Shown: positions 1 to 64,000 of the stretch, one piece after another | Position numbering within the stretch: the first letter of the stretch is position 1 | Layout of the letters: every line of letters starts with the position of its first letter | Source of the DNA: Caenorhabditis elegans | Taxonomy: Eukaryota > Nematoda > Chromadorea > Rhabditida > Rhabditidae | Assembly (NCBI RefSeq): GCF_000002985.6 | Contig: NC_003284.9 | Location: 806,001 to 870,000, forward strand | Length of the DNA: 64,000 bases | Direction of reading: 5' to 3' | Notes under the pieces: model-generated | The model's database searches: none | Seen by the model: the letters and a program-made list of their open reading frames with translations, nothing else | What the model was told of the DNA's origin: nothing | Translations under genes and position numbers: made by a program

Positions 1-2
1 TC

Positions 3-101
3 CTCCATGGTTACATTGAACCAATCATGATCGAGCAAAAAGATCCGACCCGTACCAATTGTTTTTCAAAAGTATTGGAGGTTTGTGGAACAGTTGGATA
101 A
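3..101 (+). CDS. 3' end of an unidentified gene (partial)
   Basis: One frame stays open from the window edge and encodes 32 residues (including LHGYIEPIMIEQKDPTR) before a TAA at 99-101. An AATAAA lies about 60 bases further on, as expected for a worm 3' UTR. The residue mix looks protein-like, but the fragment is too short to name and no domain can be seen. The opposite strand also has a short open stretch here without a supporting splice site, so the strand rests mainly on the stop plus poly(A) signal. The upstream exons lie outside the window. Confidence 0.4.
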   Translation, partial: LHGYIEPIMIEQKDPTRTNCFSKVLEVCGTVG

Positions 102-159
102 TAGTCGAAGATTGATAGTTAGTTCTCTGACTGATTGGGGACCGGAAAGATAATCACTG

Positions 160-165
160 AATAAA
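160..165 (+). terminator. Poly(A) signal AATAAA
   Basis: A perfect AATAAA about 60 bases after the TAA of the partial + strand gene. In this AT-rich DNA the hexamer is common, so the support comes from its spacing to the stop. Confidence 0.35.
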
Positions 166-1083
166 AAATGAGAAGAGGAAAAAATAAGGAAAAAAACCTT
201 GTTTCCGTGTCCTTGTTAAATAGTTTAAAATTTGTTTTTTATTGTTTACATTAGGAAAAACTTCCTGTTTTGTTAACAAAATCCGGTAAATAAGTTTTAC
301 GGCAATTCACATTGGTATCTAGAGTCGTATGGGTAGAAAGAATCGTATTCTTCTTTATAAAGAAAAAGTGAATATCACATCAAACTTGTGTCGTTGCGTC
401 GTTGTTTATTTTTGTGCGATCATATTTTTTCTATAATAGTTATTTTAATTTAGCAAACACCCAATGCCTGAAAACAGTTTTGAAATGTTTTATTTTCTGA
501 GTAATACATATCTTGGTCGTATCTTAATTGTTTTGTATTCAAATAGTATTTTAAAAAATATTTTACTTCTTGTATAAATTACAAATGAAGTAGCTACTGT
601 TTTAATGCAACTATTATTTTCCCCTGCCAATTCCCTCTTCGCATTCCGCTTTTATTCTCCCTGTGCGATTATCGCGCAGGGGTGTTTGTTGCTGCGTCTC
701 TTGTGTGGTCTCATCCGATCGCAAGCTAATTGTTTCGTTAAACCGATACGCGCAGGGAAAAAAAAATACGCAGCTGAATTATGAGAAATAGTACAGGGGT
801 CATTAGGAACACAGCCGTGGCAGATTAGATTTGTGTATTAAAATTTCTAGAAAGAGAAATTATAATTTTTAGATTTGAAAAAAAAGGAATTATATTTTTT
901 CATCACAAACGTACACTCACTTCAGTTGTAAAATAAAACATTTTGAACTTTTTTTCTTGGCTTAAACTGTACAGCTTCAAGGTATTAAAAAATATTTTGC
1001 AAAATTTTTATGCGAAAAAAAAACTATTTATGATCCATTACTTTAAATTAAAGTCTACAAAACATCCCACATCAAAGATTAAA
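166..1083. other. Intergenic, with a candidate regulatory cluster
   Basis: No exon-like frame is convincing. A 63-residue Lys/Phe-rich frame near 943-1131 has no splice or codon support. Most of the stretch is A/T homopolymer-rich. The exception is about 600-765, which is less AT-rich and carries the motif cluster listed separately. Confidence 0.6.
660..765 (+). promoter_or_regulatory. Candidate X-chromosome recruitment element (rex-like, MEX motif cluster)
   Basis: Two close matches to the 12-bp MEX motif (consensus TCGCGCAGGGAG as I recall it) lie 76 bp apart in the same orientation: TCGCGCAGGGGT at 672-683 and ACGCGCAGGGAA at 748-759, each 10 of 12. MEX motifs are enriched in rex sites, where the C. 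elegans dosage compensation complex binds X chromosomes in hermaphrodites. I saw no other CGCAGGG/CCCTGCG in the window. The cluster lies in non-coding DNA and the neighbouring genes point to the X. Function is inference; binding depends on the whole site and not the motif alone. Confidence 0.5.
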
Positions 1084-2025
1084 TTAAATTTCACACTGTG
1101 GTTTCAGGCAAGCTCCAGAAATTCTAGTTGACAAAATCGTTGAAACCGATGGATCTGGAAAATGATCATATTTTAATTAAATTTGATTTTGAATAAAAAT
1201 AAACTTACGTGTTTCGTTGCAAATATCGCACGTTTTTGGGCACAACGCTCTCACAATTTTTCTATTAAACTCTTTCTGATCTTCACATTTACAATGGTGA
1301 TGAGGGTGTTTTGCACATTTTTCACACTTGGAGTGAGAGCACTTTTCACAAGATTTCGAGTTTATTGGGCAATCCTGTTCTTTGTTTTGTTCTTTCTGGT
1401 GTGCAGGTTCTTGTTCTTCCAAGCTGAAATTATTTAAATTTATCTTGAAAAAAAAATTCAAATCGTTTTTGATCGGATGTTATTCTTTTGCAAAACGGTT
1501 AATTACAAAAAATTTTGACTACTTCCTTTTCTTACCAAAACCAAATTGGAAATGCTATTGTTAACAGTTTTTTGTTGAAAGAACTTACAAAACATGATCT
1601 ATGAATTCCAACATTCTCGATCTATTTTTCGGATTCGTCGAGAACTTCTTCACTGCTTCTTTCAAAAACTTTGCATTTTCTGCCTCCGTATGGCAATAGA
1701 TTCTTAACTTGTCACAATCTTCCACAAAATCGGTGCACTTCTTCAAAGGAGCAGCAGTTGTCGTTGCAATGGTAGTTGGAATTGAAGTAGTGCTGGTTGT
1801 AGTTGGGGCTGGGGTAGTTGTGGTAGTAGTTGGTTTTTGAGTAGTAGTTGGTGCTGGAGTTGTAGTGGTTGTTGTAGTGGTTGTTGGCTTAGGAGTTGTG
1901 GTAGTAGTGGTGGTAGTTGTAGGTAGAGGTGTTGTTGGAACTTCTCGTTTTACAGAATTTCCCTTTCCATCTTTCCCTGAATATTTGCCGGTGGAAGTTT
2001 TTTTGATAATCATTTTTGTGCGCAT
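1084..2025 (-). CDS. Thr-rich linker protein with a ShKT-like Cys domain
   Basis: Modelled exons are 2025-1588, 1423-1209 and 1154-1084, in frame across both introns (donors GTAAGT, acceptors TTTCAG and TTCCAG). The N-terminal 29 residues are Lys-rich, then comes a tract of about 60 residues that is nearly all Thr with Pro (mucin-like, likely O-glycosylated). A Cys-bearing segment follows (CTDFVEDC, RIYC), and exon 2 is dense in Cys and His (KCAKHPHHHCKCED) and ends ALCPKTCDIC, the typical end of a nematode ShKT domain. Such domains occur in many secreted worm proteins, often beside Thr-rich linkers; the function of this one is unknown. No signal peptide is seen at the chosen Met, so an upstream exon may be missing. 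The last exon is the least certain. Confidence 0.55.
1750..1938 (-). repeat. Coding Thr-codon repeat (ACN/ACA tract)
   Basis: About 63 codons, mostly Thr, broken by Pro-Ala and Pro-Lys steps (TTTPAPTTT, TTTPKPTTT). On the + strand it reads as a run of (G)GTNGT. It is part of the ShKT-like gene above. Synonymous codons are mixed, so it is not a fresh microsatellite expansion. Confidence 0.8.
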
Positions 2026-2123
2026 GAATGAATAATGTTTTTTTTTTCAAAAACTTTACAAGGGACACTTACACTGCTCTACCAAAAAACACTATCGATG
2101 TCCGAGATTAAGAGTAGTACATG

Positions 2124-4723
2124 TTAGACCAAAAATAATCCCACTGAAAAAACTCATTAGAATCAGGTAAGCTATGTCACTTTTTTCCAAAAAAATTTAT
2201 TTTGGATCTACAGTGAAAACTTCCAAAATTCGGACACCAATCAATTATAAATTCTAAACTTTTTTCTGGCTCTAAAATAACAATTTCATCTCATAAAATA
2301 CCTGAAACAATATTGCTCCACTGCTGTTTAGTCGCTGTCAACCACTTCTCCACTTCTTCTCTTGTCATCATTTTTACGATATACCCAGCAGTTCCATTCA
2401 AAGCACAATGCACGTATTGGTCTCCAAATTGTTGAATTGCATTTACCGTTATCATTTCCTTTGAATAAATACACCCGACTTGTGTCCACTTAAACTCGAC
2501 AGTTCCATCTCGATTAATGCTAAACCCACAGGATTCCAGGCGGTCTCCGTTTCTAGCACGATTTTCAAATTGGATGATATCGCCGGATGTTGTTGTGCAG
2601 CCCTCTCAAAGTTAAAGATTTTGGTTTTATAATTATTACCAATCATTTTCAATAACTCGGTAGATTCTTTTAATGAAATTTCCTATTTTTCAATATAGTT
2701 AGATTCATAAAACCAACGTCGTATAAAGCGAAATGTATTTGTATTGAAATAAAAATACAGAAAATAACCACGTTTTAAAGTGATTACCGACATAAAATCA
2801 TTATCGAGTTCCAACCTGTATATAGTCTGTTCTATGTGATATGTCTACCCCGCTTGTGCAGTGTAGGGTGAGTTCTTGTGTGTAGCATTTTAGCCTCTAT
2901 GCCTAGCCACAAAACGGTCGGTAGCTCATTGGTATTTTTTTTATTAATTTCCTTATGACTATGCACATTAATATGTCACCTTACAACATAATTTATGTTT
3001 TTTTCTTGTGCGATAACCCGAATACCCTACTAAATATGTTATGCAAACTCACTCAAATCTCCGAATGATCGAACTTGTGTTCCTTGAAAACAATAAAAAG
3101 CGTTTCCATCAACGTAGCGAATTGCATACAATGGAATAAGGTAATTTCCAACAAGGCATCCTTCTTTCTCCACTTTCCCGAATTGGCATGCATAAACCGT
3201 GGCACCATCTTCCGAGTTCCATTCCTCATTGTGCCTGTATACTTTTCCATTGTGTCTGCATCCGAGTTCTAATAGAAAAACCGTAACAAAAGTTGTAAAT
3301 TTTCATTTACGATTTACCAGTGACTTCAGCTTTTCTCAGCACACACTTCCCCTCAACCATTGCACATTTGACAACTGCATCGTCTACAGTTCCGAAATCT
3401 TCTGGTCGAATGTATGTGTTCTCTGCAGTTAAGCAGGCTGGAATTAAAGTTGTAAAGTTGGTTAATACGTATCTTTTTAAGTGCAACCTGCAACTTCTAC
3501 AACAAATGAGCCATTTTCCGATTTTTTGCATTGCATGGTAGATCCCTTTCCAACAACTTTGTTCTCTGAGCCAATCTGAGTTAAATGGAATTTGGAAACT
3601 GGATCAAATTTGCAAAAAAAATTATGAAGAACTTGAATCACGTTTGATCCAAAATCCAGTTGATCAAAGTTAATAGCTTACACGCCAATTGTCTTTGAAT
3701 CTACCCCAAAGTGTTACTACCAAATATTTTGTACCGGTTGTTTACATCTTTACCTATCCTTAGTATTCACTTACGCATATCAAAACATTGAATCAACATA
3801 TGCGCTAAAAAACATAATTTGAAACTGTTAGAAGAAATACAACTAAATAGATTTTTGACATTCACTCACAATGATAACATCTTCTCGTCTATCAATCCAT
3901 GTAGCTCTATCTCCATAAACTTGATCGCCGACTTGACATCCAGCAGCTGAAATGTTGAGAACAATTTTACAAATCTGATAATTCATCTTCATTGTTAAAA
4001 ATTAAACAATTACAAAAGTTTGCCATATATGTAGTGATAAAAAAGATTATTAGGGATCATACAATGGGAATAATTGAAAAATTACAACAGATGGATGCAT
4101 TAGATTTCAACATCACCATTTGGTCGAACGATGACATAGTTAGCTGGCACAATCGCATGATAAATCATGTATTGCTCACTTGTTTGGTGATTCAGCTTGA
4201 CCTTGTTGCGTTCTATGAAGCATGTAAATGTTTCTCCATCTGGGAACGAGCGGGTTTTTCCGACTGGTAGAACTTCTCCTACGGGGTCGAGGCAGGCTGC
4301 AAAGTTATGTAACTGCGTTTTGTGTATTAGATTACCAGTTAGCCAAAATTTTAAACAGGGGTACATGACTAACAAACAAAAATCTCCTGACTTACTCTTC
4401 ACAGAGTACTGAGCATTAGTTCCATCAATTACACAGTGATACTTGAACCATTTTTCGTTGTGGGTCTCCCACTGTTGCAAAGTGACACCGGTGAGATCAT
4501 TCGATGGTTGGCATCCTAAAAATTTATTTTTTTTTCTTTTTAATTTTCTAATTCAAAACCCACCAGCAATATTGTAACCCTTTACACTTCCACTTTGATA
4601 GCATTGGTACTTGATATAGTTTTCCACAAAATAACTTCCCGGATTACAATTCTCCAGGTTAATTGGAGAAATTGCAGCTGAAAGTGGAAATATTCCGAAA
4701 AGTAGGAAAGTAACGATGTTCAT
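2124..4723 (-). CDS. Secreted multi-unit Cys-rich protein (MIG-18-like fibronectin type I repeats)
   Basis: Nine exons join in frame into about 427 residues: 4723-4564, 4515-4396, 4296-4117, 3946-3870, 3575-3488, 3437-3318, 3268-3053, 2604-2302 and 2143-2124. The start follows no signal loss: MNIVTFLLFGIFPLSAA is a clear signal peptide. The rest is about eight units of 35-60 residues, each beginning and ending near a Cys, with a central aromatic-x-Cys (FKYHC, FTCF, FYCF, VYAC) and often a Gly-Cys boundary. This pattern resembles the nematode 'abnormal cell migration protein 18-like fibronectin type I' domain of extracellular proteins; I infer a matrix or cuticle-associated role. Most middle exons are phase 1-1, one unit each. 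Weak points: donors GTGATG (4116) and GTTGCA (3487), the acceptor at 2605 and the tiny last exon. Confidence 0.7.
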
Positions 4724-5252
4724 GTCGAAAAGACAGGAATGAAAATTTGGGGAGCTGGGATGGGTGAGGGATGTCAAAAAGTGCAGTAAAGAATGCAAAA
4801 AAACATGAGGGGAACAGAGATGTGGGGGAATTTAGGGAGAACGATTTATCAACCGATCGGACATGTCTCTGCGAGTATCAAATACATCTCTGGTACATTT
4901 ATTATTGATCGGGCTTTATTTAAAAAAACAAAATGGGGAGCTCATAGAGCTCAATTATATGACAAATGTTTATTTTTTAATGACAATAAATAGACCATAA
5001 CGAGACCACAGTCCTGAAACTTCTCAAACTAGGGAAACAGTTTTCTGCTAGTATTTTTTTTCCTAAATTGTTTTACTACGCTAACGCGGATTTCTTGAAA
5101 GCTTCGAATCTTAGATGCAGGCTTTCTGGTGATGGTACTAATTTATTGTTAAGTAACTTGGTACTTACTTTTCAAAATTCTAAACATTTATTCATTTTAT
5201 AGTTATCAAAATTGAATATATATACACAACCAAACAAAATATTCAAATATTG
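4724..5252. other. Intergenic
   Basis: Holds the 5' flank of the secreted repeat protein and the 3' flank of the thioesterase gene, both on the minus strand. I see no additional gene; the short + strand frame near 4793-4993 has no splice support. Confidence 0.6.
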
Positions 5253-7100
5253 TCAAACTTTTGGAGCTCTGACAAGTGCTTCTTGAGCAGTCGAAATGAT
5301 AAGTCGACCATCACGAGACCATAAACGGCCTTCAATAAATGCACGACTTCCACCTAGAATTTAACGCCATTTCTTAAAAAATATTTTACAGAATTTTATA
5401 CCAGCTTTTGAGCTAATTGTCTCATACAGCATCCAATCATCGATTCGAAACTCATTTTCATGCATCCAAATACAATGATCCAGGGAAAAAGACATTGAAG
5501 GGATGAATCCGTTTCTGATATGAGGTCGTACTGCCGTGGTGAGCATGCTCAAGTCGGTGAGGTAAGCAGCGACGCACTGATGGAGACGGTGATCATCTCC
5601 TGAATCATAGTATTGAAAACGAATTATTTTGAACTTCTAACCCAAATTCTCTCTTGCTCGAATCCAAATCATCGACATTGGCTCAGTATCTTCTTTAAGC
5701 AAGTACTTGGCTGGGTTGACCGGGCGAACATCAAAAACTCGCTCAAAAGCATCTGGAATTTCTTTCAAAAAATGTTGGATGACACCAGCGGTGACTTCAT
5801 CGACTTCTTTCGTGCGGAGCACTTCCAGCGCTGCTTCTCGAGCTGGCTGGAAAATATATAATAATGGAAAGTAAACCTAGAATTGCAGTGTAATGTTATT
5901 ATATTTTTTAGTTATATTTCAAGCTTCCATGGGAGGTGGGCCTGTTTTCAGGACGTGACGCCTGCCTCTAACCTGCCCGCCTCACGCCGGCCTCTCGCCT
6001 TATTTTTACGCCATGGCGAACAATCAAAGGCTTCATGTTTGCACCAAATAGTGCCAAAGGTGGTTCTTCCGTCGCGGCACTATACAGAAAGCGCGTGGCA
6101 GGCGTTTTGGTGCCTGCATGGAAAAACTTGATTGTTTTGAAGCAACCTACAAGCAATTGTTCTGGAGGTGTTACTTCCGGCATTTTGGAGCTATGTTTAA
6201 TTGCATCGGGTTCTTTCTGAAAAGTATCTCTTTTTTTATTCTCTGTTCCATTTCCCCAGCATACATGATGGAAACTAATTTGGCAAGAAAAAATTGCCTC
6301 TCCATCCTGCACAGCCTTCACCACTCGCGTACAAAAACTTCTTCCGTCTCGAATGCGGTCGATCATGTAAAGAATCGGTTTGTCCACACTCCCTGAAACA
6401 CACAACACAACAGTTGCCGTCTTCTGTTATCAACTGACCCGTCTTGATGAAATAGCTATGTAATGAGTGAGGTATGAAACAATCTTCCACGGTGGCAGCT
6501 GCTGCCGCCAACGATTGACCAACAACCTAAATATTTGAGGATGATCGGTGGGAACTGATATATAGGATTTGGAAGTTTATATTGAAAATTTGAGTTTTCT
6601 TACCTGACCGCCATAAACGGCATTGTAGGAATGACGACCCTTCAACAAGTGGCGAGCGCTGCAAGAAAATCTAATGTTCTCATGTTTTGTGATGATCGAG
6701 TCAGGAATTGTGCGACGTGTGATGTCACATCATTCAAAAATATATTATAAGCAGAGTCAAAGACTTTATTAATAATGCACATGCCTGAACACTTTTTACA
6801 CTTTTAAGGATATTTTTGTAGTGACTGTTCCGAAAAATGTTTGAGCTGTCTCCGAGCACCAATCAAAATGTTGTTGAGCAAAATTTGAAAATACATCATT
6901 TTTCCAACACTTACATGTACAGATTGGTATCGATTCTCTGTAGATTCAGAAAAGTATCAATGAGCCCTGCTTTTATATCATTTGCTCTTGACTCAAACTC
7001 GATATGCTCCACGTTGCACAAAGGAGTTCCCTAAAAATCTTTCAAATTGCAATTGAAACAAACCCTAACATACCTCGGTTGGTGCTTTCGGTTTTGCCAT
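5253..7100 (-). CDS. Acyl-CoA thioesterase II (ACOT8/TesB family)
   Basis: Eight exons give 343 residues: 7100-7074, 7030-6915, 6658-6604, 6526-6439, 6392-6151, 5846-5642, 5599-5402 and 5353-5253. It hydrolyses acyl-CoA to free acid and CoA, in related proteins mainly in peroxisomes. The double-hotdog family is recognisable from YGGQVVGQSLAAA and HSLHSYFIKTG in the N-terminal half, then RDGRSFCTRVVKAVQ, and from SLDHCIW, DDWMLYE, GGSR and the AQEALVR end in the C-terminal half. The family's catalytic Asp (SLDH) and Gln (AQE) are present. Length fits ACOT8 (about 320). A TTTTCAG seven bases before the ATG looks like a spliced-leader acceptor. The C-terminus is APKV, not a canonical SKL-type peroxisomal signal, so location is uncertain. 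C. elegans has several paralogues; I did not assign which. Confidence 0.9.
5930..6125. repeat. GC-rich intronic insert
   Basis: Inside the intron between the thioesterase exons at 6151 and 5846 lies a stretch far richer in G/C than its flanks, with internal echoes (acgcctgcc, cctgcccgcc, acgccggcc, ggcaggcg). A short GC-rich stretch with related words (aacgcctgcc, ggcgggc) sits in the last daf-3 intron near 12543-12605. I read both as copies of a dispersed repeat; the family is not identified. Confidence 0.4.
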
Positions 7101-8022
7101 GATCAATCTGAAAATTGAAAATAATAGTTCAAATTTTCAACTGTGTACGCGAAAACATGTTTTGAGAGACGCAGAAGTTTGGGGAGAAAATCATTGAGTG
7201 GAGATGACGAACAAAACAATAACGACGCAACAGTGTAGGCTAAATGAGACTTTGAAAAAAAACTAGAACAGGAAGTGATATCTAATAATTTGAACAGTTT
7301 AAAATGCATTTGCTACTAAATTCAGAATTCATACTGTTCAAAACTTCAAAATTTAAAAATATAAAAAAACCGTTTTTTTTTTTGAGAAATTGCATTTATA
7401 ATAATTTCAGAAATGCAGAAAATGCATATTGAGTTGCCAACCAATGATTTATAGTCAGAAAAAGCGGAAACTGGAATTTTGTTGCCTAGTATAGTGTGGC
7501 CAAACAAACAAAATACATAAGACCTCACGTGTACAGTTTATCAGTACATTATTACATTTCAAAGTGATCAAAGAGGAACTTCAAATCACATACGCCTGCT
7601 AGAAAAAAAAAACACCAGAGCTGCTATATAAAGAACAACTAAAAAGGCTTTTGCGTTTCGAAAAAAGTGTAGAAAACCCTGCCCCAGTGACGTCACTTTT
7701 TTCAACCATCATCAAGCCTACATCTTCTTCATAATCAGGTTTCAGAAACAAAAAGGGAAAGAGTACCAAAAAAAATTTTTTTGAATTATTTTTGATCTAC
7801 ATTGGTAAACTGAACACCCCACCTTCATCCGATTAATGGTTACATAGAAAGTAAAATAAAACATTTTATTCGTTAATTCATAAAACATATAAATAACATG
7901 AAAATTGAGAAAAATAAATTCTTCAAACTTTTGCAAGTTCAAGCCGTACATTTGAACATGGGTGGTTTGAAATTGTGAAATTACAATACTCAAAATTAAC
8001 AAAAACATGACAATCGAAGTTG
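7101..8022. other. Intergenic between ifd-2 and the thioesterase gene
   Basis: No gene seen. It contains the likely SL acceptor at about 7108-7114 (RC TTTTCAG) and a palindromic TGACGTCA at 7688-7695, roughly 590 bases upstream of the thioesterase ATG. Short minus frames here are Phe/Tyr/Lys-rich and unsupported. Confidence 0.6.
7688..7695. promoter_or_regulatory. Perfect CRE palindrome TGACGTCA
   Basis: The full 8-bp CREB/ATF consensus lies upstream of the minus-strand thioesterase gene. Whether it is used cannot be read from sequence. Confidence 0.35.
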
Positions 8023-9917
8023 TTACAATAAGGAATCGTTGTATGCCGAACCATAGGCGTGGTAGGAAGTTGTTCTAGGGCCTGACTGTGGCAAGGGTGG
8101 CGGTGGAGCATTATAGGTCACGTGGGTTTGAACTGTGGTACGGAGGTGCTCAGCGTTTTCCATTAGTTTGCGGTAATGGTTGATTTCGTTTCGCAAGTTC
8201 TGGAAATTATTAAGGAATTTACAAATTTGTGAATTTAAAACTTTAAATTTTGAACATACGATCTGGTTCTCTACTAATTTGTCAAGTTCCACTGAAAGTT
8301 TTGTGCATTCCTCTCTCATTTTAATTACTAGATTTTCTTTTTCATTGAGTGCAATTTCGAACAATCTTAGATTTTCCTTGTCTTGGAAGTGCAAGTCGTC
8401 GATTCGTTTGATAAGTTGTTGATTCTGAATTCAATAACGTTTCAACAAATGATCCCAAACTCCCAAACTCACGATAGTTTCAGAATCTGAAAGCTTTCCT
8501 CGGAACTCGTTGACAATCGACCTAATTCGAAGAATCTCTTCTCTTGCCTGGTTTTGTATTGAGCTATAGCTTTCGGATCCCTTCTTGATTTCCGTGATCT
8601 TTTTGTGATACCAATCCTCCCATGTCTTTCTGGCGGCACGTGAATCCTTCTCGAATCGGTCTCGAATCTCTTTCATCGCCGCGTGCAGCTCATTGTGGAA
8701 ATAGTCCCTGTTCTTGTTTGTTGTGTCACGTCTAGCCTTGCTAATTTCCTCTCGAATGGCAATGTCGTGTTGTGAAATGCACCCGTTAAGACGCTTCAAT
8801 AACTCTTGAGACGAACTTGAGTGCTTGCTGCGTTCTTTGTCTCGCAGTGCATGCACTCGTTTGATATCACTTCGGAGACGCGAAATTTCAGAGTGGACAC
8901 GGCTTTTTTCTTCTTCACAGTCAGTTGTGAGACGTTTGATGTAAGAATTCTGTAAATTGTTGGATTTGAGAAATCGGAGAACTCAAAAAAACAATTTGAA
9001 AAATGGAAATTTTACTGTTGCACCAGAACTATTGCTAGGTCAAAAAAATAATTTTTTGTATTAATTTTACACAAATTGTGTCTACTAACCTCTGCCTCCA
9101 GGTTTGACAAAATTTTCATTTGACTTCTTTTGTCTTCTCTTGTTTGAACTCTCAGCTGGAAAGAGCTTTCCAAACTGAAATTATATGTACAACTAGTTGT
9201 ATAGTAAATTTACAAAAAACTAACTTTTTCTTTGCAGAAATCACATCTGGCTCCAGTTTTCTGATATTTTGCTCAGCCGTCGAGATCTTAGCTTTGTTTT
9301 CACGGACCAAAGTGAAAAGCGACTGCAATTTAAAGTTAAAGCTTAATAGAAAAATGATTACTTACGGCTTTTTCGGATTCAAAATAGACAGCAATTCGTT
9401 CCGAATGTGTGTGTGCTGCATTACGGAAAACACCAATGTCGTTTTCAAGAACTCGATTTTGTGCTTCAAGGAAGCGCACCTGAAAAATAGTTTTGTTCAA
9501 ACAGAATATTATACAATATTTAATATTTTGGTAAAGGCTCAGTGTGCACTTGATACTTTATTCAGGTTTTCCGGATTAATTTATTTAATTATAAAAATAA
9601 ATTTAAAAAACTTGGCGCACTCCATACCAAAATTATTTGGACAACAATGATTATAAACCTATCACTTACACAGTTTCAAAATCTAGTAAAATTCAACTAA
9701 CCTTCTCTACATATCGTGCCAATCGGTTATTCAAATCTGCAATTTCAACCTTCTCCCTTTCACGATTGTCTCTGATGATAGCAGCCGCATTTTGAGCATA
9801 TGCAGAAAGTGCTCCACTGGTAGTTATTCCGGTTGGCAAATTTGTCCGCCCGCTTTCAATAATTCTTGCAAGAGCGGGATGATTTTGCAGACGCGTTGGG
9901 TTGAGAGGGTCAGTCAT
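8023..9917 (-). CDS. ifd-2: Cytoplasmic intermediate filament protein, short tail
   Basis: Seven exons give 443 residues: 9917-9702, 9479-9366, 9322-9225, 9174-9090, 8949-8473, 8424-8260 and 8199-8023. The filament rod starts at the helix-initiation motif LNNRLARYVEKVRFLEAQN (about residues 65-83) and runs as heptad coiled coil to the termination motif EINHYRKLMENAE near residue 390. The tail is only about 45 residues, Pro-rich then Ser/Tyr-rich, without the lamin-type Ig tail found in many invertebrate filaments. IFD proteins of C. elegans are intestinal, at the apical terminal web. The symbol comes from the rod sequence, the short tail and the position beside daf-3, as I remember the map; another IF gene is a small possibility. 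Confidence 0.85.
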
Positions 9918-10797
9918 GGCGTTTTTATTCTAGAAATTAGTTTTGAATAAAAAAAAACAAAACTTGAATATTTTTAATTTGAATATAAAACACTGAAACT
10001 AAAAAATGAGAAAAACTGAGCCGTTCCAATCACTATTATCTAAATAAATAATAGTTGTATAGCGACATTAACGGTCTGAAACACTTAAAATGGTAAAACG
10101 GGGCGTTATCAACCGCCTCCTTATCACTTATCACGCAGGCTAGCTCATTTGGAATGTGCCTTGTAACGTACAAAATAGGTGAATCATAAAACTGCTCAAA
10201 TTCTTATGGAAATTGACATTTTCCATAATGACATGGCGTGGGGGTTAGAAAATAGCTTGATGACTAAGGAAGAAACGGAAGAAATTTGTATTAGTTTTGT
10301 GTTTTTGATAAATAATATTAATGCTTATTTGTCAAGATAAGAGTTACACCGGAAAGAGGAAGAAACGTGAAAATTATGATTTAAACAAATAAATGAAATG
10401 GCCAATTGGGCCGGCTATAGTTCGGGAGATCAAGGTGGGGCACTTGGTGTCAGACTGTCCCATTACGGTTTGATCTACAAACAATGCGCTAATTTTTTTC
10501 ACAGAAAAAGTAACGTCAGCACGTTCTTAACCATGCAAAATCAGTTGAGAAGTCTGTGTCTAAATTCCCGCGATTCTCGGAGATCTTCTTTTCATTCTCA
10601 CGTCCTTTTTTGATTTTGATTAATTTGCCAATAAGTTGACTGAAGTAATGTAGGATTGATGAGTTGCCAAGTGAAGTGCTCGCAGAGACCTTTTTGATGA
10701 CGTCATAACTGTTGGGTATCAACGTGTATTGACCCACGACGTGGCTAAGAAGATCGTGCAACGTGAACTCTATGAACTAACTTAATCATTCCTTAAT
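9918..10797. other. Intergenic with repeat fragment
   Basis: This is the 5' flank of ifd-2. It includes half of a foldback repeat (10445-10580) and a TGACGTCA at 10698-10705. No gene is supported; a minus-strand frame around 10516-10761 overlaps the repeat. Confidence 0.55.
10445..10580. repeat. Foldback repeat, one arm plus core
   Basis: Contains GGTGTCAGACTGTCCCATTA, CGGTTTGATCTAC, the core ACGTCAGCACGTTCTTAACC and a CAGTTGAGAAGTCTG stretch. The same words occur in the complete foldback element at 40065-40243. Only one arm is present here, so this copy is truncated. Confidence 0.7.
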
Positions 10798-10992
10798 TTA
10801 GTAATGTAATAAACTACTCGTCTTCTCTCCTTGTTCGGCCTTCGAATACATAACCATAACATACTTCAGTAACACATATGCAGCCGACATAAACAGAGTT
10901 AAGAAATGGCCGCTCACATTCGGCATATGCTTGAGTTTTAGGAGTGGCATGGTAAACTTGATTACTATGCTGCCTGGAAACATTCCTGCCAA
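10798..10992 (-). CDS. Possible 64-residue single-pass membrane protein
   Basis: A single-exon frame starts at 10992 and ends with TAA at 10798-10800. It contains a hydrophobic helix (HFLTLFMSAAYVLLKYVMVM, about residues 29-48) flanked by basic residues, followed by a charged tail. A ...TTGGCAG precedes the ATG and could be a weak trans-splice acceptor. Size and layout resemble small mitochondrial inner-membrane subunits, but I recognise no family. It could equally be a chance frame; residue composition is the only positive sign. Confidence 0.35.
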   Translation of the reverse strand: MAGMFPGSIVIKFTMPLLKLKHMPNVSGHFLTLFMSAAYVLLKYVMVMYSKAEQGEKTSSLLHY

Positions 10993-11354
10993 AGTGAAAA
11001 GTTTTTACTCAGACATTATACATGATCTGAAATTCAAAACTCATGATTTTCGCAAATCCTTATAATTTTATTTTTGCTGAAATTGACGCTGATGTTATAC
11101 GCCCCAAAAACCTGAATTCATCATCTTTGATCGAGTTTCCAAAAATCGCCCAGATTCGCATTGACCATTACCGTATCCAATTTATTTGAATGGTTTAACG
11201 ACGTTTCTTATGTCCTTATGGCAAGTTACATCACTGTTCCGTCAAATTTTTTCAAAACTCGTTCCAAATTCCAGTATTAAAGATGGGCTAAGAATAGAAG
11301 AATATTAATCTGCAGAATTTTATATTCTTTTATTCTTCAACATTTTCAAGAAAA

Positions 11355-11652
11355 ATGATTTTCCAAGTGCCAATTGATCATTTTCCGCCACTTAATTCTT
11401 CTACAAAAAAGATGAGCTCTTTCTCGTTTGATTGTGGCTTCAGTCATCAAATGAAAGCGATGAATCAAGCTTTGGGAGTTCTTAACAACGGTAAGCTCGT
11501 AAACTTAAATTTAAGATCAAATTAATTAAAATTTAGATAAACGTTTCTATTCGGAACCGGCGCTATCTGGTAGCAACATCACAAAAACCATTGTCAAAAA
11601 GTTGTCTCGCGCGTCTGCTCCGATGAAGTTTACTGTTTTCCACAAATTGTAA
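11355..11652 (+). CDS. Small two-exon gene, 83 residues
   Basis: Exons 11355-11490 and 11537-11652 join across a 46-base intron (GTAAGC...ATTTAG) in a single frame of 83 residues starting MIFQVPIDHFPPLNSS and ending FTVFHKL. A TTTTCAAG lies just before the ATG and an AATAAA follows the stop by about 45 bases. There is no signal peptide, membrane helix or known domain; the C-terminal half is basic and Ser/Lys-rich. The typical worm mini-intron, the frame continuity and the poly(A) signal support a real gene. Function unknown. Confidence 0.6.
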
Positions 11653-11695
11653 GCAAGTTGTCATAAGTTTTGTGTAATATCTGTATTATTCACTC

Positions 11696-11701
11696 AATAA
11701 A
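11696..11701 (+). terminator. Poly(A) signal AATAAA
   Basis: Perfect hexamer about 45 bases after the stop of the 83-residue gene. Confidence 0.55.
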
Positions 11702-12319
11702 CGCTTACTACGTTTTTGAACCTTCGGCTCTTATTGTAGAAGATTTACCAAAAAAGGCGTAGTTGAGTAGCTGGTGTGAGTTCCGATCGCTGAAAGTCTG
11801 TTTTTTTCTCTATTGAAAATTATAAGTTCTCTGTCTGTAATTTAAGTTTAAGGGGCATTAAGTTTACCAGAAAGTGTACTTAACTCCTAACAAACTGCCT
11901 ATGTTTTCTTTATTTAAACATGATGTCCACAAAAAATACATTTATTACTCAAAATGGTGGTTCATCAATCATATTCACAAGTTGGGAAGAAAATATATTA
12001 AAAGTTACAATAAAAAGGGCCACGGTGCAATATATGACATATGCGAATCGAAAAAATTGGTGCGGGACCAGTGACTGATGACTATTAAAGATTGAGGTAT
12101 GGGATACATTGTCCTTCTATACAGCTCAAAGCTCACAATGAACAGTTGGTAACTTGATTCTTATCAAAAGTTGTTAACATATCCTATGTTTGTATTGAAA
12201 CTGCTTGGAACTTGTGATAACATAGTATGCAAAGTTCAAAGGAAAAAGTTTGATATCGTTGGATGATTTGGAATAAGACTAAATCAGTATCTAGTAGGGT
12301 GAGTGAAAAAAGTTATCAT
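11702..12319. other. Intergenic, 3' flank of daf-3
   Basis: AT-rich sequence between convergent genes. The + strand frame at 11874-12074 is Lys/Tyr/Ile-rich and has no splice or poly(A) support. Nothing else seen. Confidence 0.6.
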
Positions 12320-15300
12320 TTAGTCATCACTGACGTTGATTCCCAATTTTGCAAAATCTTCCATTCCTAGCGGCTCGAAGCAGTTGGTTATGTACTGGCA
12401 GATTGAATCCATGAAATCGTAGGCACTGAAATTACACATTGGGATTTTTTTAATGAACATGGGATTTTTTATAAAACTACTTTAGATTACTAACATACCG
12501 TATTTCAGGTAATAGGAGTTTTAGTACCCCGATTATTTTACTTTAGGGCGCAAGAACGCCTGCCATGCCCGTCTTGCGGCGGGCTTCCGCCTGCTGCGCG
12601 TTGAAAAATCGTCTCTCACACTATTTTTTGTAAAAACCAAGTCTTTTACTTCTCGATGTAGTGCAGAAATGAGGCGAGAGGCATATCCATAAACAATCAA
12701 CTCAAAACGATAGAGAACAATTAGCAAATATTTTTCAGATGATAGTTTTTAAATGAGTCAAACGGCAACTATAAGCTGTCGATGTTGAAATTCGAAACAA
12801 AATTTAGTTTCAAGAGTAAAAAATATTGTTTTTCAATCTATACATGAATTGTAAACTGCGCGATATTATGCTTGTACCGAAGCTTGATAATAAGACCCGT
12901 AAATTTAAGAAATTATTCTGGCGGTCCTAGGGCCCAAAAGGTAGTTAGCCAACTTTCAAAAATTTTGATGGGACCACAAGGGCCTTGAAAAAAAAAAACT
13001 AACATGTTGATTTTCAACTCAATCCAAACTGGACAATCATGAATTGACGGGCGTTCTGGGTATGCTTCTCCAAATCCTTTGCAGAACGAGACACGGACAC
13101 AACAGTACTTGGCCAATGAATCAGTGGTGCGTGTTGCTTCCTGAATATATTTTTATAACTTCAAACAAAATCTTACACTCAAAATTACCCTTCGCAGCTC
13201 TTCCTGAGTCTTCTTCTCGTAGATATAATTCATCGGAGTCAATTTTCCTTGCAAGTACATTGTTGCCATTTGCTTGGAAAGAAGCGCGTCTCTGATGATT
13301 TGTTTGGAAACGTTGAAGCCAAACGTTTTGATAGACGCACATCCGTAAACTTTGTGCACTTTATCCTTCTTTAGGCCTCCTGATTGCTCGTCGAGATACC
13401 CAGAAGTGACAAATACCGGGTACTTCATGCGGTTTTGAAGCCAAACACTCCCGTCTTTTTTGTAGGAAAAGCGAATTCCATCCACTATTGCTTTACTGAA
13501 ACATTTCAATGGTTCAAAAGCTTTAAAAATTTGTGTTATTTCTTTAGTTAGAAAATTCATAAGCTGGAAACTATCGAACAACATTTCCGAATTTGGATTG
13601 GATTGTTACCCTGATACTGTCATTGCCCAAAAAATTGGATTGTAAAAAAAATTGTACCTATGTTCTATAATATATCAATAAGTTTCAGATTTACTTACCG
13701 AACTTTAAACGCCACTGGTTCTCTAATTGGATTTGGCTCAAGTCCGAGACTGTAACGATTCTCAGAGCAAATGAATCCGCCATCCACGTGGAAATTTCCT
13801 CTCGAACATTTTTTCTCGCCAATTTGCAAATTTTTCTCATAGTACACAATTGTTCCCCATTTTTCGTTCACTGAAAAAAGCAAGCAGTTTTTTTTTATGT
13901 TGTGAACATTTTAAATTTACTTGATCTTTTACATTTTTGGGTATTTATGTATTATATCCCCGTCGTTTTAAATGAAAGTTTTTAAGAAATAAAGCATGAA
14001 AACGTGTGGAAGATTTCTTGATGATAACCATTTCTAAATCTGAAGAAGATAATCCATATCACGTTTAATTTAAATAAAGTTATGAATGAAAATTTAATTT
14101 AATTTTATGTTGGCGGGGTATAATACATAATTACTCATTTTGTTTTCAATCACTAACACGATTTTTTAAAGTGAACTTTAGAGAGAAAAAAAAGAAACTT
14201 ACAATCACTAACTTCTGGCCCCTCTCCTGAGAAAGTTACACTTTCTGATGTGAGCCTAAAAAATACTTGGCTTTTAATTCCATGAAAACTAGAACGAACC
14301 TCAAAATGAACTTGCAAATGTCATGATATGGTGCATCTTCCGGCATGATGTTCTCCAAAACCTCACCGTCTGTCATCCGCGGTCGAACAACTGTCACACC
14401 ACAAATCGGCGAATCAAATTCCTAGAAAAAACACAATATTCTTGAATGAAAAACAAAAATCGTTTGTTTGATGATTCAGAAAGCAAAAAGTGACATTAAA
14501 TTCAATATTTTGTTTGGCACCTTATCGACACAACTTATATGCGATAAGCTGTCAATCTTGAGTGACACGTACATAGTAGCTACATATTAGAAATACTTAC
14601 TTCAATGAATTTGTTACTAGACCGAATTATTGCGCCGGATTGTTCACTTTCTCCTTCAAAAAATCGATTTCCAAATGTCTGTCTACAGTACCGACGGAAC
14701 ACGTCCAAGGTGACTGTTGATGGTTGTAACACTGTAATTGAGTTTACTTCAAGTTTTACAAATTTTAGGAATGAACTGAAAAGGCGACAAAAAAATGTAT
14801 CATGTATGATGAAAAGTAAAATTGTTCGCAAAGCGGCTGTAGAAAATCTCTAAAAAAATGAGTTTTGAGAATCAAAATCACTGCTTTTAAACCAACTTCT
14901 TTATGCAATAAATCACCGACTATACAACTATAATCATACGCCTCGTGGTCTCAACTTGGCTATTTTTTTAGAAAATAAATCTGATAACTGATATGAAATT
15001 GGCAGGACACCTTTTCAAAATGTTGTAAGTTGGCATTTTCCAATCAATTTCAAATAAATTACATGTGTCTACCAGAAGAAGATATTTTGATGAGATCTAA
15101 AATAAAAAAACTGCAAAATGTTTATCGAAAAAAAAATTTGCAAAATTGATGCCTTTTCAAACCTACGTGCAAATTTAAAAGGCAAATATTTGAGGGGCTT
15201 CATCCTTTCTCGTTATTATCAAGTACTTATATTAGAATTTATGTATAAGGATTAAACTTAACATTAAATTTCCTGCAGAGATTTCTTGATTATTTTGCGA

Positions 15301-18300
15301 AAGAATATGAACTCTCAATACTATTCATAAAATTTTTTCATACTTAATTCTAGAGCAATTTAGTCAAAATTGTAAAAGCTGCACTTTTAGTGAAGTTTGA
15401 AAACGCTTCGTTTTCATCGGAAAAGGGCGAAAATCCAATAGAAAAATTCAAATAAGGCTCTGTTAATGGACATCCCAAAAAGGATTAAACTGCGGGAATT
15501 GGCTATGCACCTGTCCGCCTACTTATATTCTACCCCTTTATATAATGAGGTACCCATAAATAATATTTTGCCGTTTCTGGTTTGACACCTGGAGATATTA
15601 AACCTTTGTAAATCCATGCCTTGATAGGTGGCAGTATTGTGTGGCTGAGTGACTAAAATTATTAGCTCTCGGCTGGAACACCAAACCAGGGGTGAGCGGC
15701 AAACGATTTTTTCAGCCAAATCGGCAAATCGGCAAATTGCTTCAATTAAAATTTCCGTCAAATCGGCAAACCGGCTAATTGCCGGAATCGAAAATTTCCG
15801 GCGATTTGCTGAATTTGTGGACAAAAAAAATTGCCAAACGGCAATTGCCGCCCACCCTGACAGCGGACCGGCACATCCTGCCGACATCCGTTCAAAGTCG
15901 GAAATTTTCGGCAATCGACAATTCTTGCAATTGCGGCGTCCCTCTAGTTCAACCCTCATGCCTACTGTCAGAATAACTTTTTCTCCTTACAACAACTGTT
16001 TTTTTTTTAAATCATACGTACCTGGTCTTGAAATTGGTGGATCATTCGGTACCTGACCTTGGTGCCCTGGTTGATGACTGCCTTGTTGGGACGTATGGTT
16101 TTGTGATAGTTGTGGCGGCTGGTGTGGTTGCTGATTGAAAGGATGGTGAAAATCCGGATAAGGAGTTGGAAACCCGTACAAGTTCGGACCACAGTCGTAG
16201 GAATAGTGATTTGGATGGCTAATATCATTATAATGGTGATTTTGGTGGAATGGATTGTTGTTTTCTGAAGAGCAACTCGGCCCATTCATTCCATATCCCT
16301 GATGGAGAGGTGGTGGCATTTGTGGCATTTGCGGCATTTGCGGAATTGGGTTCATGTTCAACGGGTAATGGGTCTGTGGAGCAATGGAGTACGGATGTGA
16401 AACCCCTGGGTTATGTGGCGCCTGATGTGGGAGAGGATGGGCAAACGTTGCGCCAACTGAAGGCAATTGTTGAGGCATAGGCTGAGGCCTTGTGTGCATG
16501 TTCATCGGAGGCGGACGAATGGAAGCTGGTGGTATAAATCTACTCATATCGTCAACTGGATCCTGCCGACCTGGAGTGTGGTAGCGTTGATGTGGCGGCG
16601 GCATATCTCGATTGTCATGATCCCTCTGCCCAACAATCATAGTTCCAATGACAATTTCGTAGTGATAGGGATTCACGCATACCTGTAAGGCCTAATATTC
16701 ATATTAAAACTTTTAAAAGTCACATCTTCTCAACATTAGGCAATCAACTTAATCAAACAAAGGTCACAGAGTTAACCGAATAAGGGAAGAAGCTAACATG
16801 TGCCACATCACATCAAAGGAAAAATGAAACAATTCACACTTACTTCACCTACCATGTCACTTTTCATTTCAAATGCGTGCTTGCAGTGGTCCACATGACG
16901 CGTTTCGTTTTTTGTCATTTCATTAAACCTCCACAGTTTGCCATAGACTACGTGAGGGAAACCTTTTCTTCCGTGGACCTGTAATTTGTATGGAGTTTGT
17001 GGGTACTTTGATATCATAAGCTGGTCTAATACAAGTTTCATAATGAAACGTCTCAAAATAAATTCCAAAACTTTTAAAAGTCGGATCATTTATCTAGCGT
17101 AGGTTCGTTGAAAGATCATAATTTAATGTCTATAGGCTCAAAATGTGTCCTAGAAATTTTTTTTGATCTCACCTGTAACCGGCCATCAAGTGTCCTTGGA
17201 ATTGTAATGCAACCGGTATATTTTGTACCTTTTGAAAGAACCACATCAATCAGGTTCTGGAGATCATTCTTCTTATCCTTCAATTTTTTCACCAGGGACT
17301 CGCAAGCTTTTTGGTCGAACTCTCGATCAATATTGTTTTTGACCAAGTTCAACGATAATCGATTTCGTTTTGTCCGATACGCATTCAGTTGTATGAGTTC
17401 ACTTTCTTTTAACTGAAAATGCAATATTGTAATCAGTACTACAAACTTAAGTATTTACCGTTCTATAATACATCAAATATTCTACAATTTTGTTTGGCGG
17501 CGCACTAGCGTCGGGAACTTCGATCTTTTTCCGTGCTTCATCTACTGCTGGTTTTCCAAGCTTCAACACATCCAAATCGTACTCGGTCATATTTGTGTTT
17601 TTTGTGTCAACTGAAAATATATTAAGTTCTTTTGCTCACACTTTTTTTGCCACTTACATAAATCTGGATCCGGGTAGTTGACACCATCTTCCGGGTCATC
17701 ATCCTGACTGTCTGGATCCAAATATGGCGGGATTTCCATTTTAATACCACTCCGTTGTAGAATCTTTGTAGTTGTATTCACTGGTGACATCATCGGTGTG
17801 TGCTCGTCGGGAACTAGAAGAGAAGTTGCTATTAGCTTCATGGTCAGAGAGAAATAAGGTTTGATAAGCAACGAAATTTGGCAACAATTCGCTTATCAAT
17901 ACGTGTGTTAGTGACTGCCAGACGGTAAACATCATGAGGTTCGTGTTGAAATTTTAGATTTTTTGTTGGCAACAAATTCTTTTGAACCTTCTATTGCACC
18001 ATTTATGCATCATATTCAACGTTTTTTTTTATTTTCAAGCTATACTACTATGTTCGACGTTATTTACCTTCAGTTTTCGGAGTGATTAGCTTCAACCCGC
18101 CATTGAATGCCAATGACTTGTTGGCATCACGAGGTGGTTTCGTGTCCAATGTGATTATTGGTTTAAATTCTGAATTTCAGTTTGAAATGTAAAATTTAAA
18201 AAGCAACAAAACGGGGAAGGTTTTTAAAACAAAAAGGAAAATAAGCATATCAAACCAACACAAACCACCATACACCACGACTACTAATCACGTAGGGAAA

Positions 18301-19426
18301 TTGATTTGGTTTTCACTAGATTTCAGTGTTTTACAGAGTTTGCATTACTTGAAAGTTTAAAAAAAATTGAAATTTGAAAATAGAAAGCGAGAATTAGGCA
18401 ACTGTTAGAAATGCTACGATTTTATTTGCAATTAGAAATACCTTTTTAAATTGATAATGTTGCAGTTTTGCAGCTAATACCAAGGTTGTTTCAGAGTATT
18501 CTATGGACAAAATTGCATGTATAACTATTTTTGGTACTTGTGTATTATGCTTCCGCTATTTTAGAAATTAATTTTTTAACTTATAAAATAAAAACTTATA
18601 AAACTCGTATTTACCATTCCTGAGCCCAACGAAGAAAATAGATATCAAGTTTAATTTAAATAGATAAATTAATGAAAAATTGATTAATTTCAAAAATAGC
18701 GGGAACAAGTACCCTATTTTTTATTTGGTATTTTTTGAGTGCAAAATTAATTTTCAATGTAAGTAGATATAAGAGAATGTAAGAGAATTTTGAGTTCCGC
18801 ACTACTCGTTGCCACCTTAAAATACTAAAATTTTCTCTAGAAATGTACTAGATTAGTATGTACAAAATTAATAGAAACTGCAAGGCTATTTTCCAACTAG
18901 TCACTTCGGGTGCAAGACTAATTGGAAAAAGAAGATGTCTGTTAACTTATCAACATTTGTTCTACTACCAAAATAAGCGATTTTCTGAATAATTCGAATC
19001 TATTTTAATTGATATTTTATATCCAACACGACACTCCAAACACTTCACTCCTATAGCTACTATTTAAACTCACCATTAGCCATATTTCCTACATTGAGCA
19101 GATTAAAACCTGCTCCAGCCCCGAGCAGGTTCCTCTCATATTCCTCTACATCAGGAATATCTTCCAATCCATGAGAAGGTTTTCCACCATAAAGCGGCCC
19201 TCCGGTGCTGGTACCGGGCTGAGAATAGTTGAACTGTGGCGGGATGGAGGTACCGGGAAGGCCTGTAAGTTGGGATATGGACTATGGAATTGGTTTTTTT
19301 TTCAAAACTGAAACAGAAGATCCTGTTTTTTTATTCAAACTGTAACTTTTTTTTAAATAACATTCCGAAAATAAAGTAATTTCAATAAAACAAAAACTCA
19401 CCCGTTAAATTATGATGATCACCCAT
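12320..19426 (-). CDS. daf-3: DAF-3, co-Smad transcription factor
   Basis: Fifteen coding exons run from ATG 19426 to TAA 12320, about 892 residues: 19426-19402, 19262-19074, 18169-18069, 17813-17658, 17610-17459, 17412-17173, 16978-16853, 16682-16022, 14731-14601, 14421-14300, 14255-14203, 13870-13699, 13495-13189, 13140-13004 and 12425-12320. DAF-3 represses targets in the dauer TGF-beta pathway and is antagonised by DAF-7/DAF-1/DAF-4 signalling. The MH1 domain (about 210-340) keeps the DNA hairpin LDGRLQVHGRKGFPH and the zinc ligands (GCITIP, DHCKHAF, VCVNPYH). The 220-codon exon is a Pro/His/Gln-rich linker. MH2 spans about 560-892 and ends LGINVSDD, with no SSXS receptor-phosphorylation tail, as in co-Smads. 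A second start, MKLIATSLLVPDEHTPMM, reads through into the fourth exon from about 17841 and fits an alternative promoter. Confidence 0.97.
15690..15960. repeat. Dispersed repeat of CGGCAAA / GGCAATTGCC words in a daf-3 intron
   Basis: The 1.29-kb intron between the linker and MH2 exons carries tandem AATCGGCAAA words, several near-palindromes around GGCAATTGCCG, and then GACAGCGGACCGGCAC. Related GGCAAC/GGCAATTGCC blocks occur at 46405-46455 and 52375-52475, which indicates a dispersed family. Orientation and boundaries are not certain. Confidence 0.55.
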
Positions 19427-21615
19427 TTATGTGTACTCTGACTATTAATATTTTTCCTTTACAATTTGATTACCTGTAAAATTGAGTTTTGGAATAAAAT
19501 TAAAACAACAAGGAAAAACCGGGCGGCAAAGAAGTAGGAAATACAATACCAGCATGGACAATAAAAGGTACAAACTGTGGTATAAACCTGTTTGTCTTTT
19601 TTTTTTGAAATATCATGTTTCGTGGTATTTTTGGGAATAAAGGGAGATTGTGTTTATAGGGGAAAAAAAAAGTTGAGAAAAACTTTAATTGTAAAGCTTG
19701 ATATTTTGAGCTACTGTCAAGATTTTTTGGTGTTTTCAGTAAAAACATATTCAGAAAGGAAAACCAAAAAACCACAGATTTAACTTTTAAAAAATATTAT
19801 GATTTCGAAAAGAAAATTGAAAAGAATTGTGTTAATAGGAACTTGTTTGGAATCAATTTAAGAGAAATAAAAAAAAGAACGTGTTCAAATACGGGGTATT
19901 AAAAGTAATTTTTGACAGTCTATTAATAATAATAATTGACAATTCGAAAATAAAAATAAAAATATCCCAAATTAAAAAAAAAAGATCGAAACCAAACCAC
20001 TACTTGTTTCTTCGTCTTCTATCTCTTTTTCTCGTTACGCACACTCTATCTCGCTCACTCTTAAACTACGTACGTGTGTCTGCGTCTCTTCGCCCAGCAC
20101 ACTATTTCATTGCTAAAAGTGTGTTGAGGTGGCAGTGCTCGCTGCAAAGAATCGATAAGTTGAGCGTAGTTGGACCAACAAGTGAGAAGACGGGGGGAAT
20201 AAGATAATGAGGGAACAAGTAGAGAGCTACAAGAGAGTGCACATGACCTCGGTTTGATGTTTTGATCTTTTTTTACTGAAAAAAGAGATTGATAAGAAAC
20301 TTACAAAAAACCTCTCGTGCAAAACAAAGGAAAAAAAGAACTTCAAGCGTTTTTACCTAAATAATTGTTTTTTTTTATAAGGGTAGTTTGACCTATGCTA
20401 AGCATAAAATAGTGAGCTAACTAGAAAAAATAAGTGGTAGACCTACATTGTAAGTACTCAAACATCACAATTTTTAAAAAAAGATCTACAAAATGTATAG
20501 ATCACTTTCTAGATGACTCATATATATTTTTTGTTTTCACTGGTCTCATCTCAGTTTGATTTTTTGAAATCTCGCCAAATTGATGCGTGTGATATCAGAA
20601 TGTTTTGTATTAGATTTGTGCAATTGTTTCAGCGAAAAAAACGCTCAAATTTTGTGACCAAAACTGTGTCATAATTAATTAACAAGAAACCACTGAACTA
20701 TTTGAACATAAACAGAAAAAAAAAGTTGGCTAGTCATTTGCTTTTGGCGAAAAAATTTTGTTTGCATTGATGAAAGTTCATTAGTTTGATCAAGCGGTCA
20801 AAAAAAACCGCAAATATTTGAATGAAATCCGTAGATACAATGTGGGCCGAAGGTCAGAGAGACCATGGCATTTTTCAGATAATTTTTTTTTATTGAAAAG
20901 GTGGCCACCATAATTCTGAAAAAAAAACCGCGTCTACAGAGAGTATTCAAAAAAAGTTAAATTTTTTTTGTAAAGTTGAAATAACAAATTTTGCCCAATT
21001 TAGTTATAACTGTTAAAAATTTGTGGTAGACATTTTAAACAAGAGGAATAAGAGAAATTTATATGAAAGTCGTTAAGGCATTTTTCATTGCACAAAAACT
21101 TACAAGATTAAAAAAATTACAATCTCACAGTCCAAACAATCAAAAAACAAATTCAACTAAAGAATCGCGTGATCTTAGCCTTGAAACCGTCAATTATTAA
21201 CACCTCTAGTACTATAAAAGCGATGGTTTTTCAAAAGATTTTATCGTGAAAGATATCACAGCAGAAACAAAAAGTTCAATTTTTATTGAAGACACTTTTC
21301 TTGTACTCTAAACTTGTGAACACGGAATTTTAAAATGTTTACAGAGGCATATAAGATATGTGGAGCATTCATAAAATTTTCTTTAAGAAATGGGGATTTA
21401 AAAACTATTCATTAATTTATAACAAAAATCTGATATGATTGTGTTTTGAAAAAATATACTATTTCCACTCTAATGTTTCATTTTCATTCCTCCTCCCGCC
21501 TGATCAATCTCTAAGGTTCTTTTCAATCCAATGTTTTCCTCAAAAGCACACCTAATTTATAATCAAACGACACACAAACATAGAAAAGCAAAAAAGCTGT
21601 TAGATGGAAAAGGGC

Positions 21616-21631
21616 GAGAGAGAGAGAGAGA
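21616..21631. repeat. GA microsatellite
   Basis: A run of (GA) dinucleotides, eight units, in the daf-3/WDR54-like intergenic region. Confidence 0.8.
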
Positions 21632-21928
21632 AAGTGCTGAAGAGGAGCCACGCGTACCCGGTTGGCCTCTTCTATGCCTTCACTATTTCTGACACAATTT
21701 CGTTGTCTGTGTATCCCCGTTGCGCATATCTTGACTCGATTCTTCTGTTTTTACTTGTTGCTGGCAGAAAAAAAGAAGATGGCAGTAGGCATAAGGGTAC
21801 AACACGGAAATGTAGTTGGGTTCTATCAAGAATTCAATTTTCTTGAAATTTAAACTGATAGAGTGCATCGTCTATAGTCCGTCTCTCTCAGGTCCCAAAG
21901 TGCGGGAAAATCGTGCCCATGAGAAATG

Positions 21929-21936
21929 TGACGTCA
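21929..21936. promoter_or_regulatory. Perfect CRE palindrome TGACGTCA
   Basis: The CRE lies inside a longer palindrome, TGTGACGTCACA, about 2.5 kb from each flanking gene start. Confidence 0.3.
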
Positions 21937-22689
21937 CATCAGTTGAAAAAAATACATGTCAATTGGGTGCAAAATCCAAAGGTCAAACGGAGAAAAGACG
22001 CTATAACTACTACAGTGAAACAAGTATCGCAATTTTTTACAAAGATCATGTTTGATCTACCTTCCACATATGTTATTCGTTATCTTCATTTATTCTAATT
22101 ATCCTAATTATCTTAACCTAATCCCAAGGTAGATCTCACTGTCACTAATAGTAAAAAAGTTCCAAAATAATTTTGTGGTAAAAGTTGCGATAGTTCCCCG
22201 ATAGTTTTTAGAACAATCTGAAAAAAAATTCTGAACAAAATATACAGAAGCAATCAGGATTCAATAATTTGAATATGTAAATAACTCTCAGAAACGGCTT
22301 GAAATATCAGGTCTCATAAATTTCATAGAAAATGTCTTGTGTTGTTTGATGACTCATTATATGAAAACACGTGAAAATAAAACTAAAGTCACAAAAAAAA
22401 TCAAACTACGAGCAATTTTCAACTTTAGTGAAAACTAACACAACTGAAAACAGCTGCTACTAAATTTTAAACTTAACAGCCTGCCACCGCTACAAATTGA
22501 TATTTCAATCAAAAAAAGACGAATAGATAAAAATTTAAAAGTAACCACTAAAGCATTTAAAAACTATGCTTTATCTCTCAGTAAGTTACAATAATTATTG
22601 AAATCTAGGCTGGCTTGAAACCTGCCTATAAATTTAGAAATTGTGGGTGATACTTTCCATGATTAACGCAACTTTTTGGGATAAATCGG

Positions 22690-23115
22690 AGAGGTATCCT
22701 ATAACTGCTAGATTTTCAAAAAAAGTAAAACCGCATTTCTAAAAAGTCAAACGTGAACTGAAACAAAAAAATAGAAAAAAAATTTCTCCAAATTGCCTTG
22801 TAGCTCAAAAATCTGGTAAGACAGTGTCAACCACCAGAAAAAGTAAAAGGCTATGTCGATGACACCAATTGAGATTGTAATCTGAGAAAAAGACACCTGT
22901 GCAGTAACTGTAGTCATCTATAATAAGGTAGTAGAAGGAAACCTCTTTTTGGTATGTTTTATGTTTTATGGAAGAAAAACCGTGAAAATAATAATTCGAT
23001 AAAATAATCATTGAAAATATTGCAAATTGCATAGCGTGCATTTTCTGTCGTGCCCCATATATAATTTTTGTGGATTTTTCTCTATAGTTTGGTGACTTTT
23101 TTAATTCGAGTAAAA
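22690..23115 (-). pseudogene. Possible GPCR-like membrane gene remnant
   Basis: On the minus strand an ATTTTCAG acceptor (about 23140) opens a frame reading SKMVSAVLLELKKSPNYREK, a basic loop, then a hydrophobic stretch (QFAIFSMIILSNYYFHG). About 150 bases downstream a different frame follows a TTTTTCTCAG and reads ITISIGVIDIAFYFFWWLTL. Basic loop followed by two hydrophobic helices resembles the TM5-TM7 part of a nematode chemoreceptor, but the two frames do not join cleanly and no other exons were found. It may be a decayed receptor, an unrecognised small gene, or chance. Confidence 0.25.
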
Positions 23116-24516
23116 CTGCCGAAACCATTTTCGAGATTCTGAAAATTATAGCAACTGTGGCAAGATAAAAAAGTGGTTGGAAAATCAGAAAAATCCGTGT
23201 TTTTATTTTCTACCGCCAAGATTATTGCAAGATTCCAACCTATTTAGACCCGTTTTATCCAGAAAAGTTATTGTCCTGTCGAAAGAACAATCACGGTGAC
23301 CTTCTTCGGAATGATGGCACTTATGCGTTCTCTTTTCCTTTGACCGAGAGAAGTGTACATATTATACGGGAAAATAAAATGAACTTTTGAACTTTCTATG
23401 GGAACACCAAGTAAACAATTCGAACTTGATTGGTTTGAGAACGCGGGAAATCGAAAACTAATTAGAAGCAAATTGCATTGTAGCTTTGCAGAAGTACTTC
23501 AAAAGTTGAAATGGAAAAGGGGTCTGTGTTCATTTTTTCAATCTACAAGATGATTCTAATAAAAAATAGTTAACCTTATTGCTTTCAAAGCGGTTAGGTT
23601 GTTTCAAACTGAACTATTTGCAGTGGAAAATTATGGGAAAGTTTATTTTTTCAGCAAGCATAGAAAGTAGTTTCTGACAAACTTTAGAGATGTAATTTTT
23701 TAAAACAATTTGTTTAATTGAAAATATGGAGCTACAATACTAATTTTTCGGAACTTATAACCCATATTTTGAAAATAAATTAAAAGTTTCATTCATACTT
23801 TTTTTAAAAATATAACGTGATAACAATTTTTTTTGCTTAAAAGTAGGATTTTCCTAACCCGGAGAATTGAAAAATAACTCACGTTTTATTTGAAAAATTA
23901 ATTTTTAAAAATTTTGGCCATAAGCCATAACTATTCTTTTTTGTTTAGTATTCAAGAAGTCGAACATTGTTTTTTTTTCGCTAAATGTTTTGCTCCAGAT
24001 TGGGTTCAAAACACAGTTCATTCCAGATGAGCACATCATGTATCACAAGTGAAAATCACCGTTTTCGAATCTCTGTGTGCTCATTGCATGCAAATTCGTT
24101 CATGTTTTCACAATCCCGATAGACAAAGTTGAACATCACGTTGCAAAAATCTCAATGACAAATTTTCTATCAATTGAAAATATTGTGTTTCCAGCCATTT
24201 CCTAATACATTTGATTGTAGTTGTATTCTATGTACATTTCCAGTAACGTACTGCTATACACATTTCCCATGCCATTTCGAGCCGTTTCACCTGCTCGAAA
24301 ACATACAATTTCTTGGACAGAAAACGGAGAGCGAAAAAATCTAGAAACCCCAAGACTTAATAACAGCCCACTGGTTTTCTCGTTTTGTCAGCTAACGCAC
24401 CGGCCGTTTTCTCGCAATCACCATGGTTACCTTCCACTAGTTTGTGTGCTGAAAGACAACCTCTAGAACCGGTTATCACTGAGAGAGAGAAAGCTAGTTA
24501 GCCGCGGTTTGCAAGA

Positions 24517-27498
24517 ATGTTTGAGAAAGTGAAAGAAGTCGCTCTTCCACAAGGTACAGTGTCTCCATGGCCATCAAATCTGGCTGTTTGCTGGTTGGAC
24601 ACTAGAAATATTACCTACGTGGCAGTCATCCAATCTAATAATGTAAGTTGTTTTGATGCTCAATGAGCACAATGTGCTAATCCTTTTTTGTTGCTATAGC
24701 TACTGATTAGAGTGTTAATAGTTAGTTATTCTTTAAGCTGTTGCTCATATCAATCAAAAATCTGTGAGGAACGTAAACAGATCCTTCTATCAGGTTTTGA
24801 ATGTTTCAGAATAATAGGGTATTCTGACGTACCTTAAAAATGTTTTTCGAAAAACTATAACTAACAGATTGTTTTCTGTTTTTGCTTAAACATAATTATG
24901 GTCTCAGAAGCCCAAATTAAATACTGAGAGAGCTTTTTGAAACGTTACGGATCACAGTTACTTGCTTGATAAAGTATGCTTGACTGGAAATCAGGAAAAA
25001 CTATTTGTAGTGAATCACTATTAAGTAAGGTACTCAGAAATGATAATCAAACAATAAGTTTAACATTATAACATAGCCATCTATTAGTACTTCACTTTAA
25101 ACACCTTTAAATTAGTATGCAATTTTTTCAAAGTTTTTTTGCCATAAGTTGATTGCTTTGAGATGATTTATGTGTATTCTTTAATTCGACATAACGAAAT
25201 AACCACTCAAATACTGTCTTAGAAGTTTAAGGCTTTTTTGAAAAAGAAAGTACAATGTGAGGGGGTACGGCAATTTTCACTCTTCACTATTTTTATTTTG
25301 GAAAAATACTGCAAAACGAAAAAAAAACCGTCATTAAATAATTTTCCGATAGTGTCGAGATCCGAGCACCAATTTTGCACCTCAGGTTACATATGTGAAC
25401 AATTATAATTTATAAATCTAGTCGCCTAAAAGTCAGGTTGAACATTCTTCAGAGGCCAATGGATTTGTTACAATATTGTAGGAGCAATTTAAAACTGAAA
25501 ATGTGAGATATGAAAATATTAATGCTGTACTTGTAATTCAGAAATAACATACTTTTCTTCACACTACATATTAGAACAAATCTCAGATTCACATCGGAAG
25601 TTGGGACAATAAAGCTGAGACAGAAGTAACTTGGGAAACAATCCAAACATCTGAGCCAGTTTCCATCACCGAGAAAATCATCGACGTCACTTCGGTATTA
25701 AATGAAAAATTTTCGCAGTGGTATTATTCAAGTTTTTAGGTCGGGCTAGTTCATCCAAACGCAAGAAACTTTCCAATAGTAATCGTAGGGTCAACTCGAT
25801 TTATTCATGTTTACGACGCCAAGAAAGTTACCCAAAAACCATTGTTCTCAATTGCGTTGGGTGTGGCGTTGAGAGACTACGTCCCCGCGGTTGGGAAAGA
25901 TGTAGGACCGTATTGTAGAGGTGTTACCTGTAACGATAATGCTGTATTGGTTGGTGAGTTTGGTGGAAACGCCGATGTCGCTTAAGGAAATACATACATT
26001 TAGGAACACATACCGGCGAGATTGTTGTCATCATGTGCAATGGGGACTCCAACTTCTCTAGTCGTAAAAACCTCAAGGTAAATGAGTTTTTTTAAAAACA
26101 CTGCTCGTTGTGTTCTGCTCTATTAGTAGATTTTTGTTAGTGGGGAGTACCGAAAACAGGCTCTCATGCGCAGTAAACTCAGTCAAGGTGTATAAAGCAG
26201 TAAATTTGCAGTCACTAAAAACGGAAAATTCTCATTTCACTGACAGAATTTTCATATTTTAAACATTCCTAACAATTTTATCGGTACATTTTCATGGAAG
26301 TAGTGAGAAATCAGTTGTGGAGAATCTCTTTGAAAAGAAAATGTATTCAAACTGTCTTCTTGCTTTGATCTATGGGAAAGTTGGGCCCCCACCCATTTCT
26401 TGGCTTCGTGCAAGAAACCCCTCCAATTTCAAATAATGTTTCAGGAACATCGTTGTGCCATCACGGACATAGCCACGTGTCGTTACGATGAAATAACTGT
26501 CAGTGCCGATTCGAACGGAGAACTGATCATATGGCAAAAACCCGTAAAAGGGGTGAACTCGAGAGTTATCACAAAGTAATATACTCTAAGTTTCTGACGT
26601 AAAATGTTTATTTTAGGCAGCACATCAACGTAATAAATGTGTTGAGAAAGCAGGTGATCGTGGGAACTTTGAGAGGAATTGTTCAGTATTATTCGGTAAC
26701 TACGGGAGATCTTATGTGTGAGGTAAGAATAGTTGAGGGGGAGGGAATCGGAACTTAACAGAAAATCAGGTGAAAAACTTTGGGATAGCTCAATCGGGAT
26801 TGATTAAACAATAAATTCACTTGTGGGTCATCCTCAAGGCAATTAAAAAAAATCGGTAATGGTGGCCGCTAGCAATCTGGAGGTCACAAGTTCGAGTCCG
26901 GACTCGCCCCGCTAGGTTCATCCAGCCTCTATTGGGAAGTGAAGTAATCCAAGACTATCAACCACAGTCTCCGGCTAGGACGTGGCCTAAATTGTAGCCC
27001 ATTGGGATTACCACCAGCCAGTGTACCTGACTCCCAGATATGCAGTGCATAGTGCTTGAAGAGCCCTTTATGGAAACATGACTGAAAACTCGGGCTTCTT
27101 CTCGATACTTTTTCTATTTTCATGCTTGTGAAAATGTTGCTTATAATAATTTCTCACAGATAAATGCTCATTCAAGACCAGTGAATAGTGTTTCTGTCGC
27201 ACCGGAAAGCGCATATGTCTTGACTTCTTCCGAGGATGGCACTTTTATCGTTTCGAAGCTTCACACAAGAAAACCACATGCTTATCAAGTTAGTTCACAG
27301 AAAGTCGAGAACATTTAGGTATACACAAAAACTCAATTTCAGGTTGAATACCGTTTCTCTGACAGCGATCCGTCCAACGTCATCATGGGAGCGCAATTCA
27401 CAAATGGACGCGGGAGTGCAATTGCAATTGCCGCATTTGATAGCAACGTCTTGGTGATGTACAAGATTATCAAGAAAACTGCTGTACCTGCTACATAA
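24517..27498 (+). CDS. WD40 protein, WDR54 homologue
   Basis: Eight exons give 347 residues: 24517-24642, 25587-25694, 25740-25953, 26004-26077, 26445-26575, 26617-26722, 27160-27288 and 27343-27498, all in frame. Human WDR54 is close in length (about 334) and shares the order of landmarks: an N-terminal NLAV...ARNITY-type segment, ITDIAT, ADSNGELIIW, TTGDLMCEINAHSRPV and SSEDGTFIV, ending in an AIAAFDSNVLV-type blade. The WD repeats suggest a single beta-propeller scaffold; the role of WDR54 is poorly defined. Intron 1 is long (944 bases) and intron 6 carries a tRNA-derived SINE. I see no spliced-leader acceptor next to the ATG. Confidence 0.85.
26862..27080 (+). mobile_element. tRNA-derived SINE-like element (copy 1)
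   Basis: This copy lies in intron 6 of the WDR54-like gene, in sense orientation. It starts inside a tRNA-like head (ggtaatggtggccgctagca, then B box aagttcgagtccgg) and continues through GGCTAGGACGTGGCC to TGCAGTGCATAGTGCTTGA. It aligns along most of its length with the complete copy at 62281-62540, with many substitutions. The A box is truncated, so this is probably an old, inactive copy. Confidence 0.75.
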
Positions 27499-28788
27499 TT
27501 ATATTTTACTGTGTATCTTCAATTAATATATCTGTATTTGGCTTTTAATATGTTTAATAACAAAAAAACATTACACTCCATGTAGTCTATTTTGCTAGCA
27601 AGATTTATCTGTAAAACTAAGATCTGAGTTGTCAAAGCATTGCTTCGCAAGACTAATAATATAATAATTATATAATTTCTCAAAAATGTATTATTCTTTT
27701 AAATTCTGGCATTCGATTATGAATTCTCTGTGCATTCTCTCTTTTTCCATTTTGAATGAATTCCATCAATATTAGTAAATGAATGAACTTGTTATTCTTT
27801 TATGTGTTTTCTAAACAAAACAGGATTCTGCTAAAAAATGTATACTAGCTTCAAAATATTGCTGTAAAAATGAAGGTTTTATTGATTCTAACTCATGAAA
27901 CACTCCAAATACTAGAAATCCCGTATTTCCTCTGTTAGTCTGGCACCCCTACGGACCAATTGAAATTTAGTCTTGCATGCAAGACTAACAGAGGAAATAC
28001 GGTATACATTTCTAGAAGTTGAAACGTCTTAAAAAATAATTTCTCACTATCAGCAATAGCCTTTAAAACACAATTATACCCTATTTTCCCAAAACTGACA
28101 AAACTGACATTTTTTAACCTGAAAATTTTTGATTATGTTCTTATTCGCTTTGTCAAGTTGAATAAATTGAATATTATCGTTTTTCTACAAAAATAAATAT
28201 TCATAATTTATTGTTCCTCCTCAGTCAGCTAGTTATGTTTAGGACAGCTGTTCAACATTCTGCCCCTCCACTCTCTCTCTAGTTCCTCTTGACGCGTAGT
28301 GCTATTGATTTATTTTTTGGCAACATGAAAATGAAGATTTTATAGAATTTTTGCATTTTATAAGTACATTTGATTTTGAAAAATAAGGGAAGTTATATTT
28401 CGACTGTATTTTTATATCGAAACTCCAATGCCAATTTATTTTCTTGAAATTTATTTAACTGTTGATTTGTTAAAATTTTCAATATACCTAATCAGAAAGT
28501 TTTCATTTGAATTTTGAAATCTTAAAATTGTATTGTTATATTTATATTTTAATATTTATTCAACACAACAATTTTGTTATCCCAATACCTCCTGGCCTAG
28601 GTTTCTCCACGACACAATGTGTCTCTTCCATTTCCTCTGTTCAACCCAATAAAACGTGGATTCCACTAAATTCCGTCACTGCTTATCTGATTCATCTTTT
28701 CTCCTTCCGTCAGAACTTTACACAACACGCTTCTTATTTACCAGCTTTTGTCTGTTCTATTTTACCTTTTTAGTCAGTTTCAGGCACA
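27499..28788. other. Intergenic
   Basis: Lies between two + strand genes. It holds an inverted-repeat element (27912-28015) and AT-rich sequence. A TTTCAG at 28778-28783, five bases before the next ATG, looks like a spliced-leader acceptor. Confidence 0.6.
27912..28015. repeat. Inverted-repeat (foldback) element
   Basis: The left arm CTAGAAATCCCGTATTTCC plus TCTGTTAGTCT is mirrored by AGACTAACAGAGGAAATACGG ending ATTTCTAG. The arms are about 30 bases each with a short centre containing TTGCATGCAA. This is MITE-like structure with no coding capacity. A related GTGCAAGACTAAT word occurs near 18909. Confidence 0.75.
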
Positions 28789-31671
28789 ATGAATGTTAAT
28801 TGGAAAGAAGCAATACTTCAAGCACAAAAACGAATTGATCAGGTGTTGGATATCAGGCCAGAAGCAGCCGAGGTTGAAGTTGATGTGCCAGATGAAGTTC
28901 ATGCTGAGCAGGAATGCTCATCTCCGTCACAAGGGTCCGAGCCATTAGCTGACGATATTGTTATGTTGGAACCTGTTTTACCGCGTAAGTTTTTCTTAAA
29001 TTTAAATGAATAAATATTAATAATTAGTTCCCGTTTTCTAGCATTTCATAATAATCGATATATTGGAGATGATATTCAAACAATTATTTCATCGGACATT
29101 GAACATTTAACAAGGTAAGAATTATGTAAACATAACAATAATCTGACCATAATGATAAATTTGTGGATGTATTGACTATAATTATGAGTGCACTAACCCA
29201 ACTTGGATTATGCACTGACCAACTTGACAGTTGCACTGACCAAGTTGACAGTTGCACTGACCAACTAGACAGTTGCACTGACCAAACTAACAGTTGCACT
29301 GACATTACTGGTAGATCTACTGACTAAAAGAAAACATAACTTCAGAGCATCTTCACGGACAGCGTCACCGGATCGATTACGAATAATACCAATGGAGTTT
29401 GATACGGTGAGTAGCTACATTAAATGACATCATAGTATACATAACACACAGAAAGTCACTTTCGCTAAGACAAGACAATGATCTGATCTTGAACAAGGTA
29501 TCAGGGAAATCCTAGACAAGATGTGAAGCGGCAGAAACTAGATTTAAATTTAGAGTGATGGAATTTTAGATTGTGATTTGAATAATGATTTTGTTTCGGG
29601 GCGAAGTCTCAGAGCAAGTCAGGGATTAGAAAAACATCAAACTTTATCAGATCGGATCCCAATCCGTTTTGAAATTTGTAGAACGTTTTTCAACAAACAA
29701 TATACTAGTAAACAGCAAAACTTAGTAATCAAGTACAATACTAATTATCATTTTTCAATACATATATTATTAAAAATTACAGGATATCTCAATATCGAGT
29801 GTTGTGAGCCCCGCTGCAGCTCTGACACCTGCTCCAGCACCGGCTCCAGCTCCAGTTGCTGTGCCAGAAGTAACATTACCAAATCCTGAAGAAATTCTCA
29901 ACCAAGCAATTTATGGATTGCGGAAGGAACTAACGGAGTACAAAAAAGCAAATCAATTCTTACAACACAGCCATGCAAATCTTGAGAGAGAAATGGAGGA
30001 AAATAGATTTTCCGTGAATGAAAAAGTTGTGAACATGCTTAGTGAAGGTAAGAAATACTTTTTTAGAAAATATAGATTCAATGACTAAATTTTTCAGAAC
30101 GGGATCACTTTCATCAAGAAATCTCAAATCTCAAACATACTTGCTCCCAATTAACAAAGGAGAAAATTGAATTAGAGGAAAAGTACCAAAATAGCACAGA
30201 TTCGTGGCACAGAACTCAAGATGTACTTCAATATTTTAGAAACCAGGTATTTTTTTTGAAAAAATTTTGAAAATTAGGCTATTGTCTTAGATCTCACAAA
30301 TGAAAGGTGCGCTACAAAAAACAGAAGAAACATTTATCAGTGATTTCGAAACTTTTGGAGCAGAAATTAAAAGAAGCTTGGAGAATCAAGCGAAGAGGAA
30401 ATCCTCATCACCGAAGATTATACAATTACCCTGTAACTGTGAAAACAAGTCTCGGGAGCAAACGAATCAAGTCGTCAAACATGATGAATCTACACAAACT
30501 AAATCAGTATACATTGATGTGAGTTTTTGCTCTAATGGACAATTTTTTGCACAACCGTACTCGTAAATCAATGTTTTAGGAAAGCCATCGGTGGGAGAGA
30601 GAAGAAAAGGAAATCGCATCTTCTCCAAATGGCAAGAACGGGAATGTGACCGACCTTCTGCAGATAATTGAACAATTAGAGATGGAAAAGAGACTTCTTT
30701 TGGCGCAGAGACGAAGTGATAAAGCGGAAATTGAGGTGAGATAAAAATAAATCGTTTGGGCAAATATCGGTTTTTGCATATTAGATTAATTATTATTTCG
30801 GAGGTTAATACCGCCATCTAATCTAAATACACGCTGAATAGTCCAGCACGAGAAAAGATCCTATTACGATATTTAAATTTTGTTTAGATGTTTCAAAGTT
30901 TTAAATTAAAGTTTTTATAAAATGACAAAATTATTCAAAGATGTGTAATTTTTGAATGATTTCGAGCATTAATGCAGGTTTGAACACTGAAAATATTTGA
31001 ATATGATTAATTGACTAGCGGATATATGGGCCCGCCAGCCCTTCGGGAATGGGGATAGGGTTAATTCGCTTTAAGTTATTAGCAAGGTAGCTGGCGCAGG
31101 TTCTCGGCTTCGCCTCGAACCTGTTAACGGGTTATTCGAGATCTCTTTGAAATTATTTCAGGAGTGGGGTATATGTTTAGAAAACTTGACTATTCAGGTT
31201 TGAGGCTTCGCTCGAAGCTCTTACTGTGTAAAGTGAAATCTCTTTAAACTTCGATTCATTGCTCCAGGGCCGACACTGTACGAATAACTTAGGCTGAGAT
31301 TTTGTTCAAGAATAATTTGAATGTTTTCAATAAAATAAGCGTGTTTTCAATCATCACTGTGAACTACAAAAAAACGGTGAAGGAAAAGGATTACAAGTGA
31401 TAAGAACTTCCGAAAATCCCAATTTTTTTCCCCAATTTCAAACAGCAATCCAATTTTTTAGAGGCTGCAAGAACAACTCAATGAGACCTTAATCATGCAT
31501 GGTGAAAAGATCGAGCAACTTGATGAAATCCTCGTGGACAACGAAGAATTGAAAGATATTTTGAAGCAACAAGTAAGTTGGATCATCGAAACAACAAGAT
31601 TTTACTTCCCTTTTCAGGCGTTGGCTCTCACGGACAATATTGCACAATCAGATGAAAAGGGTTCTACATAG
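28789..31671 (+). CDS. Coiled-coil protein with TMF/golgin-like N-terminus
   Basis: Nine exons give 430 residues: 28789-28984, 29042-29114, 29346-29406, 29783-30047, 30098-30246, 30291-30518, 30580-30735, 31462-31572 and 31618-31671. The N-terminal WKEAILQAQKRIDQVLDI resembles the short amphipathic motif at the start of TMF-type Golgi tethers. An acidic, Ser/Pro-rich region follows, then a Pro-Ala tract (TPAPAPAPAP, about residue 120), and from about 140 to the end long heptad coiled coils broken by a basic, Ser-rich segment near residue 270. It is far shorter than human TMF1 (over 1000 residues). A vesicle-tether role is inference from that motif only. TTTCAG five bases before the ATG suggests SL trans-splicing. 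Confidence 0.75.
29188..29325. repeat. GCACTGACCAA minisatellite (intron copy)
   Basis: Five or six imperfect units of about 21 bases, GTTGCACTGACCAACTTGAC, in intron 2 of the coiled-coil gene. The unit core is shared with arrays at 37788-37926, 44284-44757 and 57881-57995. Confidence 0.85.
31015..31225. repeat. GC-rich hairpin-bearing insert in an intron
   Basis: Within the 726-base intron before the penultimate exon, a G/C-richer patch carries small hairpins such as GGTTC-tcggcttcgcctc-GAACC and TTCG...CGAA pairs (caggtttgaggcttcgctcg). Looks like a repeat insertion; family not recognised. Confidence 0.4.
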
Positions 31672-32305
31672 CATTTTTCACAAGTTTATTCAATTGATTA
31701 CTAATTATGTAGATTTTATATGTGATATTCAGTTGATCCGAAATGTCTTTTTTTTAGTTTTTGATTCCGATTTGGCTTTCAATTTGAATTTTTTGGTTAT
31801 TGAATGAAGGGTTTACTTAAAAATTACTTTTCAGCCAAAGAACTATAACAATTTTTGTTTTTTGTAGTTAACCTGGCCCAACAGTATATTCCAATACGGT
31901 TTCCATTCATTTCTTCTGAAAATGCTGAATTAATCCAAACGGAAAACTGATTTCCATTTTAGCTTAATATGAAGAAAAAAGGTTGCCCACGTATATTACA
32001 CAAGTACCGAAATTTAAAAATTTTGAAAAAAAAAACATTCACCAAAAATATTTCTTGACAAAATTTAGAACTCACTAACAGTTGTCTTTTTTTTTATTCA
32101 TTTGTTCGGATAAGACTTTGATAGTGAAATCATGAAATGAACATTGTTTGTTGGTTTATTTATTAAGAGATAATGACGACGAGTGTATACGATAGGAAGT
32201 TAGAAAAATAAAAGTTAGAAAATTTGAAGACAGAAATAATATTAATCTCTGGGCATGAATTCGTTGGAAAGTCTGCGCTGTGAAAAAATTTCGAATATGG
32301 TTTTT
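31672..32305. other. Intergenic between convergent genes
   Basis: AT-rich 3' flanks of the coiled-coil gene (+) and the RIIa/IQ gene (minus). Nothing further seen. Confidence 0.6.
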
Positions 32306-35300
32306 TTAGTTGTGATCAGAATGGTCGGATTGAAGGGAAGAGTGACTTCTGGATGGAGATAGGCCCTGTTCGTCCAAGTGTTTTCGTGTCAAGAAGCCTC
32401 TGAAAAAGACTTGGAGTTGCTAAGTTTGTCATATATATCACTCGCAACATTTTCAGGTACCGTTTGATTTACTTCAAATGTCTCAAAAATTATCAAACTT
32501 CAATTTTATAGCAAGTAGGTCTCCAGCAGTTAGTTTAAATAAAATAAACAATTCCCTGTAAAATACTGTCTTCTGCATTCAATCTAATAAAACATAAAAC
32601 AGTGCTACTTAACCTATGACGTTCTATAACACATTCAGAAATTTTTTGCAAGGGTATAAGTAACTATTACTGATATTTCAAGAAGCAACACAAATATTTT
32701 TAACAAACCTAATATGTGCCTGAATCTTAGTTGCCGCGTCAGTATCCTCCTTCTTCATCTTATCAACGTGCTTGCGAGTAAGAAATCCGCGAATTTCAGA
32801 TTGAATCTTGGTCGCGGCTCTGTCTTCCGGAGTGTCCACATCAATGGTGTAACCTCCCACGGAATGACGCCTAAATTCATTTAGTTCAGACATTTCTATT
32901 CTATTATGTAGTACTCACTTTTGATCTTTCTTGTTGTTGGCAGAATCAAGCTTCTCAGAAGAAGAAGTTCTAGTGCTCATTCCATACTTTTCTGGGTGAG
33001 CGCGGACCTGGAACTTTACACAGTAATACTTACATACTACAAGGCAGAGGATTAAAACAAACCAAGTGTCCTTTGAAAGCGGCTTGAATTTTAGTTGCGG
33101 CAGTGTCCATTGGACTGGCTGGTCGCTCAACTTCAGCAAACTGAAATGAGAAAAGTTTGGCGCGTTGAATTTGTTTTGATATTCACTGAGTCATGTGGCT
33201 TAAAAATATAATATTCTTGGTGGTAGCGTGCAAATCATCCAACAAATTTGTTTCATTTCAAATTTTAAAACACTTAAATGTGGAATAGCGTCTGTGGGAT
33301 TTTGATTTGAATGACAAAATAAAGTCTCAGTATAGCGATTATGTCACAATTTTAAATTAAAAAATATTTCTTAATTATTAACGATTTTTTAAAATTTTCC
33401 AAATATTTCAATTGATTTTCCCACAATATTGAAAAGCTTTTTTCGGTGTTTCTTTAGCTATTTAGTTGTAAACGTCAAAATGAAACACAAAAATAAATTC
33501 CTGTTAGGTTTGCCGGAAACTGCAAAGGGGGGAGCATGGTCTAAAAAATCTTATTAATGTAATTTTTGAGTCAGCGCACAACGTCTTTAAACAAATTTTA
33601 AAAATTCTCGGGAAATTTAATGTTTCTGAGAAAATTTTAGTTTTTGATCTCACTATCAGATCATGTATCACTCAGAAATATAAAAATTACTCTCTTATAT
33701 GAAAACACTAAAACTGAAAATTCATCTCAAAAATGTACCTACTTTCAAAGTCAGAAAAAAATGATTGAGTCTCTATATGACATTTTTCGACTCTTTGGAA
33801 CCAAAGTTCACGAATAAATCTATGTTTGGCAACGCTTTCTAATTTTTTATTCGCTATTCTCAAATGTACGCAAAAGTTTCCATATTCTGACTTTCCTAGC
33901 ATCAAAGTTTTTTTTTAGTTTTAGAGTTTCAAAAAGCAAACAAGTATTTGCGTATTTTTGAAATGTAAGGAGTAGGTAAGTAATAAAAGTTTTAGAGTTC
34001 CCACTTATCGCTTTAGACAGAGTCCAGTGTATCATTTTATGTTGAATTAAAAAAATTTTTCTAAAAGTTTACCGAAATGTATGTTCCTTCACTAGTTAGT
34101 GTGAGAAGAAAACTGTTTTTACCAGATGCGGATTTTGGTATCTTATATCTAGTTTCCGTTTCATGAAAAAACGAGAAATATTTTTTTAAACTCTGTTCTT
34201 CCCAAAAGTTGAAATTATTTTTAAAATGAATTTAGATGTCGAATTATGACACCACTTATAAGGTTGAAAAAATTTCCAAAAAAAAAACGATTAAATATGA
34301 AACAGCGGGAAAATCCTCAAATAAACGTCGTGCTCAAAAATGTATCGTGTATCTACTCTCAAAGTCAGAAAAAGTGTCATTTGACATAAACATCCAATTT
34401 GACCAAACTAACACGCCAGAGCTACGAGATTAAGGAGAAAGTCACGTTAGAGTATACTTTGTTGTAACAAAGGCAATTTATGTTTTTTACGTGTTTTATT
34501 TTCCTATTTTGAAAAATTCAAATAAAATAGTTGACTGAGTCAGTGAAAAAACAAATCTGAAAGGAATAAACTTCGATAAAGCCACACGAATTATAGTATT
34601 AGTTTTTGTTTTTTTTGTGGAAATTATAAATTTTTATATCTTACCTTCTTCTGGAGATCAGCACGGAAAACTTCGTAAGCCGCTGGATCCTTTAGAATGT
34701 TCCTGTTTTCTGAAAAAAAAATGTGGGAATTATCTTTGATTCAAATTGAATTCAAGTTGAAATTTTCACTTAACAGTAAATTTTTTTGTTCGAAATTAAA
34801 TGTTTATACGCCTGATAAATTTTGCTCTCTTTGAACTGCACTGAGTCTACCTTTTTTCAATTGGTGCATTAAACTTGCAATTCTTTGAAGGAAAAATAGA
34901 CACACTATGAAAATTCTTGTCAAAAACAATACTTGGGAAAATGTTCTAGTGTGCATATTACTAATAATTGATGTTCTATTTTTAATCCAAAACTTTTTTT
35001 TAAAAGTGCAGTTTTAATATGAATAAGTCGGTATTTGTTTAGTAAAACAGGGGAAATACTTCATATGTACTTTCTGATTTTCTTCGAAAGAAACTTTATT
35101 TTACTTGCATGCATTTTATAATTAGCAAAATCCTACACAAAACTTGAAGGAAAATTGCGGCACAATGATGCTCAAGCTCAAAATATGAAAGTCCAGGGAA
35201 ACAATTTCACATCTCATTCATGCGTGTGCGTGCCTTATTGCAAATCTGGATATCAATGGAAAAATAACTAGAATCTCGTAAATAATTCAACGGATTCTTT

Positions 35301-35490
35301 TCCCCAGCCTACTTTTCCCACCAAAATATATGACCAAAAGTTCACCTCTGCGATGTTTCAAGTACTCATCGAAAAACATGTGGCCAAACTCGGCCACATC
35401 CGATGGTTGACTTCGGAGTACTTCACGCGCCAACGCTTCCAAAATTGGGCGAAGATCGTGGGGAACGAAGCACTTATTCCGCTGATCCAT
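32306..35490 (-). CDS. RIIa-domain protein with three IQ motifs
   Basis: Six exons give 210 residues: 35490-35346, 34709-34645, 33140-33063, 33007-32919, 32870-32709 and 32399-32306. The N-terminus (about 8-48; VPHDLRPILEALAREVL ... FFDEYLKHR) is an RIIa-type dimerisation/docking domain, as in PKA regulatory subunits, SPA17, CABYR and ROPN1. Three IQ motifs follow: AATKIQAAFKGHLVRAHP, AATKIQSEIRGFLTRKH and AATKIQAHIRGFLTRKH. IQ motifs bind calmodulin-like proteins. The C-terminus is Ser/His-rich. This is the SPA17-like layout with extra IQs; sperm/cilia roles of mammalian relatives need not hold in worms. TTTTTCAG four bases before the ATG is a likely SL acceptor. Intron 2 is 1.5 kb. Confidence 0.85.
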
Positions 35491-38400
35491 TGCCTGAAAA
35501 ATGTATAGTATAGGACTAGATTTTAGAAAACTGCTAAGCTTAAACACGTTTTTTTAAAAGCGGTAAGATCTATGAGCTTGAAAGTTGGAACTTTTATGCA
35601 ATATTGTTTTACCGCGAGTTCAGAATTTATTTTTGAGAGTATCTGTGGGAAGTTGTGCAACTTGTTCGTAGATCACAGTTTATTTGATTCATTTTTTAAC
35701 CCTGTTGATTTTTCTTTTCACAAAAACTATCAAAAAGAATGTCTGAACCAGCAATAAATTGTTGTGATACACTGTAGGAAACTGAAAGAAAACCAACAAA
35801 TTCGTAATTTTTAAATATACGGAATTCTAATAGTATGCCTTGTAAAGTTATATAACATGAGGTTTTTTTCAGAAAACTAAAATAATTTTTAGTTGGCTTG
35901 GTGATACAAATCTAGTCTGGAGATGATTGGATTACGAAAAGATTATAAAGAAATTTTTAGTTTGCGCTGATTGACATATTAGTTTATGGTTGTTCAGATA
36001 TAAATAATTTAGTGACAAAGCATAGTGGTGTGTATTGAAAAAATTTAAAATAATAGTATTTGACGTGAAAAATATAAAACACAGTGTAAAGAAACTTTCG
36101 CATGTAAAACGTTGTTTAAATTTGGTTAAAAACACAGAGCTGTTCGGTAATGGGCAGACGCCAATTCATACTAATTCATATTTGGCAGAGTTATTGTTGA
36201 CATCAAACTTCAAAATGTTATGGGAAAAATGATGCTTGCTTCTTTTCAAATTTCTAAACATGGTACTCACATTATAAAATATTAGGAAACTTTGCCATTG
36301 ACAATTGAAAAAAAAAAAATAATTTTCAACCGGCTATTTTTAATTTTTAGACCGTTTCATAAAAATGGCTGAAGTGGCACGGCGTTGGACCAAGGGTTTA
36401 TTTTTTAACTCTGAAGCAAAACTTTTAGCACAATTTTATACTAATAGTCATTTTATGATTTCGTATCACAAAAATATGATTAGCTATTTAAATTTGGCAT
36501 ATCAAAGTTGAAATCTTATTTTTACTAGTCGTGGTAGATCTTAAGTTTTTACATATAATTCTCCTCATTGATTGATTGAAAAACATTTGTTATCTAAAAT
36601 GTTATAGGATTAGTGATAAAACTTATGAACGCTATTGCTATGGTGATTCTAAATTCAATAAAAAATCTAGCTCGATTTGACAAAATACTATTATTTTCTA
36701 GTTGAAATGATAAAGGCTCTTTTTATCAAAGTTAGGCTTAGGAGAAGTGTTTTTCTAAGGCTAAAAATGCGAATGAATTCCACGTTTCTAATTGGAAAAT
36801 ATTTCTGGAAGAGCTAGGTATACAACACACATACCAAAAAATCTTTAGTTAGTTAGGTTCTCAGAAAGTATTCCATTTTTGCTGCTGTTAACCAGCGTTT
36901 TTGAGATTTGTAAAATCAGTTGATCAGAATTTCAGACAAAATTTCAAAGTTACATAAGTTGTAAACCTTTTCTCGTGGTCAAAATGCTTGACTTTTGTTT
37001 GAAATGCTTGACTTTTGTTTTAATCAAAGTATTTGCCGTTGAAAACCTCACACAGAGGTATAGCTAACCGTTAGATATAATTGAAAAAAATCGAAATGAT
37101 TTCCAATTTTACCAGCAACTGATAAGGAAGACAAATGTTTTTCCGTATAACAAACCAATACTAAAACTTGTTGTGAAAACTTTTCAGAAACCAAGAAAAA
37201 ATGATTTTGTGCGAAAGCAGCAGAATGAGATGAAATCGGAAGCGGGAAGACAAAAAACGAACAGAAAAAAAACGTTTGTCATGTTTAGATGTTTTCTTTC
37301 ACTAAGCTTCCTTCTTCTCCAAAAACGTCAAAGACACTGCCGGAAATCTGGGCGACATCGATTTTTCTTGTGCTCTTGCTCACCAGAGCTTAGGAGCACT
37401 ACACTATCTCTCTCATTGCCTTCGTTTTTTTTTGCGAGAAATTTAGACGAAATTTCGGGAAATTAACAGAAGGAGGGGGTTTGTGTAGATAGAGCAGAGC
37501 GCGTTGAATGTCTGAACACTAAGCGGAGGGAAACAATTGAAGAATTTTATTCGGAGAAACTAGGTTTTAGTTTCGCAAATTGAAAATTGTTTTTCTCAAA
37601 TTAAACATGGGGGAGGAAAAATGAGACGAAGAGCTCAGCTGACTTAATCATGAACAAAGAACTCTCAAGTTTTAATGGATTGAAAGTGAAAACGGGGATC
37701 TAGATATAAAATATGTTGAGTACATTTTTGAAAATGAAAGAAATAAGTTTATTGGAAAAAATAGGATTTTGCTTGGACCGCATGTAGGCACTGACCAAAG
37801 TAGTGCTTGCACTGACCAAAACGGTAAATACACTGACCAATACTAAAAGTGCACTGACAAAAACGAATATCTTATTTCTAACTGCACTGATAAGTACAAG
37901 TATTAAAGAAGGGGAAAAACTGACTAACTTTACAATTTTAAGCGGAAGACTTTCCACTTTCTGAATGTCGATACGAAATTTTTCCGGGGCCTCTAGAATT
38001 ACTCCTAAAGCTACTTATTATATGTTTTGTTACTATTTGATGATGTTTAGAAATCTGTTAAAACTTTTTCAAAATAATTATATATTTTTATCGAAGAAAA
38101 CATTTTTTTGAATGAAAAAAATGAGCGAAATTTTTTTTTTTTCAAAACATTGAAATACTTAAAATGCTTTCAGAATCTACATCTACATCTGAGCACACCA
38201 AAAATATCAAAAATAGACATTTAAATCTTTTAATAAATTTTACATACCTAGTTTAAGTCTAGTCTAGAGTACTCTGAAAAATTTAAGTATGGAAAGTAGA
38301 TCATTTTTGGTGTAACTTTTTGTTAGAACAAAAAATTTTGTTAAGTTAAATAAAAAGTTTCCTTCGTGAAAAAATCCCAGCATTTATTGAAAATTCCTTT

Positions 38401-39902
38401 TTTTATTGCACTGACAATTTTGCAAAATAAACTTCAAAAAAATAGAACTGCAATCATCTAATGTATAGTTCTAATGGAAAAATTGAAAGTTGAGATTACG
38501 GTAGCTTTATAAGCAACACACAAGTACGAAAAAAGAAGGCTCGGAGTATTAAGAAAAAACGAAAGAAAAAAAGAAACTTGTTAGGTTTACAATTTACTAC
38601 TTTTTTATTCACTGAACAAATTCAATGTGAAGCCAAAGGAGGCGGGTGCCGTGTGAGGTAGAAAGGAAAAGAGCTTCAATGAGGGAGGGAGGCAAGAGAT
38701 GGAGATATCGACAAGAAATGTTGCTCTTGCTCTCACACGATCTGCCCCCGTCTCCTGCCCCTCCCTTTTTCCTTCATCTCGGCTCCGGTGGGGTCGGCTT
38801 TTCCCATTTTGCCCCGTGGCTTCTTCATCCTGCACACACGGAGCAGGAAGCCCGAAGCAACCAAGAGCAACCGCCCCATATGATTTCTAATAAAATTGCG
38901 ACTGGACGGAAGAGATCTGAGAAGGAGTCAAGTGAATACGTATATGGGTGGATGAATTCATAAAAAGTGTTTAGCAGAGGGAAATTCTGAGAATTTGGAA
39001 TGTATACTACGTGGGTGTATAGCCAAGAGGCTGAGAGAGTAAAGTTGCATTTGGGACCGAGTGTGTCATCAAAAAACTCAGATTGTATTATGATTTTTTA
39101 AATTTTTAGGAAATGATCAAGAATTAATACTATAATTTTTTAAGTTTAAAAAATGTACGGAAAATGAAACTATAAATTTATGAAATATGCTGAAAAGGAA
39201 ACCAGTTTTTTTAAACTTTATCTAGAAGTAATAAATTTATTGTTAATTTTCAAGAAAGAATAGTGCATATTTGACTGCCAAACTCTGCGTGCAATTATCT
39301 GAAACATTTCAAATTTGTAGAGAATTTTTATTTGGTCGGCATACCATGATCGGCAAAAATTGAGTATTTGTTTTCGAATGTTAAAAACTTCAAAAATATT
39401 TTTTAAAGCTTTACCTAAATTTTTCTAGACATTTTAGCAATGTACAAGTTATTTCAAACATTGTTCTTACTGGAACCAGAAATAAACTTTGAAAAAATGT
39501 TTCACGAGTACTTCGGCGGAATGTAGACACGTTCTATTATGCCAACTGAGCCAAACAAACTCAAATATCATCAAAAAGTCCAAAAACTCAACTCAATTCT
39601 AACATCCGTCTCTAAAATTGCTCGAAGGAATGTGTTTCTAATAAATATATAATGACATTCAAATTAAAAGCATATGCGGACATTCATAAAAATTTTGTGT
39701 GTTGTTTTAAGATTAACGCATACATAATTTGATTATAGAATTTTATTAAGGAAAAATTAGAGCTCAAAAAAAGCTCAAAAACACACTGTTAAGTTAACTA
39801 TCAACACGTTATTACTGTTGTTTAAACGACCCGAATATTTAACAACGTCATACAATGAAAGAAGTTTGTGAGGGGGGAAGAATGACAAAAAATATGACAA
39901 AA
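35491..39902. other. 4.4-kb intergenic region
   Basis: This is the 5' flank of the RIIa/IQ gene and 3' flank of the Ig receptor gene. I see a 20-base tandem duplication (AAATGCTTGACTTTTGTTTG at about 36983-37021), the minisatellite at 37788-37926, and a G/C-richer patch at about 38600-38960. Short frames in that patch (both strands) lack splice sites and I do not call them genes. Confidence 0.55.
37788..37926. repeat. GCACTGACCAA minisatellite (diverged array)
   Basis: Five or so units with the core GCACTGACCAAA (ggcactgaccaaagtagt, ttgcactgaccaaaacgg, atacactgaccaatact, gtgcactgacaaaaac, ctgcactgataag), spaced 23-35 bases, so more diverged than the arrays at 29.2 and 57.9 kb. Confidence 0.75.
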
Positions 39903-42900
39903 TTAAACAATAATCTCTCGAACGATTCGTCGATCTTCATCACTGTTCTCCAGTACATCACCGTTTGTAAAGCCGGATAGTGAAGTATCTGAAAGTTGAA
40001 TCGTTTGGTCTACAAAAATTGCGGCAGGATTTAACAAGTGCGTCTGTAAGTTATATAGCCACCCGTGGTGTCAGAGTGTCTCATTTCGGTTTGATCTACG
40101 TAGATCTGAAAGAACGCGAGAGTTGCGACGTAGAGTTCTCATCAGATTTTGCATGGTTAAGAACGTGCTGACGTCACATTTTTTGGCCAAAACGTTCCCG
40201 CATGTTTTGTAGATTAAACCGTAATGACACAGCCTGACACCACGTGTAGCCAGCTACCAATTAAGTTCACTGTATGGCTAAAATGGAATAAAGCATAATT
40301 ACTTAAATGGGCAATTGCATTTATCAGTCAATCGGGAATTGGGCAATAAGTTAGTAGTAGGGTTATTGATTTTATTATAGTGCAGAAAATATTCAAGAAA
40401 ATTCGATCTACTTACCAATTAATCTTTTTACATATCTAGGAAATAGAATTTTCTAACTCACTTTTTAAAACTTCTGTATTTTCTTGTAAATAACAATCTG
40501 TGGACACATCATATTCCATATTCAAACCGGGCGGTTTCGTCGACTTTGCATCATGTTGACTAAAACTTTTGAAGTTATTCGAATTTAAATATTCTCCTAA
40601 CCTCAAATGATTAGTTTCGTTTTCCGTTATTGCAAATGTTGCGTGCTTTGGTTCTTCATAATCTGCAGGCCTTTTCAATTCATCTCCAGGTAGGGAAGTA
40701 AGAATGATTGGCCTAAAAATGAGTAAAGTAGGAAAACATATATTTTAATTTTTTTTGCTTACGAAAGTTTTGAAGTTTTTGGATTTGATCGAGTTTTGCA
40801 GCAGACAAGGAAGAATACGCAGATAGCAAGACCAATGAAAATGAAGAATAAAAATGGGAAAAACACGTTGGTCTTCCAAACTGAACCAGAACCGCTTGCT
40901 GAAATTTTATTTTGGCTTCAGACTAAACTTCACATTAAAAAAAAACTTACAAATAGTTTTAGAAACTGGTGAGCATTTAAGTCCATTAGCAGTTGTGCAG
41001 AACCTTGCTCTATATTCTCTTCCAGGAATGATATTTCCGATAGGGTTGCTTGATGTATGGCAAGTGCTGGTTCTCCATATTCCATCAAGAAATACGTAGA
41101 GCAATGTGCAAGCATCCGATGGTAGTTTTGGCTGAAAATATTGACTAGTTTTTTTTCACGATTCAGTCATTGTGCATAGTCAATATCACGAAGTGAGCAA
41201 CAAACTGCATAACTAGCACTATTCCGTAAAAATGCCCCTTGGATTTCCAATATCCAGAGTCTGCCATTTACCCACCTCAACATTAATCTTCTGTTCACTG
41301 GAATCCAGAACTAGGCGGCTTGGGGACATCATGTTCGCGTCTTCAACGACGTCTTCAGTGGAGGCAATTAGAACCGGCGTAAATTCCGATTCGCCTTTCT
41401 CGCTAACAGCTTGAATGCGTAAATTGTAAGTGGATAATGGGGTAAGCCCGGTGAAGTTGAAGATGTTCTTCGACACTAGCGTGCCGTCGATCTGCGATAA
41501 AAATGGAGATGATTATGAGTGTTTTAATGGCGGTAATGGAATAGTTTCTGGTCGTATTTTTGAATTGGTCAGTATAAAAAAGAGTGGAATCTAGATGTTT
41601 CTGAGACGGATGTAATAAATAAATAGGTTTTTTTTAAAGTTGGTTGGTGCAACGTAATAAAAATCTGTTGGTGCGTAACCCCGTTATATATTTCCAAATC
41701 AATCTACCAACCTCCTGATCTTGTTGCACGGCATTAATATTCAGCTTTGACACTGGAGCATTTCCGTCGATTTCTCCAGTGAATGGGTCAATCTTCCTTG
41801 TTTCCAGCACATACGTTTGATCAGCACCTCCGTCAAATTGTGGGACCCATCCAAGCAGAACAGAGTTTGAAGTAGCCGACAGCTTTTGAAGGTCCAATGG
41901 AAGTGCTGGTGGACTAGTCTTTCTCAATTCAATCACAACATGGTCGCCGCCATTGCCATTTGTTGCTCGGCACACGTACTCTCCGTAATCGGATTCTTGC
42001 ACACTTTCAATTTGGAGCAATTGCTCGTATTCATCAGGTTTTCCAGTGATTCCGACAGTATGGAACGAGTGTCTCTCATTTTCGGAAATTTCCGAGTCTC
42101 TAAACATCCAATGAAACTCTGGCTCTGGTCTCGCAGAGACTTTGCAACGGATGATTGCTTGGGATCCAATATCAGCAGCGGCTAGTGACTTTTCTGGGAA
42201 CTTCCTGTTTAAGAACACCGGCTTATGAAGAACTCGAACAATTGTCCACGAGCTGCTGTCTTTATCGGTTTTGTCAGACCCATTATCAGCCACACATGTA
42301 AAATTTCCTTTGTCCGACCATTTCAGAGGACCCGCAAGTGTCAAGGTACTAGCAACCGTCTGAGTACAGAAATCCTCTGGAAGGCATTTTGATTCGGATG
42401 TTGCAGATGAAGCGTAGATGCTCTGTTTTACTGGACGCCCATCTTTCAGCCATTTGATAACAGGAGATGGATATCCTTGAGCCTCACACTCCAGTATTTT
42501 CCCTTGTTCTCCAGATGTGAAAATTCGCTCAGTGGCAAGGGGACTAGAAATTCGAGCTTTTTCAATGACCTGAAACAAATAGGTTGGTTATGAGAAACTA
42601 CAGTATTAATTATCTTACCGTGATCATTACTGTTCCAATTTTTCCTTCTCCTAGATCGTTGTATGCCTTGCAAGAATATACGCCATTATCCGATAACTGA
42701 GCATTCCTGACTTCAAATGACTTTTCTGTGTGGCCTTCCAAGCCGAAAATTCCACCGGATGATGGAGAAGCCCACTATAAGAATTTTCCTAAAATTCGGA
42801 GAACATTTCAAGCCAAACTCACCGTATAAGAAGCACTCGGATTTCCTGCATCTTCAGCTTGACACATCAACTTGATAGTCTCTCCAACATCTACGTTCTG

Positions 42901-45501
42901 TCGAGCACTAACAATTTGAGCCTGACCAGGCTTTCGCTTGACGTCAACAATTGTCGTTCCTGTGCCCATTCGTTGCTGTGACCCAGAATGTCCGTAGACT
43001 GTCAAAAAGTTGGTCGCCATACATGTGTAATTTCCACTTTGCGCTCTAAATTGGAATTTTTTAAAGTGAAATTCGAGAAAAAATATTTTTACTTTGAAAT
43101 TGATGTAATTGTCAATCTGGACCCATTCTGCTTGAAACCATTTGGTCCAACCCATTTGATATCAATGACTTCTGGAACTGCACTGACTTCACACAGAATA
43201 TCAATATCTTCCATTTCGTTAGGGCTGATTGACTCCTGAAAAAGTTGTTATAAAAATTTTTTTTTTAAGTATTTGGTTTGTTATGTTATAGCCAGATATT
43301 GACCGGGTAGTTTTTTGTTAAAAAATTATTTGGGTTCGCGATTATTCCAACAGTATAATCAAAACTAACCGGAACATTAATTCTTGGTATGTGCTGTACA
43401 ACCATTTTCAAAACAGCTGTGCCTTCTCCCAGTTCATTTGTCGATCTACACTCGAAATCTCCGCTCATTGAGCTGTCAACTCGGATTGGCCAGATTTTTC
43501 CCTGATATCGTTCCCCTGACGCAATATGCTTCCATTCATAACTATGAGCTGGGGGATTTGAAGCTGAGTTGCAAGTTAAATTGACCAGCTCTCCTTCTTC
43601 TACTGACAAGTGAGTGAGGTTTTCGGTTGGCGTTACGAAGACGACTGGTTTGTAGAGCACGTTAAGCTGGGAACTTTTCACTTGTTTTGTTTCTCCGCCA
43701 AGCATGGCTCTGTTAGTGACGTCACACTGCACGGATTTTCCGTCATCGCTTGAGGTTACGCGGAAACTGAAATAATTGAATTGTTAGTAGAATTTTAAAG
43801 GGAGGTTATTTAAATTATAATCTAATTTTTTTTAAACTCACTGTAACAAACTTTCGGTTGCACCGTCCCTAAACTGAGTTGTAAAAATAGCTGAACTCGC
43901 AATTGTATCATTCGGTAGTGTCCATCTGAAAAAAATTACTTCTAACAATCCCCGAACTTTTCGAGAACTCACGTGAATGTTGGCTGTGGGCTTCCACCAA
44001 CCGAGACACACTTGGCAGTCATAAAGTCTCCTTCAATTACGCTCTCGGAAGGTGTAGTGCTAATAATTGGGTCACCAGGTGGAACTGAAATATGTATTTC
44101 ATTATTTGACATGAACATGAGTGGTAGTAATTATTTTGAAATTGACTTGTTGCGTTGAAATACGATATGGTTGGTTTTCTGGTTTTCTATTAAATTTTAC
44201 TTTTTAGTTCATTTCTGGAAAATTGTTCTGAACAAAGAAATTAGTACCAGCAAAAAAAATTGAATGGAGATGTTTCCGGTCGCACTGACAATTTTTAGTG
44301 ACACAAACAATCAAGCGAGCACCGACCAAGTTTATCAAGGCGCTGCTCAAACTTAACAATGCAGTGACCAACTTGAGTTATGCACTGACAAAATTGAAAA
44401 ATGCTATAATTTTAAATAAGTAATTATTGAGTAATGCTACTTGAAAGTAATTTTCTAGCCTAACCCTGTTATTCTATGTATATCGGGAAAACTTAAAATT
44501 GTTTTATCTCCTCCATAAAACAAAAACGGTCACCAAAATAACGTTTCTAATTCAATACTATATTTTCATTTTTGTTCTAGGAAATTACTTCCAACAAAAA
44601 GGTCAGCATTATTAGTGCCAGCCTACTGCGCATAGGTCAATAATTGGCAGTTGTCATGCACAAAAAAAAGTACAAGTGGTAATGGGTTTGGAAAGAATAA
44701 CTGGACAGTGACAAAATTGATAAATGCACTGATTAGTATGAGCGGTGCACTGACAAAGTTATCATTGAAGAATGTTAATTCAGGTAGTTAAACTGGGGTT
44801 TAACAACAATTTTTCTGGAGAAAGAACAATATTTGATCGCATATTTGAAAATCACCTTATCAATTGAAAAATGCTAATCTCTTACCTAAAACAACAACGG
44901 TCGCCAGCGCGGAGTACTGCACATCCGAATCATCTGTTCCAATTACATTACAATGGTAAGTCCCTTCGACACTATTCTTTTCCACTTCAGTGATTCGAAG
45001 GCTATAGTTTCCTGTCGCCGAATCATTCTCCAAAATGAACCTTGAATGCTTTTTTGCGAGAAGTTTGTCGTTTTTCGTGATCATTCTATAATATTGACAT
45101 TGCAATTATGAAGTTGATGGGATTCGGAGAATAGAAATGAGAAGTTTCATTTTAACCACTGTTAGAGTGAAGCATGAAATTGGTGAGAAACTTATTGAAA
45201 ACATAAATTTGAAATTTGAAAAATGCTCACCTCAACTGTCCATTATTGTACCTCGCCCAGTTGATTTCATACTTTTGTCTGTCAAAATACTCTGGTTTCA
45301 CGACACATGGGATGACAATTCCCTCATTTCCTTCTTGGAGAAAATACGGTTCCGAGCTGGGTTCTTTTAAGAACACATCTGATGAATCTGAAATTGTCAA
45401 TAAATTTTTTGTTAAAAATTTTTCGAATTTCAATTACCTGCACTATTGGTGAGTTGCACTAAAAATAAGAAAAATAGGAAAAATAACCGCTTCCCTCCCA
45501 T
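39903..45501 (-). CDS. igcm-1: Nephrin-like immunoglobulin/FNIII adhesion receptor
   Basis: Fifteen exons give about 1,084 residues: 45501-45438, 45387-45231, 45085-44886, 44084-43973, 43925-43843, 43766-43370, 43235-43093, 43045-42833, 42774-42619, 42569-41712, 41491-41276, 41131-40951, 40898-40763, 40712-40462 and 39988-39903. A signal peptide (LFFLFFLFLVQLTNSA) is followed by about seven Ig domains with the Cys...Trp...DxGxYxC pattern (GNYTCMATN, GVYSCKAYN, GEYVCRATN), one FNIII domain (about 715-860; GLTPLSTYNLRIQAVSEKG), a membrane helix near 940-962 (FLFFIFIGLAICVFFLVCC) and a 120-residue cytoplasmic tail ending REIIV, a possible class II PDZ ligand. It belongs to the nephrin/SNS group. 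From remembered map position I favour igcm-1; syg-2 is the main alternative. ATTTCAG 18 bases before the ATG fits SL trans-splicing or a leader exon. Confidence 0.85.
40065..40243. repeat. Complete foldback element
   Basis: Two 35-base arms, GTGGTGTCAGAGTGTCTCAT... at 40065-40099 and its inverted partner ...GACACAGCCTGACACCAC at 40209-40243, with a core containing AAGAACGTGCTGACGTCACA. It lies in the last intron of the Ig receptor gene. The arms differ at several bases, so it is not newly inserted. The same family supplies the half copy at 10445-10580. Confidence 0.8.
44284..44757. repeat. Scattered GCACTGAC units in an intron
   Basis: The 800-base intron after exon 3 of the Ig receptor gene has several degenerate units (gtcgcactgacaat, gagcaccgaccaag, gcagtgaccaacttgag, atgcactgacaaaattg, and again at 44720-44757). 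They match the core of the tandem arrays but are spread out. Confidence 0.6.
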
Positions 45502-46726
45502 CTGGTTGGTAGAATTCCTCTGAAATTATTTAAACTTTGTAAGACTGTATTAAACAAAAAAAATAATGAGAATGAAAAGGATTACAAGAAGTTGAACATT
45601 GAATTGAAAATGAAAAACAAGACAGAAAGTATCAAAATATCATTAAATGACCTTTTGAAAATAATCGAATTTGATTTAAAAAAACAATCAGAAGGGTTTT
45701 TTTTCAAAATTAGTGAACTTTTTTCAAGGTCTATGAAAACAAAGTCCAAATCTCAGGCCTATGCTTAGGCTCAATATTAAGTGTGGGCTTAAGCATAGGG
45801 CTAGGCCTTAGACTTTATATTTTTAGACTTTTGAAATGAAATAGTTTTTGAGATGACATAAATTCGCTTACTGAAAGATAACACTGGATTTTAAATCCTC
45901 TATACGCAAAAAAAACCAAAAAGCACAAAAAGTGTAACATAAGGGTGTTCAATTTCACACCAATATTTCCACATGGTTGCTCCGCAACTCTCAGATATCC
46001 AAAATTCTATTTCAAATCTTTCAAGTGAAACTAAGTAAAAAAGAGAAAAAATAAGCACGAAAATTAGACAGGCCGAATCAAAGAAAAAGAACCGATGGAA
46101 CTGGTTGAATGTGGGAGAATTGGAGGCAAAAAAAAGATCGTGAAGATTAGTATTTAGTTCGGCAACAGCCTTCTCCTCCCGTAGTCGGGAAATGACACAT
46201 TTGTTGGAAGATGGGGAGAATGGAGGAATTAAAATTTAGAAGTTTGCAACTTAGATACTCTCGATTTCAAAGAAACTCACACATTGGCGGCATGTTGAGT
46301 GCAACAAGCGTTGGTTTAGTTAGGAATAACATGCATAGTATTACTGTATTTCTGGTTGTTTTGGGTTTGTGCCAAAAAAATATATTCAAAATTTTCTTGC
46401 AATTCGATGATTCGGCAATTGCCGAGTTTTAACATATTTGGTAACTGCCGAAATTTTTTTTATTATTTTTCAACAGCCCGATGATTCAAAAATTAGGCAA
46501 TTTAACATTTATCGAGTACAAAAATCACAAAACAATTCAAAAAATCAGCTAAAACTAATTTGTTCTGTAATTTTTCCCAACTCTGAATATCTGAAAATTG
46601 GATCACAAATTTGCAAACTTTCTGATCAAAAATGCACTAGCAATGCATATAATTTGTTAAAATAATACAAAACCCAGCACACCGGCACAATAGCAGTAAT
46701 TAGCTGGGTTTGACATACCTTGAAAA

Positions 46727-46736
46727 GGGGGGGGGG
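46727..46736 (+). repeat. G-tract, 10 bases
   Basis: Ten consecutive G on the + strand in the intergenic region upstream of the Ig receptor gene. Confidence 0.9.
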
Positions 46737-48349
46737 TATTGTCTAAACTAATAAAACCAAGGCAACCACCATGTGTGGAACACAAATTTGTCGCAATTCA
46801 TATTGAAAAGCTGTCAGAATGGCAATGAGGTGAGGGGACGTGCTTTTGGAGGCTACTCTACCTAACCACCATGTCCGCGATTATTTTTCGGAGAGAGGGA
46901 GACCGAGAGAGAGAAAAGGGACTGACTGTGGCTAATTATGAGACGTAATTACGGGGGGTGCGACGCGAAGGACTTAGAAACAAATAAATGGTAGGGGCGA
47001 ACGAAAGAACATACAGCCCCACCGACAATTCATTCACACAAGCCCCAGCAGCACCAATTAAAAATTCGTTAGCCGGTGTTCCTATTTAGTTGTTTTTGGT
47101 TTCAGATTCCGCTTGTTTTGGAATTGTTGGAAGCCGAAAATTGGCAGCTTCAAAACGTTAATTATGACAATGTTTAAGCTGAACGGGGATGGAACATATA
47201 ACACAGCTTAAACAGGCTATTATAAATCGAGAAGATGGCTATACATATGTATGTTTGGTGATTAACCAGCGTTATGTATGAAATTGTCTTTTCAAAGCCT
47301 TCAAGTTGAACATTTAATTTAATAAAATTAAACAAAAACGGAATCAGACGACAATTATGCCGGACAAAAGTGACATTATATTTGGTGATTGACTGGGGTT
47401 TCCAAGTTTTGTGATTTATATTCATAGCGATGGCTACAAAAAATAATGGCTTTTTAGAATAGGATTTGAAAAATGTAAGAATCAAGCTAAAAGCATAAGA
47501 ATTAGTTTAACAAGCAACTTTTACTCTCTAATTTCCTGTCAAGCCTAAAATTTTTTTTACAAAAATAGTCTCAAAGCTTTTCTTTTCTCTTAATCTCAAG
47601 ACAAAAGCCCAATAGCTCAATTTCGCCACCACGCTTGGCTCTAATTATGAAAACAGTTAAAATAATTCAATCAAAATACCCATTTATTTCCCTCACACCA
47701 CCCGAACATAAATCTCCTCATTTAAGTGTACACCTGATCCAGATAGAGATTTAGTAGAAATGTGAGCCGGGCCTACAGCTCAGGTAGCACCTGGACACCT
47801 TTTCTTAATCCTAAAATGGGGGATTTTAGTGCAACTGGGGAAGGGGGAAGGGGTGCTAATAATAATTTTTGGTTTTGGGTAGTAATTGTAATGAGGAAGA
47901 CAGGACACAAACCTAGAAAAAAGGGAAATGTGATGCGAGGTTTGTTCTGAATCAGTATTTGAGAACTTATTCAGATATCATAATTAAACAGTTATATGTA
48001 AATTTAGTTAGTAACAAAACAATGATTTAAAATGTTAACTAATTTTGCAATGACCGCAACGCAAAGGTGAGAAAAAACCACTCGTGCGTGTGAAAAACCA
48101 CTTATTGAATTACCGAATTTCAATTTTTTTTTTGAAAAACAAAAACAAAGCCAAATAGGAATTTTTCAAATTAATTACATTTTCAAATTTCAAAAAATTG
48201 AGCGTTATTTTTTTAATATTTACCAAGTGCCACATTATAAAACTTCAAAACCCATTCAAAAAGTGTCAAGAAACAGAGAAAACGCCGAGAATGGTAAGAA
48301 GTAGTGGGCAGCAGGAGAGCAACAGGAGCCCACCAAAGGTAAATAGTGT

Positions 48350-48364
48350 GGGGGGGGGGGGGGG
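48350..48364 (+). repeat. G-tract, 15 bases
   Basis: Fifteen consecutive G (with a TGT before it) in non-coding DNA. In worms such monoguanine tracts are known deletion hot spots when the DOG-1/FANCJ helicase is absent. Confidence 0.9.
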
Positions 48365-49896
48365 ACGCTGACCTGTAGCTGAGTGTGCAGCCGAGCAGCA
48401 GAATAGGAACGAATAAATTTGACGGTAGAGACGGTGAGAGAGAGGGGACTTGTTTGGTTCCCGTTGCGGTGGTGCGCGGGAAGAGCCTACCATGTTTTTG
48501 TGCGGCGAATTGTGAATTGCTTTTCTTTTTTCTTCATTTTTATTGGAACTGGAAGTCGAACTAGGGTCTCGAATTACAATATGATGTTTCTGTTTTGTTC
48601 TTTTATTGTTTCCGGAACTTTGCTTTATGTCTTTATTCTGGATGCTCTCAATGGCAAGCATTTTGCAAATGTGTTGAATAATGTCAGGGTAAAACAAAAT
48701 GCTTACAAACAAACTAGATGGATATGACCACAAACCTTGGCAGGAGCATTTATTATACTTGTTAAATTGAGCCTTGTTAAAATTGAAGCAAAGAGGAAGC
48801 ATGTCCAGAAAGTATTCATTACTTCTTCTACGTTTTGCAGTGTATGGAACGAAAAAAAAATCTCGAAAAGTTTAGCCAAAAAACGAACTTAATTAAATAT
48901 TATATGTACATAAATTTTTTTGAATTTCTTACAACTATAATAAAATTTACTCGATTCAAATCCCCGGAACTACTTTTCAAAAAGCGTGATTGGAAACGGT
49001 TTCGGAGAGCCCTGTGGTCACTAATCGTTGAGAAGTAAGCACAAATTTGCGTGAGTTTGTGCAAAAGATTAAGCCAATTGGGAGTTGACTTGCTCACGTT
49101 TTGATTTGCTCAGGGATGAAACAAAAATTGAAGCTAATCTATTTGGAACCGGAATTACTACTAACTGGAAGATTTGGCAAATTTCTATAGTTTCCTGAAA
49201 TCAAAATTTATGTAATTGTTGAATATAGAAAACTAAATCAAAGTATATTGAAAAATACAATCATGTAACTTTTTAGGAACTGTCAGCCGGATTTTAGACA
49301 TTTTTCACTTTTATGAAATTTGAAAAAATGAGGGAGAACTACTATTTTACGTGCCATTCCAAAAACTTATCACCTATTCAAGCTTAAAAGTACTTACAAA
49401 TGTTGCAAAGCCCTTGAAACTTAGAAATAGCGTGAGAAACGGTTGAAATAATAAATATACAAAAGGATAAAAAGATAAACGTATATTCACACTGCTTGGA
49501 ATTTTTGGGCATAAAAATGAAACTATTTGGGAGCCATTTTTTACAGTCTTAAAATTTCTACTTTCAGGTCTGTTGGAAAATTTGTGAAAAGTGCTGTAAA
49601 TATTTTTGAAATGTTTGCGTAAACACTGAACGTTTTGCAACGTCCTAATTGACAAATAAAAAAAAATAGGATAATCATTTTCATAAATGTTTCTAAAAAA
49701 CCTGGCCTGACAAATAGAACAACTCAACCAACTAACAACACACACACATCAAAGAGAAACTAAGACGTTATGACTTATTAGTGTTCTAGAGGTACACCGT
49801 TTCTACAGGTCAATGCGCATATATTTGCTCAGACTCTGTCTTGCACCGCAGATTGCTCTCCAGCCAAGAGTTTTGGAAACCACATGCGGAAAGGGT

Positions 49897-49912
49897 GGGG
49901 GGGGGGGGGGGG
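49897..49912 (+). repeat. G-tract, 16 bases
   Basis: Sixteen consecutive G preceded by AAAGGGT. It is the longest homopolymer G run in the window and only 1.5 kb from the previous one. Confidence 0.9.
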
Positions 49913-51750
49913 CATACATAAATAAATGTGATGTTAATATGAAGTGTACTAGTACAACCATAAGGAAGTCGGTAAGATCTCATCTAGGGATTTAGGGCAA
50001 AAGTTTGAAAATCTTGAGAAAAAGTTTAATTTTGATTCGCAAAGTCTTCTCGGCAAATAGGGCGATTGATGTCGATGATGATAATGTGGTGTTGATTCCT
50101 CTGGGAGACCCCATCTGCGTAAAGGGGCTTTGTCGTTTTAAACATAAGCATGCATAAAATGCTCTTTTTAACAAAAAAAAGTGAGAGAGGGTAGAAACCA
50201 AAGCTGGAAAAAAGTTTTTTTTTCTAAAAAGTTTAAAAAATCTTGTTATTCTCTCTATTAGACTTGCATTTCCACTTATCAGTTATGACGGATTATATTT
50301 TGAATTTTTATTAAAAATGTTTAACTTTCTGAATAAAGAGAAATTCTTCATGTATTTTGACAATATTTCAAATAACTAGCTGAGTAGAGCTAGGTGTGCG
50401 AGTCTAATAGTGGAAGTAAGGAAAGTTGTTCGAAAAACCTTTGGCACAATTGAAAAGCTTCAAGTTTTTGTTATAGTGTTCTATACTGAAGTCACGTATC
50501 TATGCTAAAAACATTGCAATTGTTATCATTTTGATAAGTTAGGAAAGTACAATCCCAATGGTATTAGAAAATTTTGTTTCAGTGTGTTGGAGACCGAAAT
50601 GCTCATCAGGACTGTCAAAAAAAATTATCAATTTATATTTTACCAAGTACATTAAAATCCGTGAAAATTAATATAGTCATTTTTTAAATGTACAATCAAA
50701 TCTTTTTAAAGTTTGTATACAATTTGAGAGTTAAACATTTCGATGAATCGTTTAATTGTAGGGTACTTCAATAGGTGTAAAAATTCCGAGAAATTAAAAA
50801 CAGCTTATCATAAATTTCTTACAAAGTTTTAAGTATTTTTTAACATTTTCAGATTGCTCACTATAAAAATGCTCAAATTATACAAAAAAATGAAAATGTC
50901 TAGAAATCGAACCACGCAAAAATCGTCAAAAGTGTTGGTAGTCATAATAAACGCTCAGAGTCTAGTGACACTTGAGAATAATAGTAGAAGCTATGAATTT
51001 CTGAAAACATGCTTAAAAGAACTGAACTAACTAACAGAAGTGTGTGGTAGTCTAAAATTTAGTTGTCTTATACATATACTTGCACCACACAATTGTGTTC
51101 AAACGAAAACGTTTACAGAGTTGTTTAAAAAAAAGGGTAAATTATAAATTAATATATAAAAAATGGCAAAAATGTGTTAACACATTTTTGACAGGAAACA
51201 TACAAAAAATTGGAGCAGAACAAAAAAAGGTAATTAGAATTTTTTGAAGGTATGGTGAAATAATAATAGTAATAGTGCTCGTTAATAGAAACACTTAAAG
51301 GGCTTTTCAATATTTCAAGTAAAATTATTTGAAAACTGTTGGAAAGTATGTGCATATTTTCAAAACCAGAAAATTAATACTGAAACAGTATTAAAGTTTT
51401 AGTTTTTATGTTACAAAGATGAATGCAAACAGAAGGTATAATTTTTGCACATAATATGTTTATGTTTCTGTCGTTTTCAATTGTAGAGTTATTGTAAAAA
51501 ATTAAGTGAGTTACAGAATTTTTGTGAATTAGTGGTCAGTGTCTATTTCAGAAATGAAATGAAAATGAATAAGTAAGTATTGTATTGTTAGGTGTTTGGG
51601 AGACGCAAGCTCATATTCCGAAACACTTGAAACTCTGATTTTCATGCAAACTTTGGAACACTTCACACATAAACAAGCACAGTTGTGAGAGTTCAATTGG
51701 TATCAGATTTCAAAATTCAAAACTGCTCAATTGTTTAATAAAACTCACTG

Positions 51751-52160
51751 ATGGGTCTAACCGAGGGACTGTTGATGATGGTCAAAACCGCGAATCAAAC
51801 AATAAGCGGCTCTAGCGCGGAGCCCCCCGGGGCGCCTTCGTCCGTGAGAAGATTTAGCCAACGATCAAACAAAGCAAGGAGTCCCTCTCTCTCCGGGTGG
51901 GAAGTGCGGGAGCCCCCCTCCCGTCCCTCAAGGTAGTCTCGTAAAACAATGTGACTAAAGCTGATGAGCAAACACAAATGACCATCTCCTTTGCCTCATC
52001 CTTCGCCACTTCTTCGACGATTTCGCGAAACAATAAACACGCCTCCGATGCACGAATTGACTCTCAAAATGTGGAACTGTCGTTGCCTCCTTCACTCCTC
52101 CCCAATTGCGCCTCTTTAGCGGTTCGTTTGTCGAGAAGGGACGTGTTGATGGGAAAAACA
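51751..52160. other. Unexplained GC-rich island
   Basis: About 400 bases are clearly richer in G/C than the surrounding kilobases. On the + strand a 61-codon frame from ATG 51751 (MGLTEGLLMMVKTANQTISG ..., then Ser/Pro/Arg-rich) runs into CAAG|GTAGTC, a possible donor. On the minus strand the region ends CCCATCA|GTGAGTTT near 51751, a near-ideal donor, so it could be a leader exon of the Ig receptor gene 6.2 kb downstream. The two readings compete and neither is proven. Confidence 0.4.
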
Positions 52161-52374
52161 CGAACTTTTTTCAAGTACTGATAACACTATGACCGGCTAC
52201 CGATGTGCTCATCATAGAGCACATGATGTGATGGGGAAAAACAGGGAAACACGAATAAAAATAGAGTTGCTTTGCATTGGCATATTTGTGACTTGTTTTC
52301 CTTCATAATGGTCTGCCATATAGAGGTACCGAAAAAATGAATGCCATGACAGCTGTTTAAAACTCTGTACAAGG

Positions 52375-52475
52375 GCTGTGCGGCAACCGGCAACCGATAG
52401 TTGCGGGATGCCAAACATTTTAACGTTCGGCAACTCCGGCAATTGCCTCGCACCCCTGCTTTGCACCGCCAATTG
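52375..52475. repeat. GGCAAC / GGCAATTGCC repeat block
   Basis: Contains CGGCAACCGGCAACCGATAG, TTCGGCAACTCCGGCAATTG and CACCCCTGC. It shares words with the daf-3 intron block at 15690-15960. Confidence 0.5.
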
Positions 52476-53947
52476 TGCGATTCTTTCTTGAGCGTACCTC
52501 AAGTTGTTTCAGGCCTGAAAACCGGAATGACTGCAAATCTGGAATAAAACTCCTGGTGTGCAATTTTAAGTTAACGGACAGAAACCATACAATTCGAGAA
52601 ACTCTGTTTTGTGCTTAGACGATTCTCTTGCGGGATGAGTCTAATTATATTTATTGATTTTTTTCTTCTCAATAAATGAACATATAACTAGCCAGAATTT
52701 TCAATTTTCGCCTAGTTGTCACTAAAAGCCTAGAAGATGGTTGGTTATCCTATTTTTTTTCTGAAATCTGTGACATCACACTACAATCTGCAATAATTTT
52801 CTAGGAAGTTAATAAGTTATATTGCTTAAAGATTGGCGTGATCGTAATGACTGATAATTTTTTTGGAAAAACTTTTTTTTTTGAAAAACAAATTTTTGAT
52901 GATTACATGTATAAAACTCTACAAAATGTAAAGCTTGAAATATTCCAAAAAAAAAAATAATAGAGCCAGCTAATTTTTGAGGGTAAATTCCAAAGAACTG
53001 AAATTGAATTTCTAAAAAAGTAGTATTTTTTTAAATTTCCATTCGTCTGAAAAGGTGAAGTGAAGTCGAGTTGTGATATCCCAAAATAACTGTTAAAAAA
53101 TCAAATAAAATTCTCTAAATTATTTCTGAGTTTTCAATTTTGCACAACACACAATTAAAATCTGGCGGATTAGTATTTAAATTCTAGCGCAGAATGATTG
53201 GCCTAGTTTTGACATTTCCGCGTTTTCCTGAAATCGGCGATTTTTGATTTGTCAACTTTTCCACAAAAAAAATTATAAATGAATGTGAAAATTACCTTGT
53301 TTATTTTTGATAAATTGGGGAAAAATGAATAATTTTTTTAAAAACTTTAAATTTTTCAATGCGACCTTTTTTTAAAATGTTTCCTGTTCAATTCAAATGA
53401 TTTCATATAACTTCTTTTTTTAACCCTTCCGCTCAACATTATTAAACCCAAATAAACTTTTGTTTGCCACAAGATTGCAAGATATCTGCCTTTGAATTTG
53501 CCATTTTTCGCAATCTTGAATGCAACACAATTGTAACACAATACTCATGTAAACGCAACAGATTGCATGAATAGTGGAGACACAGACATAAGGGAGCTTC
53601 TCCGGCTTCTTTCGCATCGATTGACGAAGAGAGGCTCACTTGTGCTCAGCTCTTTAATGTTCCCGTGTTTTGCTGTTTGACTGGAGATTCTTTTGGGAAT
53701 TAGTTTTTCTGCAAAGCAGACCGAAACGGTGGAGGAACGGTGAGAGTTTGTTTTAAGTCTAGGAAAAAGTATGAGTTTATAATTTTTTTTTAATGAAGTT
53801 AAAAAAAAACTATATTGTAAAAGGAATTTTACTGACAGCCCGTTAAGAAAAAATACAAAAAATTAAAACGCTTATTTTCTGATGTAAAAATAGAAAAAAC
53901 AATTTTCCCATTAATCCTTATTCCTAAATTCAGGTAACGCTTTCTAC

Positions 53948-56431
53948 ATGATAAGCGTCACCGTCGCTGCTCAAGGGAAGCCGAAACGATTATTTGGAGG
54001 AAATTTCAGAGTAAGTCATTCTAAACAGTGAAAATATGCAAATTATTTGAATTTTTCAAATCAGAGATTTATATTATAACATTCCAAGATTTATGACACA
54101 AACATCCATAATCGTAAAACACTCGAAAAATTGAAATTTGAGTTTTAAATACCATATTTTGATAAACGGTCAAGATAAGGGCGAAGCAAGCAACATTAAA
54201 AAAAAACAGGCTCCGCTTAAGATTTCGGATTTTCAATTAATTCCCACAGACTAGTCAAATTTTCAGGCATACGGCAGCGGTCGCCTTTCAATATGTGAAC
54301 TAGAAAAAGACCCAAACGCCTTGAAAAGCGATGAAAAGTAAGCTCTCCTTTATCCTTCTGTTCCAATAATAATTATCACATTCCAGAAAATTCTCATCTT
54401 CAACGGTCAAGGTTTTCTTATTTGTGAACAAACTTTTCGAGCTGCTCACAACAATTCTTCATTATTGCATGCCGTACTTGTTCACACAGAAACAGCAGTG
54501 GTATCGTCCAGCTGTGCAAAAAGAGGAAATAATTGTAGAGCCGATTGCTCAGGTATTTTTTTAATTAAAATATCAATACCAATAATTAAAACTTTTCATA
54601 GGATTTTGAAAGCCACATTCTGGCAGATGTATTCAAGTATTTGGATATTGATGACCTGTTGAATTGTAAATTGGTATGCTGGAAATGGAACGCTACAATT
54701 GGAGAAAATGCGTCCGAACTTGCTAGAACCAGAACTGACCAGGTTTTTTTAAAGTTTATAAGCTTAAACATTATACATTTTCCAGATAAGAATTTTGTTC
54801 GATGAAGGCGAAGTTGTGGTATATCCAATTGACGAAAAGAGATGTCCAGTCAGGCATCCGCTTCCACCATTACAGGTAATTCAATTGTCTGTACGTATTG
54901 GATTCAGAAAACTTTCAAGCATTGCGCAAAAATTTCATAATTTTATCCCAAAAATCCTAAAATTTGAAAGTTGAAACATATTGTAATAACAGGTTGTTTT
55001 GTAAACACGAAATGAATAGCTGTACTCATCAGAAAAAGTTACCCGTCTGCTAAAAAAGTCTCACTATTTCAAATTTGAATCCGTATTCCAGGTTCTCCGA
55101 AACCGGCTGCGCCATTTAACCACACAATCTTTATTTGTCCGTGGCTTGATTCCGGTGGAATCCGGCCCAGTTTTACGGTTACTTTTAAGCTTGACACTTC
55201 AACCACAACAAATGTATTTTATCTGGAGCAAGTTTTCAGCTGATTCCATATTTTTGGTTTGTATATTTTAAAGTTAATTTTTTTAAAATTTAAACATTTT
55301 CAGTTTGAAGAACTGGTAAAACAAAACTCAGATACTGTAACAGACTTTGGACTAGAGGAATGTTCCCCTTCACATCTACTCACTGATCGTCTTCTCTCGC
55401 CAATTCTGAAAAGTTAGTTGCAAATTATATTTTTTCACAAAAAACACATTTTAAAAAATCAATAATGCATTTAGATTTAACATCTCTCCGTTTGTGGAAC
55501 AACGGGAAAGGATCACATTATGGTGTGACGGATGACACGCTAATTCGAATCAACGAGTAAGTCTTTGATGTTTCTGCAAAAGAAAAATTTGACCAAATTA
55601 GATGTTCACAGTGATCACTTTTATCATATTACCTAAACGACCATAACAATCGAAATGACAGAAATGACAGAAGATGTCAATTTGATTTTTCGCATTGAAA
55701 ATACCTTGTTCATAGCTTGCAATAAATTTAACGCGTTGACCACATCATCACCTTTGAAAAATAAACTTGAGGACAAAGTCTCATAAATAACTAAAATTGT
55801 TTTTTGGTAATGCGGTATTTAAAACAATTATTGTGCTAGCCAACAACTTGTAATGTCCTGATAAAGAAAATTAGCGCACCGATCAAACTTTGTAATGCAC
55901 TGAAAACTTTGACCCTGACCAGATTTTTCCACAAAATTCAATATACCAGATTTTTTACGAGATATCAAAATTTATAACTTTGCAGCGCAATTCTAAATGG
56001 ATCTCCAGTGGAAACCATTGATCTAGGCACATGCTTCCTATCAAGTGAAGCTGTATCCCAAATTGTGCAAAGCTGGGAGCAAACTTCAACCAGCGACTTG
56101 ACCATCATGTTGAGTCATTGTTATCCGGTCAACAAGTGAGTAAACACTCCATTTTTTTCGGTTTTAATTGTTCTAATGAGTACTTTTCACTTTGCAAGAA
56201 GTGTCTTTTGTTTCAATTTTCTTTGAGACTTCCTTGTTTTACGCGGTTTGAAAAAGTTTAAAAAAATACCACCGAAATAATTCATTGCAACAAAATCACA
56301 CAATTTTTCAAGATCACAGTTATATTTTTTGCAGACCGGATGTGATCCGACTTCTACAGGATCGTAATATCACACTGAAGAAAAATCAACAATTACATTC
56401 CAAGAACCATATGCTGACACTTGTCTGTTAA
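53948..56431 (+). CDS. F-box protein
   Basis: Ten exons give 377 residues: 53948-54010, 54267-54337, 54387-54552, 54602-54742, 54786-54875, 55092-55256, 55304-55412, 55475-55556, 55986-56135 and 56335-56431. The F-box is at about residues 101-140 (ILADVFKYLDIDDLLNCKLV, then CWKWN), the Skp1-binding motif of SCF ubiquitin ligases. Upstream are about 100 residues without a known domain; downstream are weak leucine-rich patterns (TSLRLWNNG, ETIDLGTCF, LTIMLSHCY) that suggest degenerate LRRs forming the substrate-binding part. Target unknown. The start has an ATTCAG 14 bases upstream, a likely SL acceptor. An AATAAA follows the stop by about 12 bases. Confidence 0.8.
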
Positions 56432-56442
56432 TGAAGATTATA

Positions 56443-56448
56443 ATAAAG
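56443..56448 (+). terminator. Poly(A) signal AATAAA
   Basis: Hexamer 12 bases after the F-box gene stop. The cdo-1 stop on the other strand is only about 35 bases further, so the two convergent transcripts nearly or actually overlap at their 3' ends. Confidence 0.55.
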
Positions 56449-56482
56449 AATCAACACGTTATTACATTGAGGGATATGTTGT

Positions 56483-57574
56483 TTAATTGCCATTCTTAGA
56501 TCCTCTGTAGTCAACTTTCTTGCCGTACTTTGAGTAGAATGTGACGGTGCATTGCGTTTTCTTTCCGGTTCTCTGAAATATATTCAAAAAATATTAAAAG
56601 CCTTCGCCGATTGACTAACCTCATCGAATGCATTGCAAGTACTATATGGAGGGATGTACAAGTGAAGAGAGACAGCTCCGTTTGAGTGACTCAAATTTTC
56701 CATTCTATGAAGACCAAGCTCATCTGAAAAATTGCAATGAAGTTGTTATTATGTTCCTAGCATTGTTTTCAAGTTTAGGCAACCATGTTGTAAAAGACAG
56801 ATGCATTAAGTGTTTTCAAATATCTTACCATTCATATAGGAAACTCCATTCATTCCATAAGTCTTATTTTCTGAAATATCAAGTGGCACGTGTCGTTTTC
56901 TTGGCCAGGCATATTTGGTCTCAGTGAGCTCTCCATCAAGAATTTTCACAAAGCAATGAGCATCAGTATGATCGTGAACACTAAATTTCGTAAAATGAAT
57001 GTTATATGATGATAAATCTCAGTTAACGTACCTGCTAGCCATACCGGGGCCCCAACACAAAATCATCAAGTTGTACTTTCCATTTCCAACATCCACTAGG
57101 TTTCTTGTGTATCTGTAAAAAAATAGTAAATTTTCGTGAAAAGACTTTTACCAAACTGACTTGAATTTATACTGTTCTAGTTCTATTTTCACCATCCTCT
57201 GCTAAATAATTGTTCGAAAAATGTTTTCTAATTTTATGAATTTGGTAAAAATGTTAAGATTTTCAATATTTCTTTTAACAGAACCAAACACCAATATAAT
57301 ACATCACGATCATTCATAATTTCCGAAGAATTCTAAAAATTACGCAGATCTTAAAAGTAGATTAGTCTGTAATCTCATCTTCCCCCAAAAATGCATTTCA
57401 ATTTTTTCTGGAACAAACCAGCACTCACTTGTTCATATCGAAAATGGCAAATCTTCGCCACTCATTTGCGTTGCTTTTGTATGAAGCCATCAGCTTCATC
57501 ACTTCGTCAACATCTATCAATTTCTGTTGGAAGATTTCACGAATTTGAACAACTAACTGAACAAATGATATCAT
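56483..57574 (-). CDS. cdo-1: Cysteine dioxygenase
   Basis: Five exons give 190 residues: 57574-57429, 57112-57032, 56980-56829, 56723-56620 and 56572-56483. The enzyme is an iron-dependent cupin that oxidises cysteine to cysteine sulfinate, the entry to taurine/sulfate catabolism. The match to animal CDO is strong: [38 protein letters not shown] (two iron His plus the Cys of the Cys-Tyr crosslink), [10 protein letters not shown] (third iron His) and SLHLYIPPY (crosslink Tyr). All catalytic residues are present; length is slightly under the mammalian 200. TTTTCAG five bases before the ATG is a likely spliced-leader acceptor. In C. elegans cdo-1 is, as I recall, induced by the cysteine/HIF-1 pathway; a CACGTG lies about 800 bases upstream. 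Confidence 0.95.
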
Positions 57575-57880
57575 TTTTCTGAAAACAGGAATGTTGTCAT
57601 ATTGAATAGTAAATAAAAAAAAAGTTGAAAATAAAATAAATAAACTCCTAAAGAAAATTTACTAACTGAAAAAAAGTAATGAAATAATACGAATCATAAT
57701 TTCTTAGACGTCTCCAATAGGAATAAACAACTTCTAGTAAACCACCAAAAGCTTGGGGAACAATAATCCTATCAATGTTTCGAATGTTCAGAATAATCGG
57801 AAAAAATTGATATGATAGTTACCAAATTTGCAGAACACGGTTTTTTAGGCTCACATGCATAATGATACTCGTTTTGTGAA

Positions 57881-57995
57881 CTGACCAAAAATAGATATTC
57901 ACTGACCAAAAATAGACATGCACTGACCAAAAATAGATATGCACTGACCAAAAATAGATATGCACTGACCAAAAATGGATATGCACTGACCAAGA
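57881..57995. repeat. GCACTGACC minisatellite, six 21-bp units
   Basis: Six nearly identical units of ACTGACCAAAAATAGATATGC, directly upstream of cdo-1. This is the most regular array of the family in the window. It happens to be open as a Leu/Val/Ser/Ala repeat on the minus strand, which I do not regard as a gene. Confidence 0.9.
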
Positions 57996-58387
57996 AACGT
58001 TAAGGACTAACCATCATAAAAATCACTAGGAATCCTGTTAGATAATAAATATAACTGTACACAATACACTTAGACTGACAAGCTCAAAATCTAAAAAACT
58101 TTATAATAAAATGTTATCAGTTACAATTACAGTAGTCACACATACAAGTAACGGCGAAATGCGAAGGGGAACACAACGTGACAAAACCAGTCATTTACAA
58201 TAAGAAATCGCTAATCGACCATCGTTAACAGTTAAGGGAGAAGGAGATACTTTGTGAAAGAAAATATGAAAACGACGACAGATTGAATTAATAGTGACAC
58301 TTAATGAGTGGAAACAAGAGAAAAAAGATAGAATCGGAAAAAGATCGGCAAAGCATTGCGAAAAATAAACTGTATGTCTATGTCTGC

Positions 58388-58605
58388 CACGTGAGATTCT
58401 GGTTTTTTCTTCTTTTGGAAATAATTTTTTGTTTGTTAGGTTGAACATTTAAACTTTTAGAAGTTCGAAATCCAACTGATCAGATTCAGTATTTATTAGG
58501 TGATTAGTGTTATCACAAGTTACCGTTACAAAGGGGCGTGGTTTGGAAATGACGTCATCTGATGTGAAACTGATGGCGTTAGTCGACTAATATCTTATCT
58601 TATCA
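58388..58605. promoter_or_regulatory. Motif cluster upstream of cdo-1 (E-box/HRE, CRE, GATA)
   Basis: CACGTG at 58388-58393, TGACGTCA at 58550-58557 and CTTATCTTATCA (two GATA sites on the minus strand) at about 58594-58605 lie 0.8-1.0 kb upstream of cdo-1. GATA sites are typical of intestinal/epidermal worm promoters, and an ACGTG core can be a HIF-1 element. Presence is seen; use is inferred. Confidence 0.35.
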
Positions 58606-59076
58606 GACAAAACCTTTGCAATTGTCACGTAAGCAAGGCATTTTTGTAGTTTACAGTAATATCGGGACTTCCCGTTCTTGAAGTTTTGAAAATTGGAGAT
58701 CGATCTGGAAGGGAGTTATGTACAGGCATCTAGTAATTTTGAAGAGGCAACTATTGACAATCTTTAAAGTTTTATTTTTAAAAATTAGATTTGATAGGTA
58801 TTAAAGAAACACTCTCCTAGAAATTATAGATTCTTCAATTTTTCCAAACGTACAAAAAATACGAATTTTTCCATTTTCTCTAATCGCCTGCAATAGTGTA
58901 GCATGTTTCAAAAATTAAAAATCGTTTAAAATTAGTTTTTCATACGCAACGTATATATTGACAAAAAAGGCAAAGACCGAGGGCAAATAAATAACATAAT
59001 AAAGTTTAAAAAAAACCACCATTTCAAACAAAATTAATATATATCAACAGGAAAACGATTTTTAAAAAAAATGCAT

Positions 59077-62000
59077 CTATGACTTGTGCGTACTGCTCCA
59101 ACCGCGAAAGTTCAAATTCACCGTACTTCGCTGTAGTTCGGAGGATTTGATGAGGAATGCCACGTCACCATCACGTGATAAACAACTCGAGTTTAGTGCC
59201 ATTACGTCGATTGGCTGAAAAATTCTAGTTTAGAACGGAGAAAAGCAAAATTAGACATTGTGCAGGAAACTTAACCACTTCTCAGCGCCACCTATGCGTT
59301 GACCTTTCAGAATTTTCAGAAGGCAACACGTGCACACTTGGCGCGTGCTAGCGGCTGGCTTAAAAAACAACCAAAAACAAAAAAGAAATCCGTCGAACCG
59401 GATTCGAACCAGTGACCTAAGGATACCTGCTGACTCTACAGTCCTCCGCTCTACCAACTGAGCTATCGACGGCACGGAGGTGGACGGAAAAATGTGTCAA
59501 TAAAAATGTTTGTTGCTTGAAAGACTTTCAATGCGTCTAAGTGGCAGATACGTAGTTACAATCGTATAAAACGGTTCCTGGCGGGACCTTTCTGTCTTTA
59601 CTCACGTCTATAAACTTCCTCGACTCAAATGAAGAAGCTTTTTGAACAGAATGAACCCGTAGACTTCCATCGTTTGCTACCAAAACCACAAATGATTCGA
59701 AATTGTTGGAATCTGAATCTCAATTCATATTAAATGTTTTTTTTTCAAATTCAGGAAATCTCACTCTTTTTATTCAATATCCTAGCCACCATTCCATTTT
59801 TGATCTTCAGCCCTTCCAGCGCAGTGATCTTATAACTGTCGCGTTTCACCATCGGCTGACAATTATAGATTCGCAGCTGCTCCTCGGTGATGACGACGAT
59901 TCGAGTGGATGCGGAGAACTGAAATAACCAAATAAATTGAGTATGAATAATTTCACGGAGTTAACTGGGGATACGCTAATGCCGCGGAGTCGCGCACCGG
60001 GAAATTTGAAAAAAAAACACATGGGAGACACGAAAAATTCTAGAATTTTGACTACATTCGCATAAACTAAAAACTGGCAATTTTGCAACTCTTTTTCATT
60101 CACACTCCAAATCTCAACTTACATATCCTTCCTCATTTGTGATATCTAGATTAACAACCGGTTGCTTGTGAGGAATCGAGAGTTTCTTAATCTGTTCCGC
60201 TTTGAACGTCATTCTTAGTCCAACATCATGTTCGCTGATTGCGTAAAAGTAGACAGAGCCTTCGTGGAGCCCCACAGCTATAATGTCATCTACATTTTTG
60301 TCGTCGAGCACCGGAAAGCGCATCATTCGGAGACATGTTACGGTTCCTTTGGAATCTGGAAATATTGAAATTTCAGGGTGAGATAGGAATTGCTTTTGAT
60401 TTTTATTCAGAAGATTTGAAGATTTTGAAAAGCATGTGACCACGTTTAAGGCTTTTCACCTAATCTATGAGCACTTCAAAAAACCCCGTTTCAGATTTCC
60501 ACTTACTCTCAGCATAGCAATCCAGCACTCCCAGCTCTTCCCTTGCTTCAATTGGTCTCTCCATGAACACCTCTTCCTCTTCAAAATCGTCAATTCGCTT
60601 TGGACTTGTCTCATGCTGCACATGATTTGAAGATGAAGCCACTGCACCTCCTGAATCCATTAATGTTTCAGTGCCCTTCTTTTTTCGTCGGAACGTCTTT
60701 CGAAGTGACTTCTTGAGACTTTTGAATCGTTGGAATTGGTTGGCACTGACATTACTTGAATCATCTGAAATGAGCGTAGACTTCGAAGATGCTTTATGTT
60801 AAAGGCGGCCGAGCTTCATGGTTTTGAAAACTGGTGGTTTCGATAATTGCTAATTTTCAAAATTGTTAGCAATTTCCAATCATCCCGGGGTCAGACTCCC
60901 CAATCTACAAACTTTGTTCTTTCCAAATTATCTGAAAACTCACTGTTGTCATCATTGAATGAATTCGCATAGACAAGATATCCAAAGTTTACATCAAGCA
61001 TCACAATTCCAAAGTTACTTCCAACTGCCAAGCAGTGATACTTGTGAAGATAGACAATATCGGTGATTCGGTGGCTGGGATGCATTGAGAACACCAACGG
61101 TAGATCACTCTCGTTTTTAAGCCGTATTTGATAACCCGCATTGTACTTTAATTCTGCTTTCCTAGGCTTTAGCGCTCGTTTTCTCGTGTCTGGCGGAGAA
61201 TTATTGCAGCTGATCGGTGTGGCCTCCCAATGTGTGAGAGTTCTCGCAGAATCCCAAAGTTCATACATTAGTACATAGCCACCTCGATTCGTTCCAATCA
61301 CAATTCCAGATTTCGGATCAAAGTGCACACGGGTGATACACATTTCTTCGTCGTCATCAAACGGATCATAGAGGCCAATTTTGCGCACTGGTTTTTCAGG
61401 TTTCTCGTCGCTATTGTAGTAATTTGAATCTTCGTTCTAAAAGTTTACACACAATATTCACTGTTTCCTAAAATAGTTACTTACATCAAAACTAGATGCG
61501 CCGTCAAACTCCAATGAAGTGCGGATAACTAGCATCAAGGACATTCCAACTCCACCGGAAGACCATATACAAATATTTCCATTTGAATGACCACTCAAAT
61601 AAACTTGTCGGTAAGAAGCTCGTTGATGGTTCGCGTCGGTGACTATCTTCTTTTGAAAGTTCAACGGCCAGTCTCTGGTTGACATCTGGTTAGTCTCCCA
61701 ATAGGATTTGCTGGCCTGAAGAAAACATAATAAATGACTAAAATAACTATAAAAATTTAACAAGGATGCAAAATGTTTTTCAAGTCAAAAAGGTTTGCGC
61801 AACGTAAAAATTGTCGAATTTCAAGTTCAGAATTTTCTACAGTAGCAGCAGGTAGTTTTTCATTGTTGTATAGAAGTTTTTTTGTGGAGACATACTGAAC
61901 AATATTATCACTTTCTGAATATTACTTTAGTCTTAATTGAAAGTTTTGAGAAGGTGCTCAAAAACTGACTCAAAAAGCCAATTTGCCGGTTGGCACAGTT

Positions 62001-64000
62001 ACGCGGCACACTGCGACTCCTAGGCAGTTTTCGAACATTTTCTACATACGTGCATTTGAAGTTAAATTTTTTTAGAAAGTATAAATATTTCTCTATGTTT
62101 CTATATAAACTTGCAAATAAAAAATTTAGCACTACCATGACGAATTTTAGCACTACTATGAGAAATTACCCTTTCCAAAAGTTAAAAAAGAAAAACAAAA
62201 CCTAACCGATTCCAGACGATTCCATACATTTTCCTCAATTTCAATAGCTCTCGAGTGGGTAGTTGGCGTACTATTATTAAAAAGGATTAAAGGATTAAAG
62301 GACGATCCGTTCTTCAAGTGCTATGCACTGCGGATCTGGGATTCAGGTACACTGCCTGGTGGTGATCCCTCTGGGCTGTAATTTAAGTCACGTCCTAGCC
62401 GGGGACTGTGGCCGATAATCCAGTCGTGGATTGCTCCACTTCCCAATAGAGGCTGGGTGAACCTAGGGGGTGAGGCCGGACTTGAACTCGTGACCTCCAG
62501 ACTGCTAGCGGCCACCACTACCGACTGAGCTATCTGCCCTACTATGAGAAATTACCCTTTCCAAAAGTTAAAAAAGAAAAACAAAACCTAACCGATTCAA
62601 GACGATTCCATACATTTTCCTCAATTTCAATAGCTCTCGAGTGGGTAGTTGGCGTACTATTATTAATCGAAAGAAAATGTTTCGGCTGCATCATATTCAA
62701 CGACTCCCTTTCCAAATCGATTCCAATGATCTCGCATTTTGTGCATATTAATACCACTCCACTTTTCTTGCAATCTTCTGGAACATATTCAAAATTAGGA
62801 AAAAAATAGTTCGAATAATTTTCAGTACCGTAACTACCACTGACACCAACAATCCCTACAATTTCCGATGAGAGCTCCAGTTTTTCAACAAAGTCGCCAT
62901 GGCTAATTGTGATCAGATCTCTATCGTCGTACTTTCCAGAACTTTTGCCTCCTTGGTAGATGAGGAAGTTCTCGTTAGGATCCCTGAAATGAGGCAAATA
63001 ATTATAGTAAATCCAAGCAGAGAAACTCCGAGAAGGCGATTTGTATGAAATTGACTTTATGAAAATGAGTTTTTATTTTTATTTTTGAAACAAAACCTTT
63101 ATTTTGAAAACTTTAAACGAAAACTTACGACGCATCAGCACAAACAGAGAAATGTCGAATTTGATGGCAAGGATAGGGTCCAAATTGATTCGCACTGTAG
63201 ACATTCACTTCTTGAGCACTTATCTGACAGTCTTTTCCAACTGTAAACTCCCATTTTGTGTATTTATTATTGCAAGAAATGCCAAAAGCTACATTTTTCT
63301 TCTTCTCGCTACTCCAGTGAAGTTTCTGTAGAGAACACATTTAAAAAAAGAAAAAAAAAGTTTCAACACACCTGTATAGCTTCATCCTCATAGTTCCGTA
63401 GACTGGTCTTCATGACAAACTGTGATTCGTTAAATACGCCAACACAACCGTTTTCCGCAATGAGCATCAAAATTGATGGCTTTTCCGGTAAGCAGGTTAT
63501 ACTGGCGAGCTCTGTGTCGTCAGGCAGCCATTTTTCAAAATCTTCAGCTTTGACGAGAACTTCTGATTTGAGGGTTTTGGATTTGATTCGGTATATTGTG
63601 TTATTCATGGCTGTAAAAATTGAAACTTTTTGGACTTACAAGCTATCAAAACCATAAATGCTTTCTGTTTTGCTCACGTCATAATGAAGCTTGATTGAAA
63701 ATAAATTCCTGTTACGGTAAACCTAGTTTCCAGTTTTTCAATATTTTTTCACACTTATTTCGGAGTCAATTTGATAAAGTTGAAAAGAAAGTTTGGTTTG
63801 ACTGAAATGCCATATTGCTGTAAATCTTACCATTTTCAATTTTTAATTGTTTTTTTTTCTCTGGGAAGACTTTTACGCTTTAGTTTGAAAATTAATTTGC
63901 ACAACTATATCAACATCGTGCAATTTTTTTGAAACTAAGTTTCAATGAAAAACTTACAAAAAACTAGGGCAAATGTGTCATCTGATAACTTTTGGACATG
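59077..64000 (-). CDS. lgl-1: Lethal giant larvae homologue LGL-1 (5' end outside window)
   Basis: Eleven exons are visible, about 825 residues: 64000-63958 (partial), 63610-63372, 63325-63130, 62983-62593, 61715-61485, 61436-60944, 60764-60507, 60355-60123, 59918-59765, 59712-59606 and 59214-59077. LGL is a cortical two-propeller WD40 scaffold that opposes aPKC/PAR-6 in cell polarity. Diagnostic features: the Lgl-2 segment FLIYQGGKSSGKYDDRDL; the hinge FQRFKSLKKSLRKTFRRKKK, which carries the aPKC phosphorylation sites and basic membrane-binding patch; VITEEQLRIYN followed by ITALEG; and the C-terminal blade ending FRGWSSTHKS. The third phospho-site is Thr (RKTFRR) where fly Lgl has Ser. MNNTIYRIK at 63608 is internal: the frame continues into the upstream exon. 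The intron 62592-61716 holds a SINE and a partial exon duplicate; the last intron holds tRNA-Tyr. Confidence 0.95.
59390..59472 (-). tRNA. tRNA-Tyr (GTA) with intron
   Basis: The minus strand reads CCGTCGA ... TCGACGG, giving a perfect 7-bp acceptor stem. The A box TAGCTCAGTTGG and B box GGTTCGAATCC are intact. The anticodon arm is GGA-CTGTAGA-TCC (anticodon GTA) with an 11-base intron (AGTCAGCAGGT) one base 3' of the anticodon, the usual place in tRNA-Tyr. It lies in the last intron of lgl-1 on the same strand. No T-run is prominent directly downstream except TTTCTTTTTTGTTTTTGG just after the gene, a plausible Pol III terminator. Confidence 0.97.
62155..62280. repeat. 126-bp direct repeat, copy A (lgl-1 exon-end duplicate)
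   Basis: Identical to 62541-62666 except one base (C at about 62212). On the minus strand it contains the last 74 bases of the lgl-1 exon ending at 62593, the GTTAGG donor and 52 bases of intron. It lies on the far side of the SINE, inside the intron. Confidence 0.95.
62281..62540 (-). mobile_element. tRNA-derived SINE (copy 2, complete)
   Basis: On the minus strand the 260-bp element begins AGGGCAGATAGCTCAGTCGG, an intact Pol III A box, and has the B box GAGTTCAAGTCC about 50 bases on. A body shared with 26862-27080 follows (GGCTAGGACGTGACTTAAAT, CAGTGTACCTGAATCCCAGA), ending in a CTTTAAT-repeat tail. It is in lgl-1 sense orientation. The tRNA-like head, body and simple tail are the classic SINE layout; there is no coding capacity. 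Confidence 0.85.
62541..62666. repeat. 126-bp direct repeat, copy B (genuine exon end)
   Basis: Overlaps the 3' end of the functional lgl-1 exon (62593-62983), its donor and the first 52 intron bases. It is the partner of copy A and directly abuts the 5' end of the SINE. Confidence 0.95.

Follow-up and report, generated by a model that had tools for sequence, protein, structure and literature searches.

A 127-bp target site duplication around a tRNA-derived SINE in a predicted LGL-family gene of Caenorhabditis elegans, and the recurrence of long duplications in the SINE family

Results

The window, by which we mean the whole 64,000-nucleotide stretch of C. elegans DNA analyzed here, contains on its minus strand a gene that its sequence places in the LGL (lethal giant larvae) family and that we take to be lgl-1. 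The exon of concern is predicted to span 62593-62983 (minus strand, both ends read from the sequence), with the next exon starting from about 61715. This host exon scores 26.1 bits with the Pfam family LLGL2 (PF08366; cut-off 22). A later exon matches LLGL2 chains in the PDB with an E value of 3.5e-4; three of the four exon frames submitted to Pfam gave no match above the cut-off. A tRNA gene, to which ARAGORN assigned a four-base anticodon, lies near the LGL gene (59389-59472, minus strand).

By comparing the window sequence with itself, we found that the end of the host exon and the start of its intron are present twice, on either side of a 259-bp tRNA-derived SINE (62281-62539, minus strand) that shares the orientation of the host gene. 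The 5' copy of the target site duplication (TSD), copy B (62540-62666, minus strand), joins on to the upstream exon, and the 3' copy, copy A (62154-62280, minus strand), joins on to the rest of the intron. The two direct repeats are 127 bp each and agree at 126 of 127 positions; the length becomes 128 bp if one extra matching base, which may be the element's own, is included. An earlier note on this DNA had described 126-bp repeats with a single mismatch around a complete tRNA-derived element. The long repeats are real, although their length was off by one, and both the sole mismatch (C at 62213, A at 62599) and the complete element were borne out. In the frame read, this mismatch is silent, giving CTT or CTG, both leucine; on one difference per 127 bp, calling the event recent is fair but rough. 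Each repeat consists of 74 exon bases and 53 intron bases, the latter starting with the donor GTTAGG; the 74 exon bases and this donor are as the earlier note gave them. There is no spare base between the SINE and either repeat (offsets 0 and 0), and the net gain at the locus is 386 bp. Because the anchored match here scored 124, whereas 400 mismatched-flank trials reached at most 12, a repeat of 127 bp is far above chance. Directly adjoining copy A is an imperfect 21-base tandem repeat (62122-62163).

Both copies carry a splice donor: donor B is the GT of GTTAGG at 62591-62592 and donor A, its duplicate, lies at 62205-62206 (both minus strand). Judged from the sequence, the original donor B, which comes first in the transcript and is the one predicted to be in use, most likely keeps working and is most likely joined to an acceptor near 61716, with about 877 bp spliced out. 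Reading through donor B leads to a stop in the intron part of copy B, just before the SINE (frame 63072-62545), so that a functional protein most likely needs donor B. Use of donor A could retain the SINE in the mRNA. The proposal that the intron now holds a decoy exon is right in that the donor is duplicated, but the decoy is weaker than had been stated, given the stop past donor B and the lack, by eye, of a clear acceptor for copy A.

The SINE starts with GGGCAGATAGCTCAG and ends in CCTTTAAT repeats. Internal pol III promoters have the A-box consensus TRGCNNAGYNGG and the B-box consensus GGTTCGANYCC; by direct reading, the A-box-like TAGCTCAGTCGG at 62521-62532 fits the former, and the B-box-like AGTTCAAGTCC at 62478-62488 shows two differences from the latter (both minus strand). 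Neither ARAGORN nor Rfam at its gathering threshold called a tRNA inside the SINE. Its 3' tail of CCTTTAAT-type repeats (62281-62300, minus strand) overlaps in sequence with TTAAT, the start of the TSD, and is preceded by TGAAGAACGGATCGTC (62301-62316, minus strand), 16 bases that an RTE-like LINE carries unchanged at its 3' end.

In the genome searched (100,286,401 bases, 7 contigs), the SINE head matched 121 places with at most two mismatches, against 0 for the reversed control, and 22 of its 70 exact matches fell on contig C6, which makes up 17.7% of the bases. Forty scored matches, out of 369 candidates, were 97-100% identical to the SINE. We read 91 sequences (90 loci and an older window copy), many of them overlapping, which came down to 71 distinct copies; L074, being without the element body, was excluded from the copy set. 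The older window copy (26853-27062) is truncated and 85% identical, and we detected no duplication around it.

The SINE is likely CELE45, and possibly SINE1 instead; the available text of PMC6873666 lists these two as the only SINEs of the reference genome. According to the accessible part of PMC8457455, CELE45 has 583 annotated copies with two dense clusters on X, and its active copies are bound by pol III; the pol III transcription reported there would apply to our element if it is CELE45. Retrotransposition is described as never observed in the laboratory in the available portions of PMC6873666 and of a second paper, and the latter ranks CELE45 with the retrotransposons that have the most insertions in wild strains.

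It had also been asked whether the repeated bases belong to the element. For the comparison of flanks and of short matches we kept 65 of the 71 copies, excluding WIN2 and matches starting after base 2. Among these 65 loci, 140-nt flank slices of the window locus matched only each other (E up to 1e-10). None of the other copies examined has the 127 bases, which are therefore a TSD and not element sequence. That they form part of a longer mobile unit is scarcely conceivable: no similar flanks occur at the other 64 loci compared, the bases sit in an exon of what is predicted to be an LGL-family gene, and we found nothing in favor of such a unit.

Long duplications recur at other sites. In our strict TSD test, a match had to lie at most 6 bases from the 5' end of the element and at most 60 from its 3' end, and a null of 400 mismatched pairs gave a maximum score of 12. 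The test covered 69 copies, the window copy included, and left out L054 and L080, which have more than one match piece. Nine of the 69 copies had a TSD above the null, with match lengths of 192, 154, 149, 127, 84, 76, 51, 29, and 28 bp; the 29-bp match, at L004, includes tail sequence, and by eye the target repeat there is 17-20 bases. The window copy's layout is thus seen in eight further copies, at other sites and with other lengths. This speaks against a history in which a 127-bp tandem duplication came first and the SINE later landed exactly at its junction, as does the fit of the SINE between the repeats without a spare base. Tandem duplications of this size do occur and our analysis covers one allele of this locus, but we regard such an order of events as very unlikely.

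In a relaxed search of 69 copies, for which 250 mismatched pairs set a null maximum of 14, L005 showed a 265-bp duplication with 97.7% identity. Because L005 lies in a tandem array, whose variant units are ordered alike on the two sides, we count it as a likely TSD and no more firmly. Matches at L029 (34 bp at a distance of 79 nt), L086 (20 bp at 23 nt), L060 (25 bp at 10 nt, by eye within a palindromic repeat), and L015 (15 bp) also exceeded this null; among all these extras, L005 alone was used.

The strict test found no TSD in the other 60 of 69 copies, L010 and L015 merely equaling the null maximum. These copies may have lost target bases, been joined bluntly, or been rearranged, or their duplication may lie outside the 1.4 kb searched. 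We rejected the idea that short TSDs had been overlooked in them: among the 56 intact copies outside the nine, exact short matches came close to the expected counts (8 observed and 5.3 expected at length 5; 6 and 2.6 at length 6), with possibly a slight excess of 5- to 6-base matches.

Two junctions are more complex. At L004, a 17-base target sequence is present three times, flanking and interleaved with SINE parts: a scrap of the SINE tail, TAATCCTTT, lies between target copies 1 and 2, and the full SINE lies between the last two. The pattern could have come from two separate insertions into this site or from a first attempt that was aborted. At L005, the duplication and the element are separated by 35 filler bases and 18 additional Gs. 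Capture of SINE cDNA during staggered or replication-linked break repair with template switching, without the LINE endonuclease, would suit both junctions as well as the absence of a TSD from most copies by the strict test. The window copy, however, has clean junctions, an overlap of tail and target, and a T-run upstream of the nick, and we judge such a capture improbable.

A SINE and the LINE that mobilizes it commonly have a 3' end in common, as stated in the available text of PMC3747384. Positions 224-239 of our SINE are identical to an RTE-like LINE at 16 of 16 bases (E 2e-4), and in both elements the shared bases directly precede the terminal repeats: the LINE ends in TGAAGAACGGATCGTC followed by TAAGTATC-type repeats, and the SINE in the same 16 bases followed by CTTTAATC-type repeats. 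The terminal repeats of the LINE are TAAGTATC-like, unlike CCTTTAAT. The LINE-specific form of this 3' end occurs 37 times in the genome at up to three mismatches. A genome search for reverse transcriptase (RT; RVT_1) gave 151 matches; among the 150 listed, an RT place lies 577-659 bp upstream on the same strand of 23 of the 37 LINE 3' ends, against 0 of 37 in the opposite-strand control. The other 14 have none of the 150 listed RT places upstream, which counts against insertion of the SINE by this LINE, as does one LINE copy, its 5' boundary not fixed, that has no TSD adjoining its tail within about 1 kb.

We read one LINE copy at its ends; it holds a 1023-aa open frame, which fits RTE-1 by size. 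Two partial LINE pieces gave no Pfam match. From the frame length, the 3' structure, and a protein that presumably resembles that of RTE, the partner would belong to the RTE clade. Reportedly, RTE-1 insertions were the subject of a report in 1996; in the literature searched, with its partial coverage, we found no publication pairing this SINE with RTE-1. A hunt for the partner by tail alone was discarded: it returned 33 CCTTTAATCCTTTAATCC places, one of them with a listed RT at most 4 kb upstream on the same strand. That single place, at C5:3.16 Mb, was rejected as the partner, since what lies there is a SINE copy into which another element has been inserted. L074 and L091 (C5:3,159,300-3,165,390) show a SINE copy interrupted by an element of about 4 kb, which has inverted ends near TACACAGTTAAATCGCG and an RT-containing reading frame inside.

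In the window copy, the presumed nick falls within the exon at CGA/TTAAT, with a T-run upstream. Across the nine sites with a strict TSD (the start at L004 set by hand, p values uncorrected for several tests), TTTT stands 5-14 nt upstream of the TSD in five, against a background of 13.7% (p 0.004), and T is the first TSD base in six, against 32% (p 0.04); for TTT in the same interval the signal is weak (5 of 9 against 29%, p 0.09). According to the available text of PMC13295347, insertions of RTE-clade LINEs and SINEs have a run of Ts some 10 nt upstream, and T is the first TSD base for SINEs ending in T-rich repeats. With nine sites, the agreement with the RTE-clade pattern is suggestive.

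The G-run 5' of the SINE, sought on the SINE strand only, is bimodal, with 5-6 Gs in 37 of 65 copies and 13-21 Gs in 12 of 65; copies with a G-run include L005, L013, L018, L025, L032, L078, L088, and L089. Possibly the RT adds Cs, the run arises by slippage, or the SINE lands at G tracts. Genome-wide, 17 SINE heads are preceded by a run of about 12 Gs (at most two mismatches), against 729 runs of at least 16 Gs (for such a pattern a backward control is uninformative), and we therefore rejected SINEs as the chief origin of the poly-G tracts of the genome. The words "repeat," "transpos," and "SINE" are absent from the main text of a paper on poly-G, PMC2211496.

Discussion

We consider it highly probable that the SINE owes its place here to target-primed reverse transcription (TPRT) by the machinery of an RTE-like LINE, with a wide and variable second-strand cut. 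According to this reading, in which the LINE protein is the presumed agent, the first nick would have opened the exon at CGA/TTAAT and the exposed end could have paired with the tail of (CCTTTAAT)n. The cut in the second strand, presumably the later of the two, would lie 127 bp downstream of the nick as the gene is read, and fill-in of the wide stagger would have duplicated the exon end, the donor, and the intron start. Wide and variable staggers would arise repeatedly in this SINE family. The marks of TPRT comprise a full-length element, a 3' end shared with the LINE, the overlap of tail and target, and the T-run upstream of the nick. The long TSDs in 9 of 69 copies at unrelated sites, together with L005, count for TPRT by the LINE, as do the 23 of 37 LINE 3' ends that have an RT place upstream; the 60 copies that are TSD-free by the strict test and the absence of a clear excess of short TSDs count against it.

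A second cut at a distance of 127 bp, followed by fill-in, is all that this locus requires. The wide staggered break suggested in the earlier note is thus supported as a part of ordinary retrotransposition, unusual in its width. An origin outside standard retrotransposition, also suggested there, found no support, as long TSDs recur at unrelated sites and the marks of TPRT are present. The feature is real and was correctly described, and its cause is most likely ordinary.

R9 of rotifers is an R2-type element. This non-LTR element resembles the locus described here in its wide stagger, which gives a 126-bp duplication according to the available part of PMC6895275; by the title of its reference R9 is specific to rDNA, whereas sites and lengths vary in our family. 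For human L1 in cultured cells, the accessible text of PMC2912911 describes extremely long TSDs or target deletions with a wide and variable second cut, and that of PMC1291365 has L1 TSDs ranging in length from several to several hundred nucleotides. The long TSDs of human L1 are linked to 5'-truncated copies, while the elements here are full length. RTE-1 of C. elegans and its clade, with the Bov-B / Sauria SINE pairs, are also comparable: there, as here, the 3' UTR of the LINE is short and followed by terminal repeats, a SINE has the 3' end in common with it, and a T stretch lies upstream of the nick. The TSDs of RTE elements measure 10-20 bp in the published text available, whereas our copies have either long TSDs or none that we could see.

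According to the available portions of PMC2881922 and PMC6895275, whether TPRT ends in duplication, blunt join, or deletion depends on where the second strand is cut, and the former calls it an open question how the LINE machinery picks this position. We tentatively raise the possibility, which we hold to be somewhat less probable than its opposite, that the SINE and the RTE-like LINE integrate without a preferred stagger. The distance of the second cut might then range from tens to hundreds of bases, to either side of the first, so that about one insertion in 7-8 would have a long duplication and most others a deletion or blunt join, with no class of 10-20 bp.

The recurrence of long and variable duplications in one SINE family is the interesting part. 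The choice of the second cut becomes testable in a laboratory animal of which many wild strains are sequenced and in which hundreds of copies of one family occur, with duplications of about 17 to 265 bp. The locus in the LGL-family gene shows a single jump duplicating an exon end and a splice site, with the frame to the original donor left intact. If integration without a preferred stagger holds true, its long duplications would be a way for exon ends, splice sites, and other functional sequence to be copied.
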